Made by a program: the position numbers and the translations under genes. The notes beneath the pieces are model-generated. The model was not told where the DNA came from. It saw nothing but the letters and a program-made list of their open reading frames with translations, and searched no databases. This document shows, piece by piece, positions 1 to 64,000 of a stretch of DNA of 64,000 bases. Where the stretch lies: NCBI GenBank assembly GCA_025352125.1, contig JANXTZ010000030.1:1-64000 (forward strand), given 5' to 3'. Numbering within the stretch: the stretch's first letter is position 1; every line of letters starts with the position of its first letter. The DNA comes from Deinococcales bacterium. GTDB lineage: Bacteria; Deinococcota; Deinococci; Deinococcales; JAAFIG01.

Positions 1-873
1 GCGGTAGATCAGGCTGGCACTGAAGCCATGCGCCGCGTCTTGAACGAACTGCCGATTTCTGGGCGGGTGGTCATCGGTGAGGGCGAAATGGACGAAGCCC
101 CGATGCTTTACATCGGTGAAAAACTTGGCGCGGGTGGACTCGAGGTGGACATTGCGGTTGATCCCGTGGAGGGCACGAACGCCTGCGCTCGGGGGCTGGC
201 AAATTCGATTGCGGTGATCGCGCTCTCCGAAAAGGGTGGGCTTCTGGGTGCGCCTGACATGTACATGGAAAAACTGGTGGTCGGACCTCCGGCGGCGGGC
301 AAAGTCAGTCTGGATTGGTCGGTCGCCACCAATCTTCAAGTCGTTGCCAAGAGCCTCGAGCGTCCTGTCGAGGATGTGGTTGTGGTGGTCCTTGACCGCC
401 CCAGGCACGAGAACTTAATCAAAGAAATTCGGGCGTGTGGCGCTCGAGTCAAATTGATTGGTGACGGTGATGTGATCGCCAGTCTTGCTGTGGCGGTGCG
501 CGGGACGGGCGTGCATGTGCTGATGGGTTCGGGAGGTGCGCCAGAGGGCGTGCTTTCGGCGGCAGCCATCAAATGCTTGGGCGCGGATTTTCAAGGCAAG
601 TTTCTGCCAGCCGACAACGCCGAACTCGAGCGTTGCAAATCCATGAACGTTGACCCAAACCGTATTTACGCCACAAACGACCTTGCCCCAGGCGAGAACA
701 TTGTCTTTTCCGCGACGGGCATCACCGACGGCGAGTTGCTCGAGGGCGTGCGGCGTTTTGGTGATGGCGCTCGGACGCGCACAATTGCAATGGGTTTTCA
801 AACGCGGGTGGTACGGTTTATTGACACCGTGCATTTGCTGGGTGAGGGTGCTCGGGTCACCGTGCGCGTTTAA
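1..873 (+). CDS. glpX: Fructose-1,6-bisphosphatase class II, 5' end outside window
   Basis: Hydrolyses fructose 1,6-bisphosphate to fructose 6-phosphate in gluconeogenesis, in the cytosol. The frame is open from base 1 and the first residues ([15 protein letters not shown]) already align inside the family, so about 40 N-terminal residues lie to the left and the ATG at 28 is internal. [13 protein letters not shown] (visible residues 24-36) and DPVEGTN (54-60) are the metal- and phosphate-binding motifs of the inositol-phosphatase-like fold; GDGDV follows. The C-terminus is complete (TAA at 871-873). The next gene has its own -10 box 13 bases after the stop, so this is probably the last gene of its transcript. 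Identification is firm; only the start is missing. Confidence 0.95.
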
Positions 874-885
874 ACGGTGCACGTG

Positions 886-891
886 TAAACT
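886..891 (+). promoter_or_regulatory. -10 box TAAACT, leaderless type
   Basis: TAAACT lies 5 bases before the ATG at 897 and there is no Shine-Dalgarno sequence. Transcription from it would start at or next to the start codon. Confidence 0.55.
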
Positions 892-896
892 GCCTT

Positions 897-1724
897 ATGG
901 CGCATTCGCATGTCAAATTTGGTCTGGCGTTGGGTGGCGGTGGCGCTCGAGGTTTTGCGCACATTGGGGTCATGCGGGTGCTGGAACGTGAGGGCATCAA
1001 GCCCGACATGATTGCTGGAACCAGCATGGGCGGTTTGTTGGCGGCGTTGTTCGCGGCGGGCTGCTCGAGTGATGTCGCCGAAAAATTTGTGCGGGACGTC
1101 TCCTTGGCGCGTCTGCTCGATTTGAATCCATTAAGAGACCTGCTGCGTTTGGGTGAACTGAAAAAAATGTTGAGCGCTCACATTCCCAAAACCTTCGAGG
1201 AATTGCCGATGCCGCTCTGCTTGACCGCCACCGATTTGGTGACTGGGCGCGGCGCATACTTGTACCAGGGTGATTTGCTCGAGGCAATCGGTTGCACCAT
1301 CGCTTTTCCAGGGGCGATAGATGCAACTTGGGTTGGTGAACGCCTGCTGACCGACGGCGGTCTGCTCAATCAAGTGCCCGTCGATGCGCTGCATTTTCTG
1401 GGTGCGAACCGGATTTTGGCGGTCGATGTCCGACCACTCGCGCCGCTCGAGTTCAGCCTCGAAGACAAACCAATTCGCTGGTGGGAGCACCTGCTCGGGC
1501 GTGACCGGATCATGACCGGAATGCAAGCCATGATGCGTTCAATCGAAATCATGCAGTTTCAGATGACCGAAACGCGGCTCGCCATGTTCGTGCCAGATTT
1601 GATTTTGCGTCCTCACATGGACGGCATCGGGATTTTCAGTTTCAACCGCGAAACCGACGCGATCAAGGCGGGCGAGAAGGTTGCCATGTCGCAACTCGAG
1701 CATTTCATCAGCAAATTGAAGTGA
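897..1724 (+). CDS. Patatin-like phospholipase / RssA-type hydrolase
   Basis: A 275-residue cytosolic patatin-family serine hydrolase, predicted to cleave acyl esters of lipids. The glycine-rich oxyanion loop GGGGARG is at residues 13-19, the nucleophile elbow GTSMG at 41-45 (Ser43), and the second member of the Ser-Asp dyad is Asp153 in TDGG. Length fits the short bacterial RssA/YlbK group rather than long outer-membrane patatins; there is no signal peptide. The start follows a TAAACT -10 box without a ribosome site. The gene ends 18 bases before a GTG start with a good AGGAGG, so it is probably co-transcribed with the BTAD regulator downstream. The family is certain; the substrate is not. 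Confidence 0.9.
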   Translation: MAHSHVKFGLALGGGGARGFAHIGVMRVLEREGIKPDMIAGTSMGGLLAALFAAGCSSDVAEKFVRDVSLARLLDLNPLRDLLRLGELKKMLSAHIPKTFEELPMPLCLTATDLVTGRGAYLYQGDLLEAIGCTIAFPGAIDATWVGERLLTDGGLLNQVPVDALHFLGANRILAVDVRPLAPLEFSLEDKPIRWWEHLLGRDRIMTGMQAMMRSIEIMQFQMTETRLAMFVPDLILRPHMDGIGIFSFNRETDAIKAGEKVAMSQLEHFISKLK

Positions 1725-1742
1725 AACAGGAGGTGTTGCCCT

Positions 1743-4691
1743 GTGTTGTTTCGATTTTTAGACAATCCGCACATCGAAGTTGACAGCCGCCGCGAAATGC
1801 TTGCCAGCACCAAATCGGTGGCGTTGTTGGTGTATTTGGCGTGTCAACAGACTTGGGTCACTCGAGACACCTTGAGTGCCTTGTTTGGCGATGACAACAC
1901 CGATGGCGACGCCTTGCGCCAACTGCGGGTGATCTTGTCTCGAGCCAGAAAATTTGGCTGGGCTGGAACGTTGGAACTCGAGGACAATCGTTTGCGGTTT
2001 AACGTTCAAACCGATTTGCAATTGTTCCGCCGAGCCATTGGGGCAGCCGATTGGCAACGGGCGACAGAATTGTACAGATCAGAATTTTTAAGTGGTTTTC
2101 AGATTCGGGCAAGCGGTTTTGAGGCTTGGCTCGAGGTCGAACGCGAAACCTGGCGGCAAGCTTGGCTGGAGGCGGCGCTGTTGTACTCGAGAAATTTGGC
2201 GGCACAAAACGACCACCTCGCCGCCAGCCATTTGCTGCACAATGTGCTGGCACTGGATGCACTTTCCGAGGATGTGCTGGCGCTGTACCTCGAGCAACAA
2301 TACCTGGCTGGGGGGCGCAGTGAGGCTCTAAAAACCTTCGAGCGTTTCCGCGATCAACTGCAGAGCGAACTGGCGTTGGAGCCGCTCGAAAGCACCCTGA
2401 AATTGGTGCAAGTCATTCGTCAAGCCGCACCGCTCGAGACCATTTCAGTTGCCAGTGTCGGCAAGTCGAGTGTGCCATTGACCGTCTTGCGCCCACCGCA
2501 ATTGATCGGACGGGGAGCAGAACGCGCCGCCCTCGAGACTGCCAGCCGGACCGTGATCTTGGTGTCCGGCGAACCTGGCTCGGGCAAGACGCGGCTGCTC
2601 GAGGAGGTCCTGGGACGCACGCGCTGGCTGGCATGTTTTGAAGGTCTGGAAAATGTGCCGTATCAACCGCTTATCGCGTTTTTGAGGTCGCAACTGTCCA
2701 CGTTGCCCGACTTGGGAGTTTACAGTGAAGACCTGGCGCGACTGATTCCAGAGGTGCTGCCAAACGCCAGCCTGCACACCGACGACCCCATCAGCGCCAA
2801 AGCAAGGCTGCTCGAGGCGCTGGCGCGTTGCTTTGAAGCCCAAGGTAAACCTATTGTGATCGACGATCTGCAATGGGCTGACCCGTCCAGTCTCGAGTTT
2901 CTGAGCTTTCTGGCGTTGCGCGGCGTGGTGAAGATTTTTGGTAGTTACCGGTCAAGTGAAATCAACCCCGCGCTTGGGAAGGTCATCACTGCTTGGCGCT
3001 CGAGTGATTCCTTGCTAGAAGTCAAACTCGAGCCGCTGACAATGGAGCACATCAACAGCTTGCTGGCGAGCCTGAGCGGTCTTGAGGCTGGACCACAGCG
3101 CTTCTCGAGTTGGCTCTCGAAACAATCGGGCGGCAACCCATTCTTTGCCCTCGAGACGCTGAAGGCTTTGTTTGAAACTGGGATGCTGCAAGAAAAGGAT
3201 GGGGCATGGACAAGCCAACTTGACGACCTGAGCCTCGATTACCAGGAGTTACGCGTCCCGAGCAAAGTCGCGGCGGTCATTGAACAACGCGTCTCGAGGT
3301 TGTCCGAACCCGCCAAACGGGCGCTTCAGGCGGCGTGCGTGATGCGCCAGGGGTTCACACCAAAAACGCTGGCGGGCATTGTTGGATTCTCGGAATTTGC
3401 GGTTTTGGACGCGTTAGAAGAGGCGCAAAACTCGAGTTTGATTGTGAATGATCATTTTGTGCACGATCTGATCCGGCAGGGGATGTACCAGAATTTACCC
3501 GAGGCGCGGCGCAAGGTTTTGCACGGCAATGTCGCACAAATGCTCGAGCGTGATGCAGAACCGCTGGTGGTGGCAGAACACTGGTTGAGCGCTGGAGATG
3601 TGAAGCGAGCTTTTCAAATGTTTTATCTTGCGGCAACGAACTACAGTGAACGCAGCCTACTTGAAGAAAGTCGGGAAGCTTTTCAACTTGCTTTGATTCA
3701 CGCCCCAACGCCTGGCTCAAAGTTTGAGACACAAACCGATTTGGCTTGGATTCAATTTTATTTGTCGAACTTTAAAGAAGCTCAACGCCTGATTGAACCT
3801 GTCCTTGCCGAAGGGCAACTTCCCGAAATTCATGCCTCTGCACTTAACCTCTGGGCTGAACTTCTTCTTTGGGGCGGACATATTGTTCAAGCCGCAATAG
3901 CCAACGCGAATGCGCTTGAAGTTGGCGAGCGAGCAGCATTGGATACCACCAACATTCGCAAGACTGGCGCACACATTGCACAAACTGAAGGGCGTTTCGA
4001 GGATGCGATAGCTTTGCTCGAGCCAATGATTGAACATTGGCGAACCCAAACAACAAACAGCAAACTTGCTGGGGCGTTAATCAGTCTAGGATCGGCACAC
4101 AATGAGCTTGGCAATTACGAAATTGCAGAGCACCTCAACAAGGAGGGTTGGGACATTGCCAAGATGCTTGGTGCAAAACTGACTCAAGTCAACGCCGCAG
4201 TGAATCTTGCCTATTCCCTTGCCCGACTTGATCGTTTTGAAGAATCGGTGAGTGTACAAGAAGAAGCCCTCCTTCTTGGCAAGTTCACCAATACCGCCAC
4301 ACTTCGCAACAACCTCGCATCAGATTACATCAAGCTTGGTCGTTTGGATGAGGCTCGAGTTGTGAGTGAAGACTTGATCCGCGAAAATGATGATCCAACC
4401 CTGAGCTGCATTTCGTGGAGTCGTTTGGCAAAAATTTATGCCCAACAAGGTCTTGAACTTGAAAAACACCAGGCTCTGGAACAAGGGATTGCCATGCTCG
4501 AAAACACCGAATACGAAGTGGCACGGGTTGGAATTGCGATTAACGTATTTGATTACGGCAGTGATGAACAACTCGAGAAATTAATGCCATACCTTCAAAA
4601 TAAACCATTTTCTAACCCGTATGCACAACAAAAGTTTGAAGAAGCCTTTAAACGTCGTTTTGGACGATCTTGGTTTGAATCAACCCCCTGA
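1743..4691 (+). CDS. SARP/AfsR-like transcriptional regulator: winged helix, BTAD, AAA ATPase, TPR
   Basis: A 982-residue probable transcription activator. Start GTG at 1743, preceded by AGGAGG at 1728-1733. Domains in order: an OmpR-like winged helix (about 1-85), a bacterial transcriptional activation domain of TPR-like helices (about 90-230), a STAND/AAA ATPase with Walker A GEPGSGKT (276-283) and Walker B VIDDLQWAD (about residue 374), then TPR-like helices to the end (about 560-950). Proteins of this build bind direct repeats with 11-bp periodicity next to -10 boxes. Such repeats occur at the promoters of the next two genes (4689-4706 and 5010-5029), so these are candidate targets. CTCGAG is sparser after base 3,600 than in the first half. 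The architecture is clear; the signal sensed is unknown. Confidence 0.88.
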   Translation: MLFRFLDNPHIEVDSRREMLASTKSVALLVYLACQQTWVTRDTLSALFGDDNTDGDALRQLRVILSRARKFGWAGTLELEDNRLRFNVQTDLQLFRRAIGAADWQRATELYRSEFLSGFQIRASGFEAWLEVERETWRQAWLEAALLYSRNLAAQNDHLAASHLLHNVLALDALSEDVLALYLEQQYLAGGRSEALKTFERFRDQLQSELALEPLESTLKLVQVIRQAAPLETISVASVGKSSVPLTVLRPPQLIGRGAERAALETASRTVILVSGEPGSGKTRLLEEVLGRTRWLACFEGLENVPYQPLIAFLRSQLSTLPDLGVYSEDLARLIPEVLPNASLHTDDPISAKARLLEALARCFEAQGKPIVIDDLQWADPSSLEFLSFLALRGVVKIFGSYRSSEINPALGKVITAWRSSDSLLEVKLEPLTMEHINSLLASLSGLEAGPQRFSSWLSKQSGGNPFFALETLKALFETGMLQEKDGAWTSQLDDLSLDYQELRVPSKVAAVIEQRVSRLSEPAKRALQAACVMRQGFTPKTLAGIVGFSEFAVLDALEEAQNSSLIVNDHFVHDLIRQGMYQNLPEARRKVLHGNVAQMLERDAEPLVVAEHWLSAGDVKRAFQMFYLAATNYSERSLLEESREAFQLALIHAPTPGSKFETQTDLAWIQFYLSNFKEAQRLIEPVLAEGQLPEIHASALNLWAELLLWGGHIVQAAIANANALEVGERAALDTTNIRKTGAHIAQTEGRFEDAIALLEPMIEHWRTQTTNSKLAGALISLGSAHNELGNYEIAEHLNKEGWDIAKMLGAKLTQVNAAVNLAYSLARLDRFEESVSVQEEALLLGKFTNTATLRNNLASDYIKLGRLDEARVVSEDLIRENDDPTLSCISWSRLAKIYAQQGLELEKHQALEQGIAMLENTEYEVARVGIAINVFDYGSDEQLEKLMPYLQNKPFSNPYAQQKFEEAFKRRFGRSWFESTP

Positions 4692-4721
4692 GACGGTCTT
4701 GAAACGCCAAATATCAATACT
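4689..4721 (+). promoter_or_regulatory. Direct repeat with 11-bp step plus -10-like AATACT (candidate SARP site)
   Basis: TGAGACG (4689-4695) and TGAAACG (4700-4706) are exactly 11 bases apart. AATACT at 4716-4721 lies 9 bases after the second repeat and 6 bases before the ATG at 4728. The geometry matches the promoter at 5010-5043. Confidence 0.45.
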
Positions 4722-4727
4722 GGTGTC

Positions 4728-4919
4728 ATGCCAGAATCTCGAGTCTTGAAAACCAAAAAAATTTGGCGCTCGAGTTTTGTGCTGCGGGTTGGTGGCGAAA
4801 CTTTAAGCCCAAAAATTGAATTGCTTGACCTGCGCACGGGGCAAAAACTCGAGTTTGAATCGTTTGAGGTTTTAAGCAAGCACCTCGAGCAGCGTCAAAA
4901 AAAGCGCGGTTTGCACTGA
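4728..4919 (+). CDS. Small conserved-type protein (63 aa), function unknown
   Basis: A basic 63-residue protein without signal peptide or membrane segment. The core reads SFVLRV followed later by FESFEVLSKHLEQ. It resembles a class of short uncharacterised proteins with an FVVRIW-like strand followed by F-S-x-x-E-L-x-x-F-L; this is recalled similarity, not a search result. It lies 36 bases after the BTAD regulator, has no ribosome site, and starts 6 bases after a -10-like AATACT. It ends just before a strong terminator (4942-4980), so it forms a one-gene unit whose promoter carries the same 11-bp repeat as the following lipoprotein gene. Coding is likely because of the promoter/terminator framing and three in-frame or near CTCGAG sites. 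Confidence 0.6.
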   Translation: MPESRVLKTKKIWRSSFVLRVGGETLSPKIELLDLRTGQKLEFESFEVLSKHLEQRQKKRGLH

Positions 4920-4941
4920 ACAAAAAACCGTATTTCATCTG

Positions 4942-4980
4942 AACGCGACCACGACAACAGATGTGGTCGCGTTTTTGTTT
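4942..4980 (+). terminator. Rho-independent terminator
   Basis: The 11-base arm at 4942-4952 (AACGCGACCAC) pairs perfectly with 4963-4973 around a 10-base loop, and runs into TTTTTGTTTT. Confidence 0.9.
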
Positions 4981-5009
4981 TATCAAGCGTCTCAAAATTA
5001 TTTTTACCA

Positions 5010-5043
5010 GTGAAACGCTCGTGAAACGCCACTTTTCTAAGCT
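5010..5043 (+). promoter_or_regulatory. Direct repeat GTGAAACGC x2 with 11-bp step plus -10 TAAGCT (candidate SARP site)
   Basis: GTGAAACGC occurs at 5010-5018 and again at 5021-5029, an 11-base step, with TAAGCT at 5038-5043, 8 bases after the second copy. This spacing is the one described for SARP activators. The transcript would carry a leader of about 110 bases to the ATG at 5158. Confidence 0.5.
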
Positions 5044-5157
5044 TCTTGCATCAAAGCCAAAACGCAGCTCGAGCGTGGCTTACGGAGGTGCAATTGAAAG
5101 GTACTGATTTTGTTTCTGGCAACCGTTTACGCCCTCAACTTATTCAAGGAGATCAAC

Positions 5158-6978
5158 ATGAAATATGACTGGAAAATCCTCAGCCCCATCGTTTTAGCAC
5201 TTTTCTTTACCGCCTGCCCAGAAATCACAACCACCCCGCCCAGTGTAGCGGTGGCAAAAGTGACGCTCGAGACACCATCGGTGTTGCTGCCAGGTTTAAA
5301 CGCCAGCCAACAACTGATTGCCAAAGCCTTTGATGCGCAAGGCAACTTGGTGACCGCCAAGATCAACTGGCTATCGAGCAAACCAAACAACGTCAGCGTG
5401 GATGCAAACGGTCTGGCGAGCGGCGTTGCCATCGGCTCGAGTCAACTCAGTGCCAGCGTGGGCGCTGTCAAATCAGCGCCAATTCTGGCAGCCGTTGCCG
5501 AACTGAACAGCGATTTGACCAACATTCCCGCCAGCGATGTCGAATCGGACCCTGTGTTCGAGACGCCAGCCACAACCTCGAGAAATGTTGCGCCTCGAGC
5601 CGTGAGTGTTGGCAGTCGGTATTCGGTGATTGTCAAACGCAGCGCCCTGCCAACCGTCGGTAAAAAGTGGTATTCCGAGGGCAGGAATGGACAGCGCTTG
5701 ATCGGAAAAGTCGTCGCCGCCGAAGCCCTTGGGTCGGACCGCTACAAGATCACGCTCGAGGTTGTGCCGTACCAGGAGGTGTTCAAGCAACTGAACATCG
5801 ACGAGGACATCGATTTTTCACAAAGCCAAACGATCATCCCGCCGCCCGTCACCTACGAACCGCCCGCCGAGGCACTGGTTCGACCACAAGCTTTTGTCAA
5901 CGTTGGTAACGGTCTCGAGTGCGAACTCAGTGGTGTGGGCGGCACACCACCGATCAGTCTAAGCATTCCACAAATGAGCATCGGTTATGACAACGACGAA
6001 AACAGAACCGGTTTGTTCGTCAATATTGGTTTTGGTCAACCAAACACCATCGTTTTACGCTTTGCAGGGAAACTGACGGCGGCAATGACGCTGAGTGGAA
6101 GAATCACCCGAAACTTTAACGGCACGGTTGATTGCCGCGTCAGTGCTCCAATCGCAGTTGCGGTCGCTGTCCCAATGCCAATGTTCACCAGCCTTGGCGA
6201 AGAACGGGGTTTGGGCATTGCATTCTCGGGCAATTTCAGTGGACCCAGTACCAATTTTAATGCCGAGGGCAGCAGTTCAATCAGCTACTCGACAGGGGCA
6301 AAGCTTGATTTGGATACGGGAACAATCACCCCGTTCAACAGCGTCACGCCGACCAACAACGTTGCCATTCGCTACAGCAACACCGGAGCGGCAATCTCGA
6401 GAATCAAACTCTCTGCCAGCCCTTATGTTTTTGAAAACTGGGTGTTTCGTGCGGGACCACTGGCGTTTGATATCTGGAAGAACCAAAATGGTTTGCGTTT
6501 CAAAGCCGACCTTGCCACCTTAAACGACCAATTTAGCGATCCAAATTACGCCTCGAGTTACGCACTCGAACGCTTTCACACACAAGGTCCTGGCGCAGAA
6601 TTTCATGACCTCATGAATTTTTTGAACGCGGGCGCATTGCTGCCACCATCAAGTTCCTCGAGCACCCCAGTGGCTCAGGATTTCACGCTCGAGTCTTTTG
6701 CTTGCGGCGTCAACAATTTCGGGCTTTGCGTCACACGATTTACCGACAAGAGCTTTCCATTTATTGGTGCGAACAACATCGACAAGCTCGAGATTTACCG
6801 CAAGCGCGGCACGACCAGCACCTTGCTTGCCACCGACACTGGCGTGAACCCGACCAACATCATCACCACCTTCCCAAGTGATCAGGTTCAAGCGGGAGAT
6901 CAATGCCAGTTGGTGGTCTACACCAAACTCATGCCTGGTATTCCGCTCGAGGCTGCCACAGATTCAAGCTGCATGTAA
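5158..6978 (+). CDS. Predicted secreted lipoprotein with Big2-like Ig domain
   Basis: A 606-residue surface protein of unknown function. The start at 5158 is chosen because AAGGAGAT lies 7 bases upstream and it gives a type II signal peptide: Met-Lys, a hydrophobic stretch and lipobox FTAC, with the lipidated Cys near residue 19. The open frame extends 16 codons further upstream but those lack a ribosome site. Residues about 30-105 look like a bacterial Ig-like group 2 (Big2) domain (AFDAQGNLVTAKINW, VSVDANGLASGV). The remainder (160-600) shows beta-rich low-similarity sequence and four or more Cys, unrecognised. It is monocistronic, between a candidate SARP promoter and a terminator at 6991. 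Lipoprotein status is secure; role is unknown. Confidence 0.8.
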   Translation: MKYDWKILSPIVLALFFTACPEITTTPPSVAVAKVTLETPSVLLPGLNASQQLIAKAFDAQGNLVTAKINWLSSKPNNVSVDANGLASGVAIGSSQLSASVGAVKSAPILAAVAELNSDLTNIPASDVESDPVFETPATTSRNVAPRAVSVGSRYSVIVKRSALPTVGKKWYSEGRNGQRLIGKVVAAEALGSDRYKITLEVVPYQEVFKQLNIDEDIDFSQSQTIIPPPVTYEPPAEALVRPQAFVNVGNGLECELSGVGGTPPISLSIPQMSIGYDNDENRTGLFVNIGFGQPNTIVLRFAGKLTAAMTLSGRITRNFNGTVDCRVSAPIAVAVAVPMPMFTSLGEERGLGIAFSGNFSGPSTNFNAEGSSSISYSTGAKLDLDTGTITPFNSVTPTNNVAIRYSNTGAAISRIKLSASPYVFENWVFRAGPLAFDIWKNQNGLRFKADLATLNDQFSDPNYASSYALERFHTQGPGAEFHDLMNFLNAGALLPPSSSSSTPVAQDFTLESFACGVNNFGLCVTRFTDKSFPFIGANNIDKLEIYRKRGTTSTLLATDTGVNPTNIITTFPSDQVQAGDQCQLVVYTKLMPGIPLEAATDSSCM

Positions 6979-6990
6979 AATCGAATCTTC

Positions 6991-7022
6991 AAAAAGTCCC
7001 GCCAAACGGTGGGACTTTTTTT
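6991..7022 (+). terminator. Rho-independent terminator
   Basis: AAAAAGTCCCGCC pairs with GGTGGGACTTTTT (one G-T pair) around a four-base loop, followed by T residues. It separates the lipoprotein gene from the convergent rsmF. Confidence 0.88.
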
Positions 7023-7029
7023 GTAGGCT

Positions 7030-8403
7030 TCAATCCTCAAAGTTAATTCTCGAGTCGCGCAAATGCTTGGGGTAGTGGTTTTTGATGGTGCTGCCGACAC
7101 GTTTGCCCCAAGCCAAACCCAGCCCGAGCACGCGCACGATCACCCAACCCGCCGCGCCTTCGGCGTGAATCGTCTCGCCCCGTAAAAACGTTTGTACCCG
7201 AGGGTCATCAAGCTCGAGGTCAAGCACAGGAACATCAGGCATATCTCGAGGAAACCAATGACTGAGCGCATGGTGCGGCTCGAGCCTGCCCAATTTGACC
7301 TCCGCCATCGGCACTCCCGCCCGAACCACTTTTAACGTCTCGAGCGGTGGTGTTTGTTGGGCAATCAATTGCACCTCACCGCGAAACACGGCAAAATTTC
7401 CGTTGGGCACGCCGTAATCTTTCTGAAATTCAAGCCAAGATTTGCGCTCGAGTTTGGCTTTGAACGGTTGCGCGAAGGCTTCAAACCCGAGTTCGGTGCT
7501 GGTGTCCTCGCCTGATATTTTGCGAAGTTTGGCAATGAAATGCCCTTCGCCGCGCAATTTGTGCGCCCACAACCTCGCCGTGAAACCGTCACGGTCACGT
7601 CCACGATCAAATCCCCAATCCGTCGCATTTTGTTCATCAAAAATATCGATCAATTCAAATTCTTTATAATCCTCGAGAAACCGCTCAATCACATTTTCGT
7701 TCTCTTCGCTCGAGAAAGTGCAGGTGCTGTACACCATTGTCCCGCCAGGTTTGAGGAGTTGCGCGGCGCTTTTTAAAATTTCAGTTTGACGGTTTGCGCA
7801 CGTTAGAACACTGGCTTCTGACCACTCGAGCATCGCGTCAGGGTTTTTGCGGAACATGCCCTCGCCACTGCACGGCGCGTCAATCAAAATGCGGTCAAAG
7901 TACGACCCCCAGGCGGTTGCCAAACGCGCTGGGTCTTCGTTCATGATGACACCAGGCAAACCCAGTCGCTCGAGGTTTTCCGCCAGAATTCTGGCTCGAG
8001 ATGGCACAATTTCGTTGCTGACCAGCAGCCCTTGTCCGTGCATCAGGCTGGCGAGGTGTGTACTTTTGCCACCTGGCGCGGCGCACAAATCGAGCACGCG
8101 TTCTCCAGGCACAGGCTCGAGGATTTGGGCGACCGCCATCGCGCTGGCTTCCTGTACGTAATACGCGCCCAGGGCATGAAGTACGTGCGATCCGGCTCTG
8201 GCTTCAAACGGCACGTAAAAACCTGTCTCGCACCAGGGAACAGGATCGAGGTTTGGAAAGTGCTGCATCAATTCTGGTGGCTCGAGTTTTTGCAGGTTGA
8301 GGCGCAAACTGTTGACCCGTGGTTGTTGAAACGCAGTTTCAAACGCGGCGTATTCATCACCGAGAAAGGCTTGCATTTTGGCTTGGAACACTTTTGGCAG
8401 CAC
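7030..8403 (-). CDS. rsmF: 16S rRNA (cytosine-C5)-methyltransferase RsmF-like
   Basis: A 457-residue NOL1/NOP2/Sun-family SAM-dependent RNA m5C methyltransferase. The SAM loop DLCAAPGGK is at 105-113. The two family cysteines are Cys178 in DAPCSGEGMFRK, whose motif marks the RsmF subgroup, and Cys228 in YSTCTFS. A C-terminal extension (about 300-457) corresponds to the PUA-like RNA-binding region of RsmF. The start is GTG at 8403, 5 bases after a -10 box TAAAAT, with no ribosome site; an ATG five bases upstream is out of frame. It is transcribed away from the gene at 8447 across only 43 bp. The exact target cytosine cannot be read from sequence. Confidence 0.92.
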   Translation of the reverse strand: MLPKVFQAKMQAFLGDEYAAFETAFQQPRVNSLRLNLQKLEPPELMQHFPNLDPVPWCETGFYVPFEARAGSHVLHALGAYYVQEASAMAVAQILEPVPGERVLDLCAAPGGKSTHLASLMHGQGLLVSNEIVPSRARILAENLERLGLPGVIMNEDPARLATAWGSYFDRILIDAPCSGEGMFRKNPDAMLEWSEASVLTCANRQTEILKSAAQLLKPGGTMVYSTCTFSSEENENVIERFLEDYKEFELIDIFDEQNATDWGFDRGRDRDGFTARLWAHKLRGEGHFIAKLRKISGEDTSTELGFEAFAQPFKAKLERKSWLEFQKDYGVPNGNFAVFRGEVQLIAQQTPPLETLKVVRAGVPMAEVKLGRLEPHHALSHWFPRDMPDVPVLDLELDDPRVQTFLRGETIHAEGAAGWVIVRVLGLGLAWGKRVGSTIKNHYPKHLRDSRINFED

Positions 8404-8408
8404 AAGTC

Positions 8409-8414
8409 ATTTTA
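8409..8414 (-). promoter_or_regulatory. -10 box TAAAAT of rsmF
   Basis: On the minus strand TAAAAT lies 5 bases before the GTG start at 8403; no Shine-Dalgarno sequence. It faces away from TAGACT at 8434-8439, so two leaderless promoters share 43 bp. Confidence 0.5.
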
Positions 8415-8433
8415 CGTCACGCCGCTTGTTGGG

Positions 8434-8439
8434 TAGACT
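8434..8439 (+). promoter_or_regulatory. -10 box TAGACT, leaderless type
   Basis: TAGACT ends 7 bases before the ATG at 8447; no ribosome site is present. Confidence 0.5.
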
Positions 8440-8446
8440 CTGAGCC

Positions 8447-9736
8447 ATGCAACCCTCGAAATCTGTTCAAAAACCTGTTTCCAAACCCCGCGAAGTTGGC
8501 GGTTTTGTGCTTGGCACGCTGGCGTCAATGGTTGGTGCGTTGGCGCTCGGTTACGCTGGGCTTTGGCTTTTCGCGCCCAAAGACGCCAGCCCACCTGACA
8601 CCAGCGCCCTGAGTGCCAAACTCGAGGTTGCCAGCGCCGCCCAAACCGCGATCACCAGCAAACTCGAGACATTAAAAACTTTCAGGCTCGAGCCTAAACA
8701 ATTTTTTGAACAACGCGGTTGGAGCAATTCCGAGGCGAACCGTTTGCTGGATGAGTACAAAGCCAATCTGGCAAACTTCGAGGCGTTCTCGAAACTGAAC
8801 CGTGTGGTCAGCATTTCGCGCGATCCAAAATTGACCACGTTTGAATCGTTCAATGCCAGTCTCGTGAATCCAAGTCTGTTAAATATTGCCAAACTCGCCG
8901 AATTGATGCTGGTGCGTGCCGAACTCAAGGGACGCTCGAGTGACCCCAAAGGATTCTTGGATGACTTGTTGATCGTCGCTCGGGTGGCAAAACAGATGCG
9001 TGACGCGGGGGGCACGATTGTCGAGTACCTGATTGGCTCGAAAATGTTGCGTCTAACCCTCGAGCGGCTGCGGGCTGGGGTGCTCAGTTTGGACATGAAG
9101 CCAGCCGAGTGGAAATCTCGACTTGATGCGCTGAGCGTCTTGGGTCCAACACCCGAAGAGTTTCAGAATTCCATCAAAACCGAATTTAGAACCCAGCAAC
9201 TCGCGGTTCAATATTCTGACAGTTTGCTCCAGAGCTTAGAAGGCAATCAAAGTGCAAATTTGACCCGAAAAATCCTGTTCTTTCTGCCACGGAGTTACAA
9301 TTTTCAACCCAACACCACCTTAGGAGTGTTCGCCGATTACTCCAACAGCCTTCTTCAAAGCAGCCACAGTTGTCCAGGACAATCCAAAGCAATGCTCGAG
9401 ATCGGCGCAAAGATTCAACAAATGGGCAGTGCCATGTTCGCCCCAAATGCCACAGGACGTTTGCTGTTGACGGTGCTGACTCCCAGTTTTGCTTCGATTA
9501 TCGGTTCGCGTTGCAAGCTTGCCACCGATTTCGCGGCAACCGTGACCGTGGCGGCACTGCGCGGCTTTCAACTCGAGAACAAAGATTTACCGAAAAAACC
9601 CGAGCTTTTGACCGAAAAATATTTGAGTAAACTGCCAAGCGACCCGTACTCGAGCACGGCTCAACCGCTCGAGTTAAACCTGCAACGTCGGGTGTTGCAA
9701 TCCAAATCGGGTGCGACGTTCAAACTCGGGTTTTAG
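8447..9736 (+). CDS. Membrane-anchored protein of unknown function (429 aa)
   Basis: Not recognised. One N-terminal membrane segment (about residues 19-43, GFVLGTLASMVGALALGYAG) follows a short basic cytoplasmic tail, so the rest is probably periplasmic. Residues 50-130 are helical and rich in Lys/Glu (possible coiled coil). The region 280-330 carries two Cys, one in SHSCPGQ. The C-terminal part (LPSDPYSSTAQPLELNLQ) loosely resembles the tail of secreted proteins that follow pilin-like or hydrolase regions, but no family can be named. It is divergent from rsmF with its own leaderless-type promoter, and 15 bases upstream of acpS. CTCGAG density is high, so it looks like resident DNA. Confidence 0.7.
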   Translation: MQPSKSVQKPVSKPREVGGFVLGTLASMVGALALGYAGLWLFAPKDASPPDTSALSAKLEVASAAQTAITSKLETLKTFRLEPKQFFEQRGWSNSEANRLLDEYKANLANFEAFSKLNRVVSISRDPKLTTFESFNASLVNPSLLNIAKLAELMLVRAELKGRSSDPKGFLDDLLIVARVAKQMRDAGGTIVEYLIGSKMLRLTLERLRAGVLSLDMKPAEWKSRLDALSVLGPTPEEFQNSIKTEFRTQQLAVQYSDSLLQSLEGNQSANLTRKILFFLPRSYNFQPNTTLGVFADYSNSLLQSSHSCPGQSKAMLEIGAKIQQMGSAMFAPNATGRLLLTVLTPSFASIIGSRCKLATDFAATVTVAALRGFQLENKDLPKKPELLTEKYLSKLPSDPYSSTAQPLELNLQRRVLQSKSGATFKLGF

Positions 9737-9751
9737 AATGACAACGCGTCC

Positions 9752-10132
9752 ATGATCGTTGCCATCGGCACAGACATTGTTGCGCTCGAACGGATTCGGA
9801 AAATTATAGAATCTGACGCTCGAGATCGGTTTCTCGAGCGAACTTTTACAGCGCCAGAACTCGAGTACGCGTTTTCCAAGACTGATCCCGTGCCCAGCTT
9901 GGCGGTGCGGTTTGCCGCCAAAGAAGCCTTTCAAAAATGCTGGCTCGAGACGCACGCCTGGACGGATGTCTGGGTGGAATTCGTGGGCGTCAAACCCCAA
10001 CTGCGTTTCGCGTCAGCCTTGCAAGATGTGATGCTCGAGCGCGGCTGGGTGACGCATTTAAGCTTGTCGCACGAACGCGAACATGCGACGGCAATGGTGG
10101 TGCTCGAGGAAATAATTACCAAAGCATTTTGA
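9752..10132 (+). CDS. acpS: Holo-[acyl-carrier-protein] synthase
   Basis: Transfers 4'-phosphopantetheine from CoA to acyl carrier protein, the activation step for fatty acid synthesis. The 126-residue length is typical of AcpS trimers. The Mg-binding Asp8 lies in IGTDIVALERI (5-15) and Glu58 in FAAKEAF (54-60); the substrate strand LSLSHEREHA is near the C-terminus. The ATG at 9752 follows TAGAAT by 12 bases without a clear ribosome site. The last 17 bases overlap the convergent PIN toxin gene, an unusual tail-to-tail overlap for an essential gene. Confidence 0.93.
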   Translation: MIVAIGTDIVALERIRKIIESDARDRFLERTFTAPELEYAFSKTDPVPSLAVRFAAKEAFQKCWLETHAWTDVWVEFVGVKPQLRFASALQDVMLERGWVTHLSLSHEREHATAMVVLEEIITKAF

Positions 10133-10508
10133 CACCAACAGCGTCTTCAAAGGCGGTGTCGGCACTGATGAGCGTGAAACCCTCGAGTTTGGCTTGGGCG
10201 AACAAACCACGGTCAAACGGGTCGCCATGCGGTAATTTCACTTTTGAAGCTTCGACAGCGTGTTCTCGAGTGAACTGTAAATCAAACGCGTTCAAACGCC
10301 TCAAACTGCCTTCAAAATCGGCAACCAAGTCGTCTGCCTCGGGCAATTTGCCCAGTCGGTGTTTCATGTGAATTTCCCAAACGCTGAGGCTGGAAACGTA
10401 CAGCAATGAGTTGGGATTCTCGAGGATTTTAATGGCTTTGCTCGAAAGTTTTTTCCGTATTCGCACAGCCCAGATCAGGGTGTGGGTGTCCAGCAAATAA
10501 GCACTCAT
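10116..10508 (-). CDS. PIN-domain toxin (VapC-like, COG3744 type)
   Basis: A 130-residue PIN ribonuclease, the toxin of a type II pair, expected to cut RNA. Acidic Mg-binding positions: Asp in LLDTHTLIWA (residues 4-13), Glu in SVWEI, Asp in DPFDR and Asp in ISADTAF. The ATG at 10508 is preferred over one three codons upstream because it forms an ATGA overlap with the antitoxin stop, giving translational coupling. The order antitoxin-toxin is standard. It overlaps the end of acpS by 17 bases. Three CTCGAG sites within it suggest long residence in this genome. Its target RNA is unknown. Confidence 0.88.
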   Translation of the reverse strand: MSAYLLDTHTLIWAVRIRKKLSSKAIKILENPNSLLYVSSLSVWEIHMKHRLGKLPEADDLVADFEGSLRRLNAFDLQFTREHAVEASKVKLPHGDPFDRGLFAQAKLEGFTLISADTAFEDAVGVKMLW

Positions 10509-10741
10509 TTGAACCATTCAATATCAAGTTGTTCCATGCAGCGCTGATCGAAGTCCTCGCCAACAGGGGCGAAATCCAAGAAGCCGAGTTCACGTTTTTT
10601 GGGTTTGTTCTGCAACGGTGAAAGTTCAATCAATGGCTTGCCGCGTCGTGCCAGCACAATTTTTTCACCGTTTAAAGCACGATCAATCAGTTGCGAGAGT
10701 TGGGTTTTGGCTTCGTAGACATTGACTGTGGTTGTTTTCAT
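10505..10741 (-). CDS. Antitoxin, Phd/YefM family
   Basis: A 78-residue antitoxin. The N-terminal half (VNVYEAKTQLSQLIDRALNGE, then IVLARRGKPLIEL) is the Phd/YefM DNA-binding fold; the C-terminal tail (LDFAPVGEDFDQR, IEWFK) is the acidic/aromatic segment that typically wraps the PIN toxin. It probably represses its own promoter: TACACT lies at 10751-10756, 9 bases before the ATG. It overlaps the toxin by ATGA. Toxin and antitoxin form a two-gene unit downstream of nothing else on this strand. Confidence 0.88.
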   Translation of the reverse strand: MKTTTVNVYEAKTQLSQLIDRALNGEKIVLARRGKPLIELSPLQNKPKKRELGFLDFAPVGEDFDQRCMEQLDIEWFK

Positions 10742-10750
10742 ACCAGATCA

Positions 10751-10756
10751 AGTGTA
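10751..10756 (-). promoter_or_regulatory. -10 box TACACT of toxin-antitoxin operon
   Basis: TACACT on the minus strand, 9 bases before the antitoxin ATG. Any antitoxin operator should overlap this site. Confidence 0.5.
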
Positions 10757-10788
10757 GCAGATCAGACCAGGTTTTGATAATATAAATG

Positions 10789-10813
10789 CTCGAGATCAAA
10801 TCTGCATCTCGAG
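10789..10813 (-). terminator. Terminator built from two CTCGAG copies, after P5C dehydrogenase
   Basis: CTCGAGAT (10789-10796) and ATCTCGAG (10806-10813) form a perfect 8-bp stem with a 9-base loop, followed on the minus strand by an A/T-rich run (ATTTATATTAT). It ends the proline catabolism transcript. Confidence 0.65.
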
Positions 10814-10825
10814 TATTTGGGTTGC

Positions 10826-12373
10826 TTAAATTTTTCGGGCAATGCTTTTCATCTGCATAAAGTGCAGCAAATAATCGGGTCCACCACCTTTAGAATCCGT
10901 TCCCGACAAGTTAAACCCACCGAACGGGTGACTGCCCACCATTGCGCCCGTAATCTTGCGATTCAGGTACAAATTTCCGACGTGCAATTCGCGTTCGGCG
11001 TGCATCAAACGGCTTTCATCGCTCGAGAACAAACCGCCAGTCAAGCCGTATTCGGTGTCGTTGACCACGTGCATGGCTTCGTTAAAATCTTTGACGGGAA
11101 TCACCGCCAAAATTGGTCCAAAAATCTCTTCTTGCGCCAGTCTAGCTTCTGGTTTCAGGTCGGCAACGATGGTCGGTTGAATGAAGTAACCCTCACCGTC
11201 TCCAGCCGCGCCACCGAGCGCGACGCGTCCCTCTTTGGGGGCAAGCTCGAGATAGATTTTTGATTTGTCGTAACTCTCTTTGTTGATGACCGCGTTGACG
11301 TTTGCATTGTCTTCGGCTTGTCCCATCACCAATTTTGTAGCTCTGGCAACCACCTTCTCGAGCAATGCCGGATAGACATCTTGCACCACGATCAACCTCG
11401 AGAGGGCGCTGCATTTTTGTCCAGCGAACCCGAACGCGCCCGCCACGGCGGCATCGGCTGCGGCGTCAAGGTCGGCGGTTTCATCGACCACCATGCCGTC
11501 TTTACCGCCAAGCTCGAGGGTCACGCGTTTGATCCAGCGTTGTCCTGGTTGGACTTTGGCGGCTTCGGCGTTGATCCACAAACCCACGTTTTTTGATCCG
11601 GTGAAGTTGATAAAGCGTGTTTTCGGGTGCTCAACCAGCGTCTTGCCGACAATTTCTCCCAACCCTGGCAAAAAGTTAATTACACCTGCTGGCAATCCAG
11701 CCTCGAGCAGCACGTCTACAGCCCACGCCGCGACCACGCCCGCGTCTTCGGCGGGTTTGACGATCATGGTGTTGCCCGCCACGATGGGCGCGGCGGCTTG
11801 CCCCAAAAAGATTGCCAGCGGAAAATTCCAGGGCGTGATGCTGACACCAACGCCAAGCGGAATGTACTCGGCATGGTCGCGTTCACCTGGCATTTGAAAG
11901 GTTTGGATCGGTTGGCAGTGAATCAGTGCCTGACGGGCGTAATACTCGAGGAAATCAATCGCTTCGGCGGTTTCACCTTCGGCTTCGGCAAAGTTCTTGC
12001 CAATCTCGAGGGTGAGGAGCGCATTGAACTCGAGTTTTCTGGCTTTGATGATGCTGGCGGCTTTCAAGAGCACGCCAACCCGAGTCTCGAGTAGACTGTG
12101 CTTCCAAGTTTCAAAAGCCTTCCAGGCGGCTTGTAGCGCCAGCGAAGCATGGTCTTGGCTGGCGCTCGAGGTGCGTCCAATGATTTGGCTTGGTTTGCAC
12201 GGGTTGAGGCTCGAGATTTTATCTTCGGTGGTGATGCGCTCCGTACCAATAATCAGTGGGTAATCGCGCCCGAGCATTCCTCGGACTTTCTCGAGGGCTG
12301 CCTCGTAATCGGCGTGGTGGGCGGGTTGGGAGTAATCGGTGTAATTTTCTGGGGCGTAAGTTGGTAAGTTCAT
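10826..12373 (-). CDS. 1-pyrroline-5-carboxylate dehydrogenase
   Basis: Oxidises glutamate semialdehyde (from P5C) to glutamate with NAD, the second step of proline catabolism; RocA/PruA type. It is 515 residues, an aldehyde dehydrogenase fold with GVSITPWNFPLAIF, the nucleotide-binding FTGSKNVG, the general base Glu in LELGGKDG and the catalytic Cys in FAGQKCSALSR. The ATG at 12373 is chosen for its AGGAG ribosome site 5 bases upstream and because it gives the family N-terminus; the frame is open 23 codons further upstream into the toxin gene. It lies on the same strand as proline dehydrogenase, from which it is separated by a toxin-antitoxin pair. Function is confident. Confidence 0.95.
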   Translation of the reverse strand: MNLPTYAPENYTDYSQPAHHADYEAALEKVRGMLGRDYPLIIGTERITTEDKISSLNPCKPSQIIGRTSSASQDHASLALQAAWKAFETWKHSLLETRVGVLLKAASIIKARKLEFNALLTLEIGKNFAEAEGETAEAIDFLEYYARQALIHCQPIQTFQMPGERDHAEYIPLGVGVSITPWNFPLAIFLGQAAAPIVAGNTMIVKPAEDAGVVAAWAVDVLLEAGLPAGVINFLPGLGEIVGKTLVEHPKTRFINFTGSKNVGLWINAEAAKVQPGQRWIKRVTLELGGKDGMVVDETADLDAAADAAVAGAFGFAGQKCSALSRLIVVQDVYPALLEKVVARATKLVMGQAEDNANVNAVINKESYDKSKIYLELAPKEGRVALGGAAGDGEGYFIQPTIVADLKPEARLAQEEIFGPILAVIPVKDFNEAMHVVNDTEYGLTGGLFSSDESRLMHAERELHVGNLYLNRKITGAMVGSHPFGGFNLSGTDSKGGGPDYLLHFMQMKSIARKI

Positions 12374-12380
12374 GATGCTC

Positions 12381-12713
12381 CTATTGAGACTCGAGACGGT
12401 CAATCCAATAAAATGGATCGCGTTTGTGGTGCGCGATGGCAAGGATCAGTAATTCTTGATTTTGCACCAAGTAAATTAAATGATATGGAAAGCGTTTCAA
12501 GCTGCGTTTGCGTATCACGCCTACACCTGTTAAGGCAGCAGCTTCTGGAAATAATTTGGTATCTTCTATAGCTTGACTGAGTGCTCGTTCAAAGAGCAAC
12601 GTGCTGCCCATTTCGATTGTGTAATACCGTTCAGCTTCAGTTAGGTCATCAATCGCACCCTCGAGAAAGACATCATTTAATGGCTTTTCGAGCACGAGCA
12701 AATGCCTCCTCAC
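12381..12713 (-). CDS. RelE/ParE-family toxin
   Basis: About 110 residues of the ParE/RelE toxin fold. The core AIDDLTEAERYYTIEM is the N-terminal helix pair, and the C-terminal strands read RKRSLKRFPYHLIYLVQNQELLIL followed by AIAHHKRDPFYW, a typical RelE-superfamily ending. These toxins act on the ribosome or on gyrase. The start is uncertain: the frame opens at 12713 and overlaps the antitoxin by 41 bases, while GTG at 12695 would give a shorter N-terminus closer to the usual length. It lies between the two proline catabolism genes, 7 bases upstream of the P5C dehydrogenase start. Confidence 0.82.
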   Translation of the reverse strand: MRRHLLVLEKPLNDVFLEGAIDDLTEAERYYTIEMGSTLLFERALSQAIEDTKLFPEAAALTGVGVIRKRSLKRFPYHLIYLVQNQELLILAIAHHKRDPFYWIDRLESQ

Positions 12714-12894
12714 GCGAATAGGTTTTCATTTCGCCTGATTCGTAAGCTTTCAAACGACGCTCGATTTCAGCTTTCCAAGCATCGCTTAACTCAACCGTAT
12801 CGTCACTGAACTCTTGCTCGAGAACGGCAAGAACCAAATTACGCTCTTCAGGTTTGAGTTCCCGTACTTTTTCAAGAACTTCTGCAACACTCAT
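12673..12894 (-). CDS. Addiction-module antitoxin (RelB-like)
   Basis: A 73-residue helical, charged protein: MSVAEVLEKVRELKPEERN, then VELSDAWKAEIERRLKAYESGEMK and SYREEAF-like tail. The Ala-Trp-x-x-E-I-x-x-R-x-x-x-Y/E-x-G-E motif is characteristic of the addiction-module component family found with ParE/RelE toxins. The ATG at 12894 is taken as start (AAGGAG 12 bases upstream); a GTG at 12918 in frame is possible. It sits 46 bases after the proline dehydrogenase stop in the same direction, so it may be read from the proline promoter as well as its own. Confidence 0.8.
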   Translation of the reverse strand: MSVAEVLEKVRELKPEERNLVLAVLEQEFSDDTVELSDAWKAEIERRLKAYESGEMKTYSREEAFARARKAIK

Positions 12895-12940
12895 GGCTCT
12901 ATTTTGCTCCTTTTCCACCTAATTTCAAGTCTTTCATGTT

Positions 12941-13864
12941 CTACCCTTGAAACAACCCGCGCAGCACGAAGGCAATGTTGGCTGGGCGTTCCGCAATTCG
13001 TCTCGAGAAGTACGCGTACCAATCTTTGCCGTAAGGAATGTACGCCCGAACGTTGAAGCCTTCCTGCGCCAAGCTTTTTTGCAAATCGCGGCGGATGCCG
13101 TAGAGCATTTGAAACTCGAATTGACTGGGCGGAATCTTGGACTTTTCGACAAAAATCTTCACGTCCTTGATGATGCTTTCGTCGTGCGTGGCAATGGCGG
13201 TGTGGTTTCCAAGCTCGAGGTTGCGGTAAACAAGACGGCGGTATTGATGATCCACTACAACTTTTTCTGGGTAGGCTTGGTCTTCAGGCTCGAGGTATGC
13301 ACCCTTCACAATGCGTAGATTGGGTTTCAGGTCGCTCAGATTCTCGAGGTCTTTTTCGCTGCGGCGCAACATGGCTTGCAAGACCAGTCCTACGTTGTCA
13401 AAGTCCTTGCGCAAGGTGCGGAAGACTTCAATGGTTTTCTCAACCCGAGGGCTGTCTTCCATGTCAATGCGCACGAACGCGCCGCTTTTTTGGGCGAGTG
13501 TCAAAATCTTTTTGGCATTTGCCAGCGCCAACTCTGGGTTGATGTCCAGTCCCAATTGCGAGAGCTTGATGCTGGCGTATTTCGGGTAGGGTTTCGCCTC
13601 GAGCGCATCAAAAATGCTGAGGATTTCGGCGGTGAAACCGTTCGCTTCGGTGTCCGAATTGACCATTTCGCCCAACAAGTCCAGAATGCCGTGCACCTTG
13701 TCCTGCTCGAGTTTTTCGACGGCTGCCACAGCCTCAGGTAAACTTTCACCCGCCACGAACCTCGAGACGGCGGCTTTGGCGCGGTCATGAACCAGGTTTT
13801 TGATGGTGGTGTTGTTAGACACGCCAAGCACAGCCGAACGGTAAAGACGGTCAAAATTCATCAT
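12941..13864 (-). CDS. Proline dehydrogenase
   Basis: An FAD enzyme oxidising proline to 1-pyrroline-5-carboxylate, passing electrons to the quinone pool; first step of proline catabolism. The 307-residue monofunctional barrel form is like that of Thermus/Deinococcus rather than fused PutA. Family segments seen are IKLSQLGLDI, FVRIDMEDSPR, LRIVKGAYLEP, IATHDE, FEFQMLYGIR and YIPYGKDWYAYFSRR near the end. The ribosome site AAGGAG is 7 bases before the ATG at 13864. It lies 12 bases after the GntR regulator stop and is probably co-transcribed with it; P5C dehydrogenase follows after the inserted toxin-antitoxin pair. Confidence 0.95.
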   Translation of the reverse strand: MMNFDRLYRSAVLGVSNNTTIKNLVHDRAKAAVSRFVAGESLPEAVAAVEKLEQDKVHGILDLLGEMVNSDTEANGFTAEILSIFDALEAKPYPKYASIKLSQLGLDINPELALANAKKILTLAQKSGAFVRIDMEDSPRVEKTIEVFRTLRKDFDNVGLVLQAMLRRSEKDLENLSDLKPNLRIVKGAYLEPEDQAYPEKVVVDHQYRRLVYRNLELGNHTAIATHDESIIKDVKIFVEKSKIPPSQFEFQMLYGIRRDLQKSLAQEGFNVRAYIPYGKDWYAYFSRRIAERPANIAFVLRGLFQG

Positions 13865-13876
13865 GGTGTTGCTCCT

Positions 13877-14590
13877 TTAATCCAGGTCCCATTGGTCACG
13901 TTTGGTTTTTAAGGCGGCTTTGAGGTTTTCGACAGTGAGTACACCAAAATCGTGGACGTGTGCTCGAGCGGTTTGCTCGGACAATTCTGGATTTTTGGCT
14001 TCGATTGCCGCCAGAATCTGATGGTGACTCGAGCGGGTGATGGCGTCCTGCATGTATTTGGCGGTCAGCAATTTGACCCGAATGATGCTTTCGGCAAGTC
14101 CACGCAAGACTGTCACCAGGGTTGGGTTCTGGCTGGCTTGGGCGATGGCGTTGTGAAACTCGAGGTCGGCTTGAATCTGGCTATTGTAATCGTTGGCTGG
14201 GCAATTCTCGAGTTTTTCGAGTGCCGCTTTCATGGCTCGAATGTCTTCGGGCGTGGCGTGACTGGCGGCTTCGCGGGCTGCCAGTCCATCCAACACTTCA
14301 CGCACGGCGTAAACGTGCTCGACCTCAGTCGCATTGACGGCACGGACTTTCGCGCCCTTGTTGGCTTGGATTTCGACCAGACCATCTTGCGCCAAACGCT
14401 GCACCGCTTCACGCACGGGGGTTCTCGAGACGCCCAAACGTTTTGCCAAGGCAATCTCGGCGAGCCTTGAGCCGCTGCCAAGTTTGCCGGTCAGAATCTC
14501 GAGCTTGAGGTGGTCGTAAACCTCGTGACGCACCAGCGTTGGACGGGCAAAAGATTTACTTTTTGACTCGAGTTGGGGGTTGAGAGACAT
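13877..14590 (-). CDS. GntR/FadR-type transcriptional regulator of proline catabolism (probable)
   Basis: A 237-residue GntR-family regulator. N-terminal winged helix (about 20-85: HLKLEILTGKLGSGSRLAE, SRTPVREAVQRLAQDGLVE) and a C-terminal all-helical FCD ligand domain (about 95-230) with candidate metal ligands in DLEFHNAIA and a later HH. The ATG at 14590 is chosen because a TATACT -10 box lies 7 bases upstream; upstream codons cross a perfect palindrome. That palindrome, TTGTATACAGTATACAA (14590-14606), overlaps the -10 and the first base of the gene, so autorepression is very likely. Being first in a cluster with proline dehydrogenase and P5C dehydrogenase, it probably responds to proline or P5C. 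Confidence 0.88.
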   Translation of the reverse strand: MSLNPQLESKSKSFARPTLVRHEVYDHLKLEILTGKLGSGSRLAEIALAKRLGVSRTPVREAVQRLAQDGLVEIQANKGAKVRAVNATEVEHVYAVREVLDGLAAREAASHATPEDIRAMKAALEKLENCPANDYNSQIQADLEFHNAIAQASQNPTLVTVLRGLAESIIRVKLLTAKYMQDAITRSSHHQILAAIEAKNPELSEQTARAHVHDFGVLTVENLKAALKTKRDQWDLD

Positions 14591-14606
14591 TGTATACAGT
14601 ATACAA
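14590..14606. promoter_or_regulatory. GntR operator overlapping the regulator promoter
   Basis: A perfect 17-bp palindrome (8-bp arms TTGTATAC / GTATACAA around one base). The minus-strand -10 box TATACT (14598-14603) is inside it, so a bound regulator would block its own leaderless promoter. Confidence 0.8.
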
Positions 14607-14670
14607 GAATTTTTTAAAAACATCGAATTGCCCCTTACCATTCAGAGCAGGGCTTGAGGCAACCCGAGTT

Positions 14671-15486
14671 TCAGTTTGAGCTTTGCACGTTGGTCACTTC
14701 ATCGTCTGGTGTCATGCCGTCCCACAAGAACCTCGAGAAGAGTGCCTCATTCTCAGACGTGCGGGTCGTTCTGGCGATTTTCAAACGCGTGTCCAACTCT
14801 TGGCGTTTGTCAAAAACAAAACACGTGCCCTCGTAATCCTGGTGCGCGTCTTGGACTTCGGCAAAATAATTCAAAATCCCACCCTCGAGTTGCATGATCT
14901 GAATGCCCTTTTCAGCCAGCCAAGCGCTGGTTTTCTCGCAGCGAATGCCGCCCGTGCAATACATCGAAATGGTTTTGTCCTGCCAATTTAAGAGGTTGTC
15001 TTCAATAAACGCCGCAAAGTCCCGAAAATTGTCCACGCCAGGGTTGATCGCGCCCTTAAAATGCCCGAGCGTGTACTCGAAAGCGTTACGGTTGTCGATC
15101 AAGACCACATCTTTGCGTTTGATCAGGTCGCGCCAGATGATCGGCGAAACATCCGTGCCTCGGTATTGGCTGGCATCGACGCCCTCAATGCCGAGCGCGA
15201 CAATTTCAGGCTTCAAACGGACTTTTAATTTTTTAAAAACCTGCTCGCAGCAGGCGGTGCGCTTGTACATCAAGCTCCTGAATCGTGTGTCCTGTTCCAA
15301 ACCATCCCGCACGATCTGCAATGCGTCCTGTGTGCCGCAGAGCATTGCGTTGATGCCCTCAGTGGCAACCAAAATACTGCCCAGCACCCCAGCATCGACG
15401 CAGAGTTTCTCGAGCGCAACGATCAACGCTTCGGGGTTTTGAACGGGAACGAAACGGTAAAAGGCATCGTGGAACATTTCAGACAC
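14671..15486 (-). CDS. trhO: tRNA uridine(34) hydroxylase TrhO (rhodanese-like, YceA family)
   Basis: Oxygen-dependent hydroxylation of U34 in a subset of tRNAs, the first step towards 5-methoxyuridine-type modification. It is 271 residues: an N-terminal ferredoxin-like region (TEGINAMLCGTQ, a family signature) and a central rhodanese domain (VLIDNRNAFEYTLGHFKGA) with the active-site loop MYCTGGIRCEK, Cys177. The start is GTG at 15486 preceded by TACTAT at 6 bases with no ribosome site; an ATG three codons later is an alternative. Divergent from the DinB-type gene at 15544. Confidence 0.93.
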   Translation of the reverse strand: MSEMFHDAFYRFVPVQNPEALIVALEKLCVDAGVLGSILVATEGINAMLCGTQDALQIVRDGLEQDTRFRSLMYKRTACCEQVFKKLKVRLKPEIVALGIEGVDASQYRGTDVSPIIWRDLIKRKDVVLIDNRNAFEYTLGHFKGAINPGVDNFRDFAAFIEDNLLNWQDKTISMYCTGGIRCEKTSAWLAEKGIQIMQLEGGILNYFAEVQDAHQDYEGTCFVFDKRQELDTRLKIARTTRTSENEALFSRFLWDGMTPDDEVTNVQSSN

Positions 15487-15492
15487 GGCGCT

Positions 15493-15498
15493 ATAGTA
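15493..15498 (-). promoter_or_regulatory. -10 box TACTAT of trhO
   Basis: TACTAT on the minus strand is 6 bases before the GTG start. Confidence 0.45.
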
Positions 15499-15532
15499 CG
15501 CCAGACTGCTTTTTTTTTGAAGCCCTCGATTC

Positions 15533-15538
15533 TATTTT
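15533..15538 (+). promoter_or_regulatory. -10 box TATTTT of DinB-type gene
   Basis: TATTTT is 5 bases before the ATG at 15544; leaderless arrangement. Confidence 0.4.
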
Positions 15539-15543
15539 TGGGT

Positions 15544-16023
15544 ATGCTCGAGCTTGTGAACGGTTATTTTCAAACCATTTCAGAATTGATCGAATTTGAG
15601 ATTTGGTGCAACGACCAAGCCATGCAGTTCCTCGAGAAACGGTCAGACCAAGAACTCGAGCGCGATTTTGGTTTTGGGCTGCGAACCCTTCACCACACCA
15701 TGTTTCATATTGCCAACGTGATGCGAACCTGGAGTTTTCAAGTCAAACCTGAACTCGAGCGAGTCGAACCACTGCCGTACAACAAAAACTCGAGTTTACA
15801 AAACATTCGTTTGCTATTCGAGGACGTGGGTCAGGCTTGGTTGTTGGCGGCTCGAGCATCAGATGCCTTGGGCGTTCTTGATTCCGAGCGGCGCTTGCAT
15901 CAAGTGTTTCATCTGGTCACGCACGGCACGCACCACCGAGGGCAATTGCTCAGTATGGCAACGTTATTGGGGTACGCCCAACCGTTTGAGGGTGGAGATT
16001 TTGGCGGTTGGTCAAATCATTAA
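15544..16023 (+). CDS. DinB/YfiT-family metal-dependent protein
   Basis: A 159-residue four-helix-bundle protein of the DinB superfamily, whose members include thiol-dependent S-transferases (bacillithiol-related) and many of unknown function. The metal-binding His residues appear as in the family: LHHTMFHIANV (around residue 48-58) and the C-terminal pair in THGTHHRGQL. The start at 15544 is chosen over an upstream in-frame ATG at 15439 because the latter overlaps trhO and the -10 box lies between them. Whether it is an enzyme cannot be read from sequence. DinB-type genes are unusually numerous in Deinococcus; a second is at 32915. Confidence 0.85.
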   Translation: MLELVNGYFQTISELIEFEIWCNDQAMQFLEKRSDQELERDFGFGLRTLHHTMFHIANVMRTWSFQVKPELERVEPLPYNKNSSLQNIRLLFEDVGQAWLLAARASDALGVLDSERRLHQVFHLVTHGTHHRGQLLSMATLLGYAQPFEGGDFGGWSNH

Positions 16024-16039
16024 AGGTTTGAGTACGGAT

Positions 16040-16084
16040 TAAATCAGTTTCAAAAGTTTCATGGCGGCATCCACCTCGAGTTGT
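16040..16084 (-). pseudogene. Remnant of a GNAT acetyltransferase gene (last 14 codons)
   Basis: Read on the minus strand, this stretch encodes QLEVDAAMKLLKLI and a TAA stop; the intact acetyltransferase at 17657-18697 ends QLEVDAAMKRLNMK. Bases 16061-16084 are identical to the corresponding part of the intact gene. A TGA stands immediately before the homologous stretch, so nothing upstream is coding. It looks like the tail left after deletion or replacement of a paralogous copy. Confidence 0.7.
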
Positions 16085-16143
16085 CAACCTCTCATCAACC
16101 TGTGTTCAAACACGACTCATCTGGGTGGGGTAGAAACATCAAT

Positions 16144-16680
16144 ATGAGACCCATTTCCGTTTTGCGGACATGTCTGATTGGCGTGCTGTTAGGAGCGTGT
16201 CAAGCACAGCAAGCCAGTACGCCTGAAGCGACCTTCTCACTTCAGTTGCCACTTGGTTCACTGCCAGGAATTCTCAGTATCTCTCAAGACAAACGGGTCA
16301 CGCTGCCAGCACCGAAACGTCAACCGGGTTACCGAATGCTGATGTTGTTTGCCCAGGGGATGGTGCGCAGTCCAATCTTCAAAGCTGTGCTCAAAGGACA
16401 ACCCAATGGAAATTCTGCCCTGTCTTACACGTTCAAATTAGCACCGCCAGGTAAGGATCGATGGCTCGAGGTGTTTTTGTTTGATGGTAAAGAGTACGAT
16501 CTGGTGGGACGCAACAAAGGGAATGCAGTTCAGAGAACGCCGCTTGACCTGCGGTACTTGCCAAAAGAATCAAGTGCGGGCTTGTATTTTTTTGCGTTGT
16601 CATTCACGCAGGCACAATACCTTCAGGCGTGCAAAGCGGCTGGTGGACGGTTCAACGGAGCTTACTGCGGTCCGAAATAA
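16144..16680 (+). CDS. Predicted lipoprotein (178 aa), function unknown
   Basis: Not recognised beyond export. The N-terminus MRPISVLRTCLIGVLLGACQ is a type II signal peptide with lipobox LGAC (Cys about residue 19). The mature part has beta-type composition, an aromatic-rich region near the end (LYFFALSFTQAQYL) and two Cys at the C-terminus (one in AYCGPK). The ATG at 16144 is chosen for the lipobox; the frame is open 21 codons upstream, where it runs into the acetyltransferase remnant. It is 64 bases upstream of another exported protein with its own promoter. Confidence 0.75.
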   Translation: MRPISVLRTCLIGVLLGACQAQQASTPEATFSLQLPLGSLPGILSISQDKRVTLPAPKRQPGYRMLMLFAQGMVRSPIFKAVLKGQPNGNSALSYTFKLAPPGKDRWLEVFLFDGKEYDLVGRNKGNAVQRTPLDLRYLPKESSAGLYFFALSFTQAQYLQACKAAGGRFNGAYCGPK

Positions 16681-16733
16681 AGTGTCTTGTGTTCGGTGCA
16701 ATTGTGAATCCCAGAGAAAACGCCAAAGCTTGA

Positions 16734-16739
16734 TAACAT
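16734..16739 (+). promoter_or_regulatory. -10 box TAACAT, leaderless type
   Basis: TAACAT is 5 bases before the ATG at 16745. Confidence 0.45.
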
Positions 16740-16744
16740 AATCC

Positions 16745-17617
16745 ATGCGCTCTTTTTTAATCTTAAGCCTTATGGTTTTTCTATTCTTTAACGCGCACGC
16801 TTCGGTCTTGCAATTCGAGAATGGCACGCTCGAGAAAACCCTGGCTTGGGGCGCTTACACGGTCAAGATTACGCACTATCAAAACCCAAAATTTGCCGAT
16901 GTCGCCCAAATCCGTGCGTCAAACGGGCGCGTTTTGCGTGAGGTTCGCGGCGTTGGCATCTACGCCGCAAGCGAATCTCAGGCGCTGCTCGAGGATTTCA
17001 CGGGCGACGGCATTCCAGAGTTGCGCCTTCTGGCGTGGTCTGGCGGCGCGTACTGTTGTTATAGCGATGTTGTCTTTAACCGCGCTCGAGTTTTAAAGAA
17101 TATTTTGATTTTTGCCGGAAACGAATTTCATTTGACCAAAGGCGTGAACCGTTTGAACAAACCAGCCAGGGATTTAAACCGTGACGGACGTTCAGAGTTG
17201 ATTCTCGAGAATGATGCGATCAGTCATGTCAACGGTTCGACCCACGGGGCAACTTCGGTGTTGGTGCTGCAATGGAACGGCTCGAGGTACATTGACGCAA
17301 CCCGCAAATTTCCGCAACTTGCACGAGCCAGTGCCGCACAGTTCAAACACGCTGTTTTGACTCGAGGTTGTGGTTTAGGTTGGTCGCTCGATTGTCTTGA
17401 TCTGGCGACTGGCTTCTACGCGAATTCACTATTGGCAGGCAATGAACGCAAGGCTCGAGTATGGTTGATAAATCATGGTGCTCGAGATTGGGTGTTGACC
17501 ACAAGTTCGCTGGTCAAACAGGCATTAAAAACCACGAAATGTCGCATCGGTTTCAGTCGGCGACGGTTGATCCACATTTTGACCAGTCAAACTCGAGTCA
17601 GCAGTTCAGGATGTTGA
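16745..17617 (+). CDS. Secreted protein with FG-GAP/VCBS-like Asp repeats
   Basis: A 290-residue exported protein. Signal peptide MRSFLILSLMVFLFFNAHA. Two calcium-loop-like motifs, LEDFTGDGIPEL (around residue 80) and DLNRDGRSELIL (around 140), fit FG-GAP/VCBS-type beta-propeller blades, and a Cys pair occurs in YCCYSD. A related, broken gene lies at 47281-48024 (DLNRDGIPDYV). The stop codon is inside the first arm of the terminator hairpin at 17604-17648. Function unknown; such proteins are often surface or periplasmic. Confidence 0.75.
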   Translation: MRSFLILSLMVFLFFNAHASVLQFENGTLEKTLAWGAYTVKITHYQNPKFADVAQIRASNGRVLREVRGVGIYAASESQALLEDFTGDGIPELRLLAWSGGAYCCYSDVVFNRARVLKNILIFAGNEFHLTKGVNRLNKPARDLNRDGRSELILENDAISHVNGSTHGATSVLVLQWNGSRYIDATRKFPQLARASAAQFKHAVLTRGCGLGWSLDCLDLATGFYANSLLAGNERKARVWLINHGARDWVLTTSSLVKQALKTTKCRIGFSRRRLIHILTSQTRVSSSGC

Positions 17618-17648
17618 GTGACATCGTTGCTTACTCAACATCCTGAAC
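17604..17648. terminator. Bidirectional terminator between convergent genes
   Basis: A perfect 16-bp stem (17604-17619 with 17633-17648, GTTCAGGATGTTGAGT and its complement) around a 13-base loop, followed by TCAAAATTTTATTT. It contains the stop of the upstream gene and lies 9 bases before the stop of the convergent acetyltransferase. Confidence 0.8.
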
Positions 17649-17656
17649 TCAAAATT

Positions 17657-18697
17657 TTATTTCATGTTCAAACGCTTCATGGCGGCATCCACCTCGAGTT
17701 GCCAGTCGGTGTTGGCAATGTAGGGTTTGAAACCCATTGCATGGTTGATTTTCAGCATTGGACCGTTGCTGTCGGCATTGCCCGTTCGGACTTGATTGAT
17801 TTCGGGGCGCTCGGATAAGACTTTCTCGAGCATCGCGGCTTTCAGCCATTTGCCCAAGCCCTTGCCACGGTAAACAGGGTTGACCGCTGTGCCCCACTGC
17901 CCCAGGATGTGCGGGCGATTGGGTTGCCAACCCGTTTCGCTAAAGCCAGCGAAACGACCCGTGCTGCGTTCTTTAACCAGCGCTAGGCAGCGTTGCCAAC
18001 CGCCCGCCTTGCGTTGGTTGTACCACTCGAGAATTTTTTCGGGTGTGGCTTTTTCGTCGTTGATCTCGAGTTCGCCTTTTGGTGCGGTGTTCATGACATC
18101 GAACAACTCACAGAAAGCCTCGAGTTCTGATTCTGGGTAATCTTGGGTGTAAAACAGCAACTCGAATTCGTCATTGGGTGCGTTGGCAATCCAAGATTGC
18201 AACATCGCACGGTTCAGTTCCTCGAGCAGAACACGGTTCATGTGGTTTTCAATGCCACGTTTTGCCCCAGTTTTTTCGGCAAAGGCTGCGCCCGATGGAA
18301 TGCGTTCGCTGGTGGTAAAAATCAGGGTGGTGCGGTTCTCGCGTTTTGCGACGCGTAAAACGTTCTCGAGTAGCTTTTTGCCCAAGCCCATGCGCCTGAA
18401 TTCGGGCAGCACGGAAATGTCCGAGCCGCACAGGTGGGTGTTCTCGCCCTCGAGTTCAAATCCCAGATCGCCGTAGGCGACGGCGCGATCTTCTTGAAAA
18501 TAGGCAAAGGATTCGACGTTCACATACGTGGGTATGTTTTGCCAATCTGCCAGGCGTTCACTCAAAGGGATGGGTGGGTCTTCTGGAATGCGTTCAAAGC
18601 GCTCCAGGTTGAAAAGGGTGTTGAGGGCGATGGCGTCCGAATCGCTGAGGTTGCGTAATTCTAGCGTCTTAAACTCGAGTTCTGTCATCACAGGCAT
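17657..18697 (-). CDS. Double GNAT-domain N-acetyltransferase
   Basis: A 346-residue protein with two Gcn5-related acetyltransferase domains in tandem. The first has the acetyl-CoA loop in LPEFRRMGLGKKLLENVL (around residues 105-122), the second in NPVYRGKGLGKWLKAAML (around 275-292). This tandem layout resembles mycothiol-synthase-like and aminoglycoside-type double GNATs; the substrate is unknown. The start at 18697 has GGAGG 5 bases upstream; a TTG four codons earlier overlaps that ribosome site. A 14-codon relic of a similar C-terminus lies at 16040-16084. Confidence 0.87.
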   Translation of the reverse strand: MPVMTELEFKTLELRNLSDSDAIALNTLFNLERFERIPEDPPIPLSERLADWQNIPTYVNVESFAYFQEDRAVAYGDLGFELEGENTHLCGSDISVLPEFRRMGLGKKLLENVLRVAKRENRTTLIFTTSERIPSGAAFAEKTGAKRGIENHMNRVLLEELNRAMLQSWIANAPNDEFELLFYTQDYPESELEAFCELFDVMNTAPKGELEINDEKATPEKILEWYNQRKAGGWQRCLALVKERSTGRFAGFSETGWQPNRPHILGQWGTAVNPVYRGKGLGKWLKAAMLEKVLSERPEINQVRTGNADSNGPMLKINHAMGFKPYIANTDWQLEVDAAMKRLNMK

Positions 18698-18823
18698 AAA
18701 ATCCTCCAAAGGTTTTGCCAGATTTTAGGCTCGAGCGTCAAAATTCACATCTGCATCTTGGCGTAGGCAGGCATCTTCGACAAGTCTTAACAAACCCTCG
18801 AGCTGCCCTGCACTTGACTGGCG

Positions 18824-18829
18824 TAATCT
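18824..18829 (+). promoter_or_regulatory. -10 box TAATCT of two-component operon
   Basis: TAATCT is 6 bases before the ATG at 18836; no ribosome site. Confidence 0.5.
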
Positions 18830-18835
18830 GTGGGC

Positions 18836-19528
18836 ATGGAAGTGAACGCATCTCCTTTAATTTTGGTTGTCGAAGATGAACCGCACATCGCGCAGGTGCT
18901 CGAGGGTTATCTGCGCCGCGATGGTTTCAGAACCGAGGTCGCCAACGACGGCGTGAAAGCCGTGCAGTTGCACCGTGTCGCCAAACCAGATTTGGTGCTC
19001 TTGGACGTGCAGCTTCCTGGCATGGACGGTTTTGAGGTCTTAAAGAAAATCCGTGAGGAACGCCCCACGCCCGTCATCATGGTCACGGCGATGGCGGAAG
19101 ATTTGGACAAACTGCTCGGGCTTCGCATGGGCGCAGACGATTACGTGGTCAAACCGTTCAGCCCGCTCGAGGTGGTGGCGCGGGTCAAGGCGGTGTTGCG
19201 ACGTGCCGCACAGGCTGTACCCGTTTTGCAACCCGTGCGAATTGGCTCGCTCGAGGTTGATCCGACAGGCATGGTGGCGCGGGTTCACGGCGCACGCCTT
19301 GATCTGACCCTGACCGAATTTAAGTTGCTCGAGCATCTGGCACGCAACACCAACCGCACGTTTTCGCGCACCGAACTGCTCGAGGCGTGCCTGCCCGATT
19401 CGGACGCTTTGGAGCGTGTGGTGGACGCGCACCTCGGAAATTTACGCAAGAAACTCGAGAAAGCGGGCGCAGGTGCGGTGCTCGAGACGGTGCGCGGCGT
19501 CGGTTACCGCGTCTGGCTCGAGGGATAA
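18836..19528 (+). CDS. OmpR-family response regulator
   Basis: A 230-residue DNA-binding response regulator. Receiver domain: acidic pair VEDEP, phospho-acceptor Asp57 in LLDVQLPGMDG, and Lys in VVKPFSP. The C-terminal winged helix (about 135-230) has LTLTEFKLLEHLARN, FSRTELLEACL and ETVRGVGYRVW. The ATG at 18836 is used; a GTG two codons earlier is immediately next to the -10 box. The kinase gene begins 6 bases after the stop, so the two are co-transcribed. Its regulon is not visible here. Confidence 0.95.
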   Translation: MEVNASPLILVVEDEPHIAQVLEGYLRRDGFRTEVANDGVKAVQLHRVAKPDLVLLDVQLPGMDGFEVLKKIREERPTPVIMVTAMAEDLDKLLGLRMGADDYVVKPFSPLEVVARVKAVLRRAAQAVPVLQPVRIGSLEVDPTGMVARVHGARLDLTLTEFKLLEHLARNTNRTFSRTELLEACLPDSDALERVVDAHLGNLRKKLEKAGAGAVLETVRGVGYRVWLEG

Positions 19529-19534
19529 ATTGCC

Positions 19535-21352
19535 ATGAGTCGTCTTTGGGTGCGCCTTTTGTTTTCGATGCTCGCGGTGGGTTTTGTCGCGGGAATCGGG
19601 CAATGGTTTGTGATGGGTTACTTGGTCTACGCATTTTCCAACAATGTTTCCAAAACGGATACCAACACCATGAGCGCCATCTTGCAAAAAGCCATCCAGA
19701 AAGTGTCGCTCTCGGACAGCGAAGCCTGGATTTTAATTGCCTTTGCCTTTGCCAGTGTCATCGTGGCATTGTTCTCGGCGATCCTCGTCTCAAGCCGAAT
19801 TGCGCGTCCGCTCTGGGCGGTGTCCAAAGCCGCGCAGCAAGTTGCCGAGGGCGAATGGACGGCTCGAGCCAGCGTTCACAAGCGTGCGATGCGTGGCAAT
19901 TCTGAAACCGCCAGGCTGGTCAGAAATTTTAACACGATGGCAGATTCCCTCGAACGCCTAGAAGTTGAACGCACCGCCAGCGTCGCCGCGATTGCCCACG
20001 AACTTCGCACGCCCTTGACCGTTTTGCGCGGTCGGCTCGAGGCGATCCGCGACGGCGTGCTCGAGCTTGACAGTGCCGAATCGAGTTTGTTGGTGCAGCA
20101 AGTTGAGCTGCTCTCGAGGTTGGTCAATGATCTGCGCACCTTGTCCTTGGCGGAGGCTGGAAAGCTCTCCCTGCAACTCGAAACCACTGACCTGGCTGGC
20201 TTGACCCGCAGCATCGTCTCCAGTTTTGAAGCCAGGGCGGGCGAAAAAAGTGTGCGTCTTGAAGTTGCCACCCCAGATCAGCTCGAGGTCAAACTCGACC
20301 CAAACCGTTACCATCAAGTGCTCGGCAATTTGCTCGAGAATGCGCTTCGGCACACACCCGAAGACGGTTTCGTGCGCGTCAACCTGGAAGCCCGCGAACT
20401 CAGCGCCGAATTGACCGTGCGCGACTCTGGCGTGGGCATTCCGATTGATGCCATTGAGCAAATCTTCGAGCGTTTTTACCGCGTGGACTCCTCGAGAAAC
20501 CGTGCCTCTGGCGGGTCAGGTTTGGGATTGGCTATCGTGCGTGCCGTGGTCGAAGCCCACGGTGGAATCATTCTGGCTCGCAACGCCCAGGGTGGCGGCG
20601 CAGAATTTCGGGTCAGCTTGCCGCTCGAGGGCGCAAAACAATTGCCTCTTCGGACCCGCCCAAGTTTGAAGCGCAAAATTGTCTCTTTAGCATCCAGCAA
20701 AACCGATTTTGAAGATCAAATTCTCTCGAGCATCACGTACTTGCTGCTGGGTTTGCCATTCGGGATTTTGTACTTTGTGATGCTGATTGTTGGCTTTGCT
20801 CTCGGCGTGCCCTTGGTGCTTTTGTGGGTGGGTTTGCCCGTCCTTTATGCCACGTTGATTATGGCTGGCGGTTTCGCAAGGTTTGAAAGATGGTTGCTCG
20901 AGGGCTTGCTGAACCGTACCATCCCTTATGAAACCCAATCTTATTCAGCCAAAACCTGGCTTGGTCGCTTCTGGGAGCAGTTATCTGCCTTCAACACCTG
21001 GAAAGAAATTATTTACCTGATCCTCAAATTCCCACTCGGCTTGATCTCGAGCATTACCACAATTGTGCTGCTCGTCTTGGATGTTGGCTTGGTGCTTTCG
21101 CCCGTGTTGCTCTTGACAAAACTTGACGTGTCAATGCTCAACATTGATGGTTACAATTTTAAAATTGATTCACTTGAAAATGCTGCAATTGCCTTTGCCA
21201 TCGGTCTGGCGTTGACATTCATTTCCATACCATTGCTGAATTGGTTGGCTCGAGTCAACGGCGCTTTTGCCCAAATCATGCTTTCCAACATTGTTCGTAA
21301 ACCCCGCCAAGACAAGCCACTCGAGATCAGATCACAAAACGTTCAACTCTAA
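19535..21352 (+). CDS. Sensor histidine kinase with C-terminal Sensor-type membrane domain
   Basis: A 605-residue kinase paired with the regulator at 18836. Order: two N-terminal membrane segments (about 5-30 and 67-88) with a short external loop, HAMP-like linker (89-140), dimerisation helix with His155 in AIAHELRTPL, ATPase domain with N box NLLENALRHTP, G1 DSGVGIP, F box FERFYRVD and G2 GGSGLGLAIVRA. After residue about 370, where such kinases end, it continues with some 230 residues and about six membrane segments (LLLGLPFGILYFVMLIVGFALG, FARFERWLLEGLLNRTIP and following). I recognise this as the putative Sensor domain that in actinobacterial kinases stands at the N-terminus; here it is C-terminal. 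The fusion is in one continuous frame. Confidence 0.9.
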   Translation: MSRLWVRLLFSMLAVGFVAGIGQWFVMGYLVYAFSNNVSKTDTNTMSAILQKAIQKVSLSDSEAWILIAFAFASVIVALFSAILVSSRIARPLWAVSKAAQQVAEGEWTARASVHKRAMRGNSETARLVRNFNTMADSLERLEVERTASVAAIAHELRTPLTVLRGRLEAIRDGVLELDSAESSLLVQQVELLSRLVNDLRTLSLAEAGKLSLQLETTDLAGLTRSIVSSFEARAGEKSVRLEVATPDQLEVKLDPNRYHQVLGNLLENALRHTPEDGFVRVNLEARELSAELTVRDSGVGIPIDAIEQIFERFYRVDSSRNRASGGSGLGLAIVRAVVEAHGGIILARNAQGGGAEFRVSLPLEGAKQLPLRTRPSLKRKIVSLASSKTDFEDQILSSITYLLLGLPFGILYFVMLIVGFALGVPLVLLWVGLPVLYATLIMAGGFARFERWLLEGLLNRTIPYETQSYSAKTWLGRFWEQLSAFNTWKEIIYLILKFPLGLISSITTIVLLVLDVGLVLSPVLLLTKLDVSMLNIDGYNFKIDSLENAAIAFAIGLALTFISIPLLNWLARVNGAFAQIMLSNIVRKPRQDKPLEIRSQNVQL

Positions 21353-21358
21353 AACCAG

Positions 21359-21364
21359 TACACT
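21359..21364 (+). promoter_or_regulatory. -10 box TACACT
   Basis: TACACT is 7 bases before the ATG at 21372. Confidence 0.45.
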
Positions 21365-21371
21365 GCAAAGA

Positions 21372-21683
21372 ATGACCGTAGACCCCGATATTCGCAAACG
21401 ATTCGACCAGACGTTCATGCAGCTTCTCGCCGCAGTGCGCGTCGAAGTGCTCGAGGCTCAACCACCCGCTTTTGCCGCAACCAGCGAGGTGGCAAAAATG
21501 TTTTTCAAAGAATCCCAAAAAAGTGTGCTGCAAGACCTGGCGCAACTCACCGCCGCCTGGAATTCCAGTGAACTCGATTCAAACGCCGTCGCAAAAGCGT
21601 TCAAAACCCTTGAAGACATGGGACTTCAGACTGCCAAGGAGCGCATTGCGAAATTGCGCGAACTTGAGACGATGACGCAGTAA
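21372..21683 (+). CDS. Small helical protein (103 aa), unknown
   Basis: Not recognised. A soluble 103-residue protein, predicted almost wholly alpha-helical (IRKRFDQTFMQLLAAVRVEV, SEVAKMFFKESQKSVLQDL), without Cys. It starts 20 bases after the sensor kinase but has its own TACACT box inside that gap. The frame is open 35 codons upstream into the kinase gene; the ATG at 21372 is chosen for the promoter. It is followed by a dispersed repeat (21725-21920). Confidence 0.6.
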   Translation: MTVDPDIRKRFDQTFMQLLAAVRVEVLEAQPPAFAATSEVAKMFFKESQKSVLQDLAQLTAAWNSSELDSNAVAKAFKTLEDMGLQTAKERIAKLRELETMTQ

Positions 21684-21724
21684 GAAACGGAAATTCACTT
21701 TTGTGTGGGCAGCCGCGCTTGCCA

Positions 21725-21920
21725 CCCTCACCCGGCTCGTTCCTCGCCACCTTCTCCCGCCGACGGGAGAAGGACAAACCCCTCGAGCCAAACGTGTAGA
21801 GCAACAAAACCCTCCTGATGTTGCGACCATGCCCGCAGCGACCCAGCCCGTAAGGTGCATCTTTAGGGTCAAGACAGGTGCGTTTTATGGTCAAGACAGG
21901 AGAGGGGTCGGGGGTGAGGG
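21725..21920. repeat. Composite dispersed repeat: REP-like hairpin plus about 78-bp body
   Basis: Begins CCCTCACCCGG and ends TCGGGGGTGAGGG. It contains a 10-bp-stem hairpin CCTTCTCCCG/CGGGAGAAGG (21750-21773). The body at 21823-21900 recurs in inverted orientation, about 80% identical, at 34990-35065. Inside the body GGTCAAGACAGG is repeated with a 22-base step (21867 and 21889). Confidence 0.75.
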
Positions 21921-21926
21921 TAGAGT

Positions 21927-22337
21927 TTAAAGTTCTGGGAAGAACAATCCCAACTCTCGAGCGGCGCTTTCAACGCTGTCGCTGCCGTGCGAAACGTTCT
22001 CGTCCACGGTGGTCGCAAAATCGGAGCGAATCGTGCCTGGGGCGGCGTCCCAAGGTCGGGTTGCGCCCATCATGGTGCGCCAACTCGAGATGGCGGCTTC
22101 ACCCTCAATGGCGATGGCGACCACTGGACCGGAGGTGATAAAGTTCACCAGACCGTCAAAAAATGGTTTGCCTTGGTGCTCCCCGTAGTGCTTTTCGGCG
22201 AGTTCTTTGGAAATGACCATTTGCTTCAGAGCCAAGATTTTAAAACCTTTTTTCTCGAGCCGAGAGATGATTTCACCGACCAGCCCGCGACGCACGCCGT
22301 CGGGCTTGACCATTGCGTAAGTTCGTTCGATAGACAT
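21927..22337 (-). CDS. ndk: Nucleoside diphosphate kinase
   Basis: Transfers the gamma phosphate between nucleoside triphosphates and diphosphates through phospho-His. It is 136 residues; signatures [38 protein letters not shown] and active His117 in NVSHGSDS. The ATG at 22337 has a TACACT box 8 bases upstream and no ribosome site. The stop is only a few bases from the repeat on the other side, so the repeat may serve as its 3' end structure. Confidence 0.96.
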
Positions 22338-22345
22338 AGGGGTGC

Positions 22346-22351
22346 AGTGTA
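22346..22351 (-). promoter_or_regulatory. -10 box TACACT of ndk
   Basis: Minus-strand TACACT, 8 bases before the ATG. Confidence 0.5.
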
Positions 22352-22383
22352 CCAGAAACTCGAGTGCGACATAAAACTCGAGT

Positions 22384-22827
22384 TCAACTTTTCATCACCA
22401 ACCAGACCATCAGTGCGGCTATCACGGCTTTGGCGCTCCAGGCAACGGTACGAATCCAGTTCGAGTTGACCAGCATTCGGTAGGCTTTCTCATCAAAGCC
22501 GCCAGCCAGAATACTGTGTTGCGGGACTTGCAAAAAAGCTGTTGAAAGCCAGATTACAGCCAGCAATACGGCATTCAACCAGTTCAGGCTCGAGGGAACA
22601 CTGGCGGGCGGCGCAAAGAAAATCATGGCGGTCAAAATAAGCTCGACCAACATTGCAGGCATGACCACCAGTGTTATCAGGTTGGTGTGGGCTGCCTCGT
22701 AAGCCGCGAAATTTTCGCGTCCGACCATGTTGAACAGTGGGTAGTGCAGTATTTGAACAATCCAGATCACGCCCGTCATGAACACGGTGGCAATCAAATG
22801 CAGCAAGATTAGAATTCTCGAGTCCAC
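22384..22827 (-). CDS. Four-helix membrane protein, unknown function
   Basis: A 147-residue integral membrane protein with four hydrophobic segments (about 6-27, 50-72, 79-98, 123-145). Between segments 1 and 2 it reads [20 protein letters not shown], and after segment 3 [28 protein letters not shown]; this layout recalls DUF1772-like small membrane proteins, with moderate certainty. The start is GTG at 22827 with TAGATT 5 bases upstream. It lies between ndk and rpmE and has no obvious functional partner. Confidence 0.7.
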
Positions 22828-22832
22828 AGCTT

Positions 22833-22838
22833 AATCTA
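22833..22838 (-). promoter_or_regulatory. -10 box TAGATT, leaderless GTG start
   Basis: Minus-strand TAGATT, 5 bases before the GTG at 22827. Confidence 0.45.
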
Positions 22839-22888
22839 AACTCGAGTGCAGGTTTTATCGTGTCTCGAGATTGCAATTTTGTTTTTGG

Positions 22889-22917
22889 TTGACTCTTGTG
22901 GCTTAAACCCGTACACT
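22889..22917 (+). promoter_or_regulatory. Strong sigma-70 promoter of rpmE
   Basis: TTGACT (22889-22894), 17-base spacer, TACACT (22912-22917). It gives a leader of about 60 bases in which GCTGCCGCAAACGCGGC and CCGACGGTCGG can fold before the ribosome site. Confidence 0.75.
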
Positions 22918-22983
22918 TCTACGGCTGCCGCAAACGCGGCTCACTCCCCGACGGTCGGCAATCGTTGGGCATTGGAGGCTTTA

Positions 22984-23199
22984 ATGAAGGCTGATATTCA
23001 CCCGAAGTTGATTCCGTGCAAGATCATTTACAACGGCGAAGTTGTGATGGAAACATTCTCGACCAGACCAGAAATTAACGTTGACGTTTGGAGCGGTGTT
23101 CACCCGTACTGGACTGGTCAGCAACGCTTTTTGGACACCGAGGGTCGCGTGGAGAAATTCACCAAGCGCTTCGGTGGTTCGTACCGCAAGAGCAAGTAA
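22984..23199 (+). CDS. rpmE: Ribosomal protein L31, cysteine-poor form
   Basis: Large-subunit protein bL31, 71 residues. MKADIHPKLIPCKI opens the protein, and STRPEINVDVWSGVHPYWTG and RFLDTEGRVEKFTKRFG are the conserved core. Only Cys12 remains; the other Cys positions of the zinc form are replaced (VWSGVHP instead of the usual C-x-x-C), a pattern I associate with Deinococcus L31. The ATG at 22984 has TTGGAGG 6 bases upstream; the longer open frame before it is leader. Promoter at 22889 and a CTCGAG-paired terminator at 23218 make it monocistronic. Confidence 0.96.
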   Translation: MKADIHPKLIPCKIIYNGEVVMETFSTRPEINVDVWSGVHPYWTGQQRFLDTEGRVEKFTKRFGGSYRKSK

Positions 23200-23217
23200 C
23201 AAACAATATGAGAAGGT

Positions 23218-23244
23218 GGCTCGAGGTTTACTCGAGTCATTTTT
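23218..23244 (+). terminator. rpmE terminator formed by two CTCGAG copies
   Basis: GGCTCGAG (23218-23225) pairs with CTCGAGTC (23231-23238, one G-T pair) around GTTTA and is followed by ATTTTTTAT. Confidence 0.8.
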
Positions 23245-24236
23245 TATGCCGTCTGGGGTTGGCGCATGGCTGCTGCAGTGGAAGCTCGAGTGACCAAATT
23301 CGTGGGCAGCAACACCCCGCGCGGGGCAGCGCCTTCCAGAAGCTCGAGCATCAGTTGCGCGGCGGTGTGTCCGATCAAGCGCATGGGTTGATGAACGGTG
23401 GTCAGCGGCAGGTGCTCAAAGGTGTCGTCCAAGGGCAGATCGTCGAAGCCGGTCACAGAAATGTCGTTGGGAACGTTTAATCCTGCGTCCTCTAAAGCTG
23501 CCAGAACACCGAACGCCATCTCGTCGGAGGCGCAAGCCACGGCACTGAACTCGAGTTTTTGTGCCAAGGCACGCTGCATGGCGCGGTATGCCCCAAGTTG
23601 GGTGAAGCGCCCGTCCAGAATCAAGTCTGGATTTGGCTCGAGATTCGCGTCTTTCATGACGTTTTGGTACGTCTCGAGGCGCAATTGCGCGGTTTGTCCA
23701 ATCGGACTTCCGGTCATGTGAACAATGCGTTTGTGTCCAAGCCCCAGCAGGTGCGTGATGGCTTGACGCATTCCGTTGCGGTTGTCCACCTCGACCCAGG
23801 TGTATTCGGGTGGCATTTCACCGATGACCACAAAAGGTCGGTCATGGGAGCGCAGTTCTTCAAACCTTGGGTCTGCCAGGTAAACCCCTGGCACGATCAT
23901 GCCCGCCACGCCAGGACGGGCGACATCTTTGGTGTCCAGAATTCGCACGGCGTAACCAGCGCCGACCAATGCCTCCTGAATCAAATCGAGCAGCAAGGTG
24001 TAATAGGCGTTGCGCAGTGAGGTCTCAGAAAAACGTGTAATGCCAATCACGGTTCTCGAGCCTTTGGCGAGCTGCCTGGCATCGGGGTCTGGCACGTACC
24101 CCAGTTCGCTGACGACCCTCAGTACCCGGTCTCTGGTGGCGGCACTAACTCCAAAGCGTCCATTCAAAGCCCTGGAAACTGTGCCAGTGCTGACGCCAGC
24201 GTGTTTGGCAATGTCATGAATTGTGAGTTTGGACAT
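23244..24236 (-). CDS. LacI-family regulator of the adjacent sugar transporter
   Basis: A 330-residue repressor. N-terminal helix-turn-helix TIHDIAKHAGVSTGTVSRAL, hinge and a periplasmic-binding-protein-like ligand core (RTVIGITRFSETSLRNAYYTLLL through ACASDEMAFGVLAAL, TGFDDLP). It is divergent from the sugar ABC transporter at 24564. Two candidate operators lie in the shared intergenic region, one overlapping the transporter promoter (24439-24460) and one 64 bases upstream of its own start (24300), which supports repression of the transporter and autoregulation. The inducer is probably the imported sugar or a product of it; beta-fructosides are suggested by the nearby GH32 enzyme. Confidence 0.93.
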   Translation of the reverse strand: MSKLTIHDIAKHAGVSTGTVSRALNGRFGVSAATRDRVLRVVSELGYVPDPDARQLAKGSRTVIGITRFSETSLRNAYYTLLLDLIQEALVGAGYAVRILDTKDVARPGVAGMIVPGVYLADPRFEELRSHDRPFVVIGEMPPEYTWVEVDNRNGMRQAITHLLGLGHKRIVHMTGSPIGQTAQLRLETYQNVMKDANLEPNPDLILDGRFTQLGAYRAMQRALAQKLEFSAVACASDEMAFGVLAALEDAGLNVPNDISVTGFDDLPLDDTFEHLPLTTVHQPMRLIGHTAAQLMLELLEGAAPRGVLLPTNLVTRASTAAAMRQPQTA

Positions 24237-24299
24237 AAGACTGCCTTGTTGAACATAAATGGAACTAATTCGGTCAGTGTTGTGCCGAGGTCAGGGTTA

Positions 24300-24320
24300 T
24301 TTTTCGTAAACGCTTTCGTG
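24300..24320. promoter_or_regulatory. Secondary LacI-type operator
   Basis: TTTTCGTAAACGCTTTCGTG matches the main operator at 24439 in its left half and centre and imperfectly in the right half. It lies about 64 bases upstream of the regulator start. Confidence 0.6.
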
Positions 24321-24410
24321 CCTACCATAACGATGATTTCGGTGGTTTGTCAAAATTTGTAGGCTCGAGTGATTTTTTCAGAATGCTTGTGAAATTTTGT
24401 TTTTCAAGAC

Positions 24411-24439
24411 TTGACAATCAAACCCACAAGGATTATGGT
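24411..24439 (+). promoter_or_regulatory. ABC transporter promoter
   Basis: TTGACA (24411-24416), 17-base spacer, TATGGT (24434-24439). The operator at 24439 starts on its last base. Confidence 0.8.
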
Positions 24440-24460
24440 TTTCGTAAGCGTTTACGAAAA
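24439..24460. promoter_or_regulatory. Main LacI-type operator
   Basis: Near-perfect 22-bp palindrome with arms TTTTCGTAA and TTACGAAAA around GCGT, centred on CG as in LacI/GalR-family operators. It covers the expected transcription start, so the repressor would block initiation. Confidence 0.85.
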
Positions 24461-24563
24461 TAATATTTCTCGAGCATTTCGCTTGAGGGATATGCGGCTT
24501 GGGCGAACATTTGGGTTCGTACAGCACAATAGCGCTTGTCGCCCCTTGGGGCAAGGAGGAAGT

Positions 24564-25835
24564 ATGAAGCACGCAAAAATAGCCTTTGCAGTGACCCTGG
24601 TCACGGCAAGCCTCGCCACGCTCGCTTTGGCACAAGCAACCAAGACCATCAACGTCCTTGGTGCCTTCGGTGGTGCCGAAGCCACCAAATTTCAAGCGGT
24701 GATCGCCGTCTTTGAAGCCAAAAACCCGGGTATCAAAGTCAATTACTCGACCAGCGCCGATTTCAACACGGTTTTGAACGTCCGTGTTCAAAGCGGTGAC
24801 TATCCAGACATAGCCGGTATTCCACAACCAGGCGTGATGAAAGACCTGGCTGCGCAGGGCGCTCTGGCTCCAGTCGCCGCCGCCACCTCTGCATTGATCC
24901 GCAAGAACTACGCACCTGCCTGGGCAGATTTGGGCAAAGCGGACGACAAGAAAATTTATGGCGTGTTCCACCGCGTCAACGTCAAAGGCTTGGTGTTCTA
25001 CAACAAAACCGCGTTCGAGGGTGCAGGCTACAAGGTGCCCAAAACATGGGTCGAACTCCAGGCGCTCACCAAATCCATGGAATCCTCCAAAGCCGCGCCT
25101 TGGTGCGTCGGTATGGAATCGGGCGGCGCGACGGGTTGGGTTGCCACAGACTGGCTCGAGAACATCATGCTCCGCACCCAAACCACCAAAATTTATGACC
25201 AGTGGATCAGCGGCGCGGTTCACTTCAACTCCGAACCCGTCAAAAATGCCTTCAAGATCGTAGACAGCATTTGGGGCAATCCAAAAGCCGTTTACGGTGG
25301 TCGAGGCTCCATCGCCGCCACCAGCTTCCTCGACTCTGCCAAAGGCTTGTTCACCAGCCCACAACAATGCTGGTTGCACATGCAAGGCAGCTTCGCCACC
25401 GACTTCTTGCAAGACTCAATCAAAAAGAATCTCGATGCCAACGTTGGCGTGTTTGTTCTCCCAATGATCAACACCAAGCTCCCAACAACCCTGGAAGTTG
25501 GCGGCGACCAATGGGTGATGTTCAAGGGCAAGAACCGTCCCGAAGTTCAAAAATTCATGTCATTCCTGGCAACGGGCGCTTCGGCTGACCCTTGGTCAAA
25601 ACTTGGCGGCGGTCTGTTCCCACACAAAGACCAAAACCTTGACGCTTACTCGACCAAGCTCGAGCGCAGCTTCACCGAAATCATCCTGAGCGCAAAATCA
25701 GCCCGCTTTGACGCAAGCGACGCCATGCCATCGGCAGTCAACCAAGCCTTCTGGAAGGGCACAACCGATTGGGTCACGGGCGGCGGTACACTCGATTCAG
25801 TCCTGAATGATATTGACGCTGCTTACAAGAAGTAA
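24564..25835 (+). CDS. Sugar ABC transporter, periplasmic binding protein
   Basis: The 423-residue extracytoplasmic receptor that delivers a sugar to the two permeases downstream. Signal peptide MKHAKIAFAVTLVTASLATLALAQ-A-type with cleavage after ALA. The mature protein follows the family-1 solute-binding pattern: INVLGAFGGAEATKFQAVI, NPGIKVNYSTSADFNTVLNV, YPDIAGIPQPGVM and KGLVFYNKTAFEGAGYKVP. It is closest in feel to AglE-like alpha-glucoside receptors, but substrate cannot be fixed. The ATG at 24564 has AAGGAGG 6 bases upstream; longer open sequence before it is leader. CTCGAG is rare here (two copies in 1.3 kb), consistent with codon-constrained high expression or later acquisition. Confidence 0.93.
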   Translation: MKHAKIAFAVTLVTASLATLALAQATKTINVLGAFGGAEATKFQAVIAVFEAKNPGIKVNYSTSADFNTVLNVRVQSGDYPDIAGIPQPGVMKDLAAQGALAPVAAATSALIRKNYAPAWADLGKADDKKIYGVFHRVNVKGLVFYNKTAFEGAGYKVPKTWVELQALTKSMESSKAAPWCVGMESGGATGWVATDWLENIMLRTQTTKIYDQWISGAVHFNSEPVKNAFKIVDSIWGNPKAVYGGRGSIAATSFLDSAKGLFTSPQQCWLHMQGSFATDFLQDSIKKNLDANVGVFVLPMINTKLPTTLEVGGDQWVMFKGKNRPEVQKFMSFLATGASADPWSKLGGGLFPHKDQNLDAYSTKLERSFTEIILSAKSARFDASDAMPSAVNQAFWKGTTDWVTGGGTLDSVLNDIDAAYKK

Positions 25836-25928
25836 ACAAATCGCGTAGACTCGAGGGGCGAAGGTTTGACCTTTCGCCCCTTCGCCATCCTGAAAACAAC
25901 CGCACTCAAAAGCATACCGGAGGCGCAC

Positions 25929-27035
25929 ATGGTTCAGCCAAGCTCGAGTCAACCGAGGCAATCAACTTCAAACCCCACAACCCTTGCTGGACTGATTGCC
26001 GCATTGGTCGTTACCCTTTTCGTGTATTTCCAAGTTTTCTTATTCTTACGTGAAGGCACAGCCAACCCTTGGATTATTTTTATCGTGTCTTTGCTCTGGG
26101 GTATTGGTGGGATTTGGTTGTTGTTCACGCTGGTCACCTCAATTGTTGATTTGTTGCCCAGCAAATACCGCCAAGGCATCATGCCCTGGGTGTTCGCAGC
26201 CCCAGCCATTTTGTTGGTCTTTTATTACCTGTTGATCCCAACGTTTCGTACCTTCTGGCTCAGTTTGCTCGATGCAAAATCGGACAAATTTGTTGGTCTG
26301 GACAATTATATTTTTGCCTTTACCAGCCCTGCAATGCTCGAGAGTTTCAAAAATAACCTGATCTGGATCATTTTTGGTGGCGGTTTAAGCGTGGCGCTCG
26401 GTTTGTTGATTGCCGCACTTTCGGATCGTACCCGACCAAGTTTTGAAGTCAGCGTCAAAACCCTGGTGTTTTTACCGATGGCCATCAGCATGGTTGGTGC
26501 TGCCGTCATCTGGAAACTCGTGTATCAGTATTCACCTGCCGGTGCAAGCCAAATTGGTTTATTAAACTCGATTGGTACAACTCTTGGTGCCAGCCCCATT
26601 CCTTTTATGATCACCCGAAGCATCAACACGTACCTGCTGGTGATCATCCTGATCTGGATGCAGACAGGATTTGCTTTGGTGGTTTTTGCCGCCGCCATCA
26701 AAGGCTTGCCCTCCGAGTTGCTCGAGGCTGCCAGGATTGATGGCGCAACCGAATTGCAATCATTTTTTAAAATCACGATTCCCTACATTCAAGTCACGAT
26801 CATTTCTGTCTCGACCACCATTGTCATTTCGACCCTCAAAGTCTTTGATATTGTTTTTGGCATGACAGGCGGCAACTACGGTACGCAAGTGATTGCCAAC
26901 GAACAGTACACCCAAATGTTCCGAAGTTTTGATTATGGACGCGGTGCAGCCGTGGCAATGGTTCTATTGATTGCGGTTTTGCCAGTGGTTTATTTTAACG
27001 TCAGAGATTTCGGTAAAGAAGCCAAAGGCTTTTAA
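25929..27035 (+). CDS. Sugar ABC transporter permease (MalF/AglF type)
   Basis: A 368-residue inner-membrane permease with about eight membrane segments. An N-terminal two-segment extension (about 15-75) precedes the six-segment core. The ATPase-contacting EAA loop is seen as LLEAARIDGATELQSFFKITIP. Start ATG at 25929 has GGAGG 6 bases upstream; the frame is open earlier but lacks a ribosome site. It follows the receptor by 93 bases and precedes the second permease by 25. No ATP-binding subunit is encoded in the operon, so it probably uses a shared MsiK/MalK-type ATPase from elsewhere. Confidence 0.93.
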   Translation: MVQPSSSQPRQSTSNPTTLAGLIAALVVTLFVYFQVFLFLREGTANPWIIFIVSLLWGIGGIWLLFTLVTSIVDLLPSKYRQGIMPWVFAAPAILLVFYYLLIPTFRTFWLSLLDAKSDKFVGLDNYIFAFTSPAMLESFKNNLIWIIFGGGLSVALGLLIAALSDRTRPSFEVSVKTLVFLPMAISMVGAAVIWKLVYQYSPAGASQIGLLNSIGTTLGASPIPFMITRSINTYLLVIILIWMQTGFALVVFAAAIKGLPSELLEAARIDGATELQSFFKITIPYIQVTIISVSTTIVISTLKVFDIVFGMTGGNYGTQVIANEQYTQMFRSFDYGRGAAVAMVLLIAVLPVVYFNVRDFGKEAKGF

Positions 27036-27060
27036 ACTCGAGCCAGAAAGTGAGGAACCA

Positions 27061-27987
27061 ATGTCTGTTGCAAAACGACCCACTCCAGTCAAACGCAAGT
27101 CACTCAACGTCAGCGAACTGAGTCCAACATCGAAATTCTTCGTGTATGGCATTCTCGTTTTGATTGCATTGTTCTGGACCGTTCCAACGTTGGGCTTGCT
27201 GATCACCTCGATTCGTATTCCTGACGATGCCTCGAACAGTGGTTGGTGGACGGTCTTTACAGGCAATGCCCACTTGACCTTGCAAAACTATGTTGACGTG
27301 CTTGGAACGGGCGGCGGCGAGGCAAGCAATACCGCCGCCACCATCAACCTCAACCAAGCTATTGTCAACACGATCATCATGGCAGTGCCCTCGACCGTCA
27401 TTCCTATTTTCTTGGCGGCAATTGCTGCCTATGCTTTTGCTTGGATGGTCTTTCCAGGACGCAAAATCTTATTTATGATTTTGGTCGCGTTGCTGGTCGT
27501 TCCCTTGCAAATGTCACTGATCCCGATTTTGCGCGATTACCGCGTGCTGGGTTTAAACGGCACTTTTCTTGGGGTCTGGCTTGCCAACACTGGTTTTGGT
27601 TTACCCTTGGCAACCTATCTGCTGTACAACTACATTGTCACCTTACCCAGAGAAGTCTTTGAATCTGCCGTGATTGACGGTGCATCGCACCCAGTCATGT
27701 TCACCAAATTGGTTGTGCCTTTAAGTGTTCCAGCCTTTGCTTCGTTTGCCATTTTTCAATTTTTATGGGTCTGGAATGGCGTGCTGATTCCGTTGGTGTT
27801 CTTGGGTGACAAACAAAATGTCACCGTGCTGCCGCAACGCATTTTGCAGATGATCGGCACTTACGGCGCAAACTGGACCATCTTGACGGCGGGAGCGTTC
27901 GTTTCGATGGCAATTCCACTGGCAATTTTTATCGGTTTTCAACGGTATTTCGTGCGTGGAATGCTGGCAGGCAGCGTCAAAGGTTAA
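27061..27987 (+). CDS. Sugar ABC transporter permease (MalG/AglG type)
   Basis: A 308-residue permease, partner of the previous one. Six membrane segments starting at about residue 27, and the EAA loop VFESAVIDGASHPVMFTKLVVP. An inserted segment after the first helix (GGEASNTAATINLNQ) is typical of the AglG group. The ATG at 27061 has a GAGG ribosome site 5 bases upstream. It ends the operon at a strong terminator (28008-28038). Confidence 0.93.
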   Translation: MSVAKRPTPVKRKSLNVSELSPTSKFFVYGILVLIALFWTVPTLGLLITSIRIPDDASNSGWWTVFTGNAHLTLQNYVDVLGTGGGEASNTAATINLNQAIVNTIIMAVPSTVIPIFLAAIAAYAFAWMVFPGRKILFMILVALLVVPLQMSLIPILRDYRVLGLNGTFLGVWLANTGFGLPLATYLLYNYIVTLPREVFESAVIDGASHPVMFTKLVVPLSVPAFASFAIFQFLWVWNGVLIPLVFLGDKQNVTVLPQRILQMIGTYGANWTILTAGAFVSMAIPLAIFIGFQRYFVRGMLAGSVKG

Positions 27988-28007
27988 CTTCAATTTTTGA
28001 GAATTTT

Positions 28008-28038
28008 AAAGCCCGAGCATCTTGTCTCGGGCTTTTTT
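28008..28038 (+). terminator. Terminator of sugar ABC operon
   Basis: AAAGCCCGAG (28008-28017) pairs perfectly with CTCGGGCTTT (28026-28035) across an 8-base loop, followed by TTT. Confidence 0.92.
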
Positions 28039-28073
28039 ATTGACGTTTTATTCGACTCGAGCAAAACCTATAC

Positions 28074-28124
28074 GGTGTGCCGTGCGCACCGTCATGCAAG
28101 TGAAACTGGTGCGCACGGCGCACC
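28074..28124. repeat. Inverted repeat with GTGCGC-rich arms (17 bp)
   Basis: Arms at 28074-28090 and 28108-28124 (GGTGCGCACGGCGCACC) are complementary with one mismatch around 17 bases. The core GTGCGC...GCGCAC with flanking CCCTAC resembles the palindromes at 40000 and 48560. It lies just past the 3' end of the GH32 gene. Confidence 0.65.
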
Positions 28125-28136
28125 CTACCGAAATTT

Positions 28137-29582
28137 TTAAGCGCTACTTGAGTTCAATTCCCAAATCTGGGCAGTCACCTGAACCGTGCCGCCGATGGCG
28201 TACACCTCGAGTCCATCACTTTCAAAACTTGGATAAATCAAATCGGTCATCACGACTTGACCATTTTGCGCAAAAACCTCGAGAGAAGATTGATCGACAA
28301 AAATTTGCAATTGCAATTCGTCAGCCTCGAGTTTGAGATGCGCAGCGTGTTTTCCCGCAAAGCGTTCACTGAAATCAGTTTTGCCAGATTGCGTGCGGTC
28401 AACGAACAATTCTTGATGCTTGAGGTTGTACCCAACAGTCGTAAACTCGTTTTCTCCAACCCGAACTTTTAAACCAAATTCTGTGGCGGTCGCAGCTTTG
28501 AAGGTCATGACAATCTCGAGTTTTGTCCCTCGAGCCTCCAAGGTGGTGCTGCCCTCGAGAATGCTTGTTGCTGGCAGGCTGTACAATCGCCCACGAAGCG
28601 CCTCGAGTTCACGGACGGGTTCTTGCACCAAACGCAAGCGACCTGCGACCTCCTCGAGCCTCAGGCGGCGCGGGATGGTCATTGCACCGCACCAAGGGTG
28701 CGTCGGGGTTTCACGGGCATAATTCCAGTTGCTCATCCAGCCCAACCACATTCTGCGCCCGTCGGGAACGTCCGACCAGGAAATGGCGGCGTAAAAATCC
28801 TGCCCGAAATCCAGCCAGTTTGGTTCAAGTTCGAGATTATCTGGCACAAACTGTACTCCGTCAAACTGCCCGACAAAATACTTTCCGGCAATGCGTCCCA
28901 AAGGATCGGTTTCAAAGACATCAACTTTTAAAACCCAACGGCTGAAGCTCGAGTTGCCAATGTTTAACTCGAACAATTCAGGCACTTCCCACAGCCTGTC
29001 CGTGGTGTTGGGGGGCGCAAAATCACTCTGATGCACCCAGGTTTTCAGGTCGGATGAAGCGTAAAAACTGACTTTTAACTGGTCGGCGAGCACCACGATC
29101 ATGACCCATTTCTGGCTGGGTTCGTGCCAGAACACTTTGGGATCACGAAAATCTTTGATGCCAATGTCGAGCACAGGGTTGCCCTCAAAGAGTGTCCAAG
29201 TGCGTCCGTGATCGTTGCTGAACGCAAGGCGTTGATCTTGGCGCATGAGGGCATCGTTTTGACCCGTAAAGACAATTACCAAAGGTGGTTGATTGTTTAT
29301 ACCAAAGCCGCTCGAGTTGTGCCAATCCACCACCGCACAACCCGAAAACGCCATGATGCCCTCAGTCTCGGGAATTGCCACGGGGAAGTGTTGCCAGTGT
29401 ACCAAGTCGGGGCTGATGGCATGACCCCAACTCATGTGTCCCCAATCGTTGCCAAACGGGTTGAATTGAAAAAACAGATGGTACTCGCCCGCAAAGAACA
29501 CCAAACCGTTCGGGTCGTTGATCCAATTTTGCGGTGATGTGAAATGAAAACCAGGTCGGAAAAGATCGATTGAGTTGGTCAC
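28137..29582 (-). CDS. Glycoside hydrolase family 32, beta-fructosidase
   Basis: Hydrolyses terminal beta-fructofuranosyl bonds (sucrose, levan or inulin). It is 481 residues: N-terminal five-blade propeller with nucleophile Asp23 in NWINDPNGL, transition-state Asp in FRDPK (145-149), and acid/base Glu199 in WEVPE where most relatives have ECP. A C-terminal beta-sandwich (about 345-481) includes VDQSSLEVFAQNG. No signal peptide, so the enzyme is cytoplasmic and would act on imported sugar. Start GTG at 29582 with TATAAA 6 bases upstream. Convergent with the sugar transporter, which suggests a sucrose or fructo-oligosaccharide pathway. Confidence 0.94.
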   Translation of the reverse strand: MTNSIDLFRPGFHFTSPQNWINDPNGLVFFAGEYHLFFQFNPFGNDWGHMSWGHAISPDLVHWQHFPVAIPETEGIMAFSGCAVVDWHNSSGFGINNQPPLVIVFTGQNDALMRQDQRLAFSNDHGRTWTLFEGNPVLDIGIKDFRDPKVFWHEPSQKWVMIVVLADQLKVSFYASSDLKTWVHQSDFAPPNTTDRLWEVPELFELNIGNSSFSRWVLKVDVFETDPLGRIAGKYFVGQFDGVQFVPDNLELEPNWLDFGQDFYAAISWSDVPDGRRMWLGWMSNWNYARETPTHPWCGAMTIPRRLRLEEVAGRLRLVQEPVRELEALRGRLYSLPATSILEGSTTLEARGTKLEIVMTFKAATATEFGLKVRVGENEFTTVGYNLKHQELFVDRTQSGKTDFSERFAGKHAAHLKLEADELQLQIFVDQSSLEVFAQNGQVVMTDLIYPSFESDGLEVYAIGGTVQVTAQIWELNSSSA

Positions 29583-29834
29583 AAAAGATTTATACCAGTT
29601 ATCTGCGAGCCGAAAACAAAAATTTTAATCTCAGATCATGAGGCTGTGCTGTTTGTGAAAGCTCGAGAATCAATTTAGCTGCAATCGAGCTTTTCAAAAC
29701 CACTTGGGTTTGGTTGAGATGGCAATAGGACAAGTTCATTTTTTTGTGAATTTGATGGCGAAATCTGGAATTCTCAAGGGCATTTTTAAGACTTCAAATC
29801 GCCATGATCTACGGTCATTTTTCGTCGAATTGTG

Positions 29835-29840
29835 TACGAT
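29835..29840 (+). promoter_or_regulatory. -10 box TACGAT, leaderless type
   Basis: TACGAT is 5 bases before the ATG at 29846. The rest of the 260-base gap from 29583 shows no gene. Confidence 0.4.
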
Positions 29841-29845
29841 GGGTC

Positions 29846-31219
29846 ATGAATCAAATTCAGGACTTGACGGGTTTTCCAGACTTAAGAACGCAAATTCTGG
29901 AGGGCATGAAGGCTTTTCAAGTGCCTGGTCTGGCGCTCGGCATCATTCAAGACGGGCAGTGGTTTGCTGAGGGTTTTGGGGTCACCAGCATCGCCAACCC
30001 GCTTCCAGTCACCACCGACACGACCTTCCAGATCGGTTCGACCAGCAAAACCGTGACCGCCACCGTCATCATGATGCTGGCTGAGCAGGGCAAACTCGAG
30101 CTTGATGCACCCGTTAAAACCCACTTACCAAACCTCGAGTTGCAAGATTCGGATGTGGCGGCTCGGGTCACGGTGCGACATTTGCTGAACCACACGGCGG
30201 GTTGGGCTGGGGATTTGTTCGTGAACACGGGCGACGGTGACGATGCGCTCGGGTTGTACGTGCAAAAAATGCGTGACTTGCCGCAGTTGACGCCACTTGG
30301 TGAGGTCTGGCATTACAACAACGCGGCGTTCGGTCTGGCGGGGCGCGTGGTTGAGGCTGTGACTGGGAAAACCTTTGAAAATGTTGCAACGGAACTGGTG
30401 CTCGAACCGCTCGCGATGACGCACAGTTCGTATTTTCCAACCGAGGCGATGCTCGAGCGTTTTGTGGTGGGGCATTTTGTGGATGAAAACGATGCAGTTC
30501 AAGTTTCTCACCCTTGGGCGTTGGCGCGGAACACCGCTAGCGTGGGACGGATCAATTCGAGCGTGATCGATCAACTCAAATACGCGCAATTTCATCTGGG
30601 AGACGGGACAACGCCTGCTGGCAAACGGTTGCTCTCGAGCGAGTCGATGGTTGTAATGCAGACGCCCACCGTGAAAGGGGCAAACGGTGCAATGCACGCG
30701 GTGGCTTGGTTTGTACACGATCTTGCTGGGACAAAACTGGTGCGTCACGGCGGTGCGACCAACGGACAGATGTCAGAATTTTACCTTGTGCCAGAACGAA
30801 ATTTTGCCTGGACGATCCTGACCAACGCTGAAAAGGGACGCGCCTTGAATACCGAAATGATCGGTTTTGTCCACCAGCATCTTCTTGGCTTGAAGGATTC
30901 AGAACCTGAGCATTTGACGCTGGGTGCGGCAGAACTCGAGCCATTTTTGGGGTCTTACCGCGACACCAACTTTGGCACGGTCATCGAATTCAAACTCGAG
31001 GCTGGAAACCTGATACGCCACATTGCCCCTGGCGATTACTCGGGTGTGACCAGCATTGTCACGCCGCCACCGCCCGACGCCAAATGTACTTTTATTCCCG
31101 ATGAGCGGGTTTTGGTGCTCGAGGGAGATGGCAAGGGTGTGAAGCTCGAGTTTTTGCGAGATTCAAGCGCTAAAATACGCTATTTGCGCTCGGGTGGACG
31201 ATTGTATTTTAGGGTTTGA
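29846..31219 (+). CDS. Serine hydrolase, beta-lactamase class C / penicillin-binding family
   Basis: A 457-residue protein of the AmpC/EstB/D-aminopeptidase superfamily. Nucleophile Ser65 and Lys68 in IGSTSK, Tyr in WHYNNAAF (the YxN motif), and a third-motif candidate HGG in VRHGGATNG. No signal peptide is seen, so it is probably cytosolic and more likely an esterase or peptidase than a beta-lactamase. A C-terminal lipocalin-like extension (about 365-457) is common in this group. The ATG at 29846 is preferred over one 14 codons earlier because of the -10 box between them. Confidence 0.9.
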   Translation: MNQIQDLTGFPDLRTQILEGMKAFQVPGLALGIIQDGQWFAEGFGVTSIANPLPVTTDTTFQIGSTSKTVTATVIMMLAEQGKLELDAPVKTHLPNLELQDSDVAARVTVRHLLNHTAGWAGDLFVNTGDGDDALGLYVQKMRDLPQLTPLGEVWHYNNAAFGLAGRVVEAVTGKTFENVATELVLEPLAMTHSSYFPTEAMLERFVVGHFVDENDAVQVSHPWALARNTASVGRINSSVIDQLKYAQFHLGDGTTPAGKRLLSSESMVVMQTPTVKGANGAMHAVAWFVHDLAGTKLVRHGGATNGQMSEFYLVPERNFAWTILTNAEKGRALNTEMIGFVHQHLLGLKDSEPEHLTLGAAELEPFLGSYRDTNFGTVIEFKLEAGNLIRHIAPGDYSGVTSIVTPPPPDAKCTFIPDERVLVLEGDGKGVKLEFLRDSSAKIRYLRSGGRLYFRV

Positions 31220-31339
31220 ACGCCCACATCCAAACAGATGGTGTTCAACGTACAACCAAATATGATCGGTCGTCTGGTGTCACCAAATCGTCCTCACCCG
31301 AACAGGGCAGCCTCAAGTGCAACGCTCAAGACGGCTGTG

Positions 31340-31345
31340 TATACT
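31340..31345 (+). promoter_or_regulatory. -10 box TATACT of sigma-factor operon
   Basis: Consensus-like TATACT 12 bases before ATG 31358 (9 before an in-frame GTG). No ribosome site follows. Confidence 0.5.
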
Positions 31346-31357
31346 TCAAACCAAGTG

Positions 31358-31915
31358 ATGATGAATGATTTGGATTGTACGGAACTGAGCAACGAGCTTT
31401 TGATGCTCGAGATCGCGGCGTGTTCTGAAGTTGCGCTGCGTGAATTGTACAAACGTTTTTCCAAACAAATTTACAGCCTGGCACGGCGCATGTTGCGCGA
31501 GGAAAGCGCCGCCGAGGATGTCACCCAGGAGGTGTTCGTGAAAATCTGGCAAAAAGCCCTGGATTACTCGAGCCTCAAGGGTGCGGTCAGCACTTGGGTC
31601 ATGACGATAGCGCATCACAGCACCGTCGATGCCATCAGACGTCGCGCCACGCAGGAAACCGTGGTGCTCGAGGACGGCGAACTCGAGCGTTACCCAGTTG
31701 ATCACGACGATGACCGCTTGGAGCAGGTCACGGTGTCTCGGGCGCTCGAGAGTCTCGAACCTGGGGAGCGCGGCTTGATTGAACTGGCGTACTTTGAGGG
31801 CTTGTCGCATTCGCAGCTTGCCACGCGCACCGGAATCCCGCTTGGTACGATCAAAACCCGTTTGCGTCTGGGGTTGCAAAAATTAAAAGCCGCGCTTGGA
31901 GAGTGGTCCGAATGA
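31358..31915 (+). CDS. ECF sigma factor (SigK/RpoE-like)
   Basis: A 185-residue group 4 sigma factor that directs RNA polymerase to alternative promoters. Region 2: ALRELYKRFSKQIYSLARRML and AEDVTQEVFVKIW, with AVSTWVMTIAHHSTVDAIRR; region 4: LIELAYFEGLSHSQLA and GIPLGTIKTRLRLGLQKLKAAL. Start assigned at 31358 just after TATACT; the frame is open 40 codons upstream. Its stop overlaps the ATG of the next gene (ATGA at 31912), the tight coupling usual for sigma/anti-sigma pairs. Confidence 0.93.
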   Translation: MMNDLDCTELSNELLMLEIAACSEVALRELYKRFSKQIYSLARRMLREESAAEDVTQEVFVKIWQKALDYSSLKGAVSTWVMTIAHHSTVDAIRRRATQETVVLEDGELERYPVDHDDDRLEQVTVSRALESLEPGERGLIELAYFEGLSHSQLATRTGIPLGTIKTRLRLGLQKLKAALGEWSE

Positions 31916-32874
31916 TAGCTCCTCTGCCTGTAAACGAAGTTTCCCGTCTTGCCGCCTTAAATCGCTATAAGGTGCTTGACACGCCATCCGAAGCGGTTTT
32001 TGATCAATTGGCTGGTTTGACCGCCGGACTGCTGAACGTGCCGATTGCGATGGTTGGTCTGATCGATCAGGAACGCCACTGGTTTAAAGCATCGGTTGGT
32101 GCAGATTTTCCGTACAACATGCGCGAGAACACGTTTTGCCAGTACACGATTCTCCAGAATGATGTGCTCTGCATTCCCGACACCCAACTCGATGATCGCG
32201 TGAACGATATTCTGCCCGTGACGCTTCTTGGCGTGCGTTTTTATGCGGGTGCGCCGTTGACCACGCCCGACGGTTTCAACATCGGCACGGTCTGCGTGTT
32301 CGATCACCAACCGCGCAGCCTCGAGCAAGCTGATCTGGACACTTTGGCGTTGCTGGCAAAACGCGTCATGGAAGCTTTGAATGACCGACTCGAGCATGGG
32401 GTCAGAGGCGATTCCAGGGATGTGATTTTGGCTTCGCTGCTGGACTCGATGGGTTTGGAGTCGTTGCCGTTGTTCGGGCAAGCCTTCAGTGAACCTGAAC
32501 CCGTTCTGGAAGATGCCGATGTCATCGCTCAAGTGTCGCAAGCCGTGCCGCAAAAACTCCCATCTGCGAACCTCGAGCAAGCCATAATCGAGCGCATCAA
32601 TACCCTGCCAGCCAAACCCGCCTTGGCTCGGGTGGTGCATTACGACTCGGAAATATTGCTGGCTCACGCTTTTGGCAGCGCAAGTGAGGGTTTTGTCTGG
32701 CAAGCTTGGGCATTCCTCGATTGTGACCCAAAAGCCCTGCCGCTCGAGGCATTTGTTGCCAGTACCAACTTTATCAGGCTGCCCGAAAACACCCGCATGG
32801 TTGGCTTGAGTCAGGAAACCAGGGGCGCAGAACATTTCGCGCCGAGCCGATTGTTGGCGCTGGGCAGAATTTAA
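31912..32874 (+). CDS. GAF-domain protein with RskA-like anti-sigma region (probable soluble anti-sigma factor)
   Basis: 320 residues, translationally coupled to the sigma gene by ATGA. Residues 8-160 are a GAF sensor domain of the LAALNRYKVLDTPSEAVFD type (SVGADFPYNMRENTFCQYTI, FYAGAPLTTPDGFNIGTVCV). The rest does not look like an enzyme: residues 165-235 are a helical segment ending VPQKLPSANLEQAIIERI, like the end of an anti-sigma domain, and 240-320 (VWQAWAFLD, then TRMVGLSQETRGAEHFAP and LLALGRI) echoes the C-terminal domain of RskA anti-sigma factors. No membrane segment is present, unlike RskA. I infer a cytosolic anti-sigma factor gated by a GAF ligand or redox signal. GAF is certain; the anti-sigma reading is inference. 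Confidence 0.65.
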   Translation: MIAPLPVNEVSRLAALNRYKVLDTPSEAVFDQLAGLTAGLLNVPIAMVGLIDQERHWFKASVGADFPYNMRENTFCQYTILQNDVLCIPDTQLDDRVNDILPVTLLGVRFYAGAPLTTPDGFNIGTVCVFDHQPRSLEQADLDTLALLAKRVMEALNDRLEHGVRGDSRDVILASLLDSMGLESLPLFGQAFSEPEPVLEDADVIAQVSQAVPQKLPSANLEQAIIERINTLPAKPALARVVHYDSEILLAHAFGSASEGFVWQAWAFLDCDPKALPLEAFVASTNFIRLPENTRMVGLSQETRGAEHFAPSRLLALGRI

Positions 32875-32902
32875 ACGTCATCAAATCCCAACCTGTTGCC
32901 CT

Positions 32903-32908
32903 TAAACT
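32903..32908 (+). promoter_or_regulatory. -10 box TAAACT overlapping a CTCGAG site
   Basis: TAAACTCGAGCC precedes the ATG at 32915: the -10 box and the CTCGAG palindrome share bases. Confidence 0.5.
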
Positions 32909-32914
32909 CGAGCC

Positions 32915-33394
32915 ATGAACATTGAAGCCTTGAACGCGGTCTTGCTCGAGAATTTTGACGAAGCCCTGAACGCCCAGGCTGGCGAGGGTTGGTTTGACGG
33001 TCTCAACCCAACCTTGGCGCAAATTGATGCCGCCACAGCCTCGAAGCTTTCCGCGCCTGGTCGCTCGAGCATCGCCGCGCACTGCGAGCACCTGCGGTAC
33101 GTGCTTGAGGTTGTCAATGCCTGGGTAAAACTCGAGAAACCGCAACCCGATTGGAGTCTGGCATGGAAAACCTCGAGCGTTGATGCGGCGCAGTGGGAGG
33201 CGTTGAAAGCTGGGATTCAGACCGAATGCGAGACGCTCAAAACCTTGATCGTTGGCAGCAGCGAATGGAATCCAAAATTGCTGAATTTGCTCCTCAGCAA
33301 CACCTCGCACCTTACCTATCACGTTGGTGCGATTCGGCAAATCTGGATGCTGGTGCGGACGGATCAAACCAGTTCCCCGCTTGGTGAACGTTGA
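32915..33394 (+). CDS. DinB-superfamily protein
   Basis: A 159-residue helical protein. The first metal-type His region is seen in SSIAAHCEHLRYVLEVVNAW and the last in LSNTSHLTYHVGAIRQIW, as in DinB/DUF664-like proteins, so a metal site of three His is likely. Leaderless-type start. It is the second DinB-type gene in the window (first at 15544), with low identity to it. The enzymatic role is unknown. Confidence 0.78.
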   Translation: MNIEALNAVLLENFDEALNAQAGEGWFDGLNPTLAQIDAATASKLSAPGRSSIAAHCEHLRYVLEVVNAWVKLEKPQPDWSLAWKTSSVDAAQWEALKAGIQTECETLKTLIVGSSEWNPKLLNLLLSNTSHLTYHVGAIRQIWMLVRTDQTSSPLGER

Positions 33395-33425
33395 AACCCT
33401 GCCCCGTATGTTAGCTTTGATCGTC

Positions 33426-34445
33426 ATGTCCAAGGCTCTAAACCCGCAGATTGTTGACCTGAAAGAACGCAACGCTCCCGTTGACCCAGTGCGCCTGCTC
33501 GAGACGTTCATGCCGCCGCCGCGTTTTGCTGGTGTGCGGTTCTCCAATTACAAGCCCAATCCTGCATTTTCTTCGCAAGAAACCGCCAAAACCAGGCTCG
33601 AGCGGTTTGTGCTCAAAGAAACGCCGCACAGGGGTTTTGGCATGTTCAAAAAACCCGAAATCAGCCCCAGCTTGTATCTCGATGGCGGCTTTGGTGTGGG
33701 GAAAACGCACTTGCTGGCGGCAGTCTGGTTTGAAAGTAAGCTCGAGAAAGTTTTTCTGAGTTTTGCCGAGTTGGTGTACGCCATCGGGGCGCTGGGCATG
33801 GAAAAAGCGGTGCAGGCATTTTCAAAATACAAGCTGATCTGCCTCGACGAGTTCGAGCTTGACGACGTTGGCAATACGCTCATGGTCGCCATGTTCTTTG
33901 GGCGTTTGATCGAAGGCGGAACCCAAGTCGTCACCACCTCCAACACGTTGCCCAACCAACTTGGCGAGGGACGGTTCAACGCGGATGACTTCAAACGTGA
34001 GATTCAAAGCATTGCCAACAGGTTCGAGAGCTTAAAGATTGACGGTCCGGATTACCGTCACCGTGAGGGTTTAAGTGCGCCGCATCCGCTTTCAGACGCG
34101 CAACTCGAGCAGCAATTTCAAGCTTTTGCTGGCGTGAAAGCCACCGAATCGTTCACGGATTTAAACGCCCACCTCGAGAAACTGCACCCGATTCGTTACG
34201 TCGGTTTGCTCGAGGGTTTGGAGGGCGTGTTTGTGACGGGTTTGACACCAATTTTAAAACAAGACGATGCGCTCAGGTTCGTGCATTTTGTCGATAAACT
34301 CTACGACCGCGAAATTCGTTTTGCCGCCAGCGGTTGCGAAATCCCAGACCTCTTCCTCGAGTCGTACAAACACGGCGGTTACGCCAAAAAGTACGCCCGT
34401 TGCGTCTCGAGGTTGGGCGAATTGCTTCGTGAGGCTACACCCTGA
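33426..34445 (+). CDS. zapE: AFG1/ZapE-family ATPase
   Basis: About 339 residues. Walker A is LDGGFGVGKTHL (around residues 80-91), Walker B LICLDEFELDDVG with the family-typical Asp-Glu-F, and sensor-type VVTTSNTLPNQLGEGRF; the C-terminal RIRFAASGCEIPDLF-like strand matches the AFG1 group. In proteobacteria ZapE associates with the division ring; the role in this lineage is untested. The start is uncertain between ATG 33408 and ATG 33426; the second is chosen because TAGCTT lies 8 bases upstream. It begins 31 bases after the DinB gene. Confidence 0.85.
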   Translation: MSKALNPQIVDLKERNAPVDPVRLLETFMPPPRFAGVRFSNYKPNPAFSSQETAKTRLERFVLKETPHRGFGMFKKPEISPSLYLDGGFGVGKTHLLAAVWFESKLEKVFLSFAELVYAIGALGMEKAVQAFSKYKLICLDEFELDDVGNTLMVAMFFGRLIEGGTQVVTTSNTLPNQLGEGRFNADDFKREIQSIANRFESLKIDGPDYRHREGLSAPHPLSDAQLEQQFQAFAGVKATESFTDLNAHLEKLHPIRYVGLLEGLEGVFVTGLTPILKQDDALRFVHFVDKLYDREIRFAASGCEIPDLFLESYKHGGYAKKYARCVSRLGELLREATP

Positions 34446-34504
34446 AAATTCTTTAAATCGTCTGCTAAACTCCTGAAGTCACCATTTGGTGCGACAGGAG
34501 TTTC

Positions 34505-34975
34505 ATGAACATTCAAAAAGACAAAGTCGTTGCCCTCGAGTACAAATTGCGGGTCGAAGGTGACGTGATTGACGAAAGTTTAGGCGAACCGCTCTCCTAC
34601 CTTCACGGGCACGGCAACATCGTGGTCGGACTCGAGAATGCCTTGACGGGCATGGCTGTTGGCGAGGGCAAAACCGTCAAAGTCGAACCGCATGAGGGTT
34701 ACGGCGAATTCGACGAGGAGGGAATGCAAAACATTCCAATGTCGAGCTTTGACGTGGACCTCGAGATTGGACAGACCTATTCGGGCGAGGACGGTGAAGG
34801 CAGCCCGATCAGCTTCAACGTGCTCGCCATCGAGGGCGATCAGGTGCTGGTCGATTTCAACCACCCGCTGGCGGGGCAGGAACTCGAGTTTGAAGTCAAA
34901 GTCGTTGGGATTCGGGATGCCACGAGCGAGGAACTCGAGCATGGGCACTCGCACGACGGGCATCATCACGATTAG
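34505..34975 (+). CDS. slyD: FKBP-type peptidyl-prolyl isomerase SlyD
   Basis: A cytosolic prolyl isomerase and metal-binding chaperone, 156 residues. FKBP core KVVALEYKLRVEGDVIDES, HGHGNIVVGLENALTGM, with an inserted IF chaperone flap (about 70-130, YGEFDEEGMQNIP through VDFNHPLAGQELEFEV). A His-rich C-tail HGHSHDGHHHD can bind nickel or other metals. AGGAG is 5 bases before the ATG. Monocistronic, followed by a dispersed repeat. Confidence 0.94.
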   Translation: MNIQKDKVVALEYKLRVEGDVIDESLGEPLSYLHGHGNIVVGLENALTGMAVGEGKTVKVEPHEGYGEFDEEGMQNIPMSSFDVDLEIGQTYSGEDGEGSPISFNVLAIEGDQVLVDFNHPLAGQELEFEVKVVGIRDATSEELEHGHSHDGHHHD

Positions 34976-34989
34976 GTGTTCTGTCTACC

Positions 34990-35104
34990 CTCTCTTGACC
35001 ATAAAATGCACCTTCTTGATCCCAAGATGCACCTGACGGGCGGGATCGCTAACGGGCATGGTCGCTCATCCCCAACCCTTCTCCTGATGCTGGGAGAAGG
35101 GAGT
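34990..35104. repeat. Inverted copy of composite dispersed repeat
   Basis: Bases 34990-35065 are the reverse complement, about 80% identical by eye, of 21823-21900. The attached hairpin module CTCATCCCCAACCCTTCTCC...GGGAGAAGG occupies 35066-35104. Confidence 0.75.
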
Positions 35105-35178
35105 TTTATTTTTTCACACGTGTGGCTCGAGATTATTATGTTCTCGCCAATTGGGTTTTATTTGAAGTCTTAAAAAGT

Positions 35179-35184
35179 TAGAAT
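35179..35184 (+). promoter_or_regulatory. -10 box TAGAAT, leaderless type
   Basis: TAGAAT is 7 bases before the ATG at 35192; the spacer is TCTCGAG. Confidence 0.45.
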
Positions 35185-35191
35185 TCTCGAG

Positions 35192-35590
35192 ATGACGACT
35201 ACAGAATTGATCCACAATTATTACAAGCGTTTCAATGCTGCCGACTGGGAAGGAATGCTCGAGTTGCTGACTGACGATGTCTCGCACGATGTCAACGAGA
35301 GCAGCCGTGAGGGTGGCAAGCCAGCCTTTCGGGCGTTTCTGGCGCGAATGAACGGGTGTTACCAGGAGCACATCGAACCGCTCGAGGTGATGGTGAACGC
35401 GAACGATTCTCGAGCGGCTGCGGAGTACACGGTCAGCGGCACGTATCAAGCCACCGATGCAGGGTTGCCTGAAGCGACGGGGCAACAATATTCACTGCCT
35501 GGGGGCGCATTTTTTATGGTGCGAGACGGTAAAATTGCTCGAGTCACCAATTATTACAATCTAGCCGATTGGCTTTCTCAAATCGCATGA
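35192..35590 (+). CDS. SnoaL/ketosteroid-isomerase-like (NTF2 fold) protein
   Basis: A 132-residue NTF2-like protein: helix IHNYYKRFNAADWEGMLELL followed by TDDVSHDVN, and C-terminal strands GGAFFMVRDGKIARVTNYYNLADWL. Members are small isomerases, hydrolases or ligand-binding proteins; the substrate is not predictable. The last four bases overlap the next gene (ATGA), so the pair is translationally coupled. Confidence 0.82.
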   Translation: MTTTELIHNYYKRFNAADWEGMLELLTDDVSHDVNESSREGGKPAFRAFLARMNGCYQEHIEPLEVMVNANDSRAAAEYTVSGTYQATDAGLPEATGQQYSLPGGAFFMVRDGKIARVTNYYNLADWLSQIA

Positions 35591-36183
35591 ATCTCAGCCT
35601 TGAAGCCTTGACAGGACTGAGCCTCCCGTCGGTGATTGCTGATCTGGCACAGTTGAGAATTACTGTTTTTAGAGAATTTCCGTACCTGTACGAGGGTTCA
35701 CTCGAGTATGAAATGAAGTATTTGCAAACCCATCTCGAGTGCCAAGAGAGTTTGATTGTGGTGGCGCGTGACGGTACGCGAATTGTTGGGGCTTCAAGTG
35801 CCTTGCCGCTTAACGCTGAAACCAGCGATGTGCAACAACCGTTTCTCGAGCGTGATTTTGACCCAAAAACCGTGTTTTATTTGGCGGAAAGTGTGCTGCT
35901 TCCAGCCTACCGAGGGCAGGGTCTGGGAAAACAGTTTTTTGAGGCTCGAGAATCGCACGCCAAAAACCTGGGTGGGTTTACTTGGGCGGCGTTTTGCGCG
36001 GTGCAGCGACCACCGGATCATCCGTCACGTCCCGCGAATCACCGTGATCTGGACGCGTTCTGGGGGGCTAGAGGTTACGCGAAACGCCAGGATTTGAAAA
36101 CGTTTTTTTCCTGGCAAGAAATCGGTGAAGTCACCCAAACACCCAAACCGATGACGTTCTGGCTCAAAAACATTGGTGGTTGA
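35587..36183 (+). CDS. GNAT-family acetyltransferase
   Basis: A 198-residue Gcn5-like acetyltransferase. The acetyl-CoA loop is in ESVLLPAYRGQGLGKQFFEAR (around residues 104-124), with an N-terminal ITVFREFPYLYEGSLEYE typical of one uncharacterised GNAT group. The start overlaps the preceding stop as ATGA. The protein acted on is unknown. Confidence 0.86.
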   Translation: MNLSLEALTGLSLPSVIADLAQLRITVFREFPYLYEGSLEYEMKYLQTHLECQESLIVVARDGTRIVGASSALPLNAETSDVQQPFLERDFDPKTVFYLAESVLLPAYRGQGLGKQFFEARESHAKNLGGFTWAAFCAVQRPPDHPSRPANHRDLDAFWGARGYAKRQDLKTFFSWQEIGEVTQTPKPMTFWLKNIGG

Positions 36184-36197
36184 AACTCGAGAGTCAT

Positions 36198-36246
36198 GTC
36201 CAAGAAAGTTCCCGCCAAGCCAAAGCCTGACGGGATTTTCTTGGAC
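36198..36246. terminator. Bidirectional terminator
   Basis: GTCCAAGAAAG...CCCG (36198-36214) pairs with CGGGATTTTCTTGGAC (36231-36246), long imperfect stem between convergent genes. Confidence 0.6.
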
Positions 36247-36257
36247 AGCCGCGAGTG

Positions 36258-36593
36258 TTATTTGAACAGCACGTAAGCTTTGATTTCAGTCCAAACTTTT
36301 GATCCAATCCCTTTGACCTTGGTTTGGAGGTCTTTGCCATTTTTGTATGGACGGTTTTTGATGATTTCAGCAGCGATTTTTGGTCCAACCCCTGGCAGCG
36401 TCTCGAGGGTTTTGACGTTGGCGCTGTTGATGTGCACTGGGGCAATTTTGGCGGTCATTTTGCTGGTTTTGCTGATGGTGCTTGGGGCTTTGACCGACAT
36501 GGTGCTGGCGGTTTTTTGGGCGTTGGCGACCAACATTCCCGTTCCGAGCAGGAGGCTGGTGGCGGCAACGATGATACTTTTAGAGAATTTCAT
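36258..36593 (-). CDS. ComEA-like helix-hairpin-helix exported protein
   Basis: 111 residues: signal peptide (MKFSKSIIVAATSLLLGTGMLVANA), a Lys/Ser/Thr-rich linker, and a ComEA-type DNA-binding HhH pair INSANVKTLETLPGVGPKIA and VKGIGSKVWTEIKAYV. ComEA is the periplasmic DNA receptor of natural transformation; this protein lacks an obvious membrane anchor after cleavage, so it may instead be a related periplasmic HhH protein. AAAGGAG is 6 bases before the ATG. It is divergent from the response regulator at 36913 across an AT-rich spacer. Confidence 0.85.
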   Translation of the reverse strand: MKFSKSIIVAATSLLLGTGMLVANAQKTASTMSVKAPSTISKTSKMTAKIAPVHINSANVKTLETLPGVGPKIAAEIIKNRPYKNGKDLQTKVKGIGSKVWTEIKAYVLFK

Positions 36594-36860
36594 AAGTACT
36601 CCTTTGGTTTTTGACTGTTTTTAAGCAGCATGAGAGGGCGAAATAAACAAGAAACAATTGAAACATTAAGAATGATTATCAGACTATTGATTGCTTAATG
36701 AATAAATCTTTGTTTTGGTTTTGTGAGGCAAAATATTTGTTTTTTTGATTTAAAAATAACTTTTAGATCAAATCAATGTTGTTTTTTGGTTGTAAAACTC
36801 GAATAACGCCGTTTGATTTCTTTTTGCTTCATTCTTGAGTAGAAGTGTGCTCTTAAGGCA

Positions 36861-36878
36861 TGAAATCGATATGAAACG
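36861..36878 (+). promoter_or_regulatory. 11-bp-step direct repeat upstream of response regulator
   Basis: TGAAATC (36861-36867) and TGAAACG (36872-36878), start to start 11 bases, 22 bases before the -10 box. OmpR-type regulators bind such repeats, so this may be an autoregulatory site. Confidence 0.35.
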
Positions 36879-36900
36879 CTCAACGTTACCTCGAAAGGTT

Positions 36901-36906
36901 TATGAT
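36901..36906 (+). promoter_or_regulatory. -10 box TATGAT of response regulator
   Basis: TATGAT is 6 bases before the ATG at 36913 with no ribosome site; a good leaderless promoter that fixes the start. Confidence 0.6.
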
Positions 36907-36912
36907 GTTTTT

Positions 36913-37578
36913 ATGCGCGTACTGATCACTGAAGACGACACCACGATTCGCCGCAGCTTGGCGCAGAGCCTCAGAGAGCACAATTACGCGGTTGACGAAG
37001 CCTGTAACGCTTCTGCTGCCAGGGGCTTGCTCGAGAATTACGAGTTTGACGCCCTGATCATGGACGTGCGCCTGCCCGAGGGCGGCAACGCGGGCTTTGA
37101 ATTGGTCGCCAGTTTGCGTGAGGCGGGTCTCGCCAGCCCAGTCTTGTTCTTGACCGCCCGCGACAGCTTGGCTGATCGGGTGGCTGGCTTGGATGCGGGT
37201 GGTGACGATTATCTGGTCAAACCCTTCGAGCTTGACGAGTTGCACGCGCGTTTGCGGGCGTTGTTGCGCCGCGCCAGATCAAGCGTTGCCAAGGTGCTCG
37301 AGGTTGGCGATTTCAAACTCGATTGGCAGTCGCATTTGGTCACAAAAGCTGGGCAGGCGGTGCATTTGACCGCCAAAGAATTTGGCATTCTCGAGGTGCT
37401 GGCGTCCAACCCTGGACGGGTTTTTTCGCGCGAAGAGATTGCGGATCGGGTCTGGGGATCGGACTTTGAAGCCGAAACCAACGTGGTCGATGTCTACGTC
37501 AAAAACTTGCGGCGCAAGCTGGGGGTTTGGGTGGTCGAAACCGTGGTCGGCATGGGTTACAGATTCCCCAAGGTCTGA
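36913..37578 (+). CDS. OmpR-family response regulator
   Basis: A 221-residue regulator. Receiver with ITEDD, Asp51 in IMDVRLPEGG and Lys in LVKPFELDELHARL. The winged helix has LTAKEFGILEVLASNPGRV, FSREEIADRVWG, NVVDVYVKNLRRKLG and ETVVGMGYRFP. The ATG at 36913 is chosen for TATGAT six bases upstream; the frame is open 26 codons earlier. The kinase ATG follows one base after the stop. Confidence 0.95.
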   Translation: MRVLITEDDTTIRRSLAQSLREHNYAVDEACNASAARGLLENYEFDALIMDVRLPEGGNAGFELVASLREAGLASPVLFLTARDSLADRVAGLDAGGDDYLVKPFELDELHARLRALLRRARSSVAKVLEVGDFKLDWQSHLVTKAGQAVHLTAKEFGILEVLASNPGRVFSREEIADRVWGSDFEAETNVVDVYVKNLRRKLGVWVVETVVGMGYRFPKV

Positions 37579-37579
37579 C

Positions 37580-38908
37580 ATGAGCCTGCGCATTCGTTTG
37601 GCGATTCTCTCGAGCTTCATCACCTTGCTGGCATTGATCGGTCTGTCGGTGATTACGGGCGTGTTTTTGCAGCGCAGCCTGATTCGTGACCTTGACGAAG
37701 AACTCGAGGTTCAGGCGGGTCAAATTCTGGACGAGGCAAAAGACGAGGCAAAACTTGGAAAATCAATTCAAATCTCAAATGATTTGGAAAATGCCCTGGT
37801 GACAGCCACCGGTTCAACCACCGCATTTTTGTACGTTCAAGGAAAACTAGAATTTGGTGCGGGTCAATATGATGCGCCCAACGAACCGCTCGATTCAAGT
37901 TTTTTGAGCCAAAACCAAAACCTGAAAAGGTGTGATTGTGATGACTGGCGCGTGATCAGTTTGCGATCAAACGATCTTGCGGTTCAGGTTGGGCGACCAC
38001 TTTCGATCATCACGCGCAACATGGAACGTTACGTCAGCATCGTGGCGGTCGTCAGCCTGGCGGCGACGGTCTTGGCGGGTTTGCTGATCGCTTTTGTCGT
38101 GTCCAGAACCGTGCAACCCCTCGAGAAACTCGCGCAGCGCGTCAAAAACCTCGAGTCTGGCGAGTTGATTCCTGGAGTTGGTTTGCCCGACGAAATTGGG
38201 GTTCTGGCTCGAGCCTTGGAGCAAAGTTTGAGCCAATTGCAAGTTTCGCGGGCGCGGCAGAACCGTTTTGTCGCCGATGCCGCCCACGAACTGCGCACGC
38301 CAGTCACGGCATTGCTTGCCGATCTGGAAACCCACCGTGCCAGACCGCGCCAGGAGAGCGAAAATCAGGCGGTGCTCGAGCGTTTTTTTCGCAATGCCCA
38401 ACACTTGCGGCGGCTGATCAACAACCTCCTTACGCTTTCGCAAACCGAACGTGATCTGCAACTTCAACCCCTAAATTTGACTGAGCTTGCCTCCGAGGTC
38501 ACAGACCGTTTGATGCCGCTCGCCGCCAGCAAAAACCTCGAGCTGAGCATTGACGGCGAACCTGCAAAACTGCTCGGTGACCGTCTGATGCTCGAGCGGG
38601 CTTTGGAAAATATTCTCGGTAATGCCCTGAAATTCACCAATTCTGGCGAGGTGCGGGTGCTGGTCAAAACCCAAAGTCAAAAAGTGATCTTGATTGTCAC
38701 CGACACGGGTATTGGCATGAACAATGGCGATCTCGAGTTGGTGTTTGAAGCCTTTCACCGTGGAGATTCGATTGTGGAGGGTTCGGGACTTGGTTTGGCG
38801 GTGGTGAAAGCTGTTGTCCAAGCCCATCATGGTCAGGTGAAAATGACCAGCGAAGTCAATGTTGGTACAGTTGTTCGGCTCGAATTTCCCATCCGTATCA
38901 ACGCTTGA
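37580..38908 (+). CDS. Sensor histidine kinase (EnvZ/QseC-like layout)
   Basis: 442 residues. Membrane segment about 11-32, an external domain of about 120 residues with Cys-x-Cys (KRCDCDDW), second segment about 152-176, HAMP, then His236 in ADAAHELRTPV, N box ENILGNALKFT, G1 DTGIGM and G2 EGSGLGLAVVKA. It pairs with the regulator immediately upstream. The Cys pair in the sensor domain could bind metal or act in redox sensing, an inference. Its stop codon lies within a TTGACA-like sequence of the next promoter region. Confidence 0.94.
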   Translation: MSLRIRLAILSSFITLLALIGLSVITGVFLQRSLIRDLDEELEVQAGQILDEAKDEAKLGKSIQISNDLENALVTATGSTTAFLYVQGKLEFGAGQYDAPNEPLDSSFLSQNQNLKRCDCDDWRVISLRSNDLAVQVGRPLSIITRNMERYVSIVAVVSLAATVLAGLLIAFVVSRTVQPLEKLAQRVKNLESGELIPGVGLPDEIGVLARALEQSLSQLQVSRARQNRFVADAAHELRTPVTALLADLETHRARPRQESENQAVLERFFRNAQHLRRLINNLLTLSQTERDLQLQPLNLTELASEVTDRLMPLAASKNLELSIDGEPAKLLGDRLMLERALENILGNALKFTNSGEVRVLVKTQSQKVILIVTDTGIGMNNGDLELVFEAFHRGDSIVEGSGLGLAVVKAVVQAHHGQVKMTSEVNVGTVVRLEFPIRINA

Positions 38909-38930
38909 CAGTGCAACAACACCGGCGCGG

Positions 38931-38936
38931 TATGCT
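38931..38936 (+). promoter_or_regulatory. -10 box TATGCT of TauE/SafE gene
   Basis: TATGCT is 7 bases before the ATG at 38944; TTGACA is at 38905-38910 with a long 20-base spacer. Confidence 0.4.
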
Positions 38937-38943
38937 GGCAAAC

Positions 38944-39744
38944 ATGCCAATTATGGACATTGTTTTTCCGCTCTTGACCGGTTTGATCGCTGGCGGTCTG
39001 GGCGCACTGCTGGGCTTGGGTGGCGGCGTGGTGGTCGTGCCAACTTTGGAGATTCTGGGACCAAAATTCATGAGTCACTGCGTGCCGCTCCAACAGATCA
39101 TTGCCGCCTCGCAGATTGGGGTGCTGTCGGTGGCGGTTGCCTCGAGCGCGGGGTACTTGCGTCAAGGTGGTCTGGTGCGCATCAAGACTGCCTACAGCCT
39201 CAGTCCGTTCACGGTTCTGGGTGGTGTGGTCGGGTCACTGTTGCTCATCGTGCTCACCCCAAAAATTGTTGCGAGCGTCTTCGTGGTTTTACTGATTTAC
39301 ACCGGTGTCGAAATGCTGCGCGGCATGAACCGCACTGAGAGTGAGCGCCCCAAATCGTCAATCTGGTCGCGTCCCGCCGTGGCATTTGGCGGCATCATGA
39401 GCGGTTTATTGGGCGTTGGTGGCGGAACGGTGCAAGTGCCAGTCTTAAACTTGCTGGTCGGCTTGCCGTTTCGCACCGCCATCGCCACCAGCACCTTCAT
39501 GATGGGTTTGACCGCCATCGCCAACGCCCTGGTGCAGAGCGCCAGCGGCAAACTCGAGCCAACCCTGGCGGGACCCATCGCGCTGGGGATTTTGATTGGC
39601 GCGAGGGTCATGAGCAATTTTGCAAGCCGCGTTCCCGTCAAAACCCTGAAGTCCCTGTTCGCGCTGCTGGTGTTTTACTCGGCGTTTGATTTGCTCAATA
39701 AATACTGGCACATTCTGGGTACAGCCAGCAAAGGCGGATGCTAG
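38944..39744 (+). CDS. TauE/SafE-family membrane permease
   Basis: A 266-residue transporter with seven or eight membrane segments and the internal duplication typical of TauE/SafE (GALLGLGGGVVVVPTLEILG near the start, and SGLLGVGGGTVQVPVLNLLVG in the second half). Family members export sulfite, sulfoacetate or related anions; the substrate here is unknown. Three candidate ATGs lie within nine codons; 38944 is chosen for TATGCT seven bases upstream. It overlaps the next small gene. Confidence 0.9.
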   Translation: MPIMDIVFPLLTGLIAGGLGALLGLGGGVVVVPTLEILGPKFMSHCVPLQQIIAASQIGVLSVAVASSAGYLRQGGLVRIKTAYSLSPFTVLGGVVGSLLLIVLTPKIVASVFVVLLIYTGVEMLRGMNRTESERPKSSIWSRPAVAFGGIMSGLLGVGGGTVQVPVLNLLVGLPFRTAIATSTFMMGLTAIANALVQSASGKLEPTLAGPIALGILIGARVMSNFASRVPVKTLKSLFALLVFYSAFDLLNKYWHILGTASKGGC

Positions 39745-39998
39745 CCATGGAAGAACGTCTCTCGAGGATCTACGGCTCAAGTTTGACGGGTGGACTTGTT
39801 TTTCTGGCGATTGGCTTGTTGGTTCATCCCGTGCTCTGGCTTGGCATTGGCATTCTGGTGCTTGCGCCCCTGGTCAGCGCCGTCATGGTCGCCCTCGAGG
39901 CGCGGGGGCAAGACAACGGCACCTTTGTCTCGATTTTATGGTCAGGTTGTGGTCTGGTTCTGGCGGTGCTGGTCAGTTTGTTTTTGCTGCGAAAATAA
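39738..39998 (+). CDS. Small membrane protein, DUF1634-like
   Basis: 86 residues (83 if ATG 39747 is used) with two or three membrane segments: GGLVFLAIGLLVHPVLWLGIGILVLAPLVSAVM and SILWSGCGLVLAVLVSLFLL. Starting inside the TauE/SafE gene (seven-base overlap), it matches the size, topology and habitual neighbourhood of DUF1634 proteins, which accompany TauE/SafE permeases and are presumed partners. Assignment rests on context and topology. Confidence 0.7.
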   Translation: MLAMEERLSRIYGSSLTGGLVFLAIGLLVHPVLWLGIGILVLAPLVSAVMVALEARGQDNGTFVSILWSGCGLVLAVLVSLFLLRK

Positions 39999-39999
39999 C

Positions 40000-40027
40000 G
40001 TAGGGGCGCATTGCAATGCGCCCCTAC
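40000..40027. repeat. 28-bp perfect palindrome, REP-like
   Basis: GTAGGGGCGCATT and its complement meet without a loop. It begins 2 bases after the preceding stop. A degenerate relative, GTAGGGGCGCA...TGCGCCC, is at 48560-48592. Confidence 0.8.
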
Positions 40028-40068
40028 AAGACAACGATTTTTGAAAATGCGAGAAAGTAATCTTGCAC

Positions 40069-40557
40069 TCAGCGAATCTGCAAGCCGCCACGCTCGAGCT
40101 TCATGACGACGGGCGTACTCTTTCCAGTTTGTCCAACACGCAATTCGGCTTTTGCCAGTGCGGCTTCCTTGTAGCAGACCCGAACATTGGTGTCGCACAG
40201 GTAAAAATCGACTTTTAACTCGAGCGGATAGATTCCAGCTTTGGCGGTTTTTGGGACATTGATGTTAAACAATAAAGGTTTGATGCTCGAGTAATAGACT
40301 TCAGGGTCGATGGTGTCCTTCACGCCACCAGGTAAACCCAAAATCAGCGCTTTTCCAAAAGGATTGCTGAGGCTGAACGTGGTCGTGCCCTTGCGGTTGA
40401 ACAACACATTTTTCGCGTTTTGAACCTCGAGTTTGACGGTTGCCACCGTGTTCGGTCTGGCATAAACAACACCAGCATTGCTGCTCGAGAGCGCCAACGC
40501 CAATCCGAGGCTCGAGGTTAAAACCAGCATGATTATGGTCCAGATCATGTTCACCAT
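40069..40557 (-). CDS. Exported protein resembling DsbD alpha (N-terminal) domain
   Basis: 162 residues. Signal or anchor segment near the N-terminus (IWTIIMLVLTSSLGLALALS), then an Ig-like beta sandwich with a Cys pair in DFYLCDTNVRVCYKEAAL. That spacing and the following Tyr recall the substrate-docking Cys pair of the DsbD alpha domain, without the membrane part of DsbD. It lies 16 bases after the thioredoxin-like gene, so the two probably exchange thiols in the periplasm. The relationship is inferred from the motif. Confidence 0.6.
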   Translation of the reverse strand: MVNMIWTIIMLVLTSSLGLALALSSSNAGVVYARPNTVATVKLEVQNAKNVLFNRKGTTTFSLSNPFGKALILGLPGGVKDTIDPEVYYSSIKPLLFNINVPKTAKAGIYPLELKVDFYLCDTNVRVCYKEAALAKAELRVGQTGKSTPVVMKLERGGLQIR

Positions 40558-40573
40558 CTCACAATACTCGAGA

Positions 40574-41143
40574 TCACTGGGCTTTTTCCGTCAGCAACTT
40601 TTGAATGTCGGCTTCCAAACCAGGAATCGCTTTCGGGTAGCGGACTGAGATTTCTCCCGCATGTGTGTTGCGAATAAAGCCGTTGCGGTCAATGATGTAA
40701 AAGGTGGGCCAGAATTGATTGTTGTACGCCTTCCAGGTGGCTTCATTGTTGTCTTGCATGACAGCCCAGGTCACGCCGTCTTCTTTTAAGCTGGAGGCGG
40801 TTTGCGCCAGGTCCTTGTCGGATTCAAACTCTGGCGTGTGAACCCCGACAATCTCGAGTCCCTGGTCTTTGTACTTCTTGTACCAACTTTTCAGGGTTGG
40901 CAGGCTGTTGTGACAATTGATGCACGAATGCACCCAAATATTGACAACGACCACCTTGCCGCGCAGGTCTTTGATCGAAAGCGGTTTGGAATTGAGCCAC
41001 TCGCCGCCCAAAATAAACTCTGGCGCGAGCTTTTTACTTTGCTCAAAACCCATCACTGGTTTAACAATCGGGTTTTTGAGTGCGACACCGATGCCCAAAG
41101 TTGCCAATGCCAGACTTGCCAGAATCAAGATTTCAGTTTTCAT
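40574..41143 (-). CDS. TlpA-like membrane-anchored thioredoxin
   Basis: 189 residues. N-terminal signal anchor (ILILASLALATLGIGVAL), then a thioredoxin fold of the AhpC/TlpA type with the redox motif CINC in NIWVHSCINCHNSLPTL, and the cis-Pro strand WPTFYIID. Predicted to reduce or oxidise thiols outside the cytoplasmic membrane. The ATG at 41143 is used; a GTG two codons earlier is possible. The DsbD-alpha-like gene follows at once. Confidence 0.87.
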   Translation of the reverse strand: MKTEILILASLALATLGIGVALKNPIVKPVMGFEQSKKLAPEFILGGEWLNSKPLSIKDLRGKVVVVNIWVHSCINCHNSLPTLKSWYKKYKDQGLEIVGVHTPEFESDKDLAQTASSLKEDGVTWAVMQDNNEATWKAYNNQFWPTFYIIDRNGFIRNTHAGEISVRYPKAIPGLEADIQKLLTEKAQ

Positions 41144-41215
41144 GCTCACCTCGAGGGTAAATACGCAGCCGACTCAATCTGGGTTCAACCTCAAATCAAA
41201 TTTTTGGAATCACCG

Positions 41216-41221
41216 TAGACT
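41216..41221 (+). promoter_or_regulatory. -10 box TAGACT of adenosyltransferase gene
   Basis: TAGACT is 6 bases before the ATG at 41228. Confidence 0.5.
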
Positions 41222-41227
41222 GGGCGC

Positions 41228-41785
41228 ATGAAAATTTACACCAGAACGGGCGATGCGGGCGAAACAGGGTTGTACGGCGGCGAACGCGTCAAGAAATTCT
41301 CGAAACGCGTCTCGAGTTATGGCACGGTGGACGAAGCCAATTCTGCGATTGGACTTGCGAGGGCACACTCGAGCGACACTGAAATTGACGGGGTGCTGGC
41401 TCAAATTCAGAACGCCCTGTTCGATGTGGGCGCTGACCTTGCCACGCCGACGGGTTCAAAATACGAGAAAAACCTGGTGCGCATCGACGCGGCGGATGTT
41501 GAAAACCTCGAGCAACTGATTGACCGCTTCCAAGAGGAATGCCCGCCCTGGTCAAACTTTATTCACCCTGGCGGCACGGCTGCGGCGGGTGCGCTGCATC
41601 TAGCCAGGGCGATCACGCGCCGCGCCGAACGGGACGTGATCGAACTCGAGACGCTCGAGGAAAGCAATCACAATGTGGCGGTGTACTTGAACCGTCTCTC
41701 GGATTTCTTGTTTATTCTGGCGCGGGTGGTGAATGCCAGGGCAGGTGTCAGCGAGGCGGGTTGGCACGTCAAAGGACGACGGTAA
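41228..41785 (+). CDS. Corrinoid adenosyltransferase, PduO type
   Basis: Transfers the adenosyl group of ATP to cob(I)alamin to make coenzyme B12. It is 185 residues, an all-helical trimeric fold. N-terminal ATP loop IYTRTGDAGETGLYGGERV and the C-terminal helix NRLSDFLFILARVVN, which carries the Arg and Asp of the active site. Leaderless-type start. No other cobalamin gene is in the window. Confidence 0.94.
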   Translation: MKIYTRTGDAGETGLYGGERVKKFSKRVSSYGTVDEANSAIGLARAHSSDTEIDGVLAQIQNALFDVGADLATPTGSKYEKNLVRIDAADVENLEQLIDRFQEECPPWSNFIHPGGTAAAGALHLARAITRRAERDVIELETLEESNHNVAVYLNRLSDFLFILARVVNARAGVSEAGWHVKGRR

Positions 41786-41865
41786 ACCATAAACCTCGAG
41801 TAACACAATTCTGAGGTTTGGGTTTTGCTTTTCCAAAGACTTTGATACACTGCGCTGGAGGTGAC

Positions 41866-42360
41866 ATGATGACCTGGCAGGAAATCGTTGACAACAAAGA
41901 TTTAGCCAATTTGCCGTTCAAAATTGAAACCAATGAACTTGGACAGGTGGTTATGAGTCCCACAAAGTACATTCACGGCATTTATCAAGCCCGTCTGGTA
42001 GAACTCATTAAGCAATTTTTAACAAACGGCATCACCAGCACCGAGACCGCCATCGCAACCCGAAAAGGCGTTAAAGTTCCCGATGTCGCCTGGTCGTCTT
42101 ATGCGTTTTTTAACTTGCACCGCGACGAACTCGATTTGTCCGCAGCGCCAGAATTGTGTGCCGAAATCATCTCGCCAAGCAACACCCAAAAAGAAATCTC
42201 CGGTAAACGAAAACTGTTTTTTGAACGTGGTGCGCTCGAGGTCTGGACTTGCGACCTTGGTGGGAAAATGTGCTTTTATGATGTGAACGGCGAACTCGAG
42301 GTTTCAAATCTCGCACCCGAATTTCCAAGATTGGTTGAACTTCAAATTCCCGAATCTTAA
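41866..42360 (+). CDS. Uma2-family (DUF820) putative endonuclease
   Basis: About 164 residues of the PD-(D/E)xK-like Uma2 family. Conserved segments: RKGVKVPDVAWSSY (catalytic Asp after the V-x-x-P strand), ELCAEIISPSNTQKEI (Glu and SPS signature) and KRKLFFERGALEVWTCD. Uma2 genes are multi-copy in many environmental bacteria; the function is unproven. GGAGG lies 4 bases before ATG 41866 and 7 before ATG 41869, so either may be used. TACACT at 41846-41851 is a likely -10 box, leaving a short leader. Confidence 0.86.
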   Translation: MMTWQEIVDNKDLANLPFKIETNELGQVVMSPTKYIHGIYQARLVELIKQFLTNGITSTETAIATRKGVKVPDVAWSSYAFFNLHRDELDLSAAPELCAEIISPSNTQKEISGKRKLFFERGALEVWTCDLGGKMCFYDVNGELEVSNLAPEFPRLVELQIPES

Positions 42361-42407
42361 GTTTAGGGCGTCTCAAGAAACCCGAGTCAGGTTTGCAACT
42401 CGAGTGT

Positions 42408-42587
42408 TTAAGTTTTGGGCGGTTCTTTGTCCTGAATGGCACTGGTCACTTCATCTTTGGCTTCACTGATGCCCGTTTTAAATTGTTTGATCCCCTGCCC
42501 CAAATTTTTGCCCAGTTGCGGCAAACGACTCGCGCCAAACAGCACAATGCCCAGCACGATCAAACCAATAATTTCTGGTGCGCCCAT
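42408..42587 (-). CDS. tatA: Twin-arginine translocase subunit TatA
   Basis: Pore-forming subunit of the Tat pathway for folded proteins. 59 residues: one membrane segment EIIGLIVLGIVLFGASRLPQ ending with the FG-hinge and Pro, then the amphipathic helix LGKNLGQGIKQFKTGISEA. AAGGAGG is 6 bases before the ATG at 42587. No tatB or tatC is adjacent. TATACT at 42628-42633 is a likely -10 box, positioned in an inverted repeat (42616-42651). Confidence 0.94.
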   Translation of the reverse strand: MGAPEIIGLIVLGIVLFGASRLPQLGKNLGQGIKQFKTGISEAKDEVTSAIQDKEPPKT

Positions 42588-42615
42588 CAAAGACCTCCTT
42601 CAGAACCCGTGAAAA

Positions 42616-42651
42616 CAGGCTGGCTCGAGTATACGCGCTCGAGCCAGCCTG
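42616..42651. promoter_or_regulatory. 14-bp inverted repeat surrounding the tatA -10 box
   Basis: CAGGCTGGCTCGAG (42616-42629) and its exact complement (42638-42651) flank 8 bases. The minus-strand -10 box TATACT overlaps the inner edge. No T-run follows on either side, which favours an operator over a terminator. Confidence 0.55.
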
Positions 42652-42804
42652 AATTGTTCTCAATGCCAATCCCAATTGTCTTGAGCCGCATGGGGTGCAC
42701 CCACTGCCCAACTGGTCTCTCGAGCTTGACGCACAACCGCAACCCGAGTCATTTGGTTTGCTAGGATCAATACCTCAAAGCCGTATCGCTCGAGAGGGAA
42801 ACCC

Positions 42805-43506
42805 ATGAAAATATCAGACATGAACTGGATGCAAGTTGAAAAGTACCTCGAGCATGATGACCGCTGCGTCTTGCCGCTCGGCAGCACCGAACAACATGCC
42901 TACCTCAGCCTGAGCGTGGACAGTATTTTGGCAGAACGCATTTCGCTCGAGGCTGCCGTACCGCTGGGCATTCCCGTTTTTCCTGTTCTGGCATATGGCA
43001 TCACACCATATTTTCGGGCGTACCCTGGCAGCATCAGCTTGCGGGTGGGCACGTACTTGAGTATCGTCAAAGACATTCTGGATGGATTGCTCGAGCAGGG
43101 TTTTAAACGCATTTTGATTGTCAACGGTCACGGCGGCAACACGCCCGCGCAGGGGCTTACTGGCGAATGGATGGCGGACCATCCTGGGGTGCAAGTCATG
43201 TTTCACAACTGGTGGCGGGCACCAAAAACCTGGCAGAAAGTCCAAGAGATTGATTCTGTGGCATCGCACGCCTCCTGGATGGAAAATTTCCCTTGGACGC
43301 GCCTTGAGCATATTTTAATGCCCGAAATGCAAAAACCGATGGCGGATTTTGCCAGGTTAAACCTGCTCGACCCTGCAAAACTCCGCGAAAACCTTGGGGA
43401 CGGAAATTACGGCGGTTTGTACCAACGTTCCGACGGTGACACCCAGGCGCTTTGGGATGTTGCCGTGACAGAAACTCGAGATTTGCTTCAAGACGGTTGG
43501 CTGTGA
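42805..43506 (+). CDS. Creatininase-family metal amidohydrolase
   Basis: 233 residues of the creatininase/MftE/ArfB fold. Metal ligands by motif: Glu29 and His31 in LPLGSTEQH, Asp39 in LSVD, His in IVNGHGGNT, and SHASWMENF near residue 150. The family hydrolyses creatinine, formamides or mycofactocin precursors; which applies is unknown. A GAGAGGG ribosome site precedes the ATG at 42805. The stop is followed, in the same frame, by 30 codons with the start of a short-chain dehydrogenase (43507-43599), so the original neighbour gene has been lost. Confidence 0.9.
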   Translation: MKISDMNWMQVEKYLEHDDRCVLPLGSTEQHAYLSLSVDSILAERISLEAAVPLGIPVFPVLAYGITPYFRAYPGSISLRVGTYLSIVKDILDGLLEQGFKRILIVNGHGGNTPAQGLTGEWMADHPGVQVMFHNWWRAPKTWQKVQEIDSVASHASWMENFPWTRLEHILMPEMQKPMADFARLNLLDPAKLRENLGDGNYGGLYQRSDGDTQALWDVAVTETRDLLQDGWL

Positions 43507-43599
43507 AGCACGAATCTTCGATTTGACCATAAAACTGTGATCGTGACGGGTGCGGCGCACGGCTTTGGTCAAGCCGAGGTTCTTGCCCTACAATCCTGA
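43507..43599 (+). pseudogene. N-terminal remnant of a short-chain dehydrogenase/reductase
   Basis: Translated in the frame of the preceding gene, the sequence gives RFDHKTVIVTGAAHGFGQA and EVLALQS before TGA (43597-43599). T-G-x-x-x-G-x-G is the NAD(P)-binding start of classical SDRs. There is no start codon and nothing of the remaining 220 or so residues, so this is a decayed gene fragment. Confidence 0.75.
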
Positions 43600-43613
43600 C
43601 GCTTTGTAAACGG

Positions 43614-43619
43614 TAAACT
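43614..43619 (+). promoter_or_regulatory. -10 box TAAACT of trmJ
   Basis: TAAACT is 6 bases before the GTG at 43626. Confidence 0.5.
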
Positions 43620-43625
43620 AAACCC

Positions 43626-44432
43626 GTGAAGCTCGATCTTGCCCATCCCAAACCCGCCATTGTTCTGGTCAGCCCCAAAGGTCCTGACAACGTTGGCAGC
43701 GTCGCCCGAGCCATGAAAAATTTTGGTCTGACCGATTTGCGCATTGTCCAACCGCGTTGCAACCTCGAGCAGGCGCACATGATGGCGGTTCATGCCCTTG
43801 ATGTGATCGAAAACGCCAGTATTTTTGAGTCTTTGCTGGAGGCGGTGGCGGGTTGTGATTTGATCGCGGCGACCACGGCTCGGGTGAGGCGCGATCACAG
43901 CTTGCCGATCACGCCCAGGGAAGCCGCGCCCAGGTTCACGGGTTCTCTCTCGAGCGCGGTGGTCTTTGGACGCGAGGAGCATGGGCTGTTCAACGAAGAA
44001 CTCGATTTGTGTCATGTCCATATTCGCATCCCAACCGATGCCGATTACGTCAGCATGAACTTGGCGCAGGCGGTGCAGGTGATCGTTTACGAACTGATGC
44101 TGGGGCGCACGAACTTGGAGCCGATGCCAGAAGTGTTTCAGAATGATCCTGCCAACCGCGCCGCGCTCGAGGGAATGTACGCGCATTTGCTTGAATTCAT
44201 GCTCGAGGTTGGTTACACGGACAGCGACCGTCAGGCGCACACCCTGCGGCGCTTCAGAATGATGCTAGACCGTGCCGCCCTGACCAAACACGATGTCTCG
44301 TTTGTGCGCGGGTTGCTCTCGCAGGGCTTGTGGGCTTCGCGCAAAGCCAGGGGGCTGGGCATTCCTGGCACAGTGCCGTACCCTCGGGTGGCAGATGAAG
44401 TGCCAGATAAAGTGGCACAGGAGAGCGAGTGA
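43626..44432 (+). CDS. trmJ: tRNA (cytidine/uridine-2'-O-)-methyltransferase TrmJ
   Basis: A SPOUT-fold methyltransferase acting on position 32 of tRNAs. 268 residues: IVLVSPKGPDNVGSVARAMKN at the N-terminus (P-x-x-x-G-N-V-G-x-x-A-R-A), the trefoil-knot SAM site VVFGREEHGLFNEEL and IPTDADYVSMNLAQAVQV. A C-terminal helical extension (about 170-245) fits TrmJ rather than TrmL. GTG start, leaderless type. Its stop overlaps the GTG of the kinase gene (GTGA). Confidence 0.93.
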   Translation: MKLDLAHPKPAIVLVSPKGPDNVGSVARAMKNFGLTDLRIVQPRCNLEQAHMMAVHALDVIENASIFESLLEAVAGCDLIAATTARVRRDHSLPITPREAAPRFTGSLSSAVVFGREEHGLFNEELDLCHVHIRIPTDADYVSMNLAQAVQVIVYELMLGRTNLEPMPEVFQNDPANRAALEGMYAHLLEFMLEVGYTDSDRQAHTLRRFRMMLDRAALTKHDVSFVRGLLSQGLWASRKARGLGIPGTVPYPRVADEVPDKVAQESE

Positions 44433-46285
44433 ACCCGAGCCGCCGCAGTTTCTCGCCGCTCGAGGTGATCCGGCGCGGTTTGGATTTGTTGCGCCCGAAC
44501 GCCGAACCTGGCGCGTTGTACCGTCGGGTGCGGTTGTTGCAGGCGTTCTTGCCGATTTTAATTGTTTTGGTGGTGATCGGTTATCAAATGCTGGTGGTGC
44601 GCCTTGACCCAAAGCTCAATACCTTCTGGCTCGAGATGCTGTTTTACGGCATTCTTGGACCGCTGGCAACTTTTTTTTCCATAGGTTGGATCAGCTCTGA
44701 AGTCCAGGTGCGCGAACGTGCCGAGGAGGATTTGCGCGATTTGTACCTCGAGCTTTCAGAGTCGCACCGTCGGCTCGCTGAGATTCAAAAAGTCACCCGC
44801 AGCGTCTCCGAGGCGCAGGACATTGGCGCGGTGCTCGAGGCTGCCATTCAGGGTCTGGTCAACGCCGTCGGCGCGAGTGCGGGCGCGATCATGCTCGAGG
44901 GTGGTGTGGTACGCTCAGTCGGTCTTGAACCCTTGCCCTCAGAGGTGAACGATTTGGAGCCTTTGCGCGACAGGTGGGAGACGCTCGAGCGTCCGTCTGG
45001 CTGGCTCGGGGCGACCAACAGGTTAAGCTTGCCGCTCCGTTGGGGCGAACGCTTTCTGGGCGCGACGCATTTGTACTTTTCCGGAATGCCCAGCGCCGAA
45101 TCCAAGGAGTTGCTCGAGATTCTGGTCGGTGAACTCTCGGTTGCCATTGAGGCAGCCCAAGCCCGCACCCGTGACCTGTTAACGCTGTTCGAGGTGGACC
45201 GCAGCATTCGCGCCGAATCGAACCTCGAGCGGCTTCTCGAGGCGGTCTTGGTGCGCATCAGGGACCGTGTGAACGCCCAAGCGACGGCGGTTTACCTGAC
45301 CGACGACGAGAACCATTTGACCCTGGCTTGGGGGCGCGACTCGAGCGGAAACGTGATTCGGGCTGGATTCGAGCACGGCTATGCGGTCGGCAAACTCGCC
45401 CAGGCGGTCAGTGTGGGGCGCTCGAGTTTGCTGGTGAACGACCTCGAGCATTCTGAAATGTTTGACCTTGAAGACAGCGTCCTGACCCATTCCAAAGCCG
45501 CGATTGGCTTGCCGCTGCTGGCAGATTCCGAACTGGTCGGCGTGATCGTTTTGGGGCATGACAAAGCCAACGCCTTTGACGCTCGAGAGTTACCGCTGCT
45601 CGGGCTTCTCGCCAATCAGGTGACCTTGGCGGTGCGCAACGCCAAAGCCTATCTGTACTCCGAAGAACTTGCGATTTTTGATGAGCGCAACCGCATCGCC
45701 CGCGAAATTCACGACGGCATCGCGCAGTCCCTGGCATTTACCGCCATGAAACTCGATCTGGCGAGCCGTCTGCTCGAACGCGACCCGAGGCGGGTGCAAT
45801 CTGAACTTGAGACGGCGAGAAACACCCTGCGCGAGCAAATCAAAGAGGTCAGGCGCAGCATTTTTGCCCTGCGCCCGATTGACCTCGAGCGGCTGGGGTT
45901 TCTCGAGACCATCAAAGGTTACGTCAAAGATTTTGGCGAGCAGAACAGCCTTCAAGCCACACTTGAGATTGTCGGTGAGCCGCAGCTTTCACCGACCAAC
46001 GAAGCCGTGATGTTCCGTATTCTGCAAGAGGCGTTCAACAACATTGCCAAGCATTCCAAAGCCAAAAACGTGAATGTCAATTTGCGCGTGGACTCGAGCG
46101 GCACGCGGCTCAGCATCAGCGATGACGGTGTGGGTTTTGACCCGCAAGCCTTGACGGGGGTCGTCTCGAGCGTCGGTGGTCTGGGCTTGCAGCAAATGCG
46201 TGAACGCCTGCAAGCCAGAGGTGGCATGTTCGAGTTTCGCTCGAGTGTCGGGGCTGGAACCCGAGTGACGGCGGTGTTGCCCTGA
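44429..46285 (+). CDS. NarL-class sensor histidine kinase with two GAF-like domains
   Basis: 618 residues. One or two membrane segments at the N-terminus (about 33-55 and 66-90, LLQAFLPILIVLVVIGYQML), coiled coil, two GAF-like regions (about 120-240 and 255-410), then a HisKA_3 domain with phospho-His428 in RIAREIHDGIAQSLAF and a compact ATPase (ISDDGVGFD, GGLGLQQMRERLQ). Kinases of this class phosphorylate NarL/LuxR-type regulators, but no such partner is adjacent; upstream is trmJ, coupled by a GTGA overlap. The signal is unknown. Confidence 0.92.
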   Translation: MNPSRRSFSPLEVIRRGLDLLRPNAEPGALYRRVRLLQAFLPILIVLVVIGYQMLVVRLDPKLNTFWLEMLFYGILGPLATFFSIGWISSEVQVRERAEEDLRDLYLELSESHRRLAEIQKVTRSVSEAQDIGAVLEAAIQGLVNAVGASAGAIMLEGGVVRSVGLEPLPSEVNDLEPLRDRWETLERPSGWLGATNRLSLPLRWGERFLGATHLYFSGMPSAESKELLEILVGELSVAIEAAQARTRDLLTLFEVDRSIRAESNLERLLEAVLVRIRDRVNAQATAVYLTDDENHLTLAWGRDSSGNVIRAGFEHGYAVGKLAQAVSVGRSSLLVNDLEHSEMFDLEDSVLTHSKAAIGLPLLADSELVGVIVLGHDKANAFDARELPLLGLLANQVTLAVRNAKAYLYSEELAIFDERNRIAREIHDGIAQSLAFTAMKLDLASRLLERDPRRVQSELETARNTLREQIKEVRRSIFALRPIDLERLGFLETIKGYVKDFGEQNSLQATLEIVGEPQLSPTNEAVMFRILQEAFNNIAKHSKAKNVNVNLRVDSSGTRLSISDDGVGFDPQALTGVVSSVGGLGLQQMRERLQARGGMFEFRSSVGAGTRVTAVLP

Positions 46286-46334
46286 AGGTCAAAAGGGTGC
46301 TGTCTCCAAACTCGAGAATTTAATCTGCTTGACG

Positions 46335-46340
46335 TACACT
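46335..46340 (+). promoter_or_regulatory. -10 box TACACT of fur-like gene
   Basis: TACACT is 6 bases before the ATG at 46347. Confidence 0.5.
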
Positions 46341-46346
46341 AAACCC

Positions 46347-46745
46347 ATGAACGCACGGCGCAACACCAGACAACGCGAAACCATTCTCGAGGTGATTCAA
46401 AACGCAAGCGGTCCACTCGGCGTATCTGAGATTCTCGAGCGTGCCCGAACCCAAATTCCTGGCGTGGGACTTGCCACGGTCTACCGCACGTTGGCAATGT
46501 TAAAAGAGGGTGGGCAGGTGCTTGAGGTGAATTTGCCAGGCGAGGAATCGCGCTTTGAACCTGGCACGCGCCATCACCACCACCATCATTTTGTCTGCCA
46601 GACTTGCCATAAGGTTTTTGAACTCGAGACGTGTCCCGTTGGCATTCCGGCGGGCAGCGTGCTGCCTGGCGGGTTTCGCGTGGCAGATCATCACTTGACC
46701 CTGTACGGGTTTTGTCCGCAGTGCGATGTCAGGAAAGCCGCATGA
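46347..46745 (+). CDS. Fur-family metal-responsive regulator
   Basis: 132 residues. Winged helix TRQRETILEVIQNASGPLG with recognition region GVGLATVYRTLAML; metal-binding C-domain with a run of six His (EPGTRHHHHHHFVCQTC), then the structural zinc pairs C-x-x-C (CQTC and CPQC). Fur, Zur and PerR types cannot be separated by eye. The start at 46347 is chosen for its TACACT box. The stop overlaps the ATG of a YibE/F-like membrane protein (ATGA), suggesting that this membrane protein is linked to metal homeostasis. Confidence 0.93.
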   Translation: MNARRNTRQRETILEVIQNASGPLGVSEILERARTQIPGVGLATVYRTLAMLKEGGQVLEVNLPGEESRFEPGTRHHHHHHFVCQTCHKVFELETCPVGIPAGSVLPGGFRVADHHLTLYGFCPQCDVRKAA

Positions 46746-47263
46746 AACTGTTGCACGTGTTGTTGATGTTGATGTTGTTTTCTGGCTCGAGTCTCGCCAA
46801 ACTGACGGGTTTGGGCGCGGAGGAGGGGGTCTACATCATGCAAGCCTCCCAGCAGGCGGGCATTGACCTGAACCTACGCGGCTTGCTGATTGCGGGCATT
46901 CTCATCGGTAGCCTGGGCGCGTTGGTGGATTCGACGGTCGCCCAAGCCGCCGTGGTGCGCGAACTGAGCAACCTCAACCCAAAACTCGAGTGGCAACAAC
47001 TTTACAAAAGCGGCATGAGCGTCGGTTTTGACCACATTGGCAGTCTGGTCAACACGCTTGTGCTGGCAAATGTCGGCTCGAGCTTGCCGCTCTGGGTCTT
47101 GTTCACGCTGGGCAAAACCAGTTTCACCCGCGTCGTCAACCTCGAGCTGGTCGCGGAGGACGCGCTGCTCGAGGCGTTACAGCTTCCAGGGGCGGCACAA
47201 AGGTCTGGCTCGAGGTTGCTGGAGGAATACAAGCGACCAAATTCGGACGGTCCAAATTTCTGA
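46742..47263 (+). CDS. Half-length YibE/F-like membrane protein
   Basis: 173 residues matching only the C-terminal half of YibE/F-family proteins, which are usually about 370 or more: RGLLIAGILIGSLGALVDSTVAQAAVV, then LYKSGMSVGFDHIGSLVNTLVLANVG and SLPLWVLFTL. It begins with its own signal-like segment (LLHVLLMLMLFSGSSLA). The start overlaps the Fur gene stop, with normal coding up to there, so it appears to be a genuine short version rather than a broken gene. Function of the family is unknown; transport is presumed. Confidence 0.7.
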   Translation: MKLLHVLLMLMLFSGSSLAKLTGLGAEEGVYIMQASQQAGIDLNLRGLLIAGILIGSLGALVDSTVAQAAVVRELSNLNPKLEWQQLYKSGMSVGFDHIGSLVNTLVLANVGSSLPLWVLFTLGKTSFTRVVNLELVAEDALLEALQLPGAAQRSGSRLLEEYKRPNSDGPNF

Positions 47264-47280
47264 TACGACGCCAGGAAGGC

Positions 47281-48024
47281 TCAAGGCACAAAAATGGCTT
47301 CGCGCTGTTTTGCCCACCACCGTTTTTTCTGCTCGCTCGAGACAAGCCGAGTGGGTGTGTGGTTGTGCTTAAACGTATACTGAATCCAGATGGGTTTACG
47401 GCTCGAATCGAACATCAGTTTTGTACCGCGCACCTTCAGAAAGTGATACACCCAAAAACTGTGATACTTTCCATCTCGAGAAGGTTCTTCGGCAGAAATA
47501 AACCACGTGTGAACCACGTTCGCCTGCCCCGTCCCAAGTTGCAGCAGGTCGTTTGGGTCAAAACCCATCGTGTTCAGTTTGGTTATCACATAGCCAGCTT
47601 TTGATGACAACCCAAAAATCGCGTCACAATACTCGCTCGCCAAACCGTTGCCAGTGGATGCGGCAACCATGACATAATCTGGTATCCCATCACGGTTTAA
47701 ATCACCCTCGAGCACATAATCAAACCAGGGAACATAATAGAGTCGAATTCGGGTTTTCAAACTGCCGTCTCGGTACACTTGGATTTCTGATGCCTGCTCA
47801 GAACTGTTCAAAATCACCCTTAATAGATTGTTCTTAGAGTGACACACATACTCTTAACGCCCTAAATTTCGCCGCTCGAGGGAACATTCCCGCATTGCAA
47901 AACGTTTCACGTTTGCCAATGGTTCATAACCACTCGAGTACGCCCCAGACCACGCCGCTCGAGCCGCCAAAACGCAGGCGAACAAGACAACCACTGTTGT
48001 TTTCAACCACGTTACTCGAGTCAT
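47281..48024 (-). pseudogene. Secreted VCBS-like protein gene interrupted by one in-frame TAA
   Basis: The frame from ATG 48024 begins with a signal peptide (MTRVTWLKTTVVVLFACVLA) and runs 56 codons to TAA at 47854-47856; the same frame then continues without a stop for 188 codons to 47281. The second part has DLNRDGIPDYVMV, like the FG-GAP/VCBS-type protein at 16745, and Cys residues on both sides of the stop that could pair. TAGACT (48031-48036) is 6 bases before the ATG. The downstream part alone would start at GTG 47847, without promoter, ribosome site or signal peptide. Either a recent nonsense mutation or a sequencing error. Confidence 0.75.
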
Positions 48025-48030
48025 GCCTTC

Positions 48031-48036
48031 AGTCTA
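48031..48036 (-). promoter_or_regulatory. -10 box TAGACT of the interrupted secreted-protein gene
   Basis: Minus-strand TAGACT, 6 bases before the ATG at 48024. Confidence 0.5.
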
Positions 48037-48077
48037 ACGCTGTTCAAGTCTGTCAACCCATGTCAAACTCTTTTTTG

Positions 48078-48563
48078 ATGTTAAATGTTGTTTTGTACCG
48101 ACCCGAAAATCCGCACAACACCGGCGCGATTGCCCGCACCTGCGCCATGCTGAGGGCAAAGTTGCATCTGGTTAAACCGTATGGCTTTGACAGCATCGGC
48201 AAAGATGCCCGCCGTGCCAGCATGGGTTATCTCGAGGATTCGCAGATGCTCGAGCACGAATCTTGGCAGGCATTTATGGCGTCTGTGCACAGCGATGCCC
48301 GAATCTGGTTGTTTTCTGACAAGGGCGCTGGCGTTTACAGCCAAGTCGAATTTTTAGAAGACGATTACCTGGTGTTCGGACGCGAATCCGACGGTTTACC
48401 GCTCGAGATTTTGAACGCGCATCCCGCCCTGAACATTCCCATGCCAGGTGCAATTCTCAAACCTCGAGACGACCACCGTTTTCACAGCCTGAATTTGTCG
48501 GTCAGTGTTGGCATTGCGGCTTACGAGGCAGCGCGACAAATTCAAAAAAATTGGTTGCCGTAG
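48078..48563 (+). CDS. trmL: tRNA (cytidine(34)-2'-O)-methyltransferase TrmL
   Basis: A SPOUT methyltransferase that modifies the wobble base of leucine tRNAs. 161 residues: MLNVVLYRPENPHNTGAIAR at the N-terminus, SAM knot LVFGRESDGLPLEIL and MPGAILKPRDDHRFHSLNLSVSVGIAAYE. The short form without extension is TrmL rather than TrmJ. The ATG at 48078 fits the family start; ATG 48060 is a possible alternative and longer readings enter the divergent gene. Its stop codon is inside a palindromic repeat (48560-48592). Confidence 0.93.
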   Translation: MLNVVLYRPENPHNTGAIARTCAMLRAKLHLVKPYGFDSIGKDARRASMGYLEDSQMLEHESWQAFMASVHSDARIWLFSDKGAGVYSQVEFLEDDYLVFGRESDGLPLEILNAHPALNIPMPGAILKPRDDHRFHSLNLSVSVGIAAYEAARQIQKNWLP

Positions 48564-48592
48564 GGGCGCACAGCCGTGCGCCCTCGCGCCCA
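48560..48592. repeat. Degenerate copy of GTAGGGGCGCA palindrome
   Basis: GTAGGGGCGCA at 48560-48570 matches the first 11 bases of the palindrome at 40000; TGCGCCC follows after 5 bases. It includes the trmL stop. Confidence 0.55.
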
Positions 48593-48605
48593 AACACGCG
48601 CCCAA

Positions 48606-50045
48606 TCAATTCAACGTCCGTCCGCCGCTCGAGCCAAGCAAGGTGTTGGCTTTTGCAATGTATCCCTCGAGCGTGACCGCCCACTCGTCCGAAGGCTCGA
48701 GGTGCGGCAGGGCAATTTGGGCGTGGTACAGAATGCGGTTTGGTTCGCGCCAACCAAGTTGCACCAGCGTGTCGGCAATCATTTGATGCGCCAGCACCCA
48801 GTCGCGGCTGGCATCGGCGGCGAATTCGAGCACGCGGTTGTAATGCTCGAGCGCGTCGTCCAAGCGATAATATTCGTAAGCAATGTTGGCGAGCAGCAAA
48901 CTGGCGGGAATGATCGCGCCAGCCTCTAAGGCAAGGGTGGCTTGGCGTTCGGTGGCGTCAAAGTCTCCCAGCCGGTACTCGAGTTCGGCAAGGTCGGCGA
49001 GGACCTCGGCTTTGTACGGGTATTCACTGTCTAGCAATGCGGCATTCAGGCTGGCTCGAGACTCTTCTGGAAGTCCAGCATCCATTTGCGCCAAACCCAT
49101 CTCGTGCAACGCATACGATTTATCGGCGGCTGGAGCGAGTTGCACTGCTCGGGAGAACGCCGCCAGTGCGCCCGGCATGTCCGCCATTGCCGCCAGCGAT
49201 TGCCCGTGCACCAGTGCCACGCCAAAACTCGGCTCACCCACCTCGTCCTCTAAAGCCCGAGCCAGTTCGGCACGTTCTCTGGCGAGGCTGGGGTTATCCA
49301 GTGCCAAATGTGCTCGAGCCTCCAAGTGCAGGCGACTGGCGGCTTCCAGCGCCGGCTCGAGGTTGTTGTACAAACCCACGACTTGCTCGAGGGTGATCAG
49401 GGCTTCAAAGGGTTCTTCAAGCTCCAAGAGCATGGCGGCTTGATCCATCAACAGGGCGGCTTTGTCCGTGCCACTGGTCAAGTCCGCCCCGTGACTGTAC
49501 GCCTGTTCTGCCTCACGCCAGCGCGACAAGCCCTCGAGCGCCCCGCCGCGCCAAGACCAGTAGCGCCAACGCAAGAACGCGGGCAGTTCCTCCAAGACGA
49601 TGCCGTCAAGCAATTCGAGCGCGGTTTCGGGTTCGCCCAGCGTCACCAGCGCACTGACCGCATGAAATTTGGCGACGCTCGAGCCGCCCCGTGACTGTGC
49701 CGCCAACTCGAGCGCGCGCATTTTGCGGGGTTCGCTGTCATTGATGCGTTCACCCAATTCAAACGCTTCCAACTCGAGCGTGAACGCAATATTTGCCGCC
49801 CGCAATGCCATGTATGTTGGGTCTTGCCGCAAGAGCGGATTGCTCAAGACCGCGTTCGACAAACTCTGCGACGAACCCTCAATGCCCTCACGCCCGTAAA
49901 GCGTGTAAATCCCAGCCATCTCGAGGTCACACTGGGCGGCAATGCGCGGGTCACGGCTGCTTCTCGCGCCTTTCTCGAGCGTTTCAAAGGCAGTTTCAAA
50001 GTCGCCTTTTTCCAAGGCTTGATGGGCGGTTTGCAGAATATCCAA
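48606..50045 (-). CDS. TPR-repeat protein, unknown function
   Basis: 479 residues composed of tetratricopeptide-like helical pairs from end to end (for example GDFETAFETLEKGARSSRDP, GDFDATERQATLALEAGAII, YRLDDALEHYNRVLEFAADA). No signal peptide, membrane segment or catalytic domain, so a cytosolic scaffold or regulator is likely. Start is TTG at 50045, 9 bases after TATGCT; there is no in-frame ATG upstream before codons that look non-coding. It follows a toxin-antitoxin pair on the same strand by 84 bases, which shows no promoter besides TATGCT. Confidence 0.8.
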   Translation of the reverse strand: MDILQTAHQALEKGDFETAFETLEKGARSSRDPRIAAQCDLEMAGIYTLYGREGIEGSSQSLSNAVLSNPLLRQDPTYMALRAANIAFTLELEAFELGERINDSEPRKMRALELAAQSRGGSSVAKFHAVSALVTLGEPETALELLDGIVLEELPAFLRWRYWSWRGGALEGLSRWREAEQAYSHGADLTSGTDKAALLMDQAAMLLELEEPFEALITLEQVVGLYNNLEPALEAASRLHLEARAHLALDNPSLARERAELARALEDEVGEPSFGVALVHGQSLAAMADMPGALAAFSRAVQLAPAADKSYALHEMGLAQMDAGLPEESRASLNAALLDSEYPYKAEVLADLAELEYRLGDFDATERQATLALEAGAIIPASLLLANIAYEYYRLDDALEHYNRVLEFAADASRDWVLAHQMIADTLVQLGWREPNRILYHAQIALPHLEPSDEWAVTLEGYIAKANTLLGSSGGRTLN

Positions 50046-50128
50046 AGCGTGTCCAGCATAACCCGACGAGGCGGGGATTGATTGAACTTGGTTTGAGGTT
50101 TTGCAATTTTAAGAAACAAATCTCGAGA

Positions 50129-50587
50129 TCAGGCGGGTGGTTTTGTTTTGCTTGTTGCTGATTTCTTTTTCGGTGCGGATAAACCAAGAGATCGTAAAAA
50201 CAAGGCAGTGTTCAAAATGCGGGTGTTTCCAACCCGACCAACCACCAGCAAGTCCTTACCATCCAGTGTGACCAAAACATCAGCCTCACCAGAAAGTGCC
50301 AACTCGAGCAAGTAATCATCTTTGGGGTCTTGCGTTTCGGCGCTTTTGGACAAGCGTATTTTTGTGCCTTTTTGTTGAATCAAAGTGACCAAAGCACGGG
50401 CTTGTTGAGGCGCAATGAGCTTTGCAAATTTCTTGCGACTGCTGACTTCGCTTAACTCGAGCAGACATTCATTGTTGTACAACAATTCAAAACGTTCTTC
50501 GTAAAGCAAACGAATCACGGTGGCAGCGCTGGAATCTGGTGAAATTAAACCCGAAATCCAAACGCTGGTGTCCACCACCACTTTCAT
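50129..50587 (-). CDS. PIN-domain toxin (COG1569 type)
   Basis: 152 residues. The family start KVVVDTSVWISGLISPDSSA carries the first catalytic Asp; DPKDDYLLELALSGEADVLVT carries the later acidic pair. Predicted Mg-dependent ribonuclease of a type II module. The C-terminal tail SAPKKKSATSKTKPPA is Lys-rich and probably disordered. The ATG overlaps the antitoxin stop by four bases (ATGA). The target is unknown. Confidence 0.86.
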   Translation of the reverse strand: MKVVVDTSVWISGLISPDSSAATVIRLLYEERFELLYNNECLLELSEVSSRKKFAKLIAPQQARALVTLIQQKGTKIRLSKSAETQDPKDDYLLELALSGEADVLVTLDGKDLLVVGRVGNTRILNTALFLRSLGLSAPKKKSATSKTKPPA

Positions 50588-50832
50588 GAACGTTTTTGGC
50601 GGTAAGATTTTACTTCTTTTAATGCCAAAGTATTGGCTTGGGATTCGGTTAACACTTTTGCACCGTCAGGACGTGCAAAAATTTGGGACAGCAGATCATC
50701 TTCGGGGGCAGCATTCACACCCAATTCCTCGAGCATGATTTCCAAAGCTTTTATTCGGGTGCGAATACCTCTAGAAGAACGGAAGCGATCCAAACCAGAT
50801 AAAGCTTTTTCAGAAATCCGAAGCATGGTCAT
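50584..50832 (-). CDS. Antitoxin partner of PIN toxin
   Basis: 82 residues. N-terminal ribbon-helix-helix-like region (MLRISEKALSGLDRFRSSRG, IRTRIKALEIMLEELG) and a charged C-tail (LTESQANTLALKEVKSYRQK). Its identity rests on size, charge and the ATGA overlap with a PIN toxin; no named antitoxin family was recognised. Two close ATGs at the start (50832, 50826) are both possible. Confidence 0.72.
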   Translation of the reverse strand: MTMLRISEKALSGLDRFRSSRGIRTRIKALEIMLEELGVNAAPEDDLLSQIFARPDGAKVLTESQANTLALKEVKSYRQKRS

Positions 50833-50999
50833 GGGGAAATTTTAACACCGAATTTGTAAGAGTCATACCCAAAATCGGTTTCCTCAAGAATTCGCGTCAG
50901 GAACGATTTTGGTTCGTTTTGGGCATTTTCAAAACCCCGATGTCAAAATTTATCTCGAGCCTTGGGTTAAATTGGTTGGCAACTTACCAAGGAGAACCG

Positions 51000-51644
51000 A
51001 TGAAATTACAGATTGATCCTGAATGGTCTTCAAATGCAAAACAAACGTTGCTCGAGATCAAAAAGACAGGGCTGCGAAACAAAATCCAAGACCATCTGGT
51101 TTGGGTGATTGACGGCTCTTGGACGTTTGTCATCACGGCAAGTTGGTACCGGAATCAACCACACAGCCATCCTGCCAGCAACCCAGTTTTGGGACAGAGG
51201 CTCGAGAAATACGAGCAATGGTTTTTGTACTCGCCCGCAGAATTTAAGAAAAAGTTGGGATTTGCCGACAGCGCCTTTCCGTTTCTTCGTTTTGCCCAGG
51301 GGCAAGGTTTTGATTTTTTGAGAGGGGTTTGTTATTCGGTTGTGTTAAACGCACCGATTCAAGCCACTTGGGATTCGCCAGTTGAGATCAGTTCACAAAA
51401 GCGCCAAGAACTGGCTGACCTGATTCAAGACATGGCACTGTGCTACCCCGAATATCCCGAATGGGCAGACGTGCTGCCAGTGGCAATTCTTGGTGATTCG
51501 TTTCGTTTTGGTTGGAACAACGCAGGGACTGTATTTTGTCCGCTCAACCCAGAATGGGCGCTTGAGCTTTCGATTGCGGCTGGGTTGCACAACCGAAAAC
51601 CCACAGAGCAAGAAATTCAATTGATTGAAAACGCTTTGCCGTAA
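51000..51644 (+). CDS. Hypothetical protein (214 aa)
   Basis: Not recognised. A soluble protein rich in Trp and other aromatics (EWSSNAKQTLLEIKKTGLRN, LEKYEQWFLYSPAEFKKKLG, PEWADVLPVAILGDSFRFGW). No signal peptide or membrane segment. The ATG at 51000 has AAGGAGAA 5 bases upstream; the frame is open 27 codons earlier without such a site. It stands alone between a toxin-antitoxin pair (opposite strand) and a REP-like repeat. CTCGAG density is low (2 in 645 bases), so later acquisition is possible. Confidence 0.65.
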   Translation: MKLQIDPEWSSNAKQTLLEIKKTGLRNKIQDHLVWVIDGSWTFVITASWYRNQPHSHPASNPVLGQRLEKYEQWFLYSPAEFKKKLGFADSAFPFLRFAQGQGFDFLRGVCYSVVLNAPIQATWDSPVEISSQKRQELADLIQDMALCYPEYPEWADVLPVAILGDSFRFGWNNAGTVFCPLNPEWALELSIAAGLHNRKPTEQEIQLIENALP

Positions 51645-51689
51645 ACAATCTCGAGCCTTACATTCCCGTCATTCCAGAAATCAATAAAA

Positions 51690-51729
51690 CTCCCTTCTCT
51701 CCTGGGAGAGAAGGGCTGGGGATGAGAGG
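51690..51729. repeat. REP-like hairpin of the CCCTTCTC family
   Basis: CCCTTCTCTC pairs with GAGAGAAGGG around a short loop, followed by CTGGGGATGAG, as at 35066 and 61815. It lies between convergent genes and may double as a terminator. Confidence 0.65.
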
Positions 51730-51757
51730 AAAAATACGGCTGGCTCGAGTTTAAAAC

Positions 51758-52789
51758 TCAATCGTCGTCGTTGTTACGCCGCGTGGTCGTTCCTGGAGCG
51801 CTCGAGCTTCCCGAATCACGGCTGGTAAACCCGTGGTCTTTGCGTTTGCCAAAACCGCGTTGTTCGCTACCGCCCTCGCGGGGTACAAATCCACCCTCGC
51901 GTGGTTTGAAGCCGCCCTCGGTGCGTGGGCTGCTCGAGTCACGGTTGAATGAGCCGCCCTCGCGTGGTTTGAAACCGCCACGGTCATTGCTGCCACCTTC
52001 GCGTGGACGGAATCCGCCGCTCGAGCTTGTTCCGCGTGAATCACTGCCGCCTTCGCGTGGTCGAAATCCGCCACGGTCGCCGCCGGATGGACGGTCACTG
52101 CCGCGAGAGTCGCTGCCGCCGCGTGGTGAGAATCCACCTTCGCGTGGTTTGAATCCACCGCTGCGTTCCGCGCCGTCGCGTCCAAAGCCACGACTTGGAC
52201 GGTCGCTGCTCGAGGAGCGATCTGAACTTGGGCGGTCTGAGCTTGGTCGGTCACTGCCGCCGCCACGGTCAAATTTTGGACGGTCGCCGAAATCGCGCTT
52301 TGGTCGGTCATCGCCGCCACTGAATTTTGGTCTATCGCCGAATTCGCGGCGTGGGGGTCTGGCGTCACGATCACCAAATTTTGGTCTATCGCCGAAATCG
52401 CGTTTAGGTTTATCACCAAAATCGCGGTTTGGACGGTCGCCGCTTGGTCGGTCATCGCGGCGTGGGGGTCTGGAGTCGCCACCACGTTCTTCGACTTTCT
52501 TTGCCAGGTTGCGCACCAGGGCGTTCAGTTCTTCAATGCGGGCGGTAAGTAGCCCGAGTTGAATTTCAACGCCACTCGGCTCGTCGCTGCCAAGTGTTGC
52601 AGCTTCCTCGTCGGTTGCCAGCACGTATTTGGCAGGCTCAATGTGGCTCGCATCAATCTGGTCATCCTCGAGGTCGCTTTGGTCGGGTGCAACTTCAACC
52701 AATTTTGGCTTGCGGGGTTTTCGGGTCACGATTGGTGCTTCGTTGATGACTGCTTTGATGGCAGTTTCGTCAATGTTCTTGCGTGGCAT
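51758..52789 (-). CDS. RGG/low-complexity RNA-binding-like protein
   Basis: 343 residues. Residues 1-65 are an ordinary acidic N-terminus; about 70-105 form a coiled coil (EIQLGLLTARIEELNALVRN). The remaining two thirds are disordered repeats of two kinds: RDFGDRPKF-type units (about 120-175) and GGF(K/R)PREGG units (at least five, about 215-310), dense in Arg, Gly, Asp and Ser. This is the composition of RGG-box RNA-binding and condensate-forming proteins, but no folded RNA-binding domain is present. AAGGAT precedes the ATG at 52789. Both long reading frames on the other frames of this stretch are by-products of the repeats. Confidence 0.75.
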   Translation of the reverse strand: MPRKNIDETAIKAVINEAPIVTRKPRKPKLVEVAPDQSDLEDDQIDASHIEPAKYVLATDEEAATLGSDEPSGVEIQLGLLTARIEELNALVRNLAKKVEERGGDSRPPRRDDRPSGDRPNRDFGDKPKRDFGDRPKFGDRDARPPRREFGDRPKFSGGDDRPKRDFGDRPKFDRGGGSDRPSSDRPSSDRSSSSDRPSRGFGRDGAERSGGFKPREGGFSPRGGSDSRGSDRPSGGDRGGFRPREGGSDSRGTSSSGGFRPREGGSNDRGGFKPREGGSFNRDSSSPRTEGGFKPREGGFVPREGGSEQRGFGKRKDHGFTSRDSGSSSAPGTTTRRNNDDD

Positions 52790-53363
52790 ACTGATCCTTC
52801 TTTCTTACGCTAAAAAATAGCGTGCATACAGCAAACGATGAGCGCCTGATTGCGCTCGAGTCGTACCCTTGTGCGCCCTTTGGCGCTCGAGGTGTAGCCC
52901 TGATGCGCCTTTTGGCGCTCGAGTTCTACATTGTACTCTTCTCGAGCCAGTTTCACACAGCTTTTGGCATGTGTGGTTGTCTCGAGGGAACGAACGGATG
53001 CTGGAATGCCGTGTTTCACGGGCTGGTGCAGCCGCTTAAAGTGGGTTCTCAAACGTGAAAGAAACCTCACGTTCACTGGGTGCAGTGTTCCATGTTCGGG
53101 GACAACACCAAAGAGGCATATGCCCCGCCCCGTCTCGAGGAAACTGTATTCAAGCATCCTCTTCTTTGGGCTTTAATAGCCTGACTTTGATATGCTAGGA
53201 TTCTCAGGGTTGCGAACAGGTTTGCCTGGGCGCACTTTTCATAAATCAAAGCCGCTCGCACAGTTTTACCTCCAGGACGAAGGTTCTGGGATTTTGTGTC
53301 GAAAGTGGCAGGAACCAAACGCCGCCGGTCAGACGACGGGCGCAACAGGAAGGGAGGCAGGGC
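52790..53363. other. 574-base region: imperfect tandem repeats, divergent promoters, long ATPase-operon leader
   Basis: From 52853 to about 52935 there are three imperfect copies, about 34-35 bases each, beginning GCGCTCGAG (52854, 52886, 52920) with CTTTTGGCGC-like links. A small hairpin ACGCTA/TAGCGT (about 52808-52824) lies before the RGG gene. An extended -10 (TGATATGCT, TATGCT at 53191-53196) would start the ATPase transcript with a leader of about 160 bases. I see no convincing gene; short open frames in several phases are unsupported. Confidence 0.6.
53188..53196 (+). promoter_or_regulatory. Extended -10 promoter of V-ATPase operon
   Basis: TGATATGCT: extended -10 with TATGCT at 53191-53196; no clear -35. 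It is the only good -10 candidate between the RGG gene and the first ATPase gene. Confidence 0.45.
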
Positions 53364-53681
53364 TTGGAATCTTCAACAGGAGTTCTCTCGGAACTCGCCA
53401 AACGTGAACAAGCGCTCTCGAGCAAGGTCGAAGCCGCGAAGGTCGAGGCAGCCAAATTGATTTCGGATGCCGAAGCCAAAGCCAAGGACGTGCTCGGTAA
53501 AGCCGAAAGCGATGTCAGAACCTTGAGTGATGAATTCAAGGCGCGTCGTGAAGCCGAGGAGAAAAACATTCTCGAGTCGGGCGCTATTGCCGCCCGTTCG
53601 GCGGCGGACGCTGCAAAATCGGCGGCGCTGGGCAAGGTCGCGGATGCGGTCAAAACGATTGTGGGGCGTGTCTTACCGTGA
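53364..53681 (+). CDS. V-type ATPase subunit G/H (peripheral stalk)
   Basis: 105 residues, one long Ala/Lys/Glu coiled coil (SSKVEAAKVEAAKLISDAEA, KAKDVLGKAESDVRTLSDEF) ending in VGRVLP, as expected for the G-type stalk subunit that pairs with subunit E. TTG start at 53364 with GGGAGG 7 bases upstream. First gene of the operon: in Thermus the same order begins with this subunit. Its neighbours make the assignment secure despite the simple sequence. Confidence 0.88.
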   Translation: MESSTGVLSELAKREQALSSKVEAAKVEAAKLISDAEAKAKDVLGKAESDVRTLSDEFKARREAEEKNILESGAIAARSAADAAKSAALGKVADAVKTIVGRVLP

Positions 53682-53712
53682 GTTTTGGTTCTGTGCTTGA
53701 AAGGCTGACATT

Positions 53713-55722
53713 ATGATCGCGGAGATGGCACAGGTGCTCATCCTGGGGCGCAAACGCGATTCGCTCGAGGTGGCTCGGGTATTGCAAAACGCGGGTGTGG
53801 TTCATATTGACCCGCTCGAGGCTGGCGAATTGCCTCGCGCCGTGCTGCAAGGCACGGATAGCGAGCGCAAAAGCATTCTCGAGCGTCAACTTGCCCGTGC
53901 CGAATCGGCGCTGGCGGCATTGGGTGTTTCAGATGCAGTTGCCGATGAGAGCAAGCTCAAAAGCATTCCAGATTTGGGCGCATACCTCGAGGAAATTGGG
54001 CATCGTACCGACGTGCTGAGCAAAGAACAAACCGATCTGGCTGCCGAGTTGGGCGCGATTGGTTCGTTCAATACGGTCACAAAGGCACTTGCAGATTTAA
54101 GCGGTTCGCTTTCCAAATCCGAGCGCGTTGGAGTTTTGGGTTTCACATTCGTCAAACCCGAAGAACTGGTCAAGCTCGAGCAAACCTTGAAAGACGCTGG
54201 CTTGACGTATGCCTTGGGCAACAAGACTGCCGGAAATCTCGAGGCTGGAGTCTTGGCAGTGAAAAAGCAAGACCTGTCCTTGGCTCGCACGGCGTTGACC
54301 CGCAGTGGTCTGGGCGAGGTTCGTCTGCCAGGTCGCTTCGAGAACCTTGGTTTCGCTAGCGCCAGTGAACTGATGAATGAACGCGCCCGCACTGCCCCAG
54401 AAGAATTGCAGGGCGTGAATGATGGGTTAGAGCGTCTCAAGCGCGAACACGCGGGCGCACTTTCCGCCTCGCGTCTCGAGTTGCGCGACGAACTAGGACG
54501 TTATGACGCGGTGAACGCTTCAGTCGCAGGCAAGTACGGTTTTGCCATGCGCGGTTGGTTGCCCAAAAAGAACACCTACAGCCTCGAGATGGCGCTCGCG
54601 CCGTTGAAGGGTCAAGTGATTTACCAGTTCGAGGATGCGCCAACGCATCACGCCGAGCATGTTCCAGTGACGCTCGACAATGCGCCTGCGGTCAAACCGT
54701 TTGAATTGTTGATGGGCATTTTCGCGCCGCCAGCGTATGGCAGCTTTGACCCAACTTGGGTGCTTGCGCTGTGCTTCCCGATTTTCTTCGGTTTTGTCAT
54801 CGGCGACATCGGCTTGGGTGCGATTTCCTTGGCACTCGCGTTCATGTTTCGCGGCATGGCTGAAAAAGGTCAGACGCTCAAGATTGATTTCATGGGCGTT
54901 GCCGTCTCGGGTGCACCACTGAAAAACGTGGCGACCATTCTGACCCACATGGCAGTCTGGAGTATCATCTTCGGCTTTGTTTACGGCGAATTCTTCGGCA
55001 CGCTGGGCGAACACCTGGGATTGTTCTATATCGCAGGTCATGCCACAGAAGCTGGTCACGAAGCCAAAGGTTTGATCCCAATTCTGATTCCGCGTCTCGA
55101 GAGTACCGCCACGGGTTTGATGCTGATTCTGTCACTGATTCCTGGCATCTTGCAGATTCTTTACGGTTGGTTTATTCGCTTCCGTTTGGGATTGCAGCAC
55201 GGCGACAAAAAACACACTTTTGAGGGCATCGGCATGTTCGTTGGTCTGGTCGGTCTGATTCTGGTTTCGTACTCGTTCCGCAATCCAGGCACACCACCGA
55301 TTTTCAACATCATCGCGGCAGTTTGCGGGTTAGTTTTTGTGGCGTGCGTGTTCTTGTCGGGCGTGTTCATGATGTTCATCGAAATCATTTCCAATGGCGG
55401 CAACATCCTCAGTTACTTGCGACTTTACGCGGTTGGTCTCTCGAGCGCGGTGCTCGGGAAACTGGCGACGGACGCGGGTTGGAGTCTGGGCATGGGTGTC
55501 GGCGGCGGCAAAGGTCTGGCGCTCGGCGTTCTGGGCGTGATTGGCGGCGTTATCGTTGCCACATTGATTCACTTCCTGGCGATTTTGTTTACCATCATTG
55601 GTCACGTCTTGCAGCCTTTGCGTTTGCATTACGCTGAGTTCTTTACAAAGTTCGGGTTTTACGACGGTAGTGGTCGGCAGTACAAGCCATTCGCTCGCTT
55701 GAGCCAAGCGCCCAAGCCATAA
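53713..55722 (+). CDS. V-type ATPase subunit I (a-subunit)
   Basis: 669 residues. Cytoplasmic N-terminal half (1-330) with coiled-coil arms; membrane half with about eight segments (FGFVIGDIGLGAISLALAFMF, GILQILYGWFIRF, ILSYLRLYAVGLSSAVL). The Arg of SYLRLYAVGLSS is the conserved residue facing the c-ring. It forms the half-channels for ion movement. It starts 31 bases after subunit G and is followed by the K subunit with a ribosome site of its own. Confidence 0.96.
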   Translation: MIAEMAQVLILGRKRDSLEVARVLQNAGVVHIDPLEAGELPRAVLQGTDSERKSILERQLARAESALAALGVSDAVADESKLKSIPDLGAYLEEIGHRTDVLSKEQTDLAAELGAIGSFNTVTKALADLSGSLSKSERVGVLGFTFVKPEELVKLEQTLKDAGLTYALGNKTAGNLEAGVLAVKKQDLSLARTALTRSGLGEVRLPGRFENLGFASASELMNERARTAPEELQGVNDGLERLKREHAGALSASRLELRDELGRYDAVNASVAGKYGFAMRGWLPKKNTYSLEMALAPLKGQVIYQFEDAPTHHAEHVPVTLDNAPAVKPFELLMGIFAPPAYGSFDPTWVLALCFPIFFGFVIGDIGLGAISLALAFMFRGMAEKGQTLKIDFMGVAVSGAPLKNVATILTHMAVWSIIFGFVYGEFFGTLGEHLGLFYIAGHATEAGHEAKGLIPILIPRLESTATGLMLILSLIPGILQILYGWFIRFRLGLQHGDKKHTFEGIGMFVGLVGLILVSYSFRNPGTPPIFNIIAAVCGLVFVACVFLSGVFMMFIEIISNGGNILSYLRLYAVGLSSAVLGKLATDAGWSLGMGVGGGKGLALGVLGVIGGVIVATLIHFLAILFTIIGHVLQPLRLHYAEFFTKFGFYDGSGRQYKPFARLSQAPKP

Positions 55723-55775
55723 GATTTCTCGAGTTTTTCAAAACAAATGGTTTTGAAGGCATTTACGGAGGTTAT

Positions 55776-56087
55776 ATGAAGAAGTACGGATTCTTGATTT
55801 CGTTGTTGGTTCTCGCCCTCGGTTCAATCGGTTTCGCTCAAGACGCTGCTGCGGCAGTCGGCACCTCAATTGGTGGCGGTCTGGCAGCCATCGGTGCAGG
55901 TTTGGGCTTGGGCTTGGCAGCCGTCGGCGTGGGTCTGGCACAAGGTCGTATCGGTGCAGCAGCCGCAGGTGCAGTTGCCGAAAAGCCAAGCTTGTTCGGT
56001 ACGCTCCTGATCTACTTGGTCATTCCAGAAACCCTCGTGATTTTCGGCTTCCTCGTGGTGATCTTCTTCCAAGGCGCAGTGAAATAA
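55776..56087 (+). CDS. V-type ATPase subunit K (rotor ring c subunit)
   Basis: 103 residues. A cleavable leader (MKKYGFLISLLVLALGSIGFAQ) precedes two membrane helices: GGGLAAIGAGLGLGLAAVGVG and TLLIYLVIPETLVIFGFLVV. The ion-binding Glu is in IPETLVIFG. Two-helix form, unlike the fused four-helix eukaryotic protein. CGGAGG is 5 bases before the ATG. The leader peptide is also seen in Thermus-type homologues. Confidence 0.96.
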   Translation: MKKYGFLISLLVLALGSIGFAQDAAAAVGTSIGGGLAAIGAGLGLGLAAVGVGLAQGRIGAAAAGAVAEKPSLFGTLLIYLVIPETLVIFGFLVVIFFQGAVK

Positions 56088-56090
56088 ACC

Positions 56091-56666
56091 ATGGCTGACC
56101 TAGCCACCCTACTCGAGTCCGAAGCGAACGCGGAAGTTGAGGCGATTCTCAGCGAAGCCCGTTCCAAAGCGGACGTGATCGTGCAAGGCGCGAATGAACA
56201 AGCCAAAAGCTTGGTCGATTCTCGCCGTCGCACCCTCGAGACCGAACTGGTTGCGGCTCAGGTTCGTGCCAAAAGCGCTGCCGATTTGGATGCGGCATCG
56301 CAACGTCTGAACGCCAACCACGTCGCCACCGAGCAATCTTTCAATCAAGCCGAAACCGAGTTGCGCAACTTTACCAAAAGCGGCGAGTACAAGAACGTGC
56401 TCGAGAAATTGATTCGTGAAGTTCAAGGCGCTCTTCAAAACATCTCAAAACTTGAGGTTCATCCAGACGACGTGGCGGTTGCCAGCGAAGCGGCGAAAAA
56501 CGCGGGTTTGAACGTTGCGATCAGCGCCAACAGCGATGTCGAAACCGGAGTGCGTGCCGTCGCCGAAGGTGGTCAGTCCTCGATCACCAACACCCTCCTG
56601 GGTCGTCTCGGACGCGCTCGAGATGGACTCTTGAGCGAAGTCGCCCGAACGTTGACGGGGAATTGA
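56091..56666 (+). CDS. V-type ATPase subunit E (peripheral stalk)
   Basis: 191 residues. Long N-terminal helix rich in Ala/Glu/Arg (LESEANAEVEAILSEARSKA, RRRTLETELVAAQVRAKSAA) and a globular C-terminus (ITNTLLGRLGRARDGLLSEV). It forms the heterodimeric stalk with subunit G. ATG lies 3 bases after the K stop. Confidence 0.92.
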   Translation: MADLATLLESEANAEVEAILSEARSKADVIVQGANEQAKSLVDSRRRTLETELVAAQVRAKSAADLDAASQRLNANHVATEQSFNQAETELRNFTKSGEYKNVLEKLIREVQGALQNISKLEVHPDDVAVASEAAKNAGLNVAISANSDVETGVRAVAEGGQSSITNTLLGRLGRARDGLLSEVARTLTGN

Positions 56667-56672
56667 GGCGTT

Positions 56673-57668
56673 GTGCCTGACGATTACGGTTACATCAATG
56701 CGCGGGTGCGAGTCATGCACTCCAAGTTGCTCTCCTCGAAACTCGAGGAGGCGCTTTCTGCAGAAAGTTACGGCGAGTACTTGCGGGTTTTAACTGAAAC
56801 TGATCTTGCCCCCGACCTTGGTGATGCCACGGCGCAGGGCGCGGGTCTGAACGAACTGGACAAGGCACTCTCGAGGAACTTTTTTGGCGTGGCTCAAAAA
56901 TTGGCTGGTTTTGGCGACGGAAATGCCGGACGCGAGATTGGCTTGTTGCTCTCCAAGTACGATCTTCTCAACCTCAAAGCCATCGCTCGAGGCAAGTTTT
57001 CGGGTCGTGGCAGCGACGAGATCGAAAAAAGTTTGATTCCCGCCGGAACGATCAAACCCGCCGTGCTCTCTGGTTTGGCTGCCGCACCCGATCTGGGTTC
57101 GCTGGCGCAAAACCTCAACGTGGTCGGGCATCCTCTGGCGAACAGTTTTAGAACCGCCGTGGCCCAACTCGCTGGCGACAACGATTTGCTGGCGTTCGAG
57201 GTGTCCTTGGATCAAGCCTATTACAGTGAAGCCTTAAAACGCTCGAGTGACACCTTGACCAGTTACTTCAAACGCGACATTGACGGTGCGAACATCATGA
57301 CCGCCCTCAAACTGAAAGCCCAGGGCATCTCGAGCAATGCGGATCGCTACTTTGTGGCTGGGGGTAAAGAGGTTGGTGCGGATCGTTTTGCCCAGATTGC
57401 CAGTGGTTCGGGTGGACTTGACGGACTTGCGGCTTTTGCAGGACTGTCTGAGATTTCGGATTTGGGTCAAGCCGAATCGGTCGTTCGTACCGTATTACTG
57501 AGAGATGCCAAACGCTTGTACACCAGCGATGCGCTTGGGATCGGCGTGGTGATTGGCTTCCTGAAAGAAAAAGAAAACGAAGTCGCCCTGACCCGTTTGA
57601 TCGCCCGAGGCAAGTTCTACGGCGTGCCAAACGAGACGCTTCGCAAGGAGGTTGGCAATGGCTTATAA
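56673..57668 (+). CDS. V-type ATPase subunit C (central rotor socket)
   Basis: 331 residues, helical, AtpC/d-type: it links the central shaft to the membrane ring. Recognisable pieces are YINARVRVMHSKLLSS, NLKAIARGKFSGRG, YYSEALKRSS and GIGVVIGFLKEKENEVALTR with LIARGKFYGVPNETLRKEV at the end. GTG start at 56673. The last 11 bases overlap the subunit F start, implying coupling. Confidence 0.95.
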   Translation: MPDDYGYINARVRVMHSKLLSSKLEEALSAESYGEYLRVLTETDLAPDLGDATAQGAGLNELDKALSRNFFGVAQKLAGFGDGNAGREIGLLLSKYDLLNLKAIARGKFSGRGSDEIEKSLIPAGTIKPAVLSGLAAAPDLGSLAQNLNVVGHPLANSFRTAVAQLAGDNDLLAFEVSLDQAYYSEALKRSSDTLTSYFKRDIDGANIMTALKLKAQGISSNADRYFVAGGKEVGADRFAQIASGSGGLDGLAAFAGLSEISDLGQAESVVRTVLLRDAKRLYTSDALGIGVVIGFLKEKENEVALTRLIARGKFYGVPNETLRKEVGNGL

Positions 57669-57987
57669 AATGGCTATCGTGACCGACGGCGAAACCGCCA
57701 CAGGTTTCAGGCTAGCTGGTGTCGAGGTGCTCGAGGCGAGCGACCAAGCCAGCGCCGTCAAAGTGCTGGAAATTGCAATCTCGAGCGGCGAGTACGGTCT
57801 GGTTGCCGTGGACGAAAGTCTCATTCCTGACCCTGCCAAGTCCTTAGAGCGTCAAATGCGTGGTCGTGACCTGCCAGTGTTGCTACCAATGCCAAGCCTC
57901 AGCTTTGCATTTACCGAGGGGCAAGACGCAAAAGCGTACATGCGAGAACTGGTTCGCAGCACGATTGGTTTTGAAATCAAGATGTAA
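57658..57987 (+). CDS. V-type ATPase subunit F (central shaft)
   Basis: 109 residues with the Rossmann-like AtpF fold: MAIVTDGETATGFRLAGVEV, YGLVAVDESLIPD and LPVLLPMPS. ATG 57658 has AAGGAGG 5-6 bases upstream inside subunit C; a TTG two codons before is less likely. It binds the shaft subunit D. An 89-base spacer with three CTCGAG copies separates it from subunit A. Confidence 0.94.
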   Translation: MAYKMAIVTDGETATGFRLAGVEVLEASDQASAVKVLEIAISSGEYGLVAVDESLIPDPAKSLERQMRGRDLPVLLPMPSLSFAFTEGQDAKAYMRELVRSTIGFEIKM

Positions 57988-58076
57988 ACAAAACCCGATT
58001 TTGAGGCTCGAGAGAACCTCGAGATAAAAGCGCTCTCGAGCTTGAATGTTTAAGAAATTTTTTTGAGGAGGTCAGA

Positions 58077-59813
58077 ATGGCAGGTAAAATTAAATCCATC
58101 GCTGGTCCTGCGGTACTTGTTGAAGACCTTGAAGGCGCAAAAATGAACGATATCGTTCGCGTCGGCACGGAAGAACTCGTCGGTGAGATCATTCGTCTCG
58201 ACGGCAACATTTGTTTCGTTCAGGTTTACGAAGACACCAACGGTTTGACCGTGGGCGAGACCGTCTACACCACCAACTTGCCGCTTGCCGTCGAACTTGG
58301 ACCTGGAATGCTTAACGGTATTTTCGACGGCATTCAACGTCCGCTCGACAAAATCCGTGAAGCTTCAGGGGACTTTATCGCCCGTGGCATCAACGTTAAA
58401 TCATTGTCGCGCACCGCCAAATGGGCGTTCACGCCCAGCGTCAATGTCGGCGATCATGTGGCTGGCGGCTCGAGCCTTGGTACTGTGCCAGAGTTCAGCT
58501 TCACCCACAAAATTCTTGTCCCGCCCACCACTTCGGGCGTGATTAAAACCCTGAAACCTGCCGGTGAGTATGTGCTCGATGATGTCATTGCGACGCTCGA
58601 GGATGGCACGGAACTGAAGATGTATCACACCTGGGCGGTGCGTAAAGCGCGTCCTGTGAATACCAAACTCGATCCAAACCTGCCATTTTTGACGGGTATG
58701 CGAATTCTCGACGTGCTCTTCCCGCTGACCGCAGGTGGCACGGCGGCAATTCCAGGACCGTTCGGTTCGGGCAAGACCGTGACCCAACAAAGCATTGCCA
58801 AATTCGGCAACGCCGACATTGTGGTGTACGTGGGTTGCGGCGAGCGCGGCAATGAGATGACCGACGTGCTGGTTGAATTCCCAGAACTCGAGGACCCAAA
58901 GACGGGCAATCCCCTCATGCAGCGCACGATCTTGTTGGCGAACACCTCCAATATGCCCGTCGCCGCCCGAGAAGCCAGCTTGTACTGCGGTGTGACCCTC
59001 GCAGAATACTTCCGCGACCAAGGGTACGCCGTGTCCATGATGGCGGACAGCACCAGCCGTTGGGCAGAAGCCTTGCGTGAAATCGCTTCTCGCTTGCAAG
59101 AAATGCCAGCCGAGGAAGGTTACCCACCGTATCTTTCATCACGTCTTTCGGCATTCTACGAACGCGCCGGACGCGTCAAGACGCTCGAGGGCAATGCCGG
59201 TTCGGTTTCGGTCATCGGTGCGGTTTCGCCTGCCGGTGGCGACCTTTCAGAACCCGTCACCCAAGCCACGCTCCGGATCACCGGTGCGTTCTGGGCACTC
59301 GATGCCAGCCTTGCGCGTGCGCGTCACTTCCCAGCCATCAACTGGGCGCAAAGCTACAGCCTGTTCATGAACATCCTCGAGCCTTGGTACAGAGCCAACA
59401 TCAACCAGGATTACCCAGAATTGCGACTCGAGATTCTGACGTTGCTTCAACGCGAAGCCGCACTGCAAGAGGTCGTGCAACTTGTCGGACCCGACGCGCT
59501 GCAAGACGCAGAGCGCCTCAATTTGGAGGTCGGACGCATCATCCGCGAAGATTTCCTCCAACAAAACGGTTACGACAAGGTAGACGCCAGTTGCAGCATG
59601 GAAAAGGCTTACGGCATGATGCAAATGATGACTGCCCTGAACAAAACAGGCGAAGCCATGCTGAAAAACGGCGGCAGCATCAACGACTTCTTAAACGACG
59701 CCAACACCCTGGAGAAAGTCGGTCGTGCGCGATTTGTGCCCGAAAATGAATTCCCAGCTTACATGGCAGATTACATGAAGTCGCTCGAGACTGCATTTAA
59801 AGCAACGGCTTAA
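58077..59813 (+). CDS. atpA: V-type ATPase catalytic subunit A
   Basis: 578 residues; the ATP-hydrolysing or synthesising subunit. N-terminal beta barrel, the A-specific bulge (about 110-190), Walker A GPFGSGKT at 227-234, ERGNEM with catalytic Glu following at about residue 260, and [25 protein letters not shown] is 5-6 bases before the ATG. It is followed by an extra secreted-protein gene instead of directly by subunit B. CTCGAG is rare compared with neighbouring DNA, probably because of codon choice in a highly expressed gene. Confidence 0.97.
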
Positions 59814-59839
59814 CGTTTTTGATTGGTTGGAGGTGACGC

Positions 59840-60292
59840 ATGGCAACATTTTCTCGGGCTTTTATTCTGTTTGGATTGGTGCTTCCAATCTGGGCAGGAT
59901 TCGAGTTTGTCAGCGTTGCCGTTGCCCAGAAGGTTGTGCGTTTTGTCCTGAAACCTGGAATGGTTCAAAAGGCAACAGCCGGGTTTGATGAAATTGGGCG
60001 AGTTGTGGTTGACATCGAATTGAACCCTAAAGCCGCTCGGCAATTTGCCGAACTGACGGGTCAAAATATTGGCAACGATCTCGAGTTGGTGATTGATGGA
60101 AAGGTTGTTGTCAAAGCCCGCATCAATACTCGGATTGAAGGTCGTATCCAACCCTCTGGAAATTATACCCTCGAGGAAGCCCAAGCCATTGCTCGTAAAA
60201 TCCAACCCAATCAAAATCAAACGCAGAACGGGTGGCTTCAACAGCTCTCTCAGGTGCTCGAGTTTATCCTGAAGCTTTTCAAAGGTAGGTGA
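59840..60292 (+). CDS. Secreted SecD P1-head-like protein within the V-ATPase operon
   Basis: 150 residues. An N-terminal hydrophobic export signal (FILFGLVLPIWAGFEFVSV) is followed by residues 32-122 that match the periplasmic head subdomain of SecD: LNPKAARQFAELTGQNIGND, LELVIDGKVVVKARINTRIE, then SGNYTLEEAQAIARKIQ. The rest of SecD is absent. GGAGGTG is 5 bases before the ATG, and the stop directly abuts the ATG of subunit B, so it is an integral operon member between subunits A and B. I infer a periplasmic or membrane-attached accessory; alternatives are an ATPase assembly factor or a stray SecD-derived gene. Confidence 0.75.
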   Translation: MATFSRAFILFGLVLPIWAGFEFVSVAVAQKVVRFVLKPGMVQKATAGFDEIGRVVVDIELNPKAARQFAELTGQNIGNDLELVIDGKVVVKARINTRIEGRIQPSGNYTLEEAQAIARKIQPNQNQTQNGWLQQLSQVLEFILKLFKGR

Positions 60293-61699
60293 ATGATGGA
60301 TTTATTAAAGAAAGAATACAACTCTGCCAGTTACGTCTCTGGTCCGCTGTTGTACTTAGAAGGTGCAAAAGATTTGCCTTACGGCGCGATTGTGGACATC
60401 ACCGACGGCAACAAACGCGTGCGTGGTGGTCAGGTCATTGAGGTTTCCGACGAATTCACCGTACTTCAGGTTTTCGAGGAAACATCAGGTTTAGACCTTG
60501 CCAGCACCAGCGTCAGCCTGGTCGAAGACGTGGCGCGACTTGGCGTCAGCAAAGAAATGATTGGACGCCGTTTTAATGGTATCGGTAAACCGATTGACGG
60601 TCTGCCACCAGTCGTTGCCGATAAGCGCCTTTCGATCAACGGCAGCGCCATCAACCCCGTCGCTCGAGAGAAGCCAGAAGAATTCATTCAGACTGGTATC
60701 AGCGCGATTGACGTGAACATCACCCTGGTTCGTGGTCAGAAGCTGCCGATCTTCTCGGGTTCTGGTTTGCCGCACAATGAACTTGCCGCCCAAATTGCAC
60801 GTCAAGCCAAGGTCATTGGCGAGGGCGGCGAAGGTTTCGCCGTGGTCTTCGCGGCAATGGGTATCACCCAACGCGAGGTGTCGTACTTCGTCAACGAATT
60901 TGAACGCACGGGCGCATTGGCGCGTTCGGTCTTGTTCCTGAACAAAGCCGACGATCCAACCGTCGAACGACTGCTGACCCCGCGCATGGCGCTGACCGCT
61001 GCCGAATACCTCGCGTTTGAGCTTGGTTATCACGTGCTCGTTATCCTCACCGATTTGACCAACTACTGCGAAGCCTTGCGTGAAATCGGTGGCGCTCGAG
61101 AAGAAATTCCTGGTCGTCGCGGCTACCCAGGTTACATGTACACCGATCTTGCATCTTTGTACGAACGCGCGGGCGTGATTCACGGCAAGCCAGGTTCGGT
61201 CACGCAAATTCCGATTTTGTCCATGCCAGGTGACGACATCACCCACCCGATTCCAGATTTGACTGGTTACATCACCGAAGGACAGATTTTCGTCTCGCGT
61301 CAACTTGCTAGCGCTGGTATTTTCCCGCCAATTAACGTGCAACCTTCGCTTTCACGTTTGATGGGCAACGGCATCGGTAAAGGCAAAACCCGAGCCGACC
61401 ACAAAGAGGTCGCAGATCAGTTGTTTGCCTCTTACGCCAGGGGTGTGGATTTGCGCAAACTCGTCGCCATCACGGGTGAAGACGCCCTGACCGACAACGA
61501 CAAGAAATACTTGCGTTTCGCCGAGGGTTTCGAGCAGAAATTTATCAACCAAGGCGCAGCCGACCGCAGCATCGAACAAAGCCTCAGCATCGCCTGGGCG
61601 CTCTTGAGCGAATTCCCACGCACCGAACTCAAACGTATTCGTAAAGAATACATTGAAACCTACTACGGCACGCAAAAAATGTCGGAATTGGTCGCGTAG
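60293..61699 (+). CDS. atpB: V-type ATPase subunit B (regulatory, nucleotide-binding)
   Basis: 468 residues; non-catalytic partner of subunit A. Family segments: [38 protein letters not shown] (P-loop position lacking the Walker Lys, as expected for B), [14 protein letters not shown] and [17 protein letters not shown]. Two ATGs in tandem (60293, 60296), the first directly after the previous stop; AAAGGTAGG is the ribosome site. REP-like hairpins follow before subunit D. Confidence 0.97.
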
Positions 61700-61701
61700 G
61701 C

Positions 61702-61858
61702 TCTCACCCGACTCGCTGAGGCTCGTCACCCTCTCTCGCAAGCGAAAGAGGGTTTAACAGTGCAAATGTTGTCTAAGAGCAATTATTTCAGCCCCACAAC
61801 AAAGCCAGAAAACCCCCTTCTCTCGATGTTGAGAGAAGGGTCGGGGATGAGAGAAGAG
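61702..61858. repeat. Two REP-like hairpins between V-ATPase subunits B and D
   Basis: Hairpin 1 at 61729-61752 (CCCTCTCTCGC/GCGAAAGAGGG); hairpin 2 at 61815-61840 (CCCTTCTCTC/GAGAGAAGGG) followed by TCGGGGATGAG. Same families as at 21750, 35066 and 51690. They lie within the operon and could act as mRNA-stabilising or attenuating structures. Confidence 0.7.
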
Positions 61859-61902
61859 CAAAGGTCGCTCGAGTTTACATAGCAGCAAAGGAGGTGTAAC
61901 AC

Positions 61903-62577
61903 ATGGCGGAACAAGTCAGTCCAACCCGCAGTAACCTGATCGCCAAACGCGGTCAACGCCGCTTGGCAGTTCAAGGCGTGGACCTTCTGAAGCGCAAGCG
62001 CGATGCGCTGATCGGTGAGTTCTTCGCGCTCGTCAAAGAGTCCCTGGCGGCTCGAGAGGCGCTGCAAAGCACCAGCAAGGAGGCGTACTTCGCTCTTTTT
62101 CTGGCGAAAGCTTGGGACAGCCCAGAAGCCGTAGAATCGCTGGCACTTGCTCGCAAGGCAGGACTCAACCTCGAGCTTTCGGTCGAAAGCATTTACGGGG
62201 TGAAAGTTCCCAAGATTGTCATGCCAGAAATCAGCAAGGTGCTGCCGTTCAGCCCAATTGGCGCTGGAGCACGCACGCTCGAGGCGGCAGGACAATTTCA
62301 GAATGTGGTCGAGGCACTTATTAACGTGGCAGCCACCGAGAACAAATTGCGCCGCATCGGTGAGGAAATCAAAAAAACCTCCAGGCGCGTCAACGCGCTC
62401 GAGCAAATTGTCGTGCCTGACATTACGGCACAGATCAAAGGCATCTCGGACGTGCTCGATCAACGCGCACTCGAGGAAGTCACGACCCTGAAGCGGATCA
62501 AAGCCAAAATTGATGCCGAAGCCGAAGACGCTTCTGGCAAGGCGATTGCTTCCCAGGCGGTTGGCGCAGGACTTTAA
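61903..62577 (+). CDS. V-type ATPase subunit D (central shaft)
   Basis: 224 residues, long antiparallel coiled coil of the rotating shaft: PTRSNLIAKRGQRRLAVQGVD at the start and RRIGEEIKKTSRRVNALEQI with VPDITAQIKGISDVLDQRAL near the end. AAAGGAGGTG lies 6-7 bases before the ATG. Last gene of the operon, separated from subunit B by 203 bases of repeats and closed by the terminator at 62600. Confidence 0.96.
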   Translation: MAEQVSPTRSNLIAKRGQRRLAVQGVDLLKRKRDALIGEFFALVKESLAAREALQSTSKEAYFALFLAKAWDSPEAVESLALARKAGLNLELSVESIYGVKVPKIVMPEISKVLPFSPIGAGARTLEAAGQFQNVVEALINVAATENKLRRIGEEIKKTSRRVNALEQIVVPDITAQIKGISDVLDQRALEEVTTLKRIKAKIDAEAEDASGKAIASQAVGAGL

Positions 62578-62599
62578 GAATATTTTACAGGCAGTTTTG

Positions 62600-62628
62600 A
62601 CCCCCAATCTCGAGGTTGGGGGTTTTTG
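62600..62628. terminator. V-ATPase operon terminator
   Basis: ACCCCCAA (62600-62607) and TTGGGGGT (62616-62623) form the stem; the loop contains CTCGAG; TTTT follows. It is shared with the convergent GMP reductase-like gene, whose stop is at 62631. Confidence 0.88.
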
Positions 62629-62630
62629 AA

Positions 62631-63740
62631 TCAGTGCACGCCACCTTCGGTCATGCTTGCCGCCGAATTGATCGCAAATCGGACGTTCTTGCGAAATTCT
62701 TGCAGGTTGCTCGAGTTGACATAGGTCATGGCGCTCTGCAATCCCTCCCGAAGTCGTGTCACAGCCTCCCCAGCGTTCTGATGAAAGGCGTGAAGGGTCT
62801 GGCTCGAACCTTCGATAAAATTGCGTTTCTCGGTCACGAGGGTGCTCGCCATGCCGAACAAATGCACGCCAGCCAACTTCCCACCCTCGAGAATCAACAC
62901 TTCGTCTTCAAAACTGCCTGAGGCAAAGAATTTGCCCATCATGACGCCCTCACTGTAAACCAGCGCTTTGACGAAATCGCCCGCCGCGTTGACGCCGCCA
63001 TCCGAGATAAGCTGCGCGTCAACATAACCCAGTTCTGCCCTGGCGGCATAGATTTGCTCGAGCACCGTCAGTTGTCCAACACCCACGCCCGTGTTGATGC
63101 GGGTGGTGCAGACCGAACCAGGTCCGACCCCGACCTTGATCACAAAATTCTGAAAACCAGAGAGTTTCATCAGCCAGTAGGCGAACACAAATCCCTCGAC
63201 GCTGCCCACGTTGCCCAAAATAATGCCCTGCTTCACGCCCAACCCTCGAATTCGCTCGAGCAACGGCAAGACCGCCACGTTTGCGCCGTGGGCAATGTCG
63301 ATGCTGGCAAACGCCAGATTGGGTTCTTGAAACACGGTTTTTAGAAAATCATCGGTTTCATTGATGCCAAGCGCCACACCGACCAGCGCGGGCGCACTCG
63401 AACGAACATCCTCGAGCCTTGCAGCATCGGACAGTCCCACCCGAGGGAGAATATGCACCCCGCCCCGACCCTCCTCCCAAACGTCTCGGGCGAACCTGGA
63501 GCGCATGAACGACATGCTCGCACCGAAGGCAGGAAACAACTCGAGGTCAGAATGCACGCCATGAAAAGTTTGGTTGACATTCACGCCCGTTCTGGAAAGC
63601 GCACGCGATAAGAACGTTGGCACGATGGCTTTGTCCGCGAAGGTGTAATACACCTGGCTGTGATCGAACTGATAACGGCTCAGCGCCTCCTCGGTGCGGG
63701 CAATGACTGATGACGCCAGATCAAGTTTGGGTGTGGTCAT
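62631..63740 (-). CDS. GMP reductase / IMP dehydrogenase-family enzyme (GuaC-like)
   Basis: 369 residues, a TIM barrel without CBS domains. The catalytic Cys is in KVGVGPGSVCTTRINTGVG, and the flavin/phosphate-type loops are LISDGGVNAAGDFVKAL and GVMMGKFFASG. This order fits GMP reductase (GMP to IMP, purine salvage) better than IMP dehydrogenase. The ATG at 63740 has TAAACT 6 bases upstream. Convergent with the V-ATPase operon; no purine gene is adjacent. Confidence 0.88.
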   Translation of the reverse strand: MTTPKLDLASSVIARTEEALSRYQFDHSQVYYTFADKAIVPTFLSRALSRTGVNVNQTFHGVHSDLELFPAFGASMSFMRSRFARDVWEEGRGGVHILPRVGLSDAARLEDVRSSAPALVGVALGINETDDFLKTVFQEPNLAFASIDIAHGANVAVLPLLERIRGLGVKQGIILGNVGSVEGFVFAYWLMKLSGFQNFVIKVGVGPGSVCTTRINTGVGVGQLTVLEQIYAARAELGYVDAQLISDGGVNAAGDFVKALVYSEGVMMGKFFASGSFEDEVLILEGGKLAGVHLFGMASTLVTEKRNFIEGSSQTLHAFHQNAGEAVTRLREGLQSAMTYVNSSNLQEFRKNVRFAINSAASMTEGGVH

Positions 63741-63746
63741 GTCAGA

Positions 63747-63752
63747 AGTTTA
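63747..63752 (-). promoter_or_regulatory. -10 box TAAACT of GMP reductase-like gene
   Basis: Minus-strand TAAACT, 6 bases before the ATG; leaderless type. Confidence 0.5.
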
Positions 63753-63893
63753 GCTCAAATTTCAAAATTCAGACAGTTGCTCGAGAAACCAAAAGAGGGC
63801 TGGAAATCTGTTGAACGCCATTTTCAAACCCGAGAAATCTGGTGCAAAACGGCAAGACGTGTCTTGTCCCTTCGTTGATTGGCTCGAGAAACA

Positions 63894-63928
63894 AAAATGG
63901 ACCCGAGGAAAACCCCGAATCCATTCTT
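63894..63928 (-). terminator. Terminator of the gene entering from the right
   Basis: Minus strand: AATGGATTCGGGG pairs with CCTCGGGTCCATT (minor mismatches) and runs into TTTTGTTT. It follows the TAA at 63943-63945. Confidence 0.65.
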
Positions 63929-63942
63929 GAAAGCCCGAGAAT

Positions 63943-64000
63943 TTAATTGCTGGTAAAGCTTTTGGTCACGGTTGGCTCAACACCGCAAGCGTTAAAAGTG
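63943..64000 (-). CDS. 3' end of an unidentified gene
   Basis: Only the last 18 codons are inside the window: TFNACGVEPTVTKSFTSN and a TAA stop. The call rests on the open frame ending just before a terminator and on the Ser/Thr-rich tail with one Cys, which looks like the end of an exported protein. No family can be assigned. Confidence 0.45.
   Translation of the reverse strand, partial: TFNACGVEPTVTKSFTSN

Follow-up and report, generated by a model that had tools for sequence, protein, structure and literature searches.

A putative cytosolic, GAF-gated relative of the anti-sigma factor RskA encoded downstream of an ECF sigma factor gene in Deinococcales

In the published sigma/anti-sigma complexes, helix 4 of the anti-sigma domain contacts sigma region 2 and helix 1 contacts region 4 (PMC7406223; PMC6852236). 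Helix 4 lies against sigma region 2.1 in ChrR and RseA (PMC6852236) and accounts for 12 of the 14 strongest couplings between sigma and anti-sigma factor, each of which involves sigma region 2 (PMC7406223). For RskA of M. tuberculosis, the cytoplasmic N-terminal portion alone is sufficient for inhibition (PMC7509140). Soluble anti-sigma factors occur in ECF11, ECF12, ECF14, and parts of ECF19 and ECF293 (PMC8999054); one of those described is ChrR, which carries a cupin sensor domain (PMC6852236). Membrane anti-sigma factors are considered ancestral, and the soluble ones are thought to have arisen from them by truncation (PMC8103513), losing the anchor but keeping the anti-sigma domain. Here, we describe an ECF sigma factor gene coupled to a gene for a protein in which an N-terminal GAF domain is followed by parts related to RskA. 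This protein is designated below as GAF-RskA.

The gene pair and the GAF domain

The window (the whole stretch of DNA analysed, 64 kb) contained the following features of the pair:

31358-31915, plus strand: ECF sigma factor gene (SigK/'sigma E' type, with sigma regions 2 and 4 but without region 3)
31912-32874, plus strand: GAF-RskA gene (320 aa, soluble product), overlapping the sigma gene by ATGA and with a homologue in each of the family's four genomes
31912-32397, plus strand: GAF domain with a long C-terminal helix, residues 1-162 (Pfam GAF; PDB 4zmu by sequence and fold; AF2)
32398-32544, plus strand: variable linker, residues 163-211 (alignment; AF2), much shorter in two homologues
32545-32604, plus strand: segment homologous to helix 4, VPQKLPSANLEQAIIERINT, residues 212-231 (profile match of 19.0 bits; AF2 helix at residues 218-231)
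32623-32874, plus strand: divergent RskA_C domain over residues 238-320, predicted as a beta sandwich of seven strands (hhalign, shuffled controls, NCBIfam, AF2 with pLDDT of about 83-95)

The sigma gene starts at ATG 31358 or ATG 31361, both in one frame. The overlap with the partner gene noticed in an earlier, sequence-only reading was confirmed: the stop of the sigma gene and the start of the GAF-RskA gene (31912) share an ATGA. The sigma factor of ~185 aa matched Pfam Sigma70_r2 (3e-17) and Sigma70_r4_2 (3e-12) and had the composition and size of an ECF sigma factor, i.e., regions 2 and 4 without region 3 and a length of about 180 aa. The closest NCBIfam models were PRK13919 'putative sigma E' and SigK, both matched below the model cut-offs.

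The sequence GTATAC was present at 31339-31344, near the start of the sigma gene, and likewise upstream of the sigma genes in L001, L023, L024, and L068. Since further open frames of the window also have it close to their starts, a shared promoter element or autoregulation is not claimed.

The N-terminal GAF domain of the partner, likewise proposed before, was recognized by Pfam at residues 27-156 with E 2.7e-10. PDB 4zmu matched the GAF part by sequence with E 2.7e-24 and was also the top fold match; the pLDDT of the AF2 model was mostly >90 over residues 1-162. This GAF domain is of a common type, present also in diguanylate cyclases and kinases. The nearest GAF paralogue in the same genome belongs to a GAF-histidine kinase on contig C70 (L003:721-2049), with 51% identity over residues 1-162, and is a possible donor of the GAF domain of GAF-RskA.

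Parts of the partner protein related to RskA

By profile comparison, the C-terminal ~80 residues of GAF-RskA are a divergent RskA_C domain. A Pfam search with the single window protein found only the GAF domain and nothing in the C-terminal half, so profile methods were needed. The C-terminal parts of four homologues, aligned by hhalign with 31 canonical RskA of Deinococcota, gave Prob 97.2, E 4.1e-11, and a score of 74.9, and the alignment reached the very end of RskA. The maximum values among 60 column-shuffled controls were Prob 1.9 and score 20.9, and thus the proposed resemblance of the C-terminal domain to RskA was borne out. In NCBIfam, the window protein had a weak match (7e-4) to PRK13920, a putative anti-sigma E whose name pairs it with PRK13919. 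NCBIfam anti-sigma models matched the C-terminus in four out of four homologues, and Pfam RskA_C matched three of the four (best E 0.0037), the window protein alone being unmatched. AF2 predicted a seven-strand beta sandwich at residues 239-319 with pLDDT of about 83-93. The fold search with the C-terminal domain returned weak fibronectin-III-like matches only (best E 0.018), with the viral library giving a similar result; no solved RskA_C structure was found. EPxGGS, which is conserved in RskA_C, is degraded in the GAF-RskA group, and the GG motif is lost.

The highest hydrophobicity of the window protein was that of the GAF core; therefore, GAF-RskA has no membrane helix, as had been read from the sequence. 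No hydrophobic stretch was present between helix 4 and RskA_C, the strands of which come directly after helix 4. With no membrane segment to cleave, regulated intramembrane proteolysis is not expected for this protein.

A profile search identified VPQKLPSANLEQAIIERI as the counterpart of helix 4 in the RskA anti-sigma domain, and in all four homologues this match was the top-scoring site of the entire protein. The scores were 19.0 bits for the window protein (P0002), 10.2 for L024, 9.1 for L023, and 15.5 for L025, with shuffle p values of 0 (0 of 2000 shuffles as high), 0.007, 0.002, and 0.001, respectively. None of the 16,547 background positions in the other predicted proteins of the window scored as high (best 6.8). 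The LE pair in the match is encoded by CTCGAG, a very abundant hexamer in this genome, and the match was therefore rescored without the LE positions; still, no background position reached the score. Helix 4 is kept in all four homologues even though their identity is only ~38% and the linker in front of it varies.

The hexamer CTCGAG occurs 424 times in the window (6.6 per kb), and the next commonest 6-base palindrome 46 times. Among the loci surveyed (L023, L024, L025, L061, and L067), its density was 5-8.5 per kb in those from family relatives, whereas two loci from other families had ~2 per kb. This abundance resembles the cyanobacterial highly iterated palindrome HIP1; a literature search returned no paper combining CTCGAG and HIP1.

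The profile of helices 1-3 of the RskA anti-sigma domain had no match in GAF-RskA. A remnant of helix 1 at residues 168-185 looked plausible by eye, but nothing was found there by this profile. The stretch from the GAF domain to helix 4 comprises ~50 residues in the window protein and is far shorter in two homologues according to the alignment; in the window protein it is mostly disordered from residue 189, with pLDDT <50 at 191-213. The complete four-helix N-terminal anti-sigma domain typical of the RskA family is absent, and the linker is too short for it in two homologues. Comparison of the profiles with RskA thus gave matches for RskA_C and helix 4 but not for helices 1-3, and of the 'helical anti-sigma-like segment' in the sequence-only reading, only helix 4 stands.

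Distribution and relation to membrane RskA

All four known genomes of the GTDB family, representing three genera, carry GAF-RskA with a sigma gene directly upstream; the genome of the window has one full-length copy. The junction with the sigma gene is ATGA in G001 and G002 and an overlap with a GTG start in G003. According to their names, the relatives are metagenome assemblies of uncultured 'Deinococcales bacterium' (JAAFIG01, JAAFJQ01, and JANYHH01). No full-length homologue was detected in the 107 other genomes of the order, where the GAF matches inspected had kinase, cyclase, or other outputs, not RskA. Full-length matches in a scan of 84,980 species genomes with two patterns from the GAF part were limited to the family relatives, and 386 cyanobacterial genomes gave no GAF-RskA match at E 1e-50. 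RskA_C is present in 51 of the 111 genomes of the order, and the inspected cases resemble membrane proteins. RskA encoded by long frames elsewhere in the order look, by eye, like ordinary membrane RskA.

The sigma factor tree places the sigmas encoded with GAF-RskA in one group with the remaining sigmas of the family (95/86), among them the RskA-paired sigma from the genome of the window; the sigmas encoded with GAF-RskA form two subgroups. The four GAF-RskA stay together in the RskA_C tree (93/95); the group could not be placed in this tree because of long branches.

At least one canonical RskA was found in each of the genomes G000, G002, and G003. In the genome of the window, the canonical sigma/RskA pair is located on a separate contig (C45). 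Genome G003 contains, in locus L024, a canonical membrane RskA (2551-3279, minus strand) and, in divergent orientation, the sigma gene (3420-3983) with GAF-RskA (3977-4882) downstream. With a regulator gene on either side, this sigma factor may have two regulators. No other sigma gene lies beside the membrane RskA of this locus, and no close paralogue of the sigma was found elsewhere in the genome. Genome G002 has a divergent sigma/RskA arrangement without GAF-RskA, and its GAF pair is on another contig. A membrane RskA gene divergent from the sigma gene, rather than downstream of it, was observed in L024:2551-4882 and L067:1501-2869. It is plausible that a single locus held both regulators and was split later, after duplication.

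Proposed function and comparison with known systems

We consider it rather probable that GAF-RskA is a cytosolic, GAF-gated anti-sigma factor which originated from RskA by domain replacement and anchor loss. The homology of RskA_C, the retained helix 4, the overlap with the sigma gene across three genera, and the clustering of the sigmas with RskA-paired sigmas argue for this. By binding to sigma region 2, helix 4 would block RNA polymerase; the sensory switch would be the GAF domain, which replaces helices 1-3 together with the membrane anchor. The protein would probably be a dimer formed through the long C-terminal helix of the GAF domain, and the RskA_C beta domain may have stayed on in the cytoplasm for docking or stabilisation. 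A signal from the cytoplasm, which the sequence-only reading took to be a ligand, light, or redox, would alter the geometry at the GAF domain and release the sigma factor. Three points stand against the anti-sigma reading: helices 1-3, the part in contact with sigma region 4 in known complexes, are missing; most of the N-terminal portion that suffices for inhibition in RskA of M. tuberculosis is gone as well; and the GAF domain is of a common type shared with diguanylate cyclases and kinases.

A more far-reaching form of this reading is put forward only tentatively. GAF-RskA could be a minimal anti-sigma factor, with the sigma held by helix 4 alone, the GAF domain replacing the bundle of three helices, and a domain of extracytoplasmic origin now located inside; in some relatives, one sigma factor would then be under both membrane RskA for outside signals and GAF-RskA for inside signals. 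Should the sigma factor still be under the control of GAF-RskA, this would illustrate how small a set of contacts suffices for an anti-sigma factor and in what way a pathway for sensing the outside can be switched over to a signal from within.

The main and serious rival is a modulator that, once bound to the sigma factor, activates or chaperones it, e.g., delivering it to RNA polymerase when the GAF domain is occupied, while a membrane RskA elsewhere inhibits. It owes this rank to the mostly missing canonical bundle and to RskA itself, which has been reported as both activator and inhibitor with the switch controlled by its C-terminal part (PMC7509140). The sigma gene of L024, flanked by both regulators and with no other close paralogue found, and the canonical RskA in G000, G002, and G003 would also agree with it. 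However, the canonical RskA in the genome of the window has its own sigma, and thus the window pair may work alone. Moreover, partners coupled to ECF sigma factors by ATGA are mostly inhibitors, and on balance we regard a modulator as unlikely.

It is still less probable that GAF-RskA no longer acts on the sigma factor, its gene being merely co-transcribed and its GAF and RskA_C domains serving another cytosolic partner. Such a loss of contact would fit the disappearance of helices 1-3 and of the GG motif of RskA_C, but all four homologues retain a recognisable helix 4 where it is expected, and in each of the four genomes the gene is still coupled to the sigma gene, though the paired sigmas are of two subgroups; the conservation of both makes this explanation less likely. 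An anti-anti-sigma factor competing with membrane RskA for the sigma factor without blocking the polymerase is conceivable where one sigma gene is flanked by both regulators, but is highly improbable, as the two RskA_C domains would sit on opposite sides of the membrane and the helix 4 contact alone is expected to block polymerase binding (PMC7406223).

The mechanism had been taken in the sequence-only reading as undescribed. This holds for the combination of GAF with RskA_C, which was not found described, but not for soluble anti-sigma factors that carry a sensor themselves, which have precedents such as ChrR. The open-access literature searched contained no description of a GAF fusion, an anchorless RskA_C, or an anti-sigma factor lacking helices 1-3. 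GAF-diguanylate cyclases and GAF-histidine kinases (e.g., 4zmu Dcsbis) have the same type of N-terminal GAF domain as GAF-RskA, including the widely conserved Cys76, but their output part is GGDEF or kinase vs. RskA-derived in GAF-RskA.

ChrR of Rhodobacter sphaeroides and other soluble ZAS anti-sigma factors are, similar to GAF-RskA, soluble two-domain proteins with a non-membrane sensor domain. In ChrR, a full zinc anti-sigma domain is followed by a cupin, whereas GAF-RskA has an N-terminal GAF sensor, helix 4 only, and no zinc motif; the HxxxCxxC motif that defines ZAS proteins such as ChrR and RsrA is absent from its sequence. Relative to the soluble anti-sigma factors thought to keep the anti-sigma domain, GAF-RskA keeps the opposite parts, helix 4 and the outside domain, with a cytosolic sensor replacing the rest. 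With RskA and the class I anti-sigma factors of the ECF18/ECF19 type (SigK-RskA, PRK13919/PRK13920), it shares the place downstream of an ECF sigma gene, RskA_C, and helix 4. It differs from RskA in the lack of helices 1-3, of the membrane helix, and of the GG motif of RskA_C, in the added N-terminal GAF domain, and in the predicted cytoplasmic location of its RskA_C.
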